This document shows, in pieces, positions 1 to 41,424 of a DNA stretch of 41,424 nucleotides. The stretch is from assembly GCA_020725175.1 (NCBI GenBank), contig DYFM01000011.1, positions 896-42,319 on the forward strand. The letters are read 5' to 3'. The position numbers were made by a program, and so were the translations under genes. Numbering within the stretch: position 1 is the first letter of the stretch; every line of letters begins with the position of its first letter. The notes beneath the pieces were generated by a model, which made no database searches, was not told the DNA's origin, and saw nothing but the letters and a program-made list of their open reading frames with translations. The DNA is from Candidatus Paceibacter sp. (GTDB taxonomy: Bacteria; Patescibacteriota; Patescibacteriia; Magasanikbacterales; UBA922).

Positions 1-228
1 CTGCTGCACAATCGGTCGTTCAGCATCAACAAAATCAGTCATCCCCAGCGTCTTCGCATTATCGCGCACCAACGCCTCGGCACTCACCATCTCCCGATAC
101 ACCACATCCGCTCCACCAATCTGTCGCACAATTTGACAAAACGGCGAATCGGTCATATCAGCCATCGGAGAAAGCGCTAAAATAGGTTGTTTTTTGTCTA
201 AAATGTCGTTGATCCACATAGGTTTCAT
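1..228 (-). CDS. dus: tRNA-dihydrouridine synthase, N-terminal part (cut by window edge)
   Basis: This is the first 76 codons of a Dus-family flavoenzyme, which reduces uridines in the tRNA D-loop and variable region using FMN and NADPH. The visible part holds the family's opening pattern: LSPMADMTDSPF, equivalent to the usual APMAGVTD, followed by VYREMVSAEAL. The C-terminal catalytic cysteine region lies outside the window. The gene lies downstream of atpC on the same strand but after a terminator, and has its own predicted promoter. I give the first ATG as start. The promoter's -10 box directly abuts it, so the fourth codon (also ATG, at 219) may be the true, nearly leaderless start. The subfamily (DusA, B or C) cannot be decided from this fragment. 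Confidence 0.88.
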   Translation of the reverse strand, partial: MKPMWINDILDKKQPILALSPMADMTDSPFCQIVRQIGGADVVYREMVSAEALVRDNAKTLGMTDFVDAERPIVQQ

Positions 229-257
229 AGTATAATGAAAAGTTGGCAAGTCTGCAA
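229..257 (-). promoter_or_regulatory. Predicted sigma70 promoter for dus
   Basis: On the minus strand, TTGCAG (252-257) and TATACT (229-234) are separated by exactly 17 bases. The -35 box is made from the iterated words that fill this gap. The expected transcription start falls just inside the annotated start codon, which points to a leaderless message beginning at Met4. Confidence 0.5.
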
Positions 258-360
258 GTTGGCAAGTTTACGAGTCTGCAAGTTGACAGGTTAACAAGTT
301 AGCAAGCAATAAAAATCGCACTAACAGACTTGTAAGCTTGCCAACTTGCAGACTTGTAAA
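241..360. repeat. Iterated-word array with inverted partner
   Basis: The gap holds degenerate copies of words such as AAGTTGGCAAGT and CTGCAAGTT in tandem (about 241-305). The reverse complement of the same words follows (about 328-360). Folded as RNA, the two halves would form a long imperfect hairpin. The same vocabulary recurs inside a methyltransferase gene near 32281-32307. Confidence 0.75.
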
Positions 361-392
361 CTAAAAAACACCCATCACTGAGTGTTTTTGAG
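361..392 (-). terminator. Intrinsic terminator of the atp operon
   Basis: Perfect 8-bp arms (364-371 and 382-389) enclose a 10-base loop. On the minus strand the descending arm runs into a U-rich stretch. It lies directly downstream of atpC. Confidence 0.7.
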
Positions 393-420
393 TAACCTTT
401 ACCTGAAAATTCACCATACA

Positions 421-846
421 TTACTGTCCCCCACCTACATTCTTATACTTTCTTCCTACCGATATACGCACCAGCTCTTTTTCAATCGCTGCCTGGAGAC
501 GAGCGTAATCAACGTCCTCCGCACTTTGAACTTGTCGCAACAGTTCTTCCGCGCGTTTCTGAGCCGCTTCCGCACGTTCAATATCAATTTCCGTGCCATG
601 TTCGGCCGTATCAGCCATAATATACACTTCACTATTTGGTCGAATTTCAAAAAATCCACCGGAAATAGCAATACCGGTTGAATATCCTTCTTTATAAATG
701 ATTAGTTCGCCCGCAGCCAAAATAGAAACGAGCGGAGTATGGTTTTCAAGCACCGTAATCTCCCCCGCCTGCGTCGGAATCGTCACTTTTTCAATTGTAT
801 CGTCGTACGTTACTCCGTAGGGAGTTACGATTTTGAATTTGATCAT
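421..846 (-). CDS. atpC: ATP synthase epsilon subunit
   Basis: This is the epsilon subunit of the F1 central stalk, 141 residues, which couples gamma rotation and can inhibit ATP hydrolysis. The N-terminal beta-sandwich starts with IVTPYGVTYDD and contains TIPTQAGEITVLENHTPLV, a typical epsilon pattern. The C-terminal helical hairpin (about residues 88-135) is rich in Glu, Arg and Ala. I chose the ATG at 846 because the upstream in-frame extension runs into the iterated-word array and does not look like epsilon. It is the last gene of the atp operon and is followed by a terminator. Confidence 0.95.
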   Translation of the reverse strand: MIKFKIVTPYGVTYDDTIEKVTIPTQAGEITVLENHTPLVSILAAGELIIYKEGYSTGIAISGGFFEIRPNSEVYIMADTAEHGTEIDIERAEAAQKRAEELLRQVQSAEDVDYARLQAAIEKELVRISVGRKYKNVGGGQ

Positions 847-857
847 AATGTATACAA

Positions 858-923
858 GTGAACGACACCCGTCACTCACATAGCCTGGTAAGCCTTGTAA
901 GCCTCGGAAGCCTTGTAAGCCTG
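858..923. repeat. Iterated-word array between atpD and atpC
   Basis: The words AAGCCTTG and GTAAGCCT repeat about five times, filling most of the gap between the atpD stop and the atpC start. No inverted partner is obvious here. Confidence 0.65.
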
Positions 924-2430
<1,507 letters not shown>

Positions 2431-2434
2431 ATTA

Positions 2435-3406
2435 TTATTCTAAAGCAGAAGCTCCTCCGACTATTTCTGAAATCTCCTGAGTAATTGCCGCTTGTCGTCC
2501 TTTGTTGTACTGCAGCGTCAATCCACTGATCATGTCACTAGCCGCGTCACTGGCGTTCTTCATAGCTACCATACGAGCACTATGTTCGCTGGCGGCTGAT
2601 TCCAAAATTGCTTGATACAGTTGGACTTCTACTAAACGCGGTAACACCACCTCCGCAATATCTTCCACACTTGGTTCAAACGTATAATTTTCAATTTCAA
2701 CCAATTCATCTTCCGGCAGCGGATGGTCAATTCTTTTTTTATTCTCAGTATCAAACTTCGCCAACATTTTATCAATATCAATTGCAGAAATAGGCAACAA
2801 TTGACGCAGTTTTGGCGTTTGGACAATACTTGATTCGTACTCTGTAAACGCTACCACTACTTTATCGTATGTTTTTTCCCGAAAGGAAGAAATAATCAAG
2901 TTTGTGATAGGTAAAATATCTTCATACTGCAATCGCTCCGGTAGCGCATCAAAAGCAGCCACAAGATTATATCCATTCTTCTTCGCAAACGACGCACTTC
3001 GTCTCCCCACCCCTACAACATCAATCTCAATCGGACCTTCTGGAAGAATATCTGCGTCACCATTAACACGACGGTGTCGACCAATATCAGTATCACGAAG
3101 AACGGTAGCTGTTTTCTTGAACAAATTACTGTTGAAACTTCCGCATAAACCACGGTTGGAACTCACCAACACCACCAACAGTTTTTTGACCGGTCGACAA
3201 GCCAACAACCCACTTTCTCGTTCTTCCATTAAAGAAAGATGCCCCATCAATTCTCGCGCCAATCGTGCGTACATGCGAGTATTGAGAGTAGCCTCAACCG
3301 AGCGTCGCATTTTTGCTGCCGCTACCATTTCCATCGCCTTCGTAATTTTTTTCGTATTCTTGACGGATTTGATTCTGGTTTTGATTGCTTTTGTGTTGAC
3401 ACCCAT
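2435..3406 (-). CDS. atpG: ATP synthase gamma subunit
   Basis: This is the rotating central shaft of F1, 323 residues (family about 285-320). The N-terminal coiled-coil helix contains the signature IKSVKNTKKITKAMEMVAA. The C-terminal helix contains the usual ARMVAMKNASDAASDMI and LQYNKGRQAAITQEI-type pattern. I chose the ATG giving MGVNTKAIKTRIKS; an alternative start six codons upstream lies in the iterated-word region. It is a little longer than usual because of insertions in the middle Rossmann-like part (about residues 115-135). Confidence 0.95.
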   Translation of the reverse strand: MGVNTKAIKTRIKSVKNTKKITKAMEMVAAAKMRRSVEATLNTRMYARLARELMGHLSLMEERESGLLACRPVKKLLVVLVSSNRGLCGSFNSNLFKKTATVLRDTDIGRHRRVNGDADILPEGPIEIDVVGVGRRSASFAKKNGYNLVAAFDALPERLQYEDILPITNLIISSFREKTYDKVVVAFTEYESSIVQTPKLRQLLPISAIDIDKMLAKFDTENKKRIDHPLPEDELVEIENYTFEPSVEDIAEVVLPRLVEVQLYQAILESAASEHSARMVAMKNASDAASDMISGLTLQYNKGRQAAITQEISEIVGGASALE

Positions 3407-3409
3407 ATG

Positions 3410-3489
3410 TTTCTCAGAGATCAATGATCAGTGATCTCGTGTTCAGTATAAAGTATAAGTAACATTGTTCACTGTTCACTGATCACTGT
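3410..3489. repeat. Iterated-word array between atpA and atpG
   Basis: Variants of GATCAGTGATC, then GTTCACTG repeated four times, fill the gap. TGATCAGTGATC and CACTGATCACTG are mutually complementary, so a hairpin is possible. Confidence 0.65.
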
Positions 3490-4983
3490 TTACTGTTTAA
3501 GAAATTCCTCACACGCACCCCTCAATTCAGCCTCAATCTCATCGCTCCATTCTTTGGCTTTGATTTTATCTAGAATCGGTTGCTTCACACGGCGGAAAAA
3601 TTCAAGCAAGTTTTCTTCCGTCTCATTTACTTTCTCAACCGGTACATTGTCAAAAAATCCATTGTTTACTGCGTAAATCACAACCACCTGTTCTTCCACC
3701 AACATTGGCTGGTACTGTGGTTGCTTCAAAAGTTCTGTTACACGTCGACCACGATCGATTTGTTTTTTTGTTTCCGGATCAAGATCACTCGCAAACTGCG
3801 CAAACGCTTCGAGTTCTCGAAACTGAGCCAAATCAAGTTTCATTTTTCCGGCTACTTTTTTCATTGGTTTTGTTTGGGCAGCACCTCCAACACGAGATAC
3901 AGACAAGCCAACATTCAATGCCGGTCGGATACCACGATAAAAGAGTTCTGTTTCCAAGAAAATCTGTCCATCAGTAATAGAAATTACGTTGGTTGGAATG
4001 TAGGCGGAAATATCACCGGCTTGCGTTTCAATAATTGGAAGCGCGGTAATCGATCCGCCACCAAATTCATCATTTAAATTACACGCTCGTTCCAACAGAC
4101 GAGAATGGAGATAAAACACATCTCCCGGATACGCCTCACGTCCCGGTGGTCGGCGCAAGAGAAGCGACATTTCACGATATGCCCATGCTTGTCGAGTCAA
4201 GTCATCATAAATAATCAAGACATCTTTTCCTTTGTCAGCAAAAAATTCCGCCATCGCAACACCGGAATATGGTGCCAAGTAGGACATCGGTGCTGGTTCA
4301 GATGCGCCGGCTGATACCACAATGGTATAGTCCATTGCACCTTCTTCTTGTAATTTTGCCACGATGCGAGCTACTTTTGATTCTTTTTGCCCAACCGCCA
4401 CATACACACAAATTACGTCCTGACCTTTTTGGTTCAAAATAGTATCTATCGCAACTGCTGTTTTTCCGGTTTGTCTGTCACCGATAATAAGTTCACGCTG
4501 TCCACGTCCGACTGGAATTAGGGCGTCAATCGCTTTAATCCCAGTCTGAAGTGGAGTTCCAACCGGTTCACGTGTTTTTACACCCGGAGCTACTCGTTCC
4601 ACCGGATAAAAATCTTTGGTGGCAATATCCCCTTTCCCATCAATCGGCGCGCCAATCGCATTGACTACCCGGCCAATCAGTGCGTCGCCAACCGGTACTG
4701 ACATAACACGTCCGGTTCGTTTCACCGTGTCACCCTCTTTAATATGTGAAAATGACCCCAAGATTACCGCACCCACAGTCTCTTCTTCCAAGTTGAGTGC
4801 CATTCCAAGAGTGCCGCCGGGAAATTCAAGCATTTCCTGTGACTGACAGTTTTCAAGCCCACTCATGCGAGCAATACCATCTTTTACTTCAATAACAGAA
4901 CCAACTTCTTCGGTCTTGACTTCTTCTTTAAAGGAAGAGATGTTTTTCTTGAGAAGTTCGACCACGTGATCAGTGTATGACAT
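3490..4983 (-). CDS. atpA: ATP synthase alpha subunit
   Basis: This is the non-catalytic nucleotide-binding alpha subunit of F1, 497 residues, the normal length. Visible motifs are the P-loop [16 protein letters not shown] near residue 170, the segment [17 protein letters not shown] and the arginine-finger region [16 protein letters not shown]. The start [15 protein letters not shown] is the only good ATG before the upstream array. It sits third from the 3' side of the F1 block, in the standard bacterial order H-A-G-D-C. Confidence 0.97.
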
Positions 4984-4987
4984 ATAT

Positions 4988-5093
4988 TTGTGATAGGTTT
5001 ATTGGTTTATTGGTTTATTAGTTTATTGGTTTACTGGCTTATAAATTGAGTGACCAGTCAACAAATAAACAAATAAACCAATAAACTATTAAA
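4988..5093. repeat. Iterated-word array with inverted partner between atpH and atpA
   Basis: GTTTATTG repeats about six times (4998-5040). The complementary words CAATAAAC and AATAAAC follow (5055-5093). The unit resembles the one in the next gap upstream but is not identical. Confidence 0.75.
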
Positions 5094-5486
5094 CTAATTT
5101 ACCAATAAGCTTCTTTTTAATGTTGAAATTTTCGTTTTTACACTTCCATCCAAAATTGTATTTCCCGCTCGAACGATCACACCACCCAAAATTTCCGGAT
5201 AAACAACCGTTTCCATTTCCACAGTTCCTTCAAACGCAGCTTCAATCTCCTTTTTTATCCGCTCGCTCAAGGGTGTAGCACTCATGACAGTCAACTCGAT
5301 AATCCCATCAGCTTTTTTTGCCAAGGCTTCATATTCTCGTAAAATATATGGCGCTTTTTTAAGAACGTTTTCACGAGCAAGAAACGTCACAAATTCGCGA
5401 ACAATCGCATCAAGCTCACTCTTCTTTGCACCCTTTGTTAGTTCAAAAAGCACTTTGGCATATTGTGATGGTAACAACTTTTTCAT
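5094..5486 (-). CDS. atpH: ATP synthase delta subunit (short form)
   Basis: This is the OSCP/delta subunit that ties the peripheral stalk to the top of F1. The start MKKLLPSQYAKVLFELT matches the family's first helix. The C-terminal EILGGVIVRAGNTILDGSVKTKI is the conserved delta signature. At 130 residues it is about 45 shorter than typical delta (about 175-180), with the loss in the N-terminal helical bundle. There is no frameshift, since the open frame is intact from start to stop. It lies between atpF and atpA as expected. Confidence 0.92.
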   Translation of the reverse strand: MKKLLPSQYAKVLFELTKGAKKSELDAIVREFVTFLARENVLKKAPYILREYEALAKKADGIIELTVMSATPLSERIKKEIEAAFEGTVEMETVVYPEILGGVIVRAGNTILDGSVKTKISTLKRSLLVN

Positions 5487-5489
5487 AAC

Positions 5490-5580
5490 AATGTTTACTG
5501 GTTGATTGGTGTAATAGTTAAATAGTTTTTGTGTTTTCTGCTAAGAAGTAAACAAATGAACGACTAAACTTATAAACAAA
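5490..5580. repeat. Iterated-word gap between atpF and atpH
   Basis: Words such as GTTTACTGG, TAATAGTTAAATAGTT and AAACAAATGAACG form weak tandem and inverted repeats related to the neighbouring GTTTATTG array. No gene is visible. Confidence 0.5.
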
Positions 5581-6090
5581 TTAACTCTTAAGACTTCCAA
5601 TCAGCTCTTTGATATATTCCTGATCTTTCTTTTCATCCAACCGTTCACGGATAATTTTTTCTGTCGCAAGCATGACCAATTCCACGGTTTCTTTACGCAA
5701 TGCTTCTTTCATTTCTTTTTTATCAATTTCAATGTTTCGTTTCGCTTGCTCTACCAATGCTTCAATTTCTTTTTTTGCCTTATCTTTCATCTCGACAGCA
5801 ACCAACGCAGCCTGCTCATATGATTTCTCAATCACTTTATTCGCCTCAACTTTTGCTTCATCGACCAATGTTTGTGCTCGTTGTTTGGCCATACCAAGCT
5901 CCGTTTTCGCTGACTCGAAGTTATCATGAGCTTCTCTTGCGGCATCTTGACGCTCATTGATTGCTTTCATGAGTGGTTTAAAAGCATATCGCTTCAAAAT
6001 CCAAAAAATAATCAAAAAGTTGACTAAGTTAAACAATCCTTGTCGCCATTCAAAACCGATTTTTCCGAGAGTGTCGAGAATGTACTCCAT
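5581..6090 (-). CDS. atpF: ATP synthase b subunit
   Basis: This is the peripheral-stalk b subunit, 169 residues, the normal size. One N-terminal membrane helix (about residues 18-37, LFNLVNFLIIFWILKRYAF) is followed by a long charged coiled coil rich in Ala, Glu, Lys and Gln to the C-terminus. The sequence around YAFKPLMKAINERQD fits the b family tether. The gene is separated from atpE by a hairpin. Confidence 0.95.
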   Translation of the reverse strand: MEYILDTLGKIGFEWRQGLFNLVNFLIIFWILKRYAFKPLMKAINERQDAAREAHDNFESAKTELGMAKQRAQTLVDEAKVEANKVIEKSYEQAALVAVEMKDKAKKEIEALVEQAKRNIEIDKKEMKEALRKETVELVMLATEKIIRERLDEKKDQEYIKELIGSLKS

Positions 6091-6119
6091 ACAAATGTGA
6101 ATTTACAAACGAGTGATAA

Positions 6120-6171
6120 ATATCCGAATAGTTGTCAGGATGAACAATCATCCGGACAAATACGCGGATAT
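6120..6171 (-). promoter_or_regulatory. Intercistronic hairpin between atpE and atpF
   Basis: Outer arms ATATCCG (6120-6126) and CGGATAT (6165-6171) enclose inner arms of 12 bp with one mismatch (6132-6143 and 6148-6159) and an ACAA loop. Its position just after atpE suggests a role in mRNA processing or in protecting the upstream part, so that more c subunit is made. That role is inference; there is no U-tract typical of a terminator. Confidence 0.55.
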
Positions 6172-6185
6172 CGCGTACTCTTGGT

Positions 6186-6401
6186 TTACACCAAGAAGAA
6201 AGCGACAAACGCGTAGATAGCGGTTGATTCGGCCATCGCCACACCGATAATCATTTTTGAGAAGATACTTCCTTCCATTTTTGGATTGCGTCCGATTGCT
6301 TCGAGCGCTTTTCCAATCAAGTATCCTTCTCCGATACCAGATCCCCCCATGGTAATGGTACAAAGACCTTTGGCAATGAGCCGTGCTGCTTCGACATCCA
6401 T
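6186..6401 (-). CDS. atpE: ATP synthase c subunit with two-carboxylate ion site
   Basis: This is the proteolipid subunit of the membrane rotor ring, 71 residues with two membrane helices. Helix 1 carries the glycine-rich GGSGIGEGYLIGKAL, followed by the polar loop IGRNPK. Helix 2 carries the ion-binding site VAMAESTAIYAF with Glu58, Ser59 and Thr60. Helix 1 also has Glu25, where Ilyobacter-type sodium rings have Gln32. Glu25 and Glu58 are 33 residues apart, the same spacing as Glu32/Glu65 in the sodium-binding two-carboxylate ring described for Fusobacterium nucleatum. This suggests sodium rather than proton coupling, but that is an inference from sequence. Confidence 0.95.
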   Translation of the reverse strand: MDVEAARLIAKGLCTITMGGSGIGEGYLIGKALEAIGRNPKMEGSIFSKMIIGVAMAESTAIYAFVAFFLV

Positions 6402-6403
6402 AG

Positions 6404-6546
6404 TGATGTTGATTAGTTATTTAGTTAAATAGTTTATTAATTTATTGGTTGATTGGTTTCTGATTGTTATATTGCTATATTGTTATATTGTTTTTTAAAG
6501 TTCAATCAATAGTCATGTAACAATACGACAGTATAGCAATACAACT
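6404..6546. repeat. Iterated-word array between atpB and atpE
   Basis: TTATTGGTTGATTGG-type words (6424-6462) lead into GTTATATTGCTATATTG repeats (6467-6494). ACAATACGACAGTATAGCAATACAAC follows at 6520-6546 as the complementary half. The latter vocabulary reappears inside truB. Confidence 0.7.
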
Positions 6547-6548
6547 TT

Positions 6549-7334
6549 TTACGTCGCTTCACTCTGCTCCACCGCCAGTGTGTAATACGCTGCGGTCAAT
6601 GAACCAAACACCATTGCCTGCAACACCGCCACCAACATATTCATAGCCATCCACGGTGCCGGCACCGCAACAGCAAACGCGCCGAGTAATATCGCGGCCA
6701 ACACTTCTCCGGCATACATATTTCCAAACAAACGCAATGATAGAGATACCACTTTTGCGATTTCACCAACGATGTCGAGCAACCCAATCAAAAAATCAAC
6801 AATAGAAAGTACTCCAGCTCCAATTCCTTTTTTGAATCCCTGAATCACTTCTTTTACTTTAATAAATTTTCCAATATGACCAAACAACCCAAACGCACGG
6901 ATACTCATAATCTGTGTTAGAATAACCACCGCTAACGCAACACTAAAGGTCATGTTGAAATCATTGGTTGGGGTACGAAAAAGCGCGATACCATTGTACG
7001 TGATAGAAGTAACACCCGGAATAAGTCCAATAAAATTTGATAGTCCAAAAAAAATAAAAATAGTTCCTACCAACGGCAGCAACTTTTCCGCTTTTGCTCT
7101 GTCACCAGTAATTTGTTCGAGAAGAGTAATAAACCCGCCAACCAGTATTTCAAGTGCTGCTTGTAACTTCGATGGAACAATGGAGGCTTTTTTCTTGACA
7201 CGACTAAAAAAGAGAAATAACGTAATCGTCAATACCACTCCAAGCAACATCGCGTTGGTGATATGAAGCGCGCCAATGGTAATGATTGGTTCAGCTTCAA
7301 TAGGCGGTTGTGCGGTTGGCACTTGAAATATCAT
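6549..7334 (-). CDS. atpB: ATP synthase a subunit
   Basis: This is the membrane stator subunit a, 261 residues with five to six hydrophobic helices. It carries the essential stator arginine, Arg201, in VVSLSLRLFGNMYAGE, and the later conserved helix LVAVLQAMVFGSLTAAYY. It forms the ion half-channels next to the c ring. The stop of the upstream AtpI-like gene lies only three bases before the start, so the two are probably translationally coupled. Confidence 0.95.
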   Translation of the reverse strand: MIFQVPTAQPPIEAEPIITIGALHITNAMLLGVVLTITLFLFFSRVKKKASIVPSKLQAALEILVGGFITLLEQITGDRAKAEKLLPLVGTIFIFFGLSNFIGLIPGVTSITYNGIALFRTPTNDFNMTFSVALAVVILTQIMSIRAFGLFGHIGKFIKVKEVIQGFKKGIGAGVLSIVDFLIGLLDIVGEIAKVVSLSLRLFGNMYAGEVLAAILLGAFAVAVPAPWMAMNMLVAVLQAMVFGSLTAAYYTLAVEQSEAT

Positions 7335-7337
7335 ACA

Positions 7338-7646
7338 TTATTCTGGTTGTTGCAATTTTTGCTGAATTTCTTTTTGCTTTTGCTCTCGCTCTTCTTCTTC
7401 TTTGAGCTCAATTTCTCGGCGTTCTTTCTCGAGCTTACTGTACAGGTATAAGGTAATAGACCAAGACAACACAAACGCCACTCCGAGTGCCAACATAGAA
7501 CCGTTTCGCCCCTCAAAGTATTTCCCATCGAGCCATTGCCCTACACCATACGCAATCCCAGCCGGAATACCAAAAATCAACAGAATTTTGAACATCATCA
7601 TGTGCATGCGGTGCATGAAATCTTGCTTTTGACGTTTGACACTCAT
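7338..7646 (-). CDS. AtpI/AtpZ-like ATP synthase accessory membrane protein
   Basis: This is a 102-residue protein with two membrane helices (about residues 18-36 and 50-70, MMMFKILLIFGIPAGIAYGVG and LALGVAFVLSWSITLYLY). A Glu/Lys/Gln-rich tail probably forms a coiled coil. The size, the two helices with glycines, and the position as first gene of the atp operon fit the AtpI/AtpZ group, which helps assemble the c ring or handle Mg/Ca. I infer the assignment from context and topology rather than strong motifs. The mRNA leader is predicted to be only about 12 bases, with no Shine-Dalgarno sequence. Confidence 0.75.
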   Translation of the reverse strand: MSVKRQKQDFMHRMHMMMFKILLIFGIPAGIAYGVGQWLDGKYFEGRNGSMLALGVAFVLSWSITLYLYSKLEKERREIELKEEEEREQKQKEIQQKLQQPE

Positions 7647-7664
7647 AGAATTGGAAACGGGAAT

Positions 7665-7693
7665 AGTATAAGGAGTAAAAAAATGTTTGTCAA
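7665..7693 (-). promoter_or_regulatory. Predicted sigma70 promoter of the atp operon
   Basis: On the minus strand, TTGACA (7688-7693) and TATACT (7665-7670) are separated by exactly 17 bases, five of six and six of six consensus positions. The expected start at about 7658 gives a 12-base leader ahead of the AtpI-like gene. Confidence 0.8.
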
Positions 7694-7809
7694 CCGTTTT
7701 TTTTGTTCAGCCTGTGGATATTTTTGCTTATTTGAGCTTTTTTTTGAAATAAAACAAATAGTATACTGTAATTTGGAAAATAAATCAAGGGATGTTAATT
7801 TTTTTTAGC

Positions 7810-7843
7810 TAAAATAAAAGAAAGTTTCTGTAAACTTTCTGTA
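7810..7843 (-). terminator. Intrinsic terminator of the rsmI-to-7.8 kb minus-strand cluster
   Basis: Perfect 9-bp arms (7819-7827 and 7832-7840) enclose a 4-base loop. On the minus strand they are followed by a T-rich run. It separates the unknown gene at 7.8-8.2 kb from the atp promoter. Confidence 0.75.
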
Positions 7844-8248
7844 TTAATAAAAGCTATTTTTTCGAAGAATTACTTTTGCCTTATTCCAGTACGTCGCCAA
7901 TGTTTCATATTCCTCATCTGTTCGTTCTTTGTCGGGAGATAGTGAAGTGAACCAGGTATTTACTTCTTGAACAACCGCATTTATTTGCTGTATTTTCGAT
8001 ACATTACTTTTGGTTAATACTTTCTCCACTTCCTCTGGTAGTAAATTTCTTCTCAAAAAAATCTCATATTCAGGAAGGGGGAGAAAACTAAATGGATCCT
8101 GTACAGCCTCTCGTGCCCGTTTATTACCAGCCACAACAAGAGGCATCCATATATCCATGTAATCACGAAGTAAGCCGTTTTTCATTTGCAACCTTTTTTC
8201 TGTTAACTCTTTGTCGTTGAAGAAGGATATTTCTTGCATATAACTCAC
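7844..8248 (-). CDS. Unknown protein, 134 residues
   Basis: I do not recognise this protein. It is predicted to be soluble and largely helical, with no signal peptide or membrane segment; a Pro-rich stretch DPFSFLPLPEYEIFLRR lies near the middle. The open frame begins with GTG at 8248, preceded by GAAAG; an ATG three codons later (8239) is an alternative. The upstream gene stops eight bases away, so the two are probably co-transcribed and may work together. A terminator follows directly. Confidence 0.6.
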   Translation of the reverse strand: MSYMQEISFFNDKELTEKRLQMKNGLLRDYMDIWMPLVVAGNKRAREAVQDPFSFLPLPEYEIFLRRNLLPEEVEKVLTKSNVSKIQQINAVVQEVNTWFTSLSPDKERTDEEYETLATYWNKAKVILRKNSFY

Positions 8249-8255
8249 AATTCTT

Positions 8256-9056
8256 TCACATTATATCCCGATGTATGGATTGAGGAATCGATGTTTTTCT
8301 CGTGTCAATTGTGTGAATTAATTGCAATGCTGCATGTTTGTTATTAGTACCATAGGTATATAACACATCAAACAATTTCACTCCTCCAGTTATTAAATCA
8401 TCGTTATTCTGATCATAATGTAATTTCCAATACCCAGAAAATAGAGTTGTTGCCAGATCTATGTATCTTTTTACTACTTTTGTACCATCTGAGATACCCG
8501 CAATCCGAGCAACAACATCGTCTAAATTTTGTTTGTCAATTAAGAATGTACTGTGTATTATTTCTTGACCCGCACTGTTATTGAACAACAGCACTGTTTT
8601 ATCCAACAATGAAATTAAATCTGTTTTGATCTTTTGTAGATCTTCGATACATTTTAAGTTCTGGGCAAAAGAAAGTTTCGGATGACGCTCTCGCTCAACC
8701 TCGTTTAACAACTCTAAAATGACCCGAACATATCGAATAAGATACTGAACAAGTCTTTTAACATACTCATGCCGCCACTCTTTATTGTTCAATTCAGATG
8801 AAAGTAAGGAATTGCGGTCTTGTGTATATTTAGCTTTTGCCATTTTACTTTTAACTTCAGCACCAAATAAAAACGTTAATGCAGCATCACTCTCCCGATA
8901 TTGCTCAACAAAAGCCCTCAATTTATTCCCAGAAAAAGGAACCCTTCCGTGCAGATGTTCTCTGTTGAGAAAACGAAAAAAATCATCCTCTTCTTTAGTA
9001 TTTTCTTTGTGTGATATGTCTACATCTACCGACCGAAGACCTTCTCTACTGTTCAT
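8256..9056 (-). CDS. Unknown helical protein, 266 residues
   Basis: I do not recognise this protein. It is charged and helix-rich without membrane segments. The middle part (about residues 90-160, with VKRLVQYLIRYVRVILELLNEVERERH) looks like a long amphipathic helix. Its start codon overlaps the last 11 bases of tatD on the same strand in another frame, a sign of translational coupling. The codon and base use are AT-rich like its neighbours. It forms a pair with the following unknown gene. Confidence 0.65.
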   Translation of the reverse strand: MNSREGLRSVDVDISHKENTKEEDDFFRFLNREHLHGRVPFSGNKLRAFVEQYRESDAALTFLFGAEVKSKMAKAKYTQDRNSLLSSELNNKEWRHEYVKRLVQYLIRYVRVILELLNEVERERHPKLSFAQNLKCIEDLQKIKTDLISLLDKTVLLFNNSAGQEIIHSTFLIDKQNLDDVVARIAGISDGTKVVKRYIDLATTLFSGYWKLHYDQNNDDLITGGVKLFDVLYTYGTNNKHAALQLIHTIDTRKTSIPQSIHRDIM

Positions 9057-9903
9057 ATAGTAATGAAAATAGGGTGCTACTGTTTTGAAAAAGAATGTTA
9101 CTCATTTCTTCACTTGACAATCCTCGCAACCCCGCCAAAAACTTCACCTGCTCCTCCACCATCCACGGTTCCGACCGCTCTCCGCGATAAGCCTGTGGTG
9201 CAAGATACGGCGCGTCTGTTTCAACCAACATTCGATCAAGTGGCATGTTTCGTAACACTTCTAGCAATTCTTCCTGAGGTTTAGGGTCCGTCTTCTTCGG
9301 CGGGTAAGTAATAACTCCCGTAAAACCCAAATAAAATCCCAAATTCAAATACTGCTGTGCGAACTCCCAATTCCCTGTAAAACAATGAATCACACCACGA
9401 AGTTTCTGCTCAAAACCAGATGACTTTAGACTTTCTAACAGCTCCAAATGCGCATCTCGACAATGCACCACCAACGGCAGGTCATGCTTTTGCGCAAAAT
9501 CAACATGCTGCAGAAATACCTTCGTTTGTTTTTCAAGCACTTCTTCTCGTGAAGGAGTTTTCGGCAAGTGATATAAATCAAGTCCGGTCTCCCCAATCGC
9601 GATCACTTTTTTTGACTGTACCAACTCGGTGTAAAATGCTTCGTCAAAATCTTCATTGCGAGACTTGAAACTGGTTTCTTCTTCATCTACATAGGTCGGA
9701 AACAAGTGTGTTGGGTGAGTTCCGATTGTTGCGTACACATGGTCATACTGTTCCGCCAATTCTACCGCCGCTTTACTGGTATCCATCTGTGTTCCAACTA
9801 CATTCATGATAACTCCACGCTCAAGATTGCGTCGTACCACTGCTTCGCGCTCATCTTTGTAGGTATTAAATTGTATATGACAATGCGTATCAACGTATTT
9901 CAT
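9046..9903 (-). CDS. tatD: TatD-family metal-dependent DNase
   Basis: This is a TIM-barrel metal hydrolase of 285 residues, normal for the family. Metal-binding motifs are visible in order: DTHCHI at the N-terminus, AIGETGLDLYH, VVHCRDAH, GVIHCFTGNWE and VETDAPYLAPQAYRGERSEPWM. Family members are 3'-5' exonucleases implicated in DNA and RNA quality control. In many bacteria tatD lies next to metG and rsmI, as it nearly does here. The 3' end overlaps the start of the next gene by 11 bases. Confidence 0.93.
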   Translation of the reverse strand: MKYVDTHCHIQFNTYKDEREAVVRRNLERGVIMNVVGTQMDTSKAAVELAEQYDHVYATIGTHPTHLFPTYVDEEETSFKSRNEDFDEAFYTELVQSKKVIAIGETGLDLYHLPKTPSREEVLEKQTKVFLQHVDFAQKHDLPLVVHCRDAHLELLESLKSSGFEQKLRGVIHCFTGNWEFAQQYLNLGFYLGFTGVITYPPKKTDPKPQEELLEVLRNMPLDRMLVETDAPYLAPQAYRGERSEPWMVEEQVKFLAGLRGLSSEEMSNILFQNSSTLFSLLYEQ

Positions 9904-9945
9904 AATTTCTTTACTATATAAACCAACTTATCACTTAAACACAAA

Positions 9946-10080
9946 TTACACCATTCTCGAAAAAACAATCAACAATAAAAATACACTCAAAATAGCTCCA
10001 ACAATAACAAACAACCAAAAACTCCGCCGCCGTTCGGCTTTGGAATCAAGAATGAGGGGTTTGAGTATTTCTTTGAGCAT
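9946..10080 (-). CDS. Small single-span membrane protein, 44 residues
   Basis: The peptide starts MLKEILKPLILDSKAERRR, a basic N-terminus with an amphipathic helix. One membrane helix follows (about residues 21-41), ending in SRMV. I chose the ATG at 10080 because the longer open frame upstream is encoded by the iterated-word array. It lies between cvpA and tatD on the same strand. The function is unknown. A positive-inside orientation is likely. Confidence 0.6.
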   Translation of the reverse strand: MLKEILKPLILDSKAERRRSFWLFVIVGAILSVFLLLIVFSRMV

Positions 10081-10087
10081 ACTTTTG

Positions 10088-10189
10088 ATTGCAGAGTAAG
10101 CTTGTAAGCAGAGTAGGCAGGATAGGCAACGATTCAACACAAAGCATAATCTACTTACTCTGCCTACTCTGCTTCATCAGCCACGTCAA
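10088..10189. repeat. Iterated-word array with inverted partner
   Basis: GTAAGCTTGTAAGCAGAGTAGGCAG-type words at 10095-10127 are followed by the complementary TACTTACTCTGCCTACTCTGC at 10152-10175. The vocabulary (AGCAGAGTA, AGGCAG) is shared with the array upstream of rny at 33.7-33.85 kb. Confidence 0.75.
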
Positions 10190-10726
10190 TTACAACACCT
10201 TACTCTCCACCACACTCGTCGCCTTATCAAGCGCTTTGAGAACCTCTGGCACTAGTGGTAACAGTATGGCCGCGGTTCCAATTGCGTACGGAGCGACTTC
10301 AGAAAGAGAAATGGCGGACATGATATTCTCCGACACCGGGTATTGTTCCACAAAATACAAAATAACGCCAATCGTCACCACTCCTTCAAAAAAACCAAGT
10401 GCTAGACCAAGAATGCGGTTTAGTGATCCGATAAGCGGCAACTTGGTCACCACATCAGTAGATTTTCCAATCAGCCAAAAAACTACCCCAACCAATCGAT
10501 TGATAATCAAAAACGCGAGAATAAACATAACCACTTTTGCGACATTTCCTTCCCATCCGGTAATCCCCATAAGCCAGTCTCCTAGCCACGGATAATACCG
10601 AAACGCCAAAAAGATTCCGAGGAATGTCCCGAGCAGTGACCCAAGCGTATGCATAAAGCCAAACCAAAGACCAAAAAGCGCGAATCCTCCGATGATTGAG
10701 AGGAGAATGATGTCGAAGAATGACAT
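10190..10726 (-). CDS. cvpA: CvpA-family membrane protein
   Basis: This is a 178-residue protein with four to five membrane helices. Its first stretch (DIILLSIIGGFALFGLWFGFMHTLGSLLG) follows the CvpA pattern, as do the later KVVMFILAFLIINRLVGVVFWLIGK and LNRILGLALGFFEGVV segments. CvpA proteins are widespread inner-membrane proteins tied to envelope stress and colicin V export in E. coli; their biochemical role is not settled. The gene follows the cyclodipeptide synthase gene. Confidence 0.85.
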   Translation of the reverse strand: MSFFDIILLSIIGGFALFGLWFGFMHTLGSLLGTFLGIFLAFRYYPWLGDWLMGITGWEGNVAKVVMFILAFLIINRLVGVVFWLIGKSTDVVTKLPLIGSLNRILGLALGFFEGVVTIGVILYFVEQYPVSENIMSAISLSEVAPYAIGTAAILLPLVPEVLKALDKATSVVESKVL

Positions 10727-10732
10727 ATTGAG

Positions 10733-10776
10733 GGGAATTAGTTGATTAGATTATTAGTTTAATAGTTGACTTTCGA
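10733..10776. repeat. Iterated words spanning the 3' end of the cyclodipeptide synthase gene
   Basis: TAGTTGATTAGATTATTAGTTTAATAGTTGA-like words run from the intergenic gap into the coding sequence. They supply its last codons and stop. Confidence 0.5.
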
Positions 10777-11479
10777 CTGGTTCTTCAAGATAATCCTCCA
10801 CAAGCACGCAAATCTGTCGTAACTGCATTTTTAACGGGTCAAAATATTTTCCCGCCCTTATATCCAAAACAAATTGACTCATCCCACTATCAATATACGT
10901 AGGATACAAAATTAAATTGTACAATTTGTTATTCCAGAAAATTCCACCCAATAATGTTGGTAATTCACTAATAATATATTCAGCCAACTGATCTTTTTGT
11001 TCGTTCGATACGGTTACACTTCTTAAACTAACATATTTATCAACAAAATATAACACTCTATCGTGAAAAATCTTATTTGAATCATATTCACTTCTCAGAA
11101 TTTCTCTGAGGTGATCATAACCTTGATTACGTATATCATCCCAAAAAATTGTATGGACTTTTGTTATATACCCCGGTTCATTATTTCTTTTATACAACTC
11201 TCTTTTGGCTTTTTCAAACATCCCTGCCACACCATATGCTTTCTGACGAACCTTTTCCTTTGCTTCATCCGATGAAAATCCTCGAAAAATTTGCCAGTTC
11301 ACAACATCAATATCATCTGCAATTAAAATAAGCGTATCATCTTTTGTATTTTGATATGCCCACTCTACATATTTTTGAGCAAGTTCTGAAGTCAATAGTT
11401 TATTACCCAAACTTATACCAACAAAAATGTTAAATAATTTTTTATCAATTTCATTTTGCGTAACATGAAAATACTGCAT
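10754..11479 (-). CDS. tRNA-dependent cyclodipeptide synthase
   Basis: This belongs to the CDPS family, which uses two aminoacyl-tRNAs to make a cyclic dipeptide (diketopiperazine) without a ribosome. It is 241 residues, the usual length. The nucleophile motif GISLGN holds Ser23. Tyr168 and Glu172, in the segment AEYIISELPTLLGG, have the same four-residue spacing as the catalytic Tyr178/Glu182 of AlbC. The Tyr-Pro pair at 192-193 fits the XYP subgroup, although Asn26 after the glycine is more like NYQ enzymes. The N-terminal IFVGIS strand and ADDIDVVNWQIF fit the Rossmann-like class I synthetase fold. The product cannot be predicted. The unknown upstream gene could be a partner. Confidence 0.85.
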   Translation of the reverse strand: MQYFHVTQNEIDKKLFNIFVGISLGNKLLTSELAQKYVEWAYQNTKDDTLILIADDIDVVNWQIFRGFSSDEAKEKVRQKAYGVAGMFEKAKRELYKRNNEPGYITKVHTIFWDDIRNQGYDHLREILRSEYDSNKIFHDRVLYFVDKYVSLRSVTVSNEQKDQLAEYIISELPTLLGGIFWNNKLYNLILYPTYIDSGMSQFVLDIRAGKYFDPLKMQLRQICVLVEDYLEEPVESQLLN

Positions 11480-11493
11480 AAAAATTCTTTTAT

Positions 11494-11589
11494 TTACTCT
11501 TCAGACGATTTTGCTTCAGGTGGTGGTACTGACTTTACAAAAGCAACTAATTCATTTATTACTTCTTTTATGGGACAACACTCTACCAT
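11494..11589 (-). CDS. Small ORF or frameshifted tail of the upstream gene, 31 residues
   Basis: The frame encodes MVECCPIKEVINELVAFVKS followed by VPPPEAKSSEE and ends 14 bases before the cyclodipeptide synthase start. It overlaps the 3' end of the preceding gene in another frame. It looks like a natural soluble C-terminus, with helix, proline hinge and acidic tail, whereas the annotated end of the upstream gene, DGRVLSHKRSNK, does not. It may therefore be the true tail reached by a frameshift. No Shine-Dalgarno sequence is visible. Confidence 0.35.
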   Translation of the reverse strand: MVECCPIKEVINELVAFVKSVPPPEAKSSEE

Positions 11590-11995
11590 CAATAGCCTTA
11601 TTACTATATATAATTATACGCTTATTAATCTCATCAACTAAAACATCTAATTTCTGAATATATTCTGGATTACTCAACTCCATTATTCTCTTTGTCAAAC
11701 AAAAATCAGTAAAAATTTCTTGATCACGAAATCGCTCTTCATATTGTTTTAACAACGGAAGTTCTGTATTTTTTTCAGAAATTCCGGTTGTAACACAATG
11801 GATAGCCAACAATAGTCCAGCAGGTTCATTATTATAGTCCCAATAGAGACCACACCCATTCATAAGCACTTCAACTTCAGACAACTTCTTTTCTTTGAAA
11901 TCAGTTGAATAATGCCCTTCAGGCAATTTTACACCAGCTTTGATCAAGAACATATTCTCATAAGTAGGACGAGGAGTGCCATCACCTTTAGCCAT
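11552..11995 (-). CDS. Unknown protein upstream of the cyclodipeptide synthase
   Basis: I do not recognise this 147-residue protein. It starts MAKGDGTPRPTYENMFLIKAG, probably soluble, with no signal or membrane segment. A central stretch (MNGCGLYWDYNNEPAGLLLAIHCV) is followed by a helical second half. I chose the ATG at 11995; the frame also opens two codons earlier with TTG. It is co-oriented between metG and the cyclodipeptide synthase gene, so a role in the same pathway is possible but unproven. The reading frame may shift near its end. Confidence 0.6.
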   Translation of the reverse strand: MAKGDGTPRPTYENMFLIKAGVKLPEGHYSTDFKEKKLSEVEVLMNGCGLYWDYNNEPAGLLLAIHCVTTGISEKNTELPLLKQYEERFRDQEIFTDFCLTKRIMELSNPEYIQKLDVLVDEINKRIIIYSNKAIDGRVLSHKRSNK

Positions 11996-12022
11996 ACACA
12001 AAGAAAGTTATGTTTAGATAAA

Positions 12023-13540
12023 TCACTTCACCAACCGTGGAAACAACATCTCCCCCTTATGAATCTTCGTCCCCGGTTGCAATTTCCCCCACACTTTTTC
12101 TTCATCCACATTCAACGAACCAATCTGTGCTTTGGAATATCCCAATTGTATCAAAATCTTTTCTGCCGCCCCAGGAATAATTGGCAGAAGCGCTAAACCA
12201 ATATGACGCAAACCTTCCGTCAACTCATATAACAACGGTGTAATATCCTCACCCAATTTCGCTTTCTCCCACGGTTTCTGTTCTGAGATAATCATATCGA
12301 GTTTTTTCACCAACCCATCAACCAACATTACTGCTTCCTGAAAATTGTATGAATCAAGTGCTTTATCATACGCTTCCCAAAGCATACCTGTTCCTTGCTC
12401 CTTGCCACTTGCTCCTTGCACAACCGAATCTGAATATTTCTCCACCATCGTCAAAATCCGACTCGTCAAATTACCCACCCCATTCACCAAATGCGCGGTA
12501 TAAAATTCTTCAAATCTCTCAATGGTAAAATCACCATCTTCATACGAAGACAAAGCACCGAGTAAGTAGTAGCGTACCGCATCCGCACCATATTTCTTTG
12601 ACAAATCAAGCGGGTTTACCACATTTCCAAGACTTTTACTCATCTTTTGACCATTTGACAAAATGTAACCGTGAATAAAAATCTGCGTTGATGGTTCGAG
12701 TCCGGCAGAAAACAACATTGCCTGCCACATCGCTGACTGTTGACGGAGATTATCTTTTCCTGCCACCTGTACACCCGGCCAATTTGCTTGAAAATTTTCT
12801 ATATTATTTGGCCAACCGAGTGTAGAAATATAATTTACGAGTGCATCAAACCAAACATACATCACCTGCTCTGGATCGTTTGGCACCGGTACTCCCCATG
12901 GCATTTTTTCTTTCAGTCGAGAAATACTAAAGTCTTGCAAGCCGTTTGCCACAAAATTCTTTATTTCCTGGAGTCGATTTTGAGGAAGCACAAAGTCCGG
13001 TCGCTCTTCATACAATTTCAACAAGCGCTCTTGATACTGCGAAAAACGAAAAAAGTAGTTTTCTTCTTCGATCAATTCCAATTCACGATTTGGGTGAATC
13101 GGACAGCGACCATCCACCAATTCGGAATCGGTTTTTTCAAGTTCGCAACCAATACAGTACTTTACTTTATAGACTTTTTTATAAATATCGCCATTAGTGA
13201 GACAGCGGTTCCAAAACTCTTGCGCTGCCGTTTTATGATGTTCGTCGGTCGTGCGAATAAAGTGCGTATAACTCAAGTTCAACGCATCTTTCAAAGCACC
13301 AAACTTGGCAGCATATTGGTCACAGTACGCTTGTGGATCCATTCCTGCTTCAGTAGCTTTTTGAAAAATTTTCAACCCATGTTCGTCGGTTCCGGTATTG
13401 AATACCACCTCTCGCCCAAGTAAACGTTGATACCGCACCAAAGCATCGGCTTGAATAATTTCCAAAGCAAACCCAATGTGCGGATCAGCATTCACATATG
13501 GAAGGGTGGTGGTAATATAATAGGTTGATAGTTTTGACAT
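12023..13540 (-). CDS. metG: Methionyl-tRNA synthetase
   Basis: This is a class I aminoacyl-tRNA synthetase of 505 residues without the C-terminal tRNA-binding domain. The HIGH motif is HIGF (residues 21-24) and the KMSKS motif is at 299-303. A zinc knuckle has Cys129, Cys132, Cys146 and His149. The start MSKLSTYYITTTLPYVN has AAGG seven bases upstream; the longer frame upstream overlaps the lipoprotein gene and is rejected. Residues about 374-386 (VQGASGKEQGTGM) are encoded by iterated words like those upstream of infB. They sit in the linker between the catalytic and anticodon-binding domains. Confidence 0.96.
   Translation of the reverse strand: MSKLSTYYITTTLPYVNADPHIGFALEIIQADALVRYQRLLGREVVFNTGTDEHGLKIFQKATEAGMDPQAYCDQYAAKFGALKDALNLSYTHFIRTTDEHHKTAAQEFWNRCLTNGDIYKKVYKVKYCIGCELEKTDSELVDGRCPIHPNRELELIEEENYFFRFSQYQERLLKLYEERPDFVLPQNRLQEIKNFVANGLQDFSISRLKEKMPWGVPVPNDPEQVMYVWFDALVNYISTLGWPNNIENFQANWPGVQVAGKDNLRQQSAMWQAMLFSAGLEPSTQIFIHGYILSNGQKMSKSLGNVVNPLDLSKKYGADAVRYYLLGALSSYEDGDFTIERFEEFYTAHLVNGVGNLTSRILTMVEKYSDSVVQGASGKEQGTGMLWEAYDKALDSYNFQEAVMLVDGLVKKLDMIISEQKPWEKAKLGEDITPLLYELTEGLRHIGLALLPIIPGAAEKILIQLGYSKAQIGSLNVDEEKVWGKLQPGTKIHKGEMLFPRLVK
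12384..12424. repeat. Iterated words inside metG
   Basis: Read on the minus strand the coding sequence contains CAAGGAGCAAGTGGCAAGG and then AGCAAGGAACAGG. These are close copies of words in the infB leader (26931-26975) and in uvrA (about 38600). The reading frame is kept. Confidence 0.65.
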
Positions 13541-13562
13541 ACAAAAACCTTGTTCATTGAAG

Positions 13563-14336
13563 TTAATAAATAAGCGCGGCCGGCAACTGAAGTTCATCCC
13601 TCTCTTTATCACTTACATACAACACCGGTCCAAGTAATACCTGCCATTCACCATTTTGTTTTTTCAAATACAGATATGCCGGTTCTGTAACAGAATCAGC
13701 CGGAGTAGCTGAAACTTTTACCACCCCGCCAATCATACTCTCTACGATATACGTGACATCTATTTCAAAATGAGTTTCAACTATCGCGCCAATTGCCGCG
13801 AGATCAGTTTCACTGAGCTGTGTTCTTTCTTCTTTATACAAAATCATGCGTTCCGGAATAGTATACAACCCATCAGACTTGGCAACACTTACTTCAAAAC
13901 GCAATACATTTGCACCGGCGTCATAAACAACAGTCGCGGTACCACTGTCATTGCGACTTCCTTGCCAGGAAACATCGTACACCTTGTCTACCGCCCCAGG
14001 ACGAGCTGTACCGGAAAAAGTTACCACATCTTCATACTTGGCCGCACCAAATGCTTCTACTAGCGCCAAAAGAGAACCATGAATACGAGACGGATCACTG
14101 ACATCTGTTTGCTCAACAAACATGGTAACTCGCTCAACTTGTCCGGTAGTGTTTTCAAGCGATACCATTTTCCACTCTCCAGTTACCGATTCTTTTGTGA
14201 TACTATCCGTTGTCCGTTCTTTACTTTCTGTACTTGTAGTAGAAGTTGACGTATTCCCAGTTTCACCTTTATTGGTCCCACAACCAATTCCGAGAAACAC
14301 TACCGTCATAACAAATAGAAGAAAAACGTTGCGCAT
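13563..14336 (-). CDS. Predicted lipoprotein of unknown function
   Basis: This 257-residue protein has a signal sequence ending in a lipobox (LGIGC, Cys at about residue 19), so it is expected to be lipid-anchored outside the membrane. A Ser/Thr-rich linker (about residues 22-50) leads to two mixed alpha/beta regions, one starting GEWKMVSLEN, reminiscent of small lipocalin-like or NTF2-like folds. I cannot assign a family. It starts two bases after the rsmI stop, so they share a transcript. Confidence 0.75.
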   Translation of the reverse strand: MRNVFLLFVMTVVFLGIGCGTNKGETGNTSTSTTSTESKERTTDSITKESVTGEWKMVSLENTTGQVERVTMFVEQTDVSDPSRIHGSLLALVEAFGAAKYEDVVTFSGTARPGAVDKVYDVSWQGSRNDSGTATVVYDAGANVLRFEVSVAKSDGLYTIPERMILYKEERTQLSETDLAAIGAIVETHFEIDVTYIVESMIGGVVKVSATPADSVTEPAYLYLKKQNGEWQVLLGPVLYVSDKERDELQLPAALIY

Positions 14337-14338
14337 AT

Positions 14339-15010
14339 TTATGAATGAGAAAGAATAATGACAAATTCTCCTTTTGGATTTACTCGCATATTGACCAATC
14401 CACCCACTGTCCCCCGATACACCTGTTCAAACTTCTTGGTAAGTTCGCGACAAATACAAATCCGAAGGTCCGGTGACTGGGTAGCAATGAGTTCAGAAAG
14501 GCATTTTTCTATTCGGTGACAGGATTCATAGAATACCACAGTATGAGAAGATGCTGACACTTCTTGAAAAAACGTTTGTCGTCCTTTTTTATGCGGTGGA
14601 AAACCAAGAAAAAGAAACTTATCTGTACGAAAGCCGGAAATACTCAGTGCCGCAATAACCGCCGATGGACCGGGGATACACGTAATAGGTATGGTCGGAT
14701 CTTCTTGAACAAGATAATTGATCAATATATTTCCCGGATCACTTATTCCAGGTGTTCCAGCATCCGAAACGAGAGCAAGATGTTTTTCCTCCTGAAGTAA
14801 TGCAAAAATTTCTCGTATTTTTGCCTCGGCACTATGATGATGATAACTCATGGTCGGCGTAGCAATCTCAAAATGAGCGAGTAATTTCTTCGTAACCCGA
14901 GTATCCTCGCACAAGATCATATCGACCGTTTTCAATGTCTCAATCGCTCGAAACGTAATATCCCCCAGATTTCCAATGGGGGTGGCGATAATAGAAAGAG
15001 TTCCGGGCAT
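14339..15010 (-). CDS. rsmI: 16S rRNA (cytidine-1402-2'-O)-methyltransferase
   Basis: This is a tetrapyrrole-methylase-fold enzyme that methylates the ribose of C1402 in the ribosomal P site. It is 223 residues, slightly shorter than E. coli RsmI because the C-terminal extension is missing. Key motifs are IATPIGNLGDITFRA at the N-terminus, CEDTRVTKKLL, LVSDAGTPGISDPG and CIPGPSAVIAALSISG. It is the first gene of the minus-strand cluster and has an extended -10 promoter about 50 bases upstream. Confidence 0.95.
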   Translation of the reverse strand: MPGTLSIIATPIGNLGDITFRAIETLKTVDMILCEDTRVTKKLLAHFEIATPTMSYHHHSAEAKIREIFALLQEEKHLALVSDAGTPGISDPGNILINYLVQEDPTIPITCIPGPSAVIAALSISGFRTDKFLFLGFPPHKKGRQTFFQEVSASSHTVVFYESCHRIEKCLSELIATQSPDLRICICRELTKKFEQVYRGTVGGLVNMRVNPKGEFVIILSHS

Positions 15011-15061
15011 AAATAAACACGATGTAACTCACGCCTTTCGGCTTGAGAATAATGTACGCTC

Positions 15062-15070
15062 AGTATAGCA
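15062..15070 (-). promoter_or_regulatory. Extended -10 promoter element for rsmI
   Basis: TGCTATACT on the minus strand fits the extended -10 consensus TGnTATAAT. The leader of about 45 bases contains a small hairpin (CTCACGCC / GGCTTGAG with one mismatch). Confidence 0.5.
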
Positions 15071-15092
15071 GAAAAGCATAAAAAAACAAGGG

Positions 15093-15136
15093 ATTTCTTT
15101 GTAGAGACGCCATGCCTGGCGTCTCTACAAAGAAAT
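15093..15136. repeat. Perfect 20-bp palindrome with TGCC loop
   Basis: The arms (15093-15112 and 15117-15136) are exact reverse complements. The core GTAGAGACGCCA resembles dispersed hairpin repeats (GTAGAGACG type) known from cyanobacteria and other bacteria, often linked to RAYT/IS200-like elements. It lies between divergent promoters and could also act as a barrier or terminator. No U-tract follows. Confidence 0.8.
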
Positions 15137-15161
15137 TCCTTTCACTTATCCCCGACAGCGC

Positions 15162-15190
15162 TTCAAAACACCTTCAAAGCATGCTATACT
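15162..15190 (+). promoter_or_regulatory. Predicted promoter of the DD-carboxypeptidase fusion gene
   Basis: TTCAAA (15162-15167) and TATACT (15185-15190, extended by TGC) are separated by 17 bases. The expected start near 15197 is only two bases before the ATG, suggesting a leaderless mRNA. Confidence 0.5.
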
Positions 15191-15198
15191 ACCTTCAT

Positions 15199-17478
15199 AT
15201 GAAAAAATCGCTTTCTTCTCTTCTAGTCACTCTTTTAGTGACCGCACAACTGAGTCTTTCTTTTCCTATCTTGGCAGCGGAATTCAATCCAAACTTTATC
15301 ATCAGTGATGAAGAGTTACAAAATTGGCGTTCCATGTCCCGAGCAGACATTCAATCGTTTTTGGAAAGCAACAAAAGTTATCTTTCCGAATACAAGACAG
15401 TTGATATTGACGGTGAAAAACGTTTTGCCTCTGATATTATTTATCGTGCGTCCAAAGAACACCAAATTAATCCAAAGTACCTCCTGGTAAAATTTCAAAA
15501 AGAACAAAGTCTCACCCTCGATAGAGACCCTACCCAATATCAACTTGACTGGGCTGCTGGATACGCTGTTTGTGATAGTTGCAGTATCAACGACCCAAAA
15601 GTACAAAAGTTTAAGGGATTCGCCAAACAAACTGATAACGCGGCCAGTGTAATGCGTTGGTATTATGATAATGTGGATTCAGTGGGATACATAAAAAAAC
15701 CGGGTATTACCTACAGTATCAGCGGTACAGAAGTAACTCCGGCCAACAAAGCTACCGCTTTCATGTATACCTATACCCCACACCTAAACGGTAATAAAAA
15801 CTTCTGGAAGATCTGGCAATCATGGTTTGACCAAGTATATCCTGACGGAACACTTGTCAAAGCCGCTGATTCCCATGATATCTACCTCATCCAAAACGGC
15901 AAAAAACGGCTATTTTCCAGCATGAGTGCGTTGACGACACGCTATGATCCAAAACTCGTAGTTGTCGCACCAGCCTCTGAACTTGCTCGATATGAAACCG
16001 GGTCACCCATCTCTCTCCCAAATTTTTCCATCCTCAAACAGGGATCAACCTATTACTTACTGGATTACGATATTCTCCGGAAATTTGCTGATGGAGCAAT
16101 CCAAAAATTCGGGTATCATCCGGATGAAATTATTGAAGTAAGTAGTAATGATATTGCTGATTACCCAATCTCTTCTACCATTATTGAGCCAAGTCAATCT
16201 GCACCACTTGGACGATTGGTAAAAATCAAAGAAACCGGACAAACGTACTATATTTTCGGGAACACGTTCCATCCGATTCTTGATCCGCAAATTATCAACA
16301 TAAACTTTTCCCACCTGACTGTGGAAACCGAACCGGCAACATATCTCCAAACGTTACGTAAAGGACCAATGGTACTGTTTAAAGATGGAACACTATTAGG
16401 AACCACCGGTGATAACCAAATTTTTGTCATTGAAAATGGAAAAAAGCGTCACATCACCAATGAAGAAGTATTTTTGGGACTTGGTTGGAAGTGGGAAAAC
16501 ATCGTTTGGACTAGCCCGGTCGTCGGATTGGCGTTTCCGTATGGAGAATCCATTTACCTCCGTGCCGCTCCGACGCCAAATAACACAGCCGAGCAGGCTG
16601 ATGCCGAAACACCCGAAACCACTGAACCAACGGGCGATGAACCAACATCCGAAAAACCCACTATTGCTGAGCTCATGGTTCGAACACCGGCAGACAAACA
16701 GTCAACCGTTGGACCGACTTTTTCTACCGACGTAGACGCATACTTGGTAGCCGAGTATGATACGGAAAAGATATTGGCCGGAAAAAATATTGACTTCCCT
16801 CGTCCACTTGCCTCCTTATCAAAGATGATGACCGCCTATCAAGTGGTTGCGGAAGGATTTTTACCTCAAAAAGTAGTAACCTATGACCCGACCCAACATA
16901 AAGCTACCTACCACTATTATAAAATTACCAGCGGTGAAAAAGTAACTGCAAACGATCTAATGTACGCGGTACTGGTGTCATCACTCAATACCCCAAGTCG
17001 AATGTTGGTAGATGCTTTTGAGCCAAACGAGGCTGATTTTATCGCCCGCATGAATAAACAAGCGACTGCTTGGGGACTAACTAATACGAAGTTTTATGAT
17101 GTATCGGGACTTGACGAACGCAATGTTGGTACGGTAAAAGAATACTTGACCCTCTTCAAAAAAACCGTCCGCAATTCCATTATCAACCCTATTATCTCAA
17201 CGAAAACATATAGTTATGATGAAGTGCTTGATCTTGATCAATACGTCACACACAAAGGAAACCACACCAACAAGCTCTTGTTTAAAACTGGTCTGCCATA
17301 TACAATAGAAGCCAGTAAAACCGGATATTTATACGAATCCGGCGACAATCTGGCCATGGTGGTAAAGAGAAACTCTGACGGGAAACGATTTATTGTTATA
17401 ACCATGGGAAATCCAGACCGTGCCAATCGCTTTGCTGAACCGGATCGCCTTACCCGCTGGGCACTGTCTAATTTTTGA
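15199..17478 (+). CDS. Secreted cell-wall enzyme: lysozyme-like domain, KW repeats, D-Ala-D-Ala carboxypeptidase
   Basis: This is a 759-residue exported protein. A signal peptide (1-25) is followed by a lysozyme/transglycosylase-like domain (about 30-220) with INPKYLLVKFQKEQSL. Then come repeats of about 55 residues (about 225-475) with IYLIQNGKKRLF-type cores, and an acidic Thr/Pro/Glu linker. The C-terminal S11 penicillin-binding domain (about 530-759) has Ser539-x-x-Lys542, Ser595-Leu-Asn597 and Lys707-Thr-Gly709. The last domain should trim pentapeptide stems or act as an endopeptidase on peptidoglycan. The N-terminal enzymatic role is inferred. I chose the ATG at 15199 because the longer frame begins inside a palindrome and would bury the signal peptide. 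Confidence 0.85.
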   Translation: MKKSLSSLLVTLLVTAQLSLSFPILAAEFNPNFIISDEELQNWRSMSRADIQSFLESNKSYLSEYKTVDIDGEKRFASDIIYRASKEHQINPKYLLVKFQKEQSLTLDRDPTQYQLDWAAGYAVCDSCSINDPKVQKFKGFAKQTDNAASVMRWYYDNVDSVGYIKKPGITYSISGTEVTPANKATAFMYTYTPHLNGNKNFWKIWQSWFDQVYPDGTLVKAADSHDIYLIQNGKKRLFSSMSALTTRYDPKLVVVAPASELARYETGSPISLPNFSILKQGSTYYLLDYDILRKFADGAIQKFGYHPDEIIEVSSNDIADYPISSTIIEPSQSAPLGRLVKIKETGQTYYIFGNTFHPILDPQIININFSHLTVETEPATYLQTLRKGPMVLFKDGTLLGTTGDNQIFVIENGKKRHITNEEVFLGLGWKWENIVWTSPVVGLAFPYGESIYLRAAPTPNNTAEQADAETPETTEPTGDEPTSEKPTIAELMVRTPADKQSTVGPTFSTDVDAYLVAEYDTEKILAGKNIDFPRPLASLSKMMTAYQVVAEGFLPQKVVTYDPTQHKATYHYYKITSGEKVTANDLMYAVLVSSLNTPSRMLVDAFEPNEADFIARMNKQATAWGLTNTKFYDVSGLDERNVGTVKEYLTLFKKTVRNSIINPIISTKTYSYDEVLDLDQYVTHKGNHTNKLLFKTGLPYTIEASKTGYLYESGDNLAMVVKRNSDGKRFIVITMGNPDRANRFAEPDRLTRWALSNF

Positions 17479-17509
17479 TACCGTATGTCATAAATTATTG
17501 CAAGGCGGT

Positions 17510-17541
17510 TTAAAACTTCAAACTTAAAACTTCAAACTTAA
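17510..17541. repeat. Tandem words ahead of the LigB/MEMO-like gene
   Basis: AAAACTTCAAACTT occurs twice in tandem directly before the start codon at 17544, another member of the iterated-word class. Confidence 0.6.
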
Positions 17542-17543
17542 TT

Positions 17544-18305
17544 ATGCCTCTGGTATTTGCCGCTATCGTACCACATTCACCACTTCTTATTCCAGCCATT
17601 GGTCGCGAAGATCTCGAAAAACTTTCCGCGACAAAAGAGGCGTTATTGCGATTGGAGCAAGACATCTACTTGGCACGTCCGCAGCTCATTATTACTCTTT
17701 CCCCACATGTAGGCTTTTTTGAGCAAGCTTTTACCGTAAACGCTTCGCCGAGTTTTGTTTCAGACTTTGAAGCCTTTGGGGATGTTACTACCAAAAAAAC
17801 ATGGCACGGTGCTCCGGAATTTGCCGCCAAAATTGTAACTGCCGGAAAACATTTAAAACTTCCAGTTCGACAAATCTGTGAAGAAAAGATAGATCATGCT
17901 ACGAGTATTCCTTTATATTATCTCACCGCTCACCTTGAAGGAAGAAAAGTGCTTCCGCTCGGGTTTAGTAATTTATCCCGCGAAGAACATGTACGATGTG
18001 GAGAACTCCTTCGCGACATTATTTCTCAACCGTTCAAACGAGTAGCGGTAATTGCTTCCGGCGACCTCTCACATGCCGCAACAGAAACACTATACGATAA
18101 ACAAATATTACATGCACTGACCAATAATAACCTATCCGATATACTTACCTTGAATGATGAAGAACTGCATACAGCCCAAGAGTGCAGTTACCGTACACTG
18201 CTCATTCTTTCCGGAATTATCAAAGATATCCAAGCCAACTGGGAAGTGTATTCCTACGAACGACCGTTTGATGTCGGACATGTGGTGGCAAATTATGTTC
18301 TCTAG
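17544..18305 (+). CDS. LigB/MEMO-like protein (class III extradiol dioxygenase fold)
   Basis: This 253-residue protein has the fold of the class III extradiol dioxygenase B subunit and MEMO1. It contains VPHSPLLIPAIG, LSPHVGFF, KIDHATSIPLYYL and VIASGDLSHA, which carry the His and Asp residues expected for the metal-binding pocket. Such genes are common in CPR and often annotated as AmmeMemoRadiSam protein B; a ring-cleaving role is unlikely without aromatic degradation genes. The true substrate is unknown. It ends six bases before priA, so the two are likely co-transcribed. Confidence 0.8.
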   Translation: MPLVFAAIVPHSPLLIPAIGREDLEKLSATKEALLRLEQDIYLARPQLIITLSPHVGFFEQAFTVNASPSFVSDFEAFGDVTTKKTWHGAPEFAAKIVTAGKHLKLPVRQICEEKIDHATSIPLYYLTAHLEGRKVLPLGFSNLSREEHVRCGELLRDIISQPFKRVAVIASGDLSHAATETLYDKQILHALTNNNLSDILTLNDEELHTAQECSYRTLLILSGIIKDIQANWEVYSYERPFDVGHVVANYVL

Positions 18306-18311
18306 CATTGT

Positions 18312-20183
18312 ATGATAGCACACATTATCCCACTCAAGCGCCTTCCAAGACAAATCGACATCCTAGACTATCTAGTACCGGATCAAGAAAAAGAGCGTAT
18401 TCAAGTAGGGCAACTGGTAGTCATCCCTTTCCGCAAGTCCACTCTCCACGGACTTGTTTTTTCTTTGTCTGACGAGTTTGAGAAACCACTGAAAAAAGAA
18501 TATAAAGAACTGTTATCCATTGTCCAATCAATACCATTTTTACACAAAACTCATCTTACTTACCTCTCTACAATTGCCAAGTGGTACGCCACCTCACTCG
18601 CAACGGTTGCCAGCATGGCACTTCCTCCTCTTCAAAAAAGAAAACTCCGTTCAGCCAATATACGACCTTTTTCCGCAAAAAGAATAGCGATTCCTCCCAG
18701 GACACCTCCCACCTATCTTCACTACCACAACGAAAGTGAGCATGCTACAAAATTAACCTCAACAATCAAGGGAACCACGCTCATCCTTGTTCCGGAAGTT
18801 CAGCATCTTTCGATCCTATTTAGACATCTCACCTCATATCAAGATGATCTTGTTGTATGGCATAGTGAACTTTCTCAAAAAGAACAGTTTGAGGCTTGGA
18901 TGAAGGTTCGTAACGGCGAAAAAAAGATAATCATAGGAACGCGGGGGGCGGTTTTTCTACCATTTCCAAAACTTGACCGAATCATTATTGATTTTGAACA
19001 AAAAGAAAATCATAAGCACTGGGATCAAAACCCTCGATTTCACGTCAAAGACATTGCTGAACTACTCGCAAAACTATATGGAGCACCGATAACGCATCTG
19101 TCCTATAGTCCTTCTGCCGAAGCATATTTCTTGATCCACAAAAACAAATATTCAGTACAGAGTGACCGACTGTGTCTTTTGCAAAAAAATGAACAAGTGC
19201 AGCTCGTAAACATGAAAGACGAACGGCGTGCTGGTAACTATAATATTTTTGCTGAGTCAGTCGAAACCGCACTTCGAGCATCCACCGGTAACGTCTTTAT
19301 CCACCTCAACCGGCGAGGGTATGCCACAGCCGTCATCTGCCAAGATTGCGCTCAGACACTTTCATGCCCCACTTGTACAACAGCTCTAGTGTATTCTGAA
19401 AAAACACGCTTCCTCTCTTGCCATTACTGTCATTATACTACTCCACTTCCAGCGACTTGTCCGACTTGCCTTTCCCCCCTCATACAGATGAAAGGCCTTG
19501 GTATCGAACAGGTAGATCACCAGATCAGAAAGATCTTTCCCCAAACAAACATTGACATTCTTCGAATAGATAAAGATACGAACGTGTCAAAAAAAGAACA
19601 CACTACTCGTGAAATTATTATCGGTACCGATACTGCATTTTCTTTTGTTGACTGGTCAAAGACTGATTGTGTAGTATTTCTTGATGTTGATAAAGATCTT
19701 GCTCACCCGGAATATCGCACCGAAGAACGGGTGTGGCAGCGACTCATGGATGTGATATACTTTATGAATACATCAACCAACTGTTTTATTCAAACCTACA
19801 ATCCCAGACACTTGGTGTACCGTTCACTCTCTGAGCCAGACCGTTTCTACCGAACAACTCTCAACCAGAGAAAAACATTCCTCTATCCTCCGTATTCTAG
19901 TATAGTTCGCCTCTTGTACGGCCATGGAGATCAACATCAGGTCAAGCAATCAGCCGAACGACTTCGAACAGTAATTCAAACCGAGTTGACAAGAAACAAA
20001 AAAAAGGCTATACTCAGCCAAGCTTTAGAAATGAATCCGCGTTACTATCGCCGGAAATACTGGTATACTCTCATCGTTCGTTTTCCGGTTGACCAGTGGC
20101 AAGATGACCTCGTATGGCTGAATACACTCGTCCCGACAGATTGGAAGGTTGATCCAAATCCGATTTCACTTCTTTCTCCGTAG
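18312..20183 (+). CDS. priA: PriA-like primosomal protein, helicase motifs degenerate
   Basis: This 623-residue protein has PriA layout: an N-terminal DNA-binding part (VGQLVVIPFRKSTLHGLVF), a helicase core and a zinc-binding module with eight cysteines (CQDC, CPTC, CHYC, CPTC). The usual Walker A loop GVTGSGKTE before LILVPEV is absent, and the DEEH box reads DFEQ. Motif III is SYSPS instead of SATPS. It probably recognises forked DNA and loads the primosome without unwinding, as proposed for the mycobacterial PriA that also lacks these motifs. The order priA-def-fmt is common in bacteria. It may be misannotated as an active helicase. Confidence 0.85.
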   Translation: MIAHIIPLKRLPRQIDILDYLVPDQEKERIQVGQLVVIPFRKSTLHGLVFSLSDEFEKPLKKEYKELLSIVQSIPFLHKTHLTYLSTIAKWYATSLATVASMALPPLQKRKLRSANIRPFSAKRIAIPPRTPPTYLHYHNESEHATKLTSTIKGTTLILVPEVQHLSILFRHLTSYQDDLVVWHSELSQKEQFEAWMKVRNGEKKIIIGTRGAVFLPFPKLDRIIIDFEQKENHKHWDQNPRFHVKDIAELLAKLYGAPITHLSYSPSAEAYFLIHKNKYSVQSDRLCLLQKNEQVQLVNMKDERRAGNYNIFAESVETALRASTGNVFIHLNRRGYATAVICQDCAQTLSCPTCTTALVYSEKTRFLSCHYCHYTTPLPATCPTCLSPLIQMKGLGIEQVDHQIRKIFPQTNIDILRIDKDTNVSKKEHTTREIIIGTDTAFSFVDWSKTDCVVFLDVDKDLAHPEYRTEERVWQRLMDVIYFMNTSTNCFIQTYNPRHLVYRSLSEPDRFYRTTLNQRKTFLYPPYSSIVRLLYGHGDQHQVKQSAERLRTVIQTELTRNKKKAILSQALEMNPRYYRRKYWYTLIVRFPVDQWQDDLVWLNTLVPTDWKVDPNPISLLSP

Positions 20184-20345
20184 GCTTTACGGATTACGGA
20201 TAATACGGAAGTACGGATGTATTGTTTTGAAATAATAAAATTCTTTCGTTTATAGTTAACATTACCCTACTATCACAGTTTCTTGTTACTTTATTTTGTT
20301 AACTATCTGTATCTCCGTATTATCCGTAATCCGTAATATTCTATA
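20184..20345. repeat. Iterated-word array with inverted partner between priA and def
   Basis: TTACGGATTACGGATAATACGGA at 20188-20210 is mirrored by its complement TCCGTATTATCCGTAATCCG around 20314-20335. The two can form a stem of about 20 bp enclosing about 100 bases of AT-rich sequence. No gene is seen. Confidence 0.75.
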
Positions 20346-20352
20346 CTAACGT

Positions 20353-20922
20353 ATGTTACAGATAATCACTATTCCTACCAAATCACTTCGAGAACGATCA
20401 AAAGAAATTGACCGGAATGTTTTGTTACTTTCAGAAACACAAGCATTTATCGATGACCTCATCAAAACCATGTACGCCGATGATGGTATTGGCATTGCGT
20501 CCCCGCAAGTTGGTAATAATATACGTCTGGTGGTGATCGGCAAACAAGCCTTCCCAAAAAAACTAAAAGTACATACTGGTACGATTGATCGCACAAAGGA
20601 TCTTGTTCTGGTAAATCCAACCTGGAATCGGACCAGTAAAAAAGAAGAGTGGGATGAAGAAGGATGTCTGTCCGTTCCAAAAATATTTGGAAAAGTAAAA
20701 CGCTGGCGAGATATTACAGTTGAAGCTCTCGATAGAAGCGGACAAAGCATTGCTTTTGATGCCACACAATTTTTTGCACGCGTCATTCAACATGAATACG
20801 ATCATATCGAAGGAATTCTCTTTATTGACAAAGCAAAGGATCTTCATACCGTAGACGATCTATTAGCAGAAGAACGATTACGATTGGTAGAGGCGGAGCT
20901 GAAACATACGTTGCAACTATGA
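20353..20922 (+). CDS. def: Peptide deformylase
   Basis: This metalloenzyme removes the formyl group from nascent N-terminal methionine. It is 189 residues, normal length. Motif 1 is GIGIASPQ (45-52), with Ser in place of the usual second Ala. Motif 2 is EGCLS (103-107) with metal ligand Cys105, and motif 3 is HEYDH (147-151) with two metal ligands and the catalytic Glu. A short insertion (about residues 66-82) is typical of some type III forms. It pairs with fmt eight bases downstream, so the two enzymes of the formyl cycle are made together. Confidence 0.96.
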   Translation: MLQIITIPTKSLRERSKEIDRNVLLLSETQAFIDDLIKTMYADDGIGIASPQVGNNIRLVVIGKQAFPKKLKVHTGTIDRTKDLVLVNPTWNRTSKKEEWDEEGCLSVPKIFGKVKRWRDITVEALDRSGQSIAFDATQFFARVIQHEYDHIEGILFIDKAKDLHTVDDLLAEERLRLVEAELKHTLQL

Positions 20923-20930
20923 TATGACAT

Positions 20931-21848
20931 ATGAGATACTCCACCATCTTCTTCGGCACCCACGAATTCGCCGCCACAATCCTCCAAGCACTTATCGACG
21001 ATCCGAAAATTATCGTTGATCTTGTAGTAACCCAACCAGACAAACCGGTCGGTAGAAAACAGGAACTACAAAAACCACCGATAAAAATTCTGGCCGAAAA
21101 ACACAACCTGACGGTGATTCAACCAGAATCTTTGAAAAATTTCCAAACAGCAAATCACATTTTTCACATTGGTGTAACTGCTCAGTACGGAAAAATAATT
21201 CCGCAATCAGTTCTTGATCTTCCTAAACATGGCATTCTCAACGTTCACACTTCTCTTTTACCCAAATATCGGGGTGCTTCCCCTATTCAATCCGCTCTCA
21301 TCAATGGCGAAACAGAAACCGGCGTAACAATTATGAAAATGGAGGCCGGACTTGATACTGGCCCCATCTTAATTCAGCAAAAGATTTCAATAGATCCGGA
21401 CGATACGTACCTCAATCTTGATCACAAGCTCGCTCCTATCGGGGCAAAAGCGCTGCTTGAAGCTCTCCCGGCGTATATAGAAGGCACTCTTCAGCCTCAA
21501 GCGCAAGACGAAACAAAAGCAACCCATTGCAAGCAACTCTCCCGCGATGACGGACAGATTGATTGGCAAAAAACCACAGCCGAACTGTACAATCTCTACC
21601 GCGGACTTACCCCGTGGCCTGGTATTTGGACCACATGGAATGAAAAACGGCTAAAACTACTCACTATCCGTCCATCCACAAAACAGATTCCTCCCGGAAA
21701 AGTGATGGCAGAAAACAAACACCTCTTCATTGGTACTGCCGATAGCAGTATTGAAGTACTGCAACTTCAGCTCGAAGGAAAATCTGCCATGGATCCGGCT
21801 ACATTTTTGAGTGGGTATCAACAATTCTCGAAATTAACACTAAAATAG
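20931..21848 (+). CDS. fmt: Methionyl-tRNA formyltransferase
   Basis: This enzyme transfers a formyl group from 10-formyl-tetrahydrofolate to Met-tRNA(fMet). It is 305 residues, normal length. The catalytic triad is visible as Asn104, His106 (LNVHTSLLPKYRGASP) and Asp142 (EAGLDTGPIL). The C-terminal domain begins with PWPGIWTTW, the usual tRNA-binding part. It follows def closely. There are no oddities except an iterated-word array directly behind the stop. Confidence 0.96.
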   Translation: MRYSTIFFGTHEFAATILQALIDDPKIIVDLVVTQPDKPVGRKQELQKPPIKILAEKHNLTVIQPESLKNFQTANHIFHIGVTAQYGKIIPQSVLDLPKHGILNVHTSLLPKYRGASPIQSALINGETETGVTIMKMEAGLDTGPILIQQKISIDPDDTYLNLDHKLAPIGAKALLEALPAYIEGTLQPQAQDETKATHCKQLSRDDGQIDWQKTTAELYNLYRGLTPWPGIWTTWNEKRLKLLTIRPSTKQIPPGKVMAENKHLFIGTADSSIEVLQLQLEGKSAMDPATFLSGYQQFSKLTLK

Positions 21849-21930
21849 ACCGCGAATAAAACGGATGCAACGGATCAAAACGAATCCGTTGTCATTCGTT
21901 TAATCTGTCCAATCCGCAGTCTATTAATGT
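21847..21930. repeat. Iterated words with inverted partner after fmt
   Basis: TAGACCGCGAATAAAACGGAT (21847-21867) and the complement-like ATCTGTCCAATCCGCAGTCTA (about 21903-21925) bracket ATGCAACGGATCAAAACGAATCCGTTG-type words. A half copy of the same array sits at about 29125-29160. Confidence 0.75.
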
Positions 21931-21934
21931 TTGT

Positions 21935-23326
21935 ATGCAAAAAAAAATGTTTTACCTTACTGCTTCATATCTCACGATTCGTCTTTTTTCCTTCCTCACC
22001 TATTACCATCCAACACTAAACGCCATTATAGCAGTAGTACTCATTCTCGCCTTCGCCTACACTGCCTTTAAAAAACCATCACTTGCCTGGATCATTCTGG
22101 TGGGAGAACTCCTCCTCGACGGCGCCGGACATTTTTTTGAACTCCACGGACTCATTCTGCGCACATGGTTTCTCGGAATCTTTGCCGTCTCTTGGCTGTG
22201 GCAAGTAGCACAGCAAAGAAAACTTCTCTTTCCCTATCCAACACATCTTCGGCTTGGTTTTGCTTTCCTCTGCCTAACCCTTGTCTTCGCTGTCATAAAC
22301 GGATTTGTCAATCATCACACTCCCATCCACATCCTTCAAGACGCCATGCTGTACGGTTTCATCTTTCTCCTTTTTCCCGCCACTCAATACCAGGCTGAAC
22401 TAAGAAAATATTTCCCTCTCTATATCAAAACATTTATCATTGGTTCCGCGATATTTTCACTCGTCAGTTTTCTCATCTACGCCAGTGGCATTGGTGAACT
22501 CCCCGATTGGTACTACCATTGGATCCGCAATGTTGCGGGTGGTAAAATTACCGATCTTGGCAACAATTTTTATCGAATTGTTTTTTCTGAACACCTACTT
22601 CTTGTTCCCCTCACCCTTATTCTCACGGCACTTCTTATCAAGAACCCAAAAAACAAGCAGTACTGGATCTTCCTTCTCCTCTCTACATGTATCCTTGCTC
22701 TCAATTTTACGCGCATTTATTTTGTAGCACTAGCGTTTGGATTACTTATGCTTGCTATCAAACAACCGCTAAAGCGTTGGCTGCTGGTTTCTGCCGCTGT
22801 GCCAGTTTCTATTTTTCTGTTTTTCTCTCTTTTTCATGTTGTTGCTAGCCACGGACAATCATTCGGACTACAGCTCCTCGGTTTTAAAGTCGGTGGAATA
22901 ACGACCCCAACCAGCGACCCAAGTGGAGCGATACGACTTGCCATTCTTCCAAGCGCATTAGAAAAAATAAAGGACCATCCGTTTTTTGGGAATGGTCTTG
23001 GAACAACCGTCACCTATACTGATCCGGTCAGCAAAGATTCTGTTACGAGAACACAATTTGACTTTGGCTATCACGAAATGATTGCCGAACTCGGCATCAT
23101 CGGCACACTCATTTTTCTTTTCTTTTTGCTTTCCATTCTTTATACACTCGTAAGACAAACGTACCTGACAAAAGAGACACCAAACGACCTACTTCCACTG
23201 CAACAAGGATTACTTGCTGGTGGAATTTCATTGTTCATTGTGAATATTACTACCCCCGCACTGTTTCAGGGTTTTGGTGTACTGTTTTTTGTAGGAGTGT
23301 TGGTAATAGTTGCCGAAAGGAAATAG
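21935..23326 (+). CDS. O-antigen ligase/polymerase-like membrane protein
   Basis: This is a 463-residue polytopic protein with ten or more membrane helices. The Wzy_C-type region carries the typical pattern: NFTRIYFVALAFGLL, RLAILPSALEKIKDHPFFGNGLGT and a large outside loop before FDFGYHEMIAELGIIGT, which has the usual histidine. Such proteins join or polymerise surface polysaccharide. No other glycan genes are nearby, so the substrate cannot be told. It ends the plus-strand cluster and is followed by hairpin repeats and a terminator. Confidence 0.82.
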   Translation: MQKKMFYLTASYLTIRLFSFLTYYHPTLNAIIAVVLILAFAYTAFKKPSLAWIILVGELLLDGAGHFFELHGLILRTWFLGIFAVSWLWQVAQQRKLLFPYPTHLRLGFAFLCLTLVFAVINGFVNHHTPIHILQDAMLYGFIFLLFPATQYQAELRKYFPLYIKTFIIGSAIFSLVSFLIYASGIGELPDWYYHWIRNVAGGKITDLGNNFYRIVFSEHLLLVPLTLILTALLIKNPKNKQYWIFLLLSTCILALNFTRIYFVALAFGLLMLAIKQPLKRWLLVSAAVPVSIFLFFSLFHVVASHGQSFGLQLLGFKVGGITTPTSDPSGAIRLAILPSALEKIKDHPFFGNGLGTTVTYTDPVSKDSVTRTQFDFGYHEMIAELGIIGTLIFLFFLLSILYTLVRQTYLTKETPNDLLPLQQGLLAGGISLFIVNITTPALFQGFGVLFFVGVLVIVAERK

Positions 23327-23338
23327 ATGCACAAAACT

Positions 23339-23410
23339 CAATCTCCTCCTTTCCTTCATAAGGAAAGACAGCGTCACGGATGTGGGGGCAGGGGGGATAG
23401 GTTGTCGGAG
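23339..23410 (+). repeat. DUF559-associated hairpin repeat, copy 1
   Basis: CAATCTCCTCCTTTCCTTCA and the following bases to 23390 are repeated at 24009-24060 with one mismatch over 52 bases. The centre folds as TTTCCTT / AAGGAAA around CAT. Confidence 0.85.
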
Positions 23411-23451
23411 GGTAAGAAGTACAAACCACCACAACAGAGAAATGCAAAAAT

Positions 23452-23490
23452 AAATAAAACACGCAGAATATGCGTGTTTTATTTGTTCTG
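23452..23490 (+). terminator. Intrinsic terminator after the O-antigen ligase-like gene
   Basis: Perfect 14-bp arms (23452-23465 and 23471-23484) with a GAATA loop are followed by a T-rich stretch. Confidence 0.8.
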
Positions 23491-23530
23491 TGTACACCCG
23501 ACGGAGAAGACTACCAAAGAAGAGACTGCG

Positions 23531-23582
23531 ATTCAACCTATCCTCCCAACCTCCTTTCCTTATGAAGGAAAGGAGGAGATTG
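23531..23582 (-). repeat. DUF559-associated hairpin repeat, copy 2 (inverted)
   Basis: The reverse complement of 23554-23582 is identical to the first 29 bases of copy 1. It forms a perfect 12-bp hairpin with an ATG loop. With copy 3 it makes an inverted pair bracketing the DUF559 gene. Confidence 0.85.
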
Positions 23583-23603
23583 ATGTTTTAAATAATGCAC
23601 AGT

Positions 23604-23969
23604 TTAGCCCATAAGCCCCTCTTTTATCTTCAGTAATACTATATCAATATTTCTAAATACCTCCTCATTTCTAAATCGTATTACTTGATATCCCATTTCT
23701 CTCAAAACACTCTCCCTCATTTCATCGTATTCTTTTTGCGTATCATGGATACCCCCATCCAGTTCAATAATTAACATTTTTTCATGACAATAAAAATCGG
23801 CAATGAAATGCTGAACTTTTGTATCATACGTAAATATGATCGGGTGTTGTCGTAAAAATTTTTTTCCGTTCAACTGACGCTTTCGTAAATACGTCCACAA
23901 CATCCGCTCGGCCGGTGTTTGATTATGACGCAACTTGTTGGCTCGTTCTCGAATGATAAAACGATTCAT
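23604..23969 (-). CDS. DUF559 (Vsr-like) endonuclease-domain protein
   Basis: This 121-residue protein belongs to the DUF559 family, a compact PD-(D/E)XK-type nuclease fold related to very-short-patch repair enzymes. Typical features are the basic start RANKLRHNQTPAERMLWTYLR, FLRQHPI, then FIADFYCHEKMLIIELDGGIH with the Asp and Glu expected in the active site, and VIRFRNEEV. No function is established for the family. The gene is bracketed by inverted hairpin repeats, a layout suggesting a small mobile or self-spreading unit. Confidence 0.85.
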   Translation of the reverse strand: MNRFIIRERANKLRHNQTPAERMLWTYLRKRQLNGKKFLRQHPIIFTYDTKVQHFIADFYCHEKMLIIELDGGIHDTQKEYDEMRESVLREMGYQVIRFRNEEVFRNIDIVLLKIKEGLMG

Positions 23970-24008
23970 ATCCTCCTACTTAATGACTGATGAAACTCAC
24001 CCTCCCAC

Positions 24009-24080
24009 CAATCACCTCCTTTCCTTCATAAGGAAAGACAGCGTCACGGATGTGGGGGCAAGAGGGAAAGGTTATCCGAA
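24009..24080 (+). repeat. DUF559-associated hairpin repeat, copy 3
   Basis: Bases 24015-24060 are identical to 23345-23390 (46 bp). The copy ends only a few bases before the thioredoxin stop, so the unit sits tightly between genes. Confidence 0.85.
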
Positions 24081-24086
24081 TACAAA

Positions 24087-24410
24087 TCAAACGTGCTTCT
24101 CAATAAATTCCTTCAATCGTTCACGACTCACCCCACCAACAAGTTGATCTGCCACCTGACCATTTTTGAATACCAAAAATGTAGGGATACTCATGATTTG
24201 ATACTTCCCGGGAGTTTCCGGGTTTTCATCTACATTCATTTTGGCAATTTTCACCTTTGAAGCATCAAATTCACTGGCCATTTCTTCTACTAGCGGCCCC
24301 ATCATTTGACACGGTCCACACCACGGCGCCCAAAAGTCAACGAAAACTGGTGTAGATGAGTTAATGACTTCTTCTTGAAAATTTGCGTCGGTTGTTTGAA
24401 TTACTGGCAT
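24087..24410 (-). CDS. trxA: Thioredoxin
   Basis: This is a 107-residue cytoplasmic disulfide reductase. The active site WCGPC has Cys31 and Cys34. The buried Asp (FVDFWAPW) and the cis-proline loop SIPTF are present. I chose the ATG giving MPVIQTTDANF, which matches thioredoxin length; the longer frame upstream is repeat sequence. No thioredoxin reductase gene is seen nearby. Confidence 0.95.
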   Translation of the reverse strand: MPVIQTTDANFQEEVINSSTPVFVDFWAPWCGPCQMMGPLVEEMASEFDASKVKIAKMNVDENPETPGKYQIMSIPTFLVFKNGQVADQLVGGVSRERLKEFIEKHV

Positions 24411-24414
24411 ATGT

Positions 24415-24456
24415 TTTCTAGCACGTAACACGTATCACGTATCACGTAACAAATTA
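24415..24456. repeat. Iterated words between trxA and the four-helix protein gene
   Basis: ACACGTATCACGTATCACGTAAC (24428-24450) is a tandem of the word CACGTA. The complementary word TACGTGATACGTG recurs on the far side of the next gene (24868-24885), so the gene is bracketed by inverted copies. Confidence 0.65.
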
Positions 24457-24468
24457 AAAATGATTAAG

Positions 24469-24843
24469 TTAGTCGATATAGCCACATTCTGTTCTCAATC
24501 CTTCTATAGTTGTCCATTCCATTTTAGCAATTTCTTCTTTTAAATGAAATAACTTCATGTATTCTTGAACAGTAATATACTGAAACCTGGTAGCCACGTA
24601 AAACACATAGATTGATTCTTTTAAAGAACCATACGATGTTTCATAGAAATTCAACATCACCTTCTTTTTGGTACGCGCGTACCCTTCTACATAATTCAGC
24701 ATAACCGAAAGCAGGGCTCTTCTTCCTTGTGACGTCATGCCGTATCTCTCATCCGAAGGAAATTTTTTTGAAATTTCATACCCCAGTAACACATACTCAT
24801 TTATCAACTCTTTTAACCTTTTATGAAATACCTCCTTGCTCAT
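24469..24843 (-). CDS. Four-helix-bundle protein (23S rRNA intervening-sequence protein family)
   Basis: This is a 124-residue all-helical protein with the family pattern YEISKKFPSDERYGMTSQG and RRALLSVMLNYVEGYAR, matching TIGR02436 and S23-type proteins. Relatives are found in 23S rRNA intervening sequences and, as Avd, in diversity-generating retroelements, where they bind nucleic acid. No reverse transcriptase or variable repeat is present here. It is bracketed by inverted iterated words and lies between infB and trxA. Confidence 0.85.
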   Translation of the reverse strand: MSKEVFHKRLKELINEYVLLGYEISKKFPSDERYGMTSQGRRALLSVMLNYVEGYARTKKKVMLNFYETSYGSLKESIYVFYVATRFQYITVQEYMKLFHLKEEIAKMEWTTIEGLRTECGYID

Positions 24844-24857
24844 AAATTGCAGATTAT

Positions 24858-24903
24858 CTTACAAATTGATACGTGATACGTGCTATGTGATATGTGATAT
24901 GTG
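24858..24903. repeat. Iterated words between infB and the four-helix protein gene
   Basis: GATACGTGATACGTGCTATGTGATATGTGATATGTGC-like words are repeated in tandem up to the infB stop codon. They are partly complementary to the words at 24428-24450. Confidence 0.65.
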
Positions 24904-26931
24904 CTATTGAAAAATAATCTTTCTTACTTTTCGCTCTTCTGAATATACTTCAAGTACATCTCCCACTTCAATCCTTGTCTTTCCTTCAAATCGAAGTCCG
25001 CATTCTGTTCCGCTCGGTACTTCTTTCACTGATTGCTTTCCGGTTTGGCACTCCACCAATTTGCCGGCACCAATGATTTCCCCATCTCGCTTCACCCGAA
25101 TTTGTGCGCCTTTGGCAATTTTTCCGTTTTCCACTCGCCCGCCCACAGTCATAGCTCCTTTTTCTGTTCGGAAAATAGCCAGCACCTTGAGATTCCCGAG
25201 TTCATGGACAATAATTTCAACATCAAGCATTTTCTCAAGTTCGTCTTTGACCCAATTGATCAAATCATAAATCACCGTATAATGCTTGAACGGAATATTT
25301 TTTTCACGCATATCTTCTTCCGCCAACGGAGTTGGATTTACATGAAACCCGATGACGGTTGCGTCCGCTGCCTCAGCCTTATGGACATCATCTTCATTGA
25401 TATTTCCCAAACCTTTACCCACAATACTCACTCCCACCTCATCGTGCTTAATTTTTGATAAAGAACCAATAATCGCTTCTAATGAACCCAACACATCAGC
25501 TTTAATTACCAAATTCATCATTTTTTTACCACCTTCATCTTCGTCGTTTGCGTTTGACTCCACTACATAAGTTTTTTCGGCTCCGGTCTGTTGGGTTTTC
25601 TTTTGTTTAATATCAATTTTTGAAGCCCCAGAAGCACTGCCAATATCCATAATATCTCCCACTTCCGGCGCAACCTTAAATCCGATTATCTGTACCGGTA
25701 CCGATGGTCCAGCCGATTCTACCGGAGAGCCGGTGTAATCTTTCATCGCGCGTACTTTTCCATAAATTTCTTTATTGACTACCAAAGGATCACCAAGCTT
25801 CAGAGTTCCAGCTTGCACCAATACTGTAGCCACCGGCCCCATTCCTTTATCTACATGAGATTCAATAATAGTTCCAACAGCCGGAATAGTCGCGTCAGCT
25901 TTAATAGTTTCTTCGTTCATGTCAGCCACCAAGAGCAACACATCCAACAACTTATCAATGTTGATATTTGATTTAGCAGAAATTTCCACCATAGGAACGT
26001 CTCCACCCCACTCTTCCGGAATAATATTTCGCTGTGAAAGTTCGGTCTTTACTCGTTGCACATCAGCGGTTTCTTTGTCAATTTTGTTGATTGTCACCAC
26101 AAACGGCAACTTGGCAGCACGGATGATCTGAATAACTTCTTCGGTTTGTGGCTTTACCCCGTCATCAGCAGCTACCACAAGAATGGCAATGTCCGCGACT
26201 TTTGCCCCACGACTTCGCATGACAGTAAACGCCTCGTGTCCCGGTGTATCAATAAATGACAAGGCTCGCTCAGCACCGGACTTTGGATCTTTCCAGACGG
26301 TCTGGTAGGCACCAATGTGCTGGGTAATGCCGCCCGATTCTTTATCGATAATATTCGTATGACGAATCGTATCAAGGAGTTTGGTTTTTCCATGATCTAC
26401 GTGCCCCATGACGACAATTACCGGCGCACGTTGCTCTTTGTTTACTGATTTTTTCAAAGCTTCTTCCAATACTTCCCCCTGTTCATCTTGCTTATCAGTC
26501 TCCTCTGAATCACCATCAAGTTTTTGCACACCAAAACCAAGTTCATTTCCAATGATAGAAGCAGTGTCAAAATCAATATTTTGATTTTGGTTGGCAAGAA
26601 TACCGTTTTTCATGAGTTCCATCATCACTTGCGTCACAGGCAATTCCATTTTTTCAGCAAATTCTCGGACGGTAATAATATGTGGAATCAAAATGGTTTT
26701 CCCGGATTCGCGCCGCAATTCTCGTTCTTTTTGTTTCCGCTCTTCTTGCTCTTGTTGACGTTTGAGCTCTAAATCACGTTTGATAAATTTCCATTTTTTT
26801 ATCACTTGCTGTGCTGTTCGATCATCAATTTTGATCGCTTTTTGCCCAATATCAAAACCGTACTGCGGTAAAATTTCAAGTAAAACTTTGGTATTGGTAC
26901 GAAGTTGTCGGGCGAGTTCAGTAACGTTCAT
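24904..26931 (-). CDS. infB: Translation initiation factor IF-2
   Basis: This GTPase places fMet-tRNA on the ribosome and joins the subunits. It is 675 residues with a short N-terminal part. An IF2-N motif ([10 protein letters not shown]) and a charged linker precede a second IF2-N-like segment (about 84-130). The G domain has GHVDHGKT (176-183), DTPGHE and NKID, followed by domains II-IV. I chose the ATG at 26931 because the open frame above it (MIKIASES onwards) is leader sequence made of iterated words. A consensus promoter lies about 90 bases upstream. Confidence 0.97.
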
Positions 26932-26976
26932 ATGGCAAGTGGCAAGCAGCAAGGAGCAAAAAACAAGTGACAATAA
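26931..26976. repeat. Iterated words in the infB leader
   Basis: ATGGCAAGTGGCAAGCAGCA and AGGAGCAAAAAACAAGTGAC follow each other. The same words occur in frame inside metG and uvrA. Confidence 0.65.
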
Positions 26977-27019
26977 GCTCTCGCTAGCGATTTTAATCAA
27001 AAATAAGCAGTTTTAGGTC

Positions 27020-27048
27020 ATTATAGAGGTTTTTAGCCATATTGTCAA
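27020..27048 (-). promoter_or_regulatory. Consensus sigma70 promoter of infB
   Basis: On the minus strand, TTGACA (27043-27048), a 17-base spacer and TATAAT (27020-27025) match the consensus perfectly. The leader to the infB ATG is about 80 bases. Confidence 0.85.
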
Positions 27049-27145
27049 TCCGCCCACAGCAATCACAAGATGGATAGATACTGTGGAACGTTATTTGTAT
27101 AGGTTTATCTACAGTAGAGCTATTTATAAAATTAATTTCTAGGTG

Positions 27146-27310
27146 TAATATTGATAAGCTCACTGAGATGCGGGTCTCAATGAGTAGCCCGTTGGGTCTG
27201 AAGCAGTTTTTTCCCGGCACGGAAGAAATTGTTGACGACCCACCGGGCATTCACATTCCTATATTTTTCCAGATCCTGCTCAAGGGTCTTTTTTTGAGCA
27301 TTTTCGTTTA
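27146..27310 (+). ncRNA. Predicted structured RNA, unit 0 of the array
   Basis: A weak promoter (TAATAT at 27146-27151) leads into two hairpins. The first is 27159-27184, with arms of 10 bp and one mismatch. The second is a long imperfect hairpin at 27187-27248, whose inner stem closes only if G-U pairs on the plus strand are allowed. A terminator-like stem (27277-27283 with 27294-27300) and a T-run end it. The G-U pattern favours a plus-strand RNA. There is no convincing ORF. I do not recognise the RNA family. Confidence 0.5.
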
Positions 27311-27319
27311 GTAATAAAG

Positions 27320-27328
27320 TTATCCACA
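27320..27328 (+). promoter_or_regulatory. DnaA-box-like 9-mer TTATCCACA
   Basis: Exact match between RNA units 0 and 1, just upstream of the unit 1 promoter. Confidence 0.4.
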
Positions 27329-27336
27329 GAATACTA

Positions 27337-27538
27337 TTGACTTTTTTTTCATTATGGTGTATTTTCTGTTTTGTCAGCTGTGGTATGGCGAGGGTTTTCC
27401 CCCGGCCCTTGCCCCCCAGCTGACAATAAATCCGCCTGGCGGATTCCTCCAATCGAGCTCTCATGAGCTCCTTGTGACGGAATCCGCCAGGCACCCCAAC
27501 AAACCTGATAAATAAAATCCTAACCAAGGATTTTTTTG
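27337..27538 (+). ncRNA. Predicted structured RNA, unit 1 of the array
   Basis: TTGACT (27337) and TATTTT (27360) are spaced by 17 bases, giving a start near 27372. A hairpin at 27373-27424 has GTCAGCTG/CAGCTGAC outer arms and an inner stem with one G-U pair. A second hairpin has perfect 14-bp arms (27434-27447 and 27479-27492) and an internal GAGCTC-TCAT-GAGCTC stem. A 7-bp terminator (27515-27533) with a T-run ends the unit. It is about 165 bases long and encodes no plausible protein. Confidence 0.6.
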
Positions 27539-27602
27539 TATTTTCTTTTTTCAGCCTTTATCACACCGAACCTGTTTCGACATAATATGTTTTAAAGTAA
27601 TA

Positions 27603-27745
27603 TTGACAAAAACGTTTTTTTTTTGCTTTTATTCTTTTGTTCCGACCGTACCAAAACTCCTGCAACGGTGCAGGAGGGATGGCCTCGCAACGGTTGGGAC
27701 AACCTGGCTGCGGGGTAGACTAACTTCCTCACCCCGCAGCCCTCA
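27603..27745 (+). ncRNA. Predicted structured RNA, unit 2 of the array
   Basis: TTGACA (27603-27608) is followed by a T-rich spacer and TTTTAT. The RNA would start near 27640. Stems are a perfect 8 bp at 27657-27676 with loop ACGG, GGTTG/CAACC at 27692-27704, and a perfect 10 bp at 27706-27741. The bases ACCGT at about 27645 can pair with the ACGGT of the first loop, giving a possible pseudoknot. No U-tract follows the last stem, so the end is uncertain. Confidence 0.45.
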
Positions 27746-27769
27746 CACACATAAAAATAACTAAAAAAC

Positions 27770-27989
27770 TTGACAAATCCCCTCATTTGTTTTAAAAAGT
27801 GCCTGGCGGCAATCTCCTCCTCAGTACAGCACCGGGGTGTGACAGCTACGGCTGTACTGAGGAAAGATTGGAGAACAGTTCTCTATCCGGGGGCGGAAAC
27901 ATTAAAAGGAGAATACCCCCGATACCGCCACGCCCAAAACATCAAACACCCTCCATGTACACAATTCTGAAGGGTGTTTTATTTTTTAT
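27770..27989 (+). ncRNA. Predicted structured RNA, unit 3 of the array
   Basis: TTGACA (27770-27775) and TAAAAA (27793-27798) are spaced by 17 bases, giving a start near 27805. A long hairpin has 21-base arms (27810-27830 and 27851-27870) with a small internal loop. Two further stems follow: GAGAAC/GTTCTC and a GGGGG/CCCCC stem. A perfect 9-bp terminator (27944-27952 with 27971-27979) and a T-run close it. The length of about 180 bases is like 6S RNA, but I see no diagnostic 6S features. Confidence 0.6.
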
Positions 27990-27995
27990 CAGATT

Positions 27996-28164
27996 TGCTA
28001 TACTACACCTGTACCTGCCACGGTGGGCACTCGCTCCTGAGTGACAGCCAGCCACCGTGGCAGGTACACAAAACACGGCCAGCGAAGAATCTCTCTCCTT
28101 TTCTTCGCCGGCCACTTCCATTCTTTAATTGAACACAACCAACCTCATTCCGGTTGGTTTTTTT
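27996..28164 (+). ncRNA. Predicted structured RNA, unit 4 of the array
   Basis: An extended -10 (TGCTATACT, 27996-28004) precedes a perfect 16-bp hairpin (28011-28026 and 28052-28067) with an inner CACTC/GAGTG stem. A second 13-bp stem with one mismatch follows (28077-28089 and 28101-28113). An 8-bp terminator (28137-28144 with 28152-28159) and a T-run end the unit. No protein is encoded. Confidence 0.6.
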
Positions 28165-28171
28165 ATCCACA
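28163..28171 (+). promoter_or_regulatory. DnaA-box-like 9-mer TTATCCACA
   Basis: Exact match between the terminator of RNA unit 4 and the promoter of unit 5. Confidence 0.4.
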
Positions 28172-28178
28172 AGAACCC

Positions 28179-28336
28179 TTGACAAAAATATTATTTTCAT
28201 ACAATTCGATTTTTGAAGGAGAATCGCTTGTTCTCGAGCGCTGGATCCACGACTAATATACTTCCGCCTCACCCCCACAGTGCCCACCCTCCCTAATTCT
28301 AATTGAAGAACAGTTCTGAAGCTGTTTTTTTTTATT
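28179..28336 (+). ncRNA. Predicted small transcript, unit 5, with possible 22-codon ORF
   Basis: TTGACA (28179-28184) and TACAAT (28200-28205) are spaced by only 15 bases. A short terminator (AACAG/CTGTT, 28309-28326) with a long T-run ends the unit. Inside, AAGGAG (28216-28221) lies six bases before a TTG codon that opens a 22-residue frame (28228-28296) rich in Pro, His and Ser. It may be a leader peptide, a small protein or chance. Confidence 0.45.
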
Positions 28337-28375
28337 AAAATGTTTATATAGGGTTTATAAAAAAGAAATCATACC

Positions 28376-29020
28376 TTAACCATACCTCTCCACATACTCC
28401 TCCACTCTCTTCCGAATCGCAAACTCATTTTCCTCTAAACTCGCATCACTCGTCGCAAACATCACCACCCCCGGCAATACAGTCTGCCAGATCGGGTTCG
28501 CCGGTTCATCGATAATATTTTTGACATACGACGTTACAATACCAATATCACCCTCTGTCGTAGAAACAGTTACAAACGGCACTTGGTCTCTCAGAAGCTT
28601 TTGGTTTGGGAGACCTATCTCCACCCGAGAAATAGACTCCCATGGCGTCATCGACACCACTTCTCCCGTACGATACATGAGATACTCATTGGTAAACAGC
28701 AAAAAGACGTTGTTTCCCATCCGCCAGGCTTTGAGTTTTTGTGCCCCACGCAACAGAAGAATAAAAGCCGGGAGTAAGAGCAAAAGAATCAATAACCATT
28801 TGTTTCTCGAAATCTGCCCCCACATCCACACAAACAAAAACAAGAACGCCGCTCCAGCTACCAGTCGATATAGCCCCCATAAAAACTGCTGCCAACTCGC
28901 TTTGGCTGGGATATAGTGAAACCCTTCTTTATACGCTTCGTGCTTTGGCTTGAGCGCGACCAACTTCACATCATTTGGTAATTCGGAAATTCTTTTTTGT
29001 AAATATACTTGTTCGATCAT
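28376..29020 (-). CDS. Membrane protein with PH-like domain
   Basis: This 214-residue protein has a short cytoplasmic start and two membrane helices (about residues 50-68 and 74-90, with LYRLVAGAAFLFLFVWMW and LLILLLLLPAFILLL). A beta-rich domain resembling bacterial PH domains follows (FLLFTNEYLMYRTGEVVSMTPW, then ISRVEIG). I chose the ATG at 29020 over the TTG three codons upstream. The function is unknown; such proteins are thought to sense or scaffold at membranes. It lies downstream of the terminator of the next gene, so it needs its own promoter. Confidence 0.7.
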   Translation of the reverse strand: MIEQVYLQKRISELPNDVKLVALKPKHEAYKEGFHYIPAKASWQQFLWGLYRLVAGAAFLFLFVWMWGQISRNKWLLILLLLLPAFILLLRGAQKLKAWRMGNNVFLLFTNEYLMYRTGEVVSMTPWESISRVEIGLPNQKLLRDQVPFVTVSTTEGDIGIVTSYVKNIIDEPANPIWQTVLPGVVMFATSDASLEENEFAIRKRVEEYVERYG

Positions 29021-29109
29021 AATGTACAAGGTAAATATGTTTCTAGTATAAAAGAAAAATTTGTTTTATACAAATAGGTAATTATTAATGTACCGTGCTT
29101 GCTCATACT

Positions 29110-29162
29110 AGTAATAGAATCCATAAAAATCAGTTCAATCCGTTTAATCCGCGGTCTATTTT
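29110..29162. repeat. Half copy of the fmt-downstream array
   Basis: TTCAATCCGTTTAATCCGCGGTCTATTTT matches the second half of the array at 21895-21925 in words and order, 7 kb away. Confidence 0.6.
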
Positions 29163-29190
29163 AAATTAAGATATATACTTCTTCATAAAT

Positions 29191-29227
29191 AAAAAAACAT
29201 TCTCCTGATTATAGAGAATGTTTTTTT
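29191..29227 (-). terminator. Intrinsic terminator after the small PH-like gene
   Basis: Perfect 14-bp arms (29191-29204 and 29214-29227) with flanking A and T runs let it work in both directions. Confidence 0.8.
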
Positions 29228-29233
29228 AAAAAA

Positions 29234-29602
29234 CTATTTCTTGAGCAACGCATTATACAATTTTTCCGCCTGTTCAAAATTTTCTCCACCAGACAGTCCG
29301 GCCGCGCGGGTTACTTTCCACTGGTATTCTTTTCCGTCCGTCGTCTTCAAAACAAATAATGCTTCAAGTGCAGTAGCACCGCCACCCTCATAATGCACAT
29401 CAGCAATTTGATCACGCGCGATTTCTTTTTGTTCTTTTACTCCACCCAAAAACATACCCAGGCGGAGCAAGAGCAAACGTTTTTCCGTCAACCCGATTGC
29501 ATGCCCTTTAAACCCTTCAAGCGCGTACATAAACGCTTGCAATGATTCTCCTGACGGAAGGTTATCTTTAAGCGTTTGTTCTACTTTTTTGACAGTAACC
29601 AT
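29234..29602 (-). CDS. Small PH-like domain protein, 122 residues
   Basis: This soluble protein has the order helix, beta-sandwich, helix expected of short bacterial PH-like (YokE-type) proteins. The beta-rich core includes AIGLTEKRLLLLRLGMFLG and KEIARDQIADVHYEGG, followed by LFVLKTTDGKEYQWKV. There is no signal or membrane segment. It is co-oriented with ppa upstream and ends at a strong terminator. The function is unknown. Confidence 0.65.
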   Translation of the reverse strand: MVTVKKVEQTLKDNLPSGESLQAFMYALEGFKGHAIGLTEKRLLLLRLGMFLGGVKEQKEIARDQIADVHYEGGGATALEALFVLKTTDGKEYQWKVTRAAGLSGGENFEQAEKLYNALLKK

Positions 29603-29665
29603 AGGGATAATGTTAAAGAGTTATAATTTACTTGATATCGATATGACTATTGATATCAATACATG

Positions 29666-30199
29666 TTATGAAGACGGAAATTTTTCTCGATATAATTCAA
29701 CTGATTTTTTTACTGCTTGCAAAGCTTGTTCTCTTCCTTCATATCCTTCCACAGTCACCACATCACCTTTCAACTGCTTATAGGTTTCAAAATAATGTTG
29801 CAATTCTTTCAATGTATGTGGATTTACATCCGCAATGTCATTGACATGATCCCAGCGCTTGTCTTTCACCGGCACAGCAATCACCTTATAATCCGATTCG
29901 CCACTGTCGATCATTTTCATTACTGCTACCGGTCGCACTTTTACCAAAATTCCGGTTTGTAATGGATGAGTAGTCAAGACAATTACATCCAGTGCATCCC
30001 CATCTTCCCAAAGTGTTTGCGGTGCAAAACCATAGTCACACGGATACGAAGCCGCGCTGTAATTTACCCGATCAAGCGCGATAAGTCCGGTTTCTTTATC
30101 AATTTCATACTTATTATTGGAAAACTTGGGAATTTCAATGATTACATTGAATTCTTCCGGAGACTTGTCCCCGAGAGTGACGTCATGCCAGAGGTTCAT
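29666..30199 (-). CDS. ppa: Inorganic pyrophosphatase
   Basis: This is a family I soluble pyrophosphatase that hydrolyses the PPi released in biosynthesis. It is 177 residues, normal length. Conserved parts are IEIPKFSNNKYEIDKETG, NYSAASYPCDYGFAPQT, GDALDVIVL with metal-binding Asp residues, and the late DVNPHTLKELQHYFETYKQLK. It is followed by a gene for a small PH-like protein. Confidence 0.96.
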   Translation of the reverse strand: MNLWHDVTLGDKSPEEFNVIIEIPKFSNNKYEIDKETGLIALDRVNYSAASYPCDYGFAPQTLWEDGDALDVIVLTTHPLQTGILVKVRPVAVMKMIDSGESDYKVIAVPVKDKRWDHVNDIADVNPHTLKELQHYFETYKQLKGDVVTVEGYEGREQALQAVKKSVELYREKFPSS

Positions 30200-30257
30200 A
30201 TGTGAGTTTATTAGTTTATTAGATTATTTGTTGATTAGGTTATAGGATATTACTAAG

Positions 30258-30386
30258 TTAACTTGGTTGATCCAAATCATGTCTGGGGCCAGTAAGACTA
30301 CCCGGACACATGGCTTGCTCCTTAAAGCCACACTGGTTACATCTTTTCAGTCCTTCAAATAGACAATCTTTAAACGCAGTATTTTT
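30258..30386 (-). other. In-frame zinc-finger-like tail beyond the stop of the 70-residue gene
   Basis: Directly after the UAA stop of the upstream ORF the same frame stays open for 42 codons. It encodes a peptide with spaced cysteines (DCLFEGLKRCNQCGFKEQAM, then CPG). No start codon of its own fits. It looks like the C-terminal zinc ribbon of a protein cut by a nonsense mutation, or reached by readthrough. Confidence 0.4.
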
Positions 30387-30599
30387 TTAAATCAACTCTT
30401 CTTTAACTTTATTTATTTTATCTGAACATATTTGATGCATTCTAGAATTTGGTTCGTATACTTTTCGGATGTCTATTAAATTCAAATAATAGCCGGCAAG
30501 TATCTGAGCTGTAGCCTGAATTATATCCTGTTCTGAAGGCAATTCTGGAAAATCTGCCTTATTTTGAGAAGTATCTATTTTATTACAATCTTCCAACAT
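30387..30599 (-). CDS. Unknown protein, 70 residues, possibly truncated
   Basis: I do not recognise this peptide. It is helical and acidic, with DIIQATAQILAGYYLNLIDIRK as a likely amphipathic helix. Its start overlaps the stop region of the preceding small gene, which implies translational coupling. The frame continues past its stop with a cysteine-rich tail, so the original protein may have been about 113 residues. Confidence 0.5.
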   Translation of the reverse strand: MLEDCNKIDTSQNKADFPELPSEQDIIQATAQILAGYYLNLIDIRKVYEPNSRMHQICSDKINKVKEELI

Positions 30600-30600
30600 G

Positions 30601-30896
30601 TTAAAAATTTCCTAAATCTGCAGCTTCCAAATCCATATAATCTGCAACAATACTCACAGTATTTTTATTAGAATATGAAACAGTACAGTCTTCTTCCCCA
30701 AACTCTTCAAGCAGTTTATTAGAGAGTAGACCTATTACATGTTGATCTGGAGATTTGCGAAGCTTTAATGTTAAAAATTCAACAAAAAGTAAGGTAAATT
30801 TTCTTTTTTAACTATTTTTTCTTTTCCATCATTTATTTCTTCTTTTTTACCTGCTCCGGCATCAGAAAAAATCGTAGATGATTCTGCCTTACTCAT
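30601..30896 (-). pseudogene. Small gene with a -1 frameshift
   Basis: The first 32 codons (MSKAESSTIFSDAGAGKKEE onwards) run in one frame to an A-rich stretch at about 30795-30812. The sequence then continues sensibly one base back, with KFTLLFVEFLTLKLRKSPDQ and onwards to EAADLGNF and a stop. The total length (296 bases) is one short of a multiple of three. The join holds a run of six A followed by G, so slippage is conceivable, but it is not in the classical A-AAA-AAG register. A sequencing error or decay is as likely. The function is unknown. Confidence 0.45.
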
Positions 30897-31020
30897 ATTT
30901 ATAATTTTTAAGTGAATTATAATAAAAGCGTAGCAAAAATTTGTGGGAATTGCAAGGTGGTGTTGACACTATACACAGACACCTTCCACCCAAGGCGGAC
31001 ATGCATCCCCCCCGCCCCCT

Positions 31021-31079
31021 TCCCCTATGAAAGAACAGGGGCATCTCCCCTCCTTAACGAGGAGGGGTAGGGGGTGGTG
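31021..31079. repeat. Left hairpin repeat of the second DUF559 unit
   Basis: CTCCCCTCCTTAACGAGGAGG and the following GGTAGGGGGTGGTG form a hairpin with a CACCCC flank. Its reverse complement closely matches the right-hand repeat at 31491-31538. A second, weaker stem (CCCCT/AGGGG) sits just outside. The repeat supplies the last codons and stop of the DUF559 gene. Confidence 0.8.
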
Positions 31080-31464
31080 CACTTCTTTTAAGAAGTTCAT
31101 CACAAACATAGTTAATATCAATCACTATCGACTCAACATCTTCTAATACTTTTTGATGGTGGTACCGTCTTACAAAACAACCGTTTCGTTCCAAAAATTC
31201 CTGACGCTTCTTATCTCTTTCCAGAGCACCCTCTTCAAAATGTGAAGCACCGTCAATTTCTATAACGAACTTTAATGTTGGGCAGTACAAAGCAACAATA
31301 TACGGTCCAATTCCGTGTTGCCGTCTAAATTTGTAACCTATCTGACTATTCTTCAACCTGGTCCAAAGAATAATTTCCGAAGTGGGTGCATTGTTTCTCA
31401 AATCTCTTCTTCTCTGTTTGAATTTCTTGTTGTTGTAAAACTTGTTCGTAATTCGATATTGCAT
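31054..31464 (-). CDS. DUF559 (Vsr-like) protein, probably inactive
   Basis: This 136-residue protein is a second DUF559 member. It has FKQRRRDLRNNAPTSEIILW, KFRRQHGIGPYIV and FVIEIDGASH. The Asp normally seen in the IVDFYCP motif is Ala here (IVALYCP), and the late RFRN-type motif reads RRYHHQKV. The catalytic centre may therefore be damaged. The last ten residues (SAPPPTPPR region) are encoded by the flanking hairpin repeat. It shares only family-level similarity with the copy at 23.6 kb, so the two are separate acquisitions. Confidence 0.82.
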   Translation of the reverse strand: MQYRITNKFYNNKKFKQRRRDLRNNAPTSEIILWTRLKNSQIGYKFRRQHGIGPYIVALYCPTLKFVIEIDGASHFEEGALERDKKRQEFLERNGCFVRRYHHQKVLEDVESIVIDINYVCDELLKRSAPPPTPPR

Positions 31465-31490
31465 AGAGCCTCCTAATAATTACTATTCGT

Positions 31491-31538
31491 AAACCACCCC
31501 TTGCCCCTCCTTGTTGAAAGAGGGGAGATTGAATCATT
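31491..31538. repeat. Right hairpin repeat of the second DUF559 unit
   Basis: AAACCACCCCTTGCCCCTCC followed by TTGTTGAAAGAGGGGAGATTGAATC is the inverted partner of 31043-31079. It touches the stop codon of the methyltransferase gene. Confidence 0.8.
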
Positions 31539-31539
31539 G

Positions 31540-32478
31540 TTACTCCAACTTCCTCCCCAACACCACATACCCCTGCGCCTCCACCCACTTGCCGACTGCA
31601 TACATTTCCAAAAGCCCGTACAGCTCACAAACCGCAGTCGAATACGGATGAGTTTTCTTTTTCAACCAATACAATACTCGATTAAACAGACGAAGAAAGA
31701 AAAACTTATTTTGTCCCTGCAACTTCTCGTAAAATTCATCTGGATGAACAAAAAAGCTAGCCCAAAAGGCGGTTCGCATTGAGAGAATTTCAAAACCGGC
31801 CGCTTCAATCATCTCCTGCTGGGTAAGTTTTGAATATAATGAAATATGAAACTCTGCATGTGGATCGACATTCAGTCCGCGGTCAAACAGATAACGGCGA
31901 ATATAGGCATGTTTCCCCAGTTTTGATTCATTAAACATAGCCAACACTCCTCCCGGTCGCAACACCCGATGCAACTCTCGCAACCACTCCGGCACTCGCT
32001 CGACATGACCAAAGACATCCGATGTATAAATTGCGTCAAAAGAATTGTCAGGAAACGGAATGTGCACACCATCGTACCACTCCACCTCTGCCCAGACCCC
32101 ATATTGTTTCATCTTCTCGCGCGCCAAATCTACTTGCAAGCGTACGACATCAATCCCCACCACATCCGACGACCGCCCAAACATTTTTTTAAAATCAACC
32201 AACGTTGCTCCTGTCCCACAACCCACATCAAGAATCCGAAACGGTTCTTTTAGTAAATCACGTTCACCACGATTTGCATACCTGCCAACTTGCCGACTTG
32301 CCAACCTTATCCAACGATACAAAAACCACTTCTTCGGATAAAACAACAGCTTCAACCAATCTTTCCAGACGACTTGTTCTCCCAAAAACACCGGCGGTGT
32401 ATCCCAAATTTCCGCGCCGTCTGTAGTGACACCGCCCCATTGTTTTGGAGAAGAATTGTGTACTAACTTGTCGTTCAT
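31540..32478 (-). CDS. Class I SAM-dependent methyltransferase
   Basis: This is a 312-residue methyltransferase of the UbiE/Methyltransf_11 type. Motif I is DVGCGTG (84-90), with VVGIDVVRLQVDLAREK after it, an Asp-containing DSFDAIYTSDVFGH and the post-motif LRPGGVLAMFNESKLG. The substrate is unknown. A C-terminal helical region with YWLKKKTHPYSTAVCELYG may bind it. Residues about 59-69 (LASRQVGRYAN) are encoded by iterated words identical in type to those at 241-300. The annotated end is against a DUF559-type hairpin. Confidence 0.85.
   Translation of the reverse strand: MNDKLVHNSSPKQWGGVTTDGAEIWDTPPVFLGEQVVWKDWLKLLFYPKKWFLYRWIRLASRQVGRYANRGERDLLKEPFRILDVGCGTGATLVDFKKMFGRSSDVVGIDVVRLQVDLAREKMKQYGVWAEVEWYDGVHIPFPDNSFDAIYTSDVFGHVERVPEWLRELHRVLRPGGVLAMFNESKLGKHAYIRRYLFDRGLNVDPHAEFHISLYSKLTQQEMIEAAGFEILSMRTAFWASFFVHPDEFYEKLQGQNKFFFLRLFNRVLYWLKKKTHPYSTAVCELYGLLEMYAVGKWVEAQGYVVLGRKLE
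32276..32312. repeat. Iterated words inside the methyltransferase gene
   Basis: On the minus strand GGTTGGCAAGTCGGCAAGTT and GGCAGGTATGC are read in frame. They share the words of the array beside dus 32 kb away. Confidence 0.65.
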
Positions 32479-32529
32479 ACCATCTTATTGTACCATAAAG
32501 TCGGAACAAAAAAAATGATATTGCTATCA

Positions 32530-32586
32530 TCATGATGTTGTTGGCTCGCCGTCTTCCCCGTTGACGGCGAGCCTATCTCTGTTCAT
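32530..32586 (-). CDS. Micro-ORF of 18 residues coupled to the next
   Basis: The frame MNRDRLAVNGEDGEPTTS begins at an ATG that overlaps the stop of the 55-residue gene (ATGA). It is preceded by AAAGGAG at a good distance. Most of it lies in a perfect 11-bp hairpin (GGCTCGCCGTC / GACGGCGAGCC). It could be a real peptide, or the hairpin may be the functional part. No known family can be claimed for so short a frame. Confidence 0.35.
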   Translation of the reverse strand: MNRDRLAVNGEDGEPTTS

Positions 32587-32750
32587 GTTTTTTTCTCCTT
32601 TCCTGGTCGCACCGGCCCAGCGGCCAGTGCGAGAAGTTTTTGCCTCGCCCGTCGCTTCGCAGCGATGGGCAGGAGAACTGGCGCAGCGGCCACGATCGCG
32701 GCCGCCAACGCCAGGTTCCACGCCCTTTTCAGGGCGCTCTTGCCAACCAT
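32583..32750 (-). CDS. Small hydrophobic-cationic protein, 55 residues, GC-rich
   Basis: The peptide starts MVGKSALKRAWNLALAAAIV and continues with AAAPVLLPIAAKRRARQKLL and a Lys-rich end. It has one Ala-rich membrane-active helix with basic flanks. AAGGAGGT lies five bases before the ATG, the strongest Shine-Dalgarno sequence in the window. The gene is clearly richer in GC than everything around it, which suggests transfer. Its form is like small toxins, holin-like peptides or bacteriocins, but no identity is proven. Confidence 0.55.
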   Translation of the reverse strand: MVGKSALKRAWNLALAAAIVAAAPVLLPIAAKRRARQKLLALAAGPVRPGKEKKT

Positions 32751-32863
32751 ACTCACCTCCTTGGTGTAGGTTGACATTCTTCCTATATCATATATTTTAG
32801 AAAAATACCACTGTACGTTATTGTTCAGTAAAAAAAGCACACCACTATCTATTTCCCTCATGT

Positions 32864-33664
32864 ATGCAACAAGCCCCGAACAAGCTACCTCAAATAACAG
32901 CCGGCTACCTCCTCATTGATAAACCAACTGACTGGACCTCACATGATGTGGTTGCGTATATTCGCAAGCTCGTTCGTGAGTACTTCAAGAAAAATCCATC
33001 TACCACCAAAACAAAAAACATCCGCGTAGGACATGCAGGCACTCTTGATCCATTCGCAACTGGTCTGTTAATTGTCGGAGTCGGAAGAGAAGCCACCAAA
33101 CACATCGATCAATTCAAAAATCTCAACAAAACCTATCTCGCCACCATTCATCTCGGTGCAACTTCAGACACCTATGACAGAACCGGCAACATTCGCAAGT
33201 CAGAACAACTTTTATCAAAAAACACTGAGCAATGTAGCAATAAAACAATACAACAATATAACAACCCATCAATTCCAACTACTGAAAAAATCAAAACAAC
33301 CCTCACCTCATTCCTCGGTCCCCAGCTCCAAATTCCACCCATGTTTTCCGCCAAAAAAGTACAAGGACAAAAGCTGTATGACTTAGCACGAAAAGGGATT
33401 GAAGTGGAGAGAAAACCTGCGAGTGTTCATATATATTCTATTGATTTGCACACCTACGACTTCCCCTCTCTCACTATAGAGGTCACCTGCTCCACCGGAA
33501 CCTATATCCGCAGCCTTGTCCATGACATCGGCCAAACACTCGGTACCGGAGCTTACTGTGAAACACTTCGCCGCACGGCTATTGGACCATACGATGTAAG
33601 TCAAGCTATCGCTCCAACGACTCTTTCTTCTTCAGATTGGCACCGTCGTCTGTTTTCGCTGTAA
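32864..33664 (+). CDS. truB: tRNA pseudouridine-55 synthase
   Basis: This enzyme makes pseudouridine 55 in the T-loop of tRNAs. It is 266 residues. The catalytic Asp62 is in [32 protein letters not shown] and [19 protein letters not shown] are also typical. Residues about 109-133 ([20 protein letters not shown] and following) are longer than in other TruB proteins. They are encoded by iterated words. The insert lies in a loop between conserved parts, so activity is probably kept. Confidence 0.95.
33200..33285. repeat. Iterated words inside truB
   Basis: GCAATGTAGCAATAAAACAA and TACAACAATATAACAACCCA are read in frame. The vocabulary equals that of the array between atpB and atpE (6510-6546). 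Confidence 0.65.
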
Positions 33665-33699
33665 AATAACCTACTACACGCAAACGAGTTGAGAAAGAG

Positions 33700-33860
33700 A
33701 AAACTGTTAAAGTCGGTAAGCAGATTAGGCAGAGTAAGCTAATAAGCATTGTAATTTTCACACTATAACAAAATACAATACTTACTCTGCTTAGTCTGCT
33801 TACTCTGCTTAGTCTGCTTACTCTACTTATTCTGCCTACCCTGCTTACTCCGCTTATCCA
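33700..33860. repeat. Iterated-word array with inverted partner upstream of rny
   Basis: GTAAGCAGATTAGGCAGAGTAAGC-like words (33717-33743) precede an AT-rich middle. The complement TACTCTGCTTAGTCTGCTTAC-like words then repeat eight times (33782-33853). It is the largest such array in the window. Confidence 0.8.
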
Positions 33861-33862
33861 CA
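33854..33862 (+). promoter_or_regulatory. DnaA-box-like 9-mer TTATCCACA
   Basis: Exact match to the high-affinity DnaA box, at the end of the array upstream of the rny promoter. Confidence 0.4.
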
Positions 33863-33903
33863 GCCTCAGAAAAACGAACCGAACAAACAACAAAAGCATG
33901 CAA

Positions 33904-33932
33904 TTGACAGTTCTCTCTTTTTCTGCTATCCT
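33904..33932 (+). promoter_or_regulatory. Predicted promoter of rny
   Basis: TTGACA (33904-33909), a 17-base spacer and TATCCT (33927-33932). The leader is long (about 215 bases) and contains a 23-codon frame (34002-34073, MKKTLKISQISIFSSSLAAH and on) without a Shine-Dalgarno sequence, possibly a leader ORF. Confidence 0.65.
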
Positions 33933-34154
33933 ACCGGCATTCTTATGTATTGTTATTGCGATTGAAGTGAGTAGTAATAAGTTGATCGACACGACACCTA
34001 TATGAAGAAAACTCTGAAAATCTCTCAAATAAGCATTTTTTCTTCTTCTCTAGCAGCACATTCTGCTCGATAAGCTGTTCGGACAAGCGAACCGCTACGT
34101 TTTTCGTGTCTCCACTTCCCTGCTTCCATCAGTCGTGATACTGATTGTTTTTGT

Positions 34155-35681
34155 ATGTCTCCATTTATTAGCATTCTTATCGCGCTGGTCGGAATCGCTA
34201 TTGGTATCGCTGCGGGATATTTTCTCCGCAAGCAAATCGCCAAAGCCCGTGCCAATACCGTAGAAATAGAAGCGGAAAAAAAGTTGGCAGAAGCCAAACA
34301 TAAAGAGCAACAACTATTGCTTGAAGCCAAAGAAAAAGCGCTCAAACTCATTGAGGAAGCAAAACTTGAGGAAAAAAAACAAAAGGAAGAGCTGGAACGT
34401 TCCAAAGCTCGTCTTGAACAACGGGAAGAATTGGTGAATAAACAACTACTTGAGTTTGAGGATCGAAAAAACAAACTGCAACAAAAAGTAGATGAGATTA
34501 CTCAGATCAAAGACAAGATTGACGCCAAACACACTGAGGCCATGAACAAGTTGCAGGAAATCTCTCGCTATACTCCGGACCAAGCTAAAGAAGTACTATT
34601 CAAAAAAATTGAAGAAGAATCTCAAAAAGATCTCATGGATCGAATTTTGAAGTTTGATAATGCCAACCGACAACAATTGGAAGAAAAAGCCCAAGATATC
34701 ATGGTTTGCTGCATGCAACGTACCGCTGCCAACCATGCTGCTGAAACCACCTCAAGCGCAGTCCAAATTCCAAGCGAAGACATGAAAGGACGCATTATCG
34801 GTAAAGAGGGCCGCAATATCAAAACCATTGAAAAAATGACCGGCTGTGAACTCATTATCGATGAAACACCGGATCTCATTCTTGTCTCAAGTTTCTCTCC
34901 AATTAGACGCCGCGTTTGTGTTTTGGCTCTCGAAAAATTGATCAAAGATGGACGTATTCAGCCAGCCAAAATTGAAGAATATATTGAAGAAGCCAAAAAA
35001 GAACTCGCGATTGATATTCAAAAAACCGGCGAAGAAGCACTTCATAAAATGGGAGTAATTGGCGTAGATCCAAAACTAGCGTCAATCGTCGGACGGCTAA
35101 AGTACCGTACCAGTTATGGTCAAAACGTACTAAACCATTGTCTTGAGGTTGGATATCTTGCTGGTCTTATGGCGGAAGAAGTTGGGATGAATCCTGCCCA
35201 TGCTCGAAAAGCCGGCTTCTTCCATGATATCGGAAAAGCAGTGGATCACGAAACCCAAGGAACCCATACCGAAATTGGGTACACCATTTTGAAGAAATTC
35301 AATATGGATGAAGATACTTGCCAAGTTGCCCTTACTCATCATGATACAAACCCACCACTGCTGATTACCAAACTTTGCATGGCGGCCGATGCCATTTCAG
35401 CAAGTCGAGTTGGGGCAAGAAGAGACAGTTTCGAACAATATGTTTCTCGACTCGAGGATTTGGAAAAGACTGCCAAAGATTTTCCGGGTGTAGATAAAGT
35501 CTACGCAATCCAAGCCGGCCGAGAAATTCGCGTCTTTGTAAATCCAAATGAAACTGATGATTACCAGTCATACAATTTGGCCAAAGACATTGCTCGCCGC
35601 ATTGAAGCCGAACTTCAATATCCGGGCGAAATTAAAGTGAATGTGATACGGGAGAAGCGGGTGATAGAATATGCGCGTTAG
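34155..35681 (+). CDS. rny: Ribonuclease Y
   Basis: This is a membrane-anchored endoribonuclease that starts mRNA decay. It is 508 residues, normal length. An N-terminal membrane helix (about 3-22) leads to a long coiled coil (about 30-190, rich in Glu, Lys, Gln). A KH domain follows (GRIIGKEGRNIKTIEKMTG), then an HD domain with HCLEVGYLAG and FFHDIGKAVDHE. It has its own promoter and terminator, so it is a single-gene unit. The long leader suggests post-transcriptional control, which is inference. Confidence 0.96.
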   Translation: MSPFISILIALVGIAIGIAAGYFLRKQIAKARANTVEIEAEKKLAEAKHKEQQLLLEAKEKALKLIEEAKLEEKKQKEELERSKARLEQREELVNKQLLEFEDRKNKLQQKVDEITQIKDKIDAKHTEAMNKLQEISRYTPDQAKEVLFKKIEEESQKDLMDRILKFDNANRQQLEEKAQDIMVCCMQRTAANHAAETTSSAVQIPSEDMKGRIIGKEGRNIKTIEKMTGCELIIDETPDLILVSSFSPIRRRVCVLALEKLIKDGRIQPAKIEEYIEEAKKELAIDIQKTGEEALHKMGVIGVDPKLASIVGRLKYRTSYGQNVLNHCLEVGYLAGLMAEEVGMNPAHARKAGFFHDIGKAVDHETQGTHTEIGYTILKKFNMDEDTCQVALTHHDTNPPLLITKLCMAADAISASRVGARRDSFEQYVSRLEDLEKTAKDFPGVDKVYAIQAGREIRVFVNPNETDDYQSYNLAKDIARRIEAELQYPGEIKVNVIREKRVIEYAR

Positions 35682-35705
35682 TGCATAAAAAAAGTTATTT
35701 ATAAC

Positions 35706-35737
35706 AAAAAAGCTCTGCCAGATGGCGGGGCTTTTTA
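35706..35737 (+). terminator. Intrinsic terminator of rny
   Basis: The stem AGCTCTGCC / GGCGGGGCT (9 bp with G-U pairs on the plus strand) is flanked by A and T runs. Confidence 0.75.
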
Positions 35738-35880
35738 GTCTAAAGTCATAAGTCTTACGTCTTGAACTGAGTATAGTGCTGTAATGACTGTATTTTGAAC
35801 TGGGGTATATGAATTATAAGTAATCATCTCAACACATGAATTTAGACTTGAGACTTCTGACTTTAGACTTTAGACTTTTC
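35738..35880. repeat. Iterated words with inverted partner upstream of the HU gene
   Basis: AGTCTAAAGTCATAAGTCTTACGTCTTGAACT (35737-35768) faces TTTAGACTTGAGACTTCTGACTTTAGACTTTAGAC (35841-35876). A stem over about 70 bases is possible. Confidence 0.7.
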
Positions 35881-35887
35881 AAACAAC

Positions 35888-35896
35888 TGTGGATAA
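35888..35896 (-). promoter_or_regulatory. DnaA-box-like 9-mer TTATCCACA
   Basis: Exact DnaA-box match on the minus strand, 15 bases upstream of the HU promoter -35 box. Confidence 0.4.
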
Positions 35897-35910
35897 CAAA
35901 ATCCGCTCCA

Positions 35911-35939
35911 TTGACATAAATGTTTTAAATTGCTATACT
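35911..35939 (+). promoter_or_regulatory. Predicted sigma70 promoter of the HU gene
   Basis: TTGACA (35911-35916), a 17-base spacer and TATACT (35934-35939), near-perfect consensus. A second TATACT lies at 35945-35950. Confidence 0.8.
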
Positions 35940-35972
35940 TATGATATACTTTTGTTTTTAACATAGCAAAAT

Positions 35973-36272
35973 ATGAATACCCCACAGACCGTCAACAAGG
36001 CTCTTCTCGCGCAAAAAATCGCTGAGAAAGTAGGTGTTAGTAAAAAAGAAGCGGAAGATATGATTGCGGCGTTTGTTGATATTACGATCAACACATTGCA
36101 ATCTGGTGGTGAAGTTACCATTGCCGGTTTCGGTGCCTTTAGTGCCAAAACACGCGCTGGTCGTGTCGGTGTAAACCCTCAAAGTCCAACACAAAAAATC
36201 CAAATCCCACCGGTAACTGTACCAAAATTCAAAGCCGGAAAGAGTTTGAAAGACGCGTTGAAAAAGAAATAA
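35973..36272 (+). CDS. hup: HU-family DNA-binding protein
   Basis: This is a small nucleoid protein, 99 residues, that bends and compacts DNA as a dimer. The dimer core helix pair starts NKALLAQKIAEKVGVSKKEAED. GGEVTIAGFGAFSAKTRAGR leads to the DNA-binding arm, where the intercalating proline region reads VNPQSPTQKIQIPP. The C-terminal FKAGKSLKDALKKK is the standard end. It has a strong promoter and a bidirectional terminator shared with uvrA. HU versus IHF cannot be separated fully, but HU is likelier. Confidence 0.93.
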   Translation: MNTPQTVNKALLAQKIAEKVGVSKKEAEDMIAAFVDITINTLQSGGEVTIAGFGAFSAKTRAGRVGVNPQSPTQKIQIPPVTVPKFKAGKSLKDALKKK

Positions 36273-36292
36273 TTCCCAAAATCTAATCACAA

Positions 36293-36321
36293 AAAAGACG
36301 AGTGCAAATCACTCGTCTTTT
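36293..36321. terminator. Bidirectional terminator between the HU gene and uvrA
   Basis: Perfect 12-bp arms (36293-36304 and 36310-36321) with a CAAAT loop, A-rich before and T-rich after, between convergent genes. Confidence 0.85.
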
Positions 36322-36328
36322 GATTGTA

Positions 36329-39058
36329 TTAAACATACCGTTTCAAATACTGCCCCGTAAAACTCCTCCCCACCAGAGCAACCTGCTCCGGAGTACCAAC
36401 CGTAACCAACTCACCACCCTTATCACCGCCCTCCGGACCGAGATCGATAATCCAATCGGCACATTTGATCAAATCAAGATTATGCTCAATAATCATCACG
36501 GTATTTCCTTGAGAAACCAAACGCTGTAACACATCAATCAGTTTTCGCACATCATCATAATGAAGTCCGGTCGTTGGCTCGTCCAGTAAGTACAGCGTAC
36601 GAGTTGTATTTCGCTTTGAAAGCTCTTTACTCAGTTTAATGCGCTGTGCTTCCCCACCGGACAATGTGGTTGCAGACTGTCCCAAAGTCAAATAGTCGAG
36701 ACCAACTTCATGTAATATTTTCAACTTATCATGAATCGGTGGGATATCAAGAAAAAATTCTTCTGCAACATCGATCGTCATATCAAGCACATCAGCAATA
36801 CTTTTTCCATTATAATGCACCTGCAACGTCTCTTGATTAAATCGTTTTCCTTTACACACATCACAAACAATCTGGACACTTGGTAAAAAATGCATTTCAA
36901 TTTCCAACACTCCTCGGCCTTCACAATGTTCACAACGCCCTCCTGGTCGATTGAAACTAAACCGACCTTTTTTATATCCTCGAATTCTTGCTTCCGGTGT
37001 CGATGCAAATAAGTCTCGAATTGGATCGTACGCGCCCGTATACGTCGCCGGGTTACTGCGTGGCGTACGCCCAATTGGACTTTGATCAATTTCGATAATC
37101 TTATCAATGTATTCTAGGCCTGAAATACTTTTATGCGTACCGACTCTTTTGTCCATATGATGTAGTTTGTTGGCCACTGCTCGGTAGAGAATATCATGCA
37201 TGAGCGTAGATTTTCCGGAACCGGATACACCGGTCAAACAAACAAAGCGACGAAGTGGAATATCCACATCAACTTTTTTTAAATTATTTTCAGTTGCTCC
37301 TCTAACTTTAATTTTTGGAGTCGAACTATCCACTTTACGTCGCTTCTCCGGCACCTCAATCTTTTTTTCGCCCCGCAAATATTGCCCAGTGAGAGATTTT
37401 TTCGCGTCTCCCAACAACTCACAGTTTGAAAATTGAGTATTCATTTTTGAATATTGCTTGGAACTTGTATCTTGTGATTTGGAACTTAATAACAATTCTG
37501 TTGGCCCCGAATAGATTACCGCTCCTCCATGTCTCCCCGCCCCCGGACCAATATCCACTACCCAGTCACTTACTAAAATTGTATCTTCATCGTGTTCAAC
37601 AACAATAATGGTATTCCCAATGTCGCACAGATTCCGAAGTGTTTGCACCAGTCGATCATTGTCTCGTTGGTGCAATCCAATCGTTGGTTCATCAAGAACG
37701 TACATGGCACCTACCAGCTGTTGCCCTACTTGCGATGCCAACCGAATCCGTTGCGCCTCTCCACCGGACAGTGTTCCGGCCTTACGATTTAAAGAAAGAT
37801 AGTGTAACCCAACATTCAGCATAAACTTTAACCGATTGCCTACTTCCCGCAAAGCCGCTCCTGATATTTCTTGTTCAGAGGCTGAAACAGAAGAACTGAC
37901 CAAATGAAAAAACTCCACCGCATCGTTAATGGTAAGGTTGGTAATTTCCCAGATATTTTTTTCTAATATTTTTACAGAGAGGGCATTTTCATTAAGTCGT
38001 TTTCCTTCACATTTCGGACACACTTCTTCACTAAACAGTTCCTTGGTTCCCAATCCGGTACAAGCAGCACAATAGCCATACGGACTATTGAAACTAAACA
38101 ACCGCGGCTCAATCTCCGGAAAGCTATACCCATCTCGAGGACATGAATATTCGGTACTATATATCTGCTCTGTACCATCTTGATATATTATAGAGCATAA
38201 CCCATTTGACAACTCAACCGCCGTCTCAACCGCTTCAGCCAGCCGCTGCTCATTCTCTTTATCAAATTTCTCCAATAACTCTTTATTCAGTTTATTCGGC
38301 GCAGCCTCAGAGGCGGAGTCTGGTTCACTGTTCTTGGTCACCTGTTCCTTCAGCACAGGAATCCGATCCACTACTATCTCAATGGTATGTTTATAATTTT
38401 TCTTCAAAACAACCCTCTCTTTCAGACTCTTCATCTTTCCGTCCACACGCACCTCCATAAACCCCGCATTATACATATCATAGAGCATCTGATAATACTC
38501 CCCTTTTCGTCCTCGAACAACCGGCGCCAACACAACAATCTCATTTTCAACGACTCCACTGCTTTTTTGTTTTATTGCTTTTTTGTTTTCTAAAACAAGA
38601 GTGCTTTGTTCGTTATTCCTGGCCACTTGTTCCTTGAGAACCTGCTCAATCATCTGATCCGTCGTCATCTTTTCAATCTTTGTTCCACACACCGGACAGT
38701 ATGGTTTTCCGATTCGAGCAAAGAGAACACGTAAGTAATCGTAAATCTCGGTAATAGTTGCGACAGTAGAACGCGGATTGGCACTATGGGCTTTTTGATC
38801 AATGGAAATAGCCGGTGACAGACCTTCTATCTCGTCAACATCCGGTTTTTGCATCCCCCCCAAAAACTGCCGCGCGTAAGCAGACAAAGATTCAATATAC
38901 CGTCGCTGCCCCTCAGCAAAAATCGTATCAAACGCAAGACTAGACTTCCCTGATCCAGAAAGTCCGGTAAAGACAATCATTTTATTGCGTGGCAGCTCCA
39001 GTGAAATGTTTTTCAAATTGTGTTCCCGCGCACCTTTTATAATAATTTTTTCTTGCAT
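36329..39058 (-). CDS. uvrA: UvrA excinuclease subunit lacking the insertion domain
   Basis: This is the damage-sensing ATPase of nucleotide excision repair, 909 residues. It has two ABC modules: Walker [10 protein letters not shown] (about 32-40) and GVSGSGKST (second half), and signatures [12 protein letters not shown] and [12 protein letters not shown]. Zinc ligands are CPVC, CPRDG/CAAC, CPKC and CEHC/CDVC. Only about 14 residues separate CAAC (330-333) from CPKC (347-350), where E. coli has about 130, so the DNA-contacting insertion domain is missing. Three stretches (about 143-165, 237-255 and 545-565) look like added linkers made of iterated words. Confidence 0.96.
37424..37497. repeat. 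Iterated words inside uvrA (linker before the second ATPase module)
   Basis: Read on the minus strand AAGTTCCAAATCACAAGATA and CAAGTTCCAAGCAATATTCA are in frame and encode [20 protein letters not shown]. The segment is absent from E. coli UvrA at this position. Confidence 0.65.
38555..38640. repeat. Iterated words inside uvrA (UvrB-binding region)
   Basis: AAGGAACAAGTGGCCAGGAA, then GAAAACAAAAAAGCAATAAA are read in frame. A related stretch, AAGGAACAGGTGACCAAGAA, is at about 38330-38345. The words match those in metG and in the infB leader. Confidence 0.55.
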
Positions 39059-39454
39059 AGGTTATGATCCAAATCTACGGATATACTAATATTACTAATT
39101 GTCACATGATTTTTTGGTCCAAACATATTCGTGGATTCGGATATTTGTAGATTTGGAAGATACTACAACACACCCCTATCCTGGGGCATGCTATGAGGTA
39201 TAAAACTAATGGTATTGTAGCGATAGAACACGTTTGAGTCAATATAGGGAAAATTTTTATCATTTACCTAAAGGAGAAAAAACACTTTCCTTGTTTCACC
39301 GTCGCATTACTCTGTTTTATTTATGTATAAGTAGTATCTTTATGTTGATAAAGTTGTGTATAAGTGTATTTTTTTCAATGTATTCAATATAAAATATTGC
39401 CAAGACTAGAAAAAAATGATATGGTATCCCTGTTAATTAGTTATCCACAACCCT
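39059..39454. other. Intergenic region between uvrA and the SlyD-like gene
   Basis: This 396-base gap holds no gene. CCAAATCTA (about 39068) and TAGATTTGG (about 39149) form an inverted pair, with CGTGGATTCGG-type words between, another member of the iterated-word class. Several weak -10-like boxes (for example TATAAA near 39388) lie ahead of the plus-strand gene, but I cannot choose one. Confidence 0.5.
39441..39449 (+). promoter_or_regulatory. DnaA-box-like 9-mer TTATCCACA
   Basis: Exact match six bases before the start codon of the SlyD-like gene, overlapping the ribosome-binding area. Confidence 0.4.
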
Positions 39455-39883
39455 ATGTCATATCCGCAAGATGGAAATACCGTCAAAATACATTACACCG
39501 GCCGACTTGATGACGGAACAGTCTTTGATTCTTCCGAGGGTCGCGATCCGTTGCAATTTACTCTTGGAGCGGGACAAGTCATTGTGGGCTTTGAAGATGC
39601 AGTGTCCGGTTTGAAAGTAGGAGAAAAAACCACGGCGCATATTCCGGCTGAAAAAGCCTATGGACCCAAACGAGACGACATGGTTATTTTGGTAAAACAC
39701 TCCCAGTTTCCACCTGACCTAACTCCGGAGGTTGGTATGAAGCTACAAATTCCTCATCCGGAAGGATACGCAATTCCGGTAACAGTAGTCCAGATTAGAG
39801 AAGAAGGAGTAACACTTGACGCAAACCATGAGTTGGCTGGAAAAGATCTGATCTTTGACATCGAGCTAGTCTCAGTGGAATAA
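39455..39883 (+). CDS. FKBP-type peptidyl-prolyl isomerase (SlyD-like)
   Basis: This 142-residue protein catalyses proline isomerisation and probably acts as a chaperone. The FKBP half-domain starts NTVKIHYTGRLDDGTVFDSS, followed by DPLQFTLGAGQVIVGFEDAV and IPAEKAYG. The insert-in-flap domain typical of SlyD spans about residues 70-120. It lacks the His-rich metal-binding tail of E. coli SlyD. There is no signal peptide, so it is cytoplasmic. The start follows a TTATCCACA word. Confidence 0.92.
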   Translation: MSYPQDGNTVKIHYTGRLDDGTVFDSSEGRDPLQFTLGAGQVIVGFEDAVSGLKVGEKTTAHIPAEKAYGPKRDDMVILVKHSQFPPDLTPEVGMKLQIPHPEGYAIPVTVVQIREEGVTLDANHELAGKDLIFDIELVSVE

Positions 39884-39957
39884 GTACCAACCTAAACATC
39901 ACAGACATAAGTGGTGAACTGTTTTTCGTTCCAGTACATTTTCTAACTATTTTTTCT

Positions 39958-40419
39958 ATGAAATTATCCGCAATCCTCCTTCCTGTCGCAGTCATTATCC
40001 TCCTCGGTGCCGGATGTACCGGTACCACCCCTTCTGACACTACTACCAAGCCTGCCACCAATAATGAAACACAACCGCCAAGTAACAATACAGACGAAAC
40101 AACTAGCCCAACCGCTTCTCTCCCTCCAGCACCGGAAAACGGTATTGAAGCTACCGCTGAACCATTAGGAGAAGGAACTGTCCGAGTAGCGTTTGGTGTC
40201 GCGGAAGAACTACAACAAAAAGACAATACATATCGACTAATTCTTGACCGAGAAGCAAATCCGGAGTTCCCAGGTATAAACTGGTACGAACTATGGGCGC
40301 CCCATCAAGAAAAAGTCTGGACCAATCTTCCGTCCGGTGAATATCATATCCGAGTCTGCTTGGTAGAAAATGATATCTGTTCAGTCTACAGTAATGACGT
40401 GGCAGTTACCATTGAGTAA
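39958..40419 (+). CDS. Predicted lipoprotein, 153 residues
   Basis: A signal sequence ends in a lipobox (LGAGC, Cys at about residue 20). A low-complexity Thr/Asn/Pro/Ser linker follows (about 21-58), then a compact beta-rich domain ending SGEYHIRVCLVENDICSVYS, similar in layout to fibronectin type III-like or Ig-like domains. It contains two cysteines that could form a disulfide. The function is unknown. It is the second gene after the SlyD-like gene and is followed by a strong terminator. Confidence 0.75.
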   Translation: MKLSAILLPVAVIILLGAGCTGTTPSDTTTKPATNNETQPPSNNTDETTSPTASLPPAPENGIEATAEPLGEGTVRVAFGVAEELQQKDNTYRLILDREANPEFPGINWYELWAPHQEKVWTNLPSGEYHIRVCLVENDICSVYSNDVAVTIE

Positions 40420-40431
40420 TAGTACAAGGAC

Positions 40432-40470
40432 AAAAAAACAGACCCGGTAAACACCAAGTCTGTTTTTTTT
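40432..40470 (+). terminator. Intrinsic terminator after the lipoprotein gene
   Basis: Twelve-bp arms (40432-40443 and 40458-40469) are followed by a T-run. Confidence 0.85.
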
Positions 40471-40744
40471 GTTACAGAATTTCCTAAAACCCCTCTCCTC
40501 ACTCTTTATTTGGTTATATCAACCCCCCAACCTAGGCGGACAAATTAAATAAAAAATCCACTTCGGGGGGATTTATTTCGATATATACACAACCTACTAC
40601 TAAAGTACTTATATGCGAAGGTTAAAGTTTCATTATTTCTCTATTTTTTTATTTCGTTATTTCGTTATTTCGTTATTTCCTCGACCCAGACGAGTCCGCC
40701 TTGCCTGCTCGCCCAGGGTGGGGGCGGAGCTATTTCATCAATTT
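40471..40744. other. Intergenic region with hairpin and tandem words
   Basis: No gene is seen. AAATCC / GGATTT around a C/G-rich loop (about 40554-40574) makes a second terminator-like hairpin. TTTCGTTA repeats three to four times at 40652-40678. A GC-rich stretch (GTCCGCCTTGCCTGC onwards, 40693-40730) shares the word AAGGCGGAC with 30990-31000. Confidence 0.5.
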
Positions 40745-41371
40745 TCAGTACACCGGCTTCGTCACCTCCACCTGCCACCACCCTTTTACTCTCGCCAATG
40801 TTTCTCGAATCCACATCGTTCGAATAGTACCCACAAGTCCATACGGTCCAACATCTGCCGGATAACCAACAGCATCTATACCAAAGGTATTACAGAAATA
40901 CAAAATTCTATATAAGTGAAATCGCTGTGAAACAACGATTGCTTCATTGATATCAAACTGGTGCTTCGCTCGATAACAACTTCGATACGTATTGTATCCA
41001 TGCGGATCAATTTCCACATCTTCATCCGGCACTCCAGCAGCTACCACCGCATCATACATCGCGTCCACCTCATTGAATCGCCACGCCCCATCATCACCAG
41101 TCATAAGTAATCTTTTCACTTTCCCCTCTTGATATAGTTTTACCCCTGCCTGTACCCGATCAAATTGCATATCACTCATGGTTCCATCTTCCTTCATACC
41201 ACCGCCAAATACAATCGCCACCGGTTTTTTCTCTAGAGATGCCATATCAGTCTCAATCCGATCGCGCCAACTCAAAATCGTGAAATTACTGTAGCCAACA
41301 AGTAACATCCCAAGAACAGCAAATTCCAAAACAAGAGAGAAGAATAAAACACGTTTATTTAGAGAAAACAT
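40745..41371 (-). CDS. SanA/YdcF-like (DUF218) envelope protein
   Basis: This 208-residue protein has an N-terminal membrane anchor (about residues 7-28) and an external Rossmann-like DUF218 domain. Typical parts are AIVFGGGMKEDGTMSD, RVQAGVKLYQEGKVKRLLMTG, EIDPHGYNTYRSCYRA and AIVVSQRFHLYRILY. Relatives (SanA, ElyC, YdcF) affect envelope permeability and peptidoglycan assembly; the reaction is not known. It is the only gene at this end of the window, pointing away from the edge. Confidence 0.87.
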   Translation of the reverse strand: MFSLNKRVLFFSLVLEFAVLGMLLVGYSNFTILSWRDRIETDMASLEKKPVAIVFGGGMKEDGTMSDMQFDRVQAGVKLYQEGKVKRLLMTGDDGAWRFNEVDAMYDAVVAAGVPDEDVEIDPHGYNTYRSCYRAKHQFDINEAIVVSQRFHLYRILYFCNTFGIDAVGYPADVGPYGLVGTIRTMWIRETLARVKGWWQVEVTKPVY

Positions 41372-41424
41372 TAACTCATTTAGTGTTTTTCACACAAATG
41401 TGCTAAAATTAGTGTAGTATATCC

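Follow-up and report, generated by a model that had tools for sequence, protein, structure and literature searches.

The stretch of DNA analysed here (the window; 41,424 nt, C22:896–42319 of a 98% complete Magasanikbacteria-type MAG of 1.24 Mb) contains an array of tandem structured units on the + strand (27146–28336). It is flanked by infB and by a membrane-protein gene specific to the lineage, where a first-pass annotation had placed it. The array is probably a cluster of five, perhaps six, independent sRNA genes, whose products would be stable, work independently of Hfq and act via their loops, their linkers or a bound protein. That the units are tandem, independent, structured and apparently non-coding transcription units is well supported, and the best reading of the cluster is that it was recently gained, or is evolving fast, in a variable spot between infB and ppa.

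Anatomy of the units

All six units are on the + strand. Unit 0 has, as the first-pass annotation had anticipated, a weak promoter (27123–27151; TTTATA at 27123, 17 nt, and TAATAT at 27146–27151), with a score of 6.4 that is equalled by 4% of random intergenic positions. Its predicted RNA (27158–27300; z −6.6, −62 kcal/mol) consists of a small hairpin, one long interrupted hairpin and a U-tract terminator at approximately 27271–27296. Unit 1 is preceded by TTGACT-17-TATTTT (27337–27365), and its RNA (27371–27538; z −10.6, −85.6 kcal/mol) contains hairpin A (27371–27426), hairpin B (27434–27492, 14 bp perfect), a linker and an AU-rich terminator (27515–27537, AAATCC..GGATTTTTTT). For unit 2, the promoter TTGACA-18-TTTTAT (27603–27632), which carries the TG of a weak extended −10, is followed by an RNA (27637–27750; z −6.8) of two hairpins, A (27637–27702) and B (27706–27741), lacking a U-tract as noted originally, and the transcript may read through into unit 3.

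Unit 3 combines a TTGACA-17-TAAAAA promoter (27770–27798) with a multibranched RNA (27801–27988; z −4.6) that includes a 13-bp stem (27818–27863) and ends at 27988 in a long-looped terminator (ACACCC..GGGTGTTTTATTTTTT). Unit 4 was likewise credited at first with a promoter, hairpins and a terminator, as were units 1 and 3; this was confirmed for all three, but the promoter of unit 4 is an extended −10 (TTTGCTATACT, 27999–28004) with a poor −35. Its RNA (28010–28166; z −9.8) is formed by hairpin A (28010–28068, 17 bp perfect), hairpin B (28077–28113) and a terminator (28137–28165, AACCAACC..GGTTGGTTTTTTT). Unit 5 (28208–28336) follows TTGACA-15-TACAAT (28179–28205) and is a C-rich, little structured candidate transcript, with a Shine–Dalgarno-led ORF of 22 codons (28228–28296, TTG start) and a terminator at approximately 28305–28335 that may be shared with, or serve, the convergent gene. 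Thus U-tract terminators end units 0, 1, 3, 4 and 5; their quality is good in unit 4 and fair in unit 0, while that of unit 5 is AU-rich like that of unit 1, and those of units 1, 3 and 5 fail a stricter terminator scan.

Folding, promoter registration and coding potential

Compared with 200 dinucleotide shuffles per unit, units 0–4 fold far better than expected (z −4.6 to −10.6), with 56–66% of their bases paired at 49–61% GC. Unit 5 is not significantly structured in the same analysis (z −1.1), so that the original count of five to six structured RNAs holds for units 0–4. The long perfect stems, first described as reaching 14–16 bp, are indeed present and measure 17, 14, 13 and 11 bp. In the own genome, which was examined in stretches totalling 1.237 Mb, perfect stems (at least 10 bp, at least 6 GC, loop of at most 50) occur at a rate of 0.10 per 1,250 bp, and the array holds four of them within 634 bp. 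It is the sole non-coding cluster of at least three such stems in the 1.24-Mb genome, the other hairpin clusters lying inside GC-rich protein genes. The sense and antisense strands of the array fold equally overall (−372 compared with −369 kcal/mol), and thus folding alone cannot favour RNA over palindromes in DNA.

Such hairpin-rich genes raise the possibility, which we consider unlikely but worth setting out, that the array represents the non-coding portion, or one that has lost its coding, of a broader class of very stable, hyper-structured transcripts. This class would comprise GC-rich genes and membrane micro-ORFs in which selection keeps the coding RNA nearly fully paired. ORFs of the own genome with 58–70% GC gave windowed folding z-scores of −7.4 to −14.8 against synonymous-codon shuffles, compared with −2.1 to +2.2 for 40 control ORFs, and excess structure (z −2.8 to −4.7) was likewise seen in the + strand antiporter-like cargo that relatives carry at the infB spot. 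The genome further contains hydrophobic, Shine–Dalgarno-led micro-ORFs of 15–44 aa made largely of perfect hairpins (L097 18318, − strand, 30 aa; L115 ~2497, − strand, 44 aa; L111 12898, − strand, 33 aa; L064 17974, + strand, 38 aa; L100 1053, + strand, 15 aa), three of which gave individual synonymous-shuffle z-scores of −2.9 to −4.6. The sense strand folded better than the antisense strand in eight out of eight GC-rich genes and micro-ORFs tested, as expected if selection acts on RNA. Against inclusion of the array, units 0–4 have no Shine–Dalgarno-led ORF and are less GC-rich than the hyper-structured genes; the array also has no overall sense-strand bias, and for this reason its membership of the class can be proposed only tentatively. 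A broader and equally doubtful proposal is that Magasanikbacteria-type bacteria keep hyper-structured transcripts (non-coding RNA clusters like the array, membrane micro-ORFs and larger GC-rich genes) in which whole-transcript pairing from +1 is itself selected, for example in RNAs that persist through long dormant or host-dependent phases. Should the array belong to this class, a transcript-stability strategy would be visible at the codon level.

The hyper-structured GC-rich genes of the own genome are located at L124 2010–2876, L126 11711–12274 and 16211–17305, L088 1–1176 and L120 278–925, one of them being collagen-like and one NUDIX.

What speaks most strongly for RNA genes is the registration between promoters and stems. 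In each of units 0–4, the first paired base lies 2–6 nt past a sigma70-like −10 box, which is the expected transcription start. The mean promoter score at the five + strand stem starts was 8.9, compared with 1.6 (S.D. 2.8) at random intergenic positions, and none of 100,000 random draws reached this mean, a caveat being that the sigma70 model behind the score is borrowed from E. coli. GC-rich stems next to AT-rich spacers may inflate the score, but minus-strand stems, whose surroundings are similar, show no such inflation, their starts having ordinary promoter scores. Around the array (26500–29200, both strands) there are 12 promoter-like sites compared with 5.5±2.5 expected, and eight terminator-like sites compared with 2.5±1.6. 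It counts against the reading that, across non-coding DNA generally, TTGACW with a terminator after it was only weakly enriched (25 compared with 15.6±5.9). Taken together with the folding, the terminators and the coding scores given below, the registration agrees with the initial proposal of independent transcription units side by side, from which we infer that the units are transcribed.

This registration also bears on the notion that the hairpins are DNA-level palindromes, either REP-like or mutational quasi-palindromes, with promoters and terminators present by chance. Intergenic palindromes are numerous in the genome and the equal folding of the two strands would suit such an origin, yet we judge it improbable, as the array stems are unlike one another and do not recur in the rest of the genome, promoters and stems are in register on one strand only, and the U-tracts are on the + strand. 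REP/BIME repeats were rejected, because a comparison of the array with its own genome gave self-matches and a single promoter/T-run match only. Long imperfect intergenic palindromes elsewhere in the genome (L091 6401, L114 5501, L106 19501, L131 16101 and L082 4401) are built of short near-repeats such as ATAGACCGCGGATTTAACGGATG and GTACGAACATACGAAC, several copies of which are related.

Coding potential was scored with a codon model trained on 448 long host ORFs; all array ORFs of at least 25 aa scored between −12 and +1.9, that is, without host-like coding, in a model that misses genuine GC-rich genes and is thus indecisive alone. The view that no unit encodes a protein of normal size stood, with the qualification of the ORF in unit 5. 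The units are very unlikely to be genes for tiny proteins or type I toxin–antitoxin loci, for which the ORF of unit 5 and the hyper-structured micro-ORFs elsewhere in the genome might speak, since units 0–4 lack Shine–Dalgarno/start pairs and any small hydrophobic ORF, the array ORFs score as non-coding, minus-strand stem starts have no promoter and the unit 5 peptide is not hydrophobic.

For the preferred reading, a cluster of sRNA genes, we propose that a separate sigma70-type promoter would drive + strand transcription of each structured unit, with the first stem at or beside +1 giving a closed 5′ end and a largely double-stranded RNA, and that the transcripts, unit 2 excepted, would end at an intrinsic terminator. 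Heavily paired RNAs with the 5′ end inside a stem are expected to resist decay, and the array RNAs would likewise be long-lived. Their most likely role would be Hfq-independent regulation, in which either the hairpin loops and short unpaired linkers or a bound protein would make the contacts.

Genomic neighbourhood, relatives and candidate partners

The array lies upstream of infB on the opposite strand. infB (translation initiation factor IF-2; 24904–26931, − strand) is its divergent neighbour, with a consensus promoter at 27048–27020 (− strand); the protein is 62–75% identical with IF-2 of family relatives and its best named matches are from Candidatus Magasanikbacteria. On the other side, the array is convergent with the membrane-protein ORF (217 aa; 28376–29029, − strand), for which no relative was found among 46 family genomes, and beyond it follows the inorganic pyrophosphatase gene ppa (29666–30199, − strand). 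A number of relatives also have ppa close to infB, with varying cargo between the two: a spacer of only ~110 bp (L036 and L164), a NUDIX-like gene, as read from sequence alone (L147), or antiporter-like genes preceded by a structured leader (L028, L029 and L032). The array was seen in none of the relatives in which the region upstream of infB was examined.

The leader upstream of the antiporter-like genes in the infB–ppa spot is conserved and structured, with the core GCCGTTCATTACAATACAGGCAAAAACTTTTTTGA (L153 3664–3900; L154 3499–3735; L157 1372–1136, − strand; L159 4051–4287). Seven predicted pairs were changed on both sides across the four sequences, and the leader had no match in Rfam.

BLAST analysis of the array against phages, plasmids, 46 genomes of the family and 86 of the order revealed no DNA relative, the short family matches (22–50 nt) having weak E-values; nor was an exact array hairpin found in viral contigs. 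A covariance model of unit 4 returned two weak matches in the 46 genomes, both spurious, one of them at a coding region/ordinary terminator. No Rfam family matched the array at gathering or permissive thresholds, the best sub-threshold matches (22 bits compared with 50) looking like chance, in agreement with the earlier impression that no known RNA family was recognizable. The array therefore appears restricted to its species as far as sampling goes, the genus sample being one species. As had been remarked at the outset, each unit has its own sequence; only promoter-like and 16-nt fragments are common to units, and no common motif or partner gene or protein was found for them.

No Hfq was detected in the genome by a search that finds it in control genomes. 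The unpaired linkers paired with translation starts (crude gene starts) no better than shuffled linkers did, and trans-acting sRNAs that occlude Shine–Dalgarno sequences were therefore rejected as a description of the array. Pairing between units was near the shuffle level for 14 of the 15 pairs (z +1.6 to −2.2); the sole outlier was units 1 and 2 (z −3.3), compared with −4.5 for a control pair. We suggest that the lack of Hfq, of target enrichment in the linkers and of clear mutual pairing, together with the closed 5′ ends and the high pairing of the RNAs, points to stable, Hfq-independent sRNAs. The first-pass annotation had gone further in suggesting an undescribed RNA system, which we do not uphold, as the units share neither sequence nor partner protein nor demonstrable targets and have no homologue in the 86 order genomes. 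In a reduced genome that lacks Hfq, a cluster of unrelated genes for strongly folded RNAs would mean that these cells maintain their own regulatory or structural RNAs, encoded in spots that change quickly.

Other RNA-like elements were observed in these genomes. A conserved two-RNA module consists of a TTGACA-promoted RNA with a terminator, followed by a tRNA-like gene with its own promoter; blocks within the upstream RNA are antisense to that gene's D/anticodon region. It is present in the own genome (L088 1680–1900 and 2090–2310, + strand; L105 3356–3137, − strand) and in others (L178 13810–13260, − strand, in G029; L190–L201 in seven genomes). The tRNA-like pattern GGTGGA..GGTTCRA..TCCACC gave 12 matches in seven of the 46 family genomes and none when reversed as a control; in 11 of the 12, upstream antisense blocks of at least 8 nt were found, their sequence varying with complementarity kept. 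A further own-genome (G000) tRNA-like copy (L088 1826–1898) was called tRNA-Arg GCG. The array itself has no T-arm or acceptor sequence and is unlikely to be a module of this kind. Separately, L066 7945–8260 (+ strand) is a structured, apparently non-coding candidate transcript of ~280 nt with a consensus promoter, a terminator and no Rfam match, and L112 12323–12480 (+ strand) is an isolated structured sRNA-like unit with a promoter, a closing-stem terminator and no notable ORF.

Comparison with known small RNA systems

Literature searches yielded no work on small RNAs in Patescibacteria, and the array was compared with systems described elsewhere. Sib/Ibs and Ldr/Rdl are type I toxin–antitoxin arrays of tandem small structured RNA genes. 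The array resembles them in this respect, but units 0–4 have no hydrophobic toxin ORF and there are no antisense promoters. TIGR-Tas consists of a repeat array and a Nop-domain Tas protein (PMC12045711). Like TIGR and CRISPR arrays, the present array would provide tandem small RNAs in a reduced or parasitic bacterium; unlike them, it has no repeats, and no Nop-domain/Tas protein was found in the genome.

Sibling sRNAs, such as NgncR_162/163 of Neisseria, the LhrC family of Listeria and AbcR, are multicopy small RNA genes that share targets; NgncR_162/163 are adjacent, 78% identical and bind Hfq (PMC9973317). The array is similar in having several small RNA genes, adjacent as in Neisseria, and differs in that its units have no common sequence, and hence not the high identity between members typical of siblings, and in that its genome has no detected Hfq. 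Tandem sRNA genes as such are already known elsewhere. Units other than 2 and 5 show the own promoter, predicted structured non-coding transcript and intrinsic terminator of bacterial intergenic sRNA genes. Orphan bacterial sRNAs are species-restricted and intergenic. The array units are like them in being intergenic, 110–190 nt long and narrowly distributed, with their own promoter and terminator, and are set apart from them by five to six lying side by side, each opening with a stem at +1 and very strongly paired.
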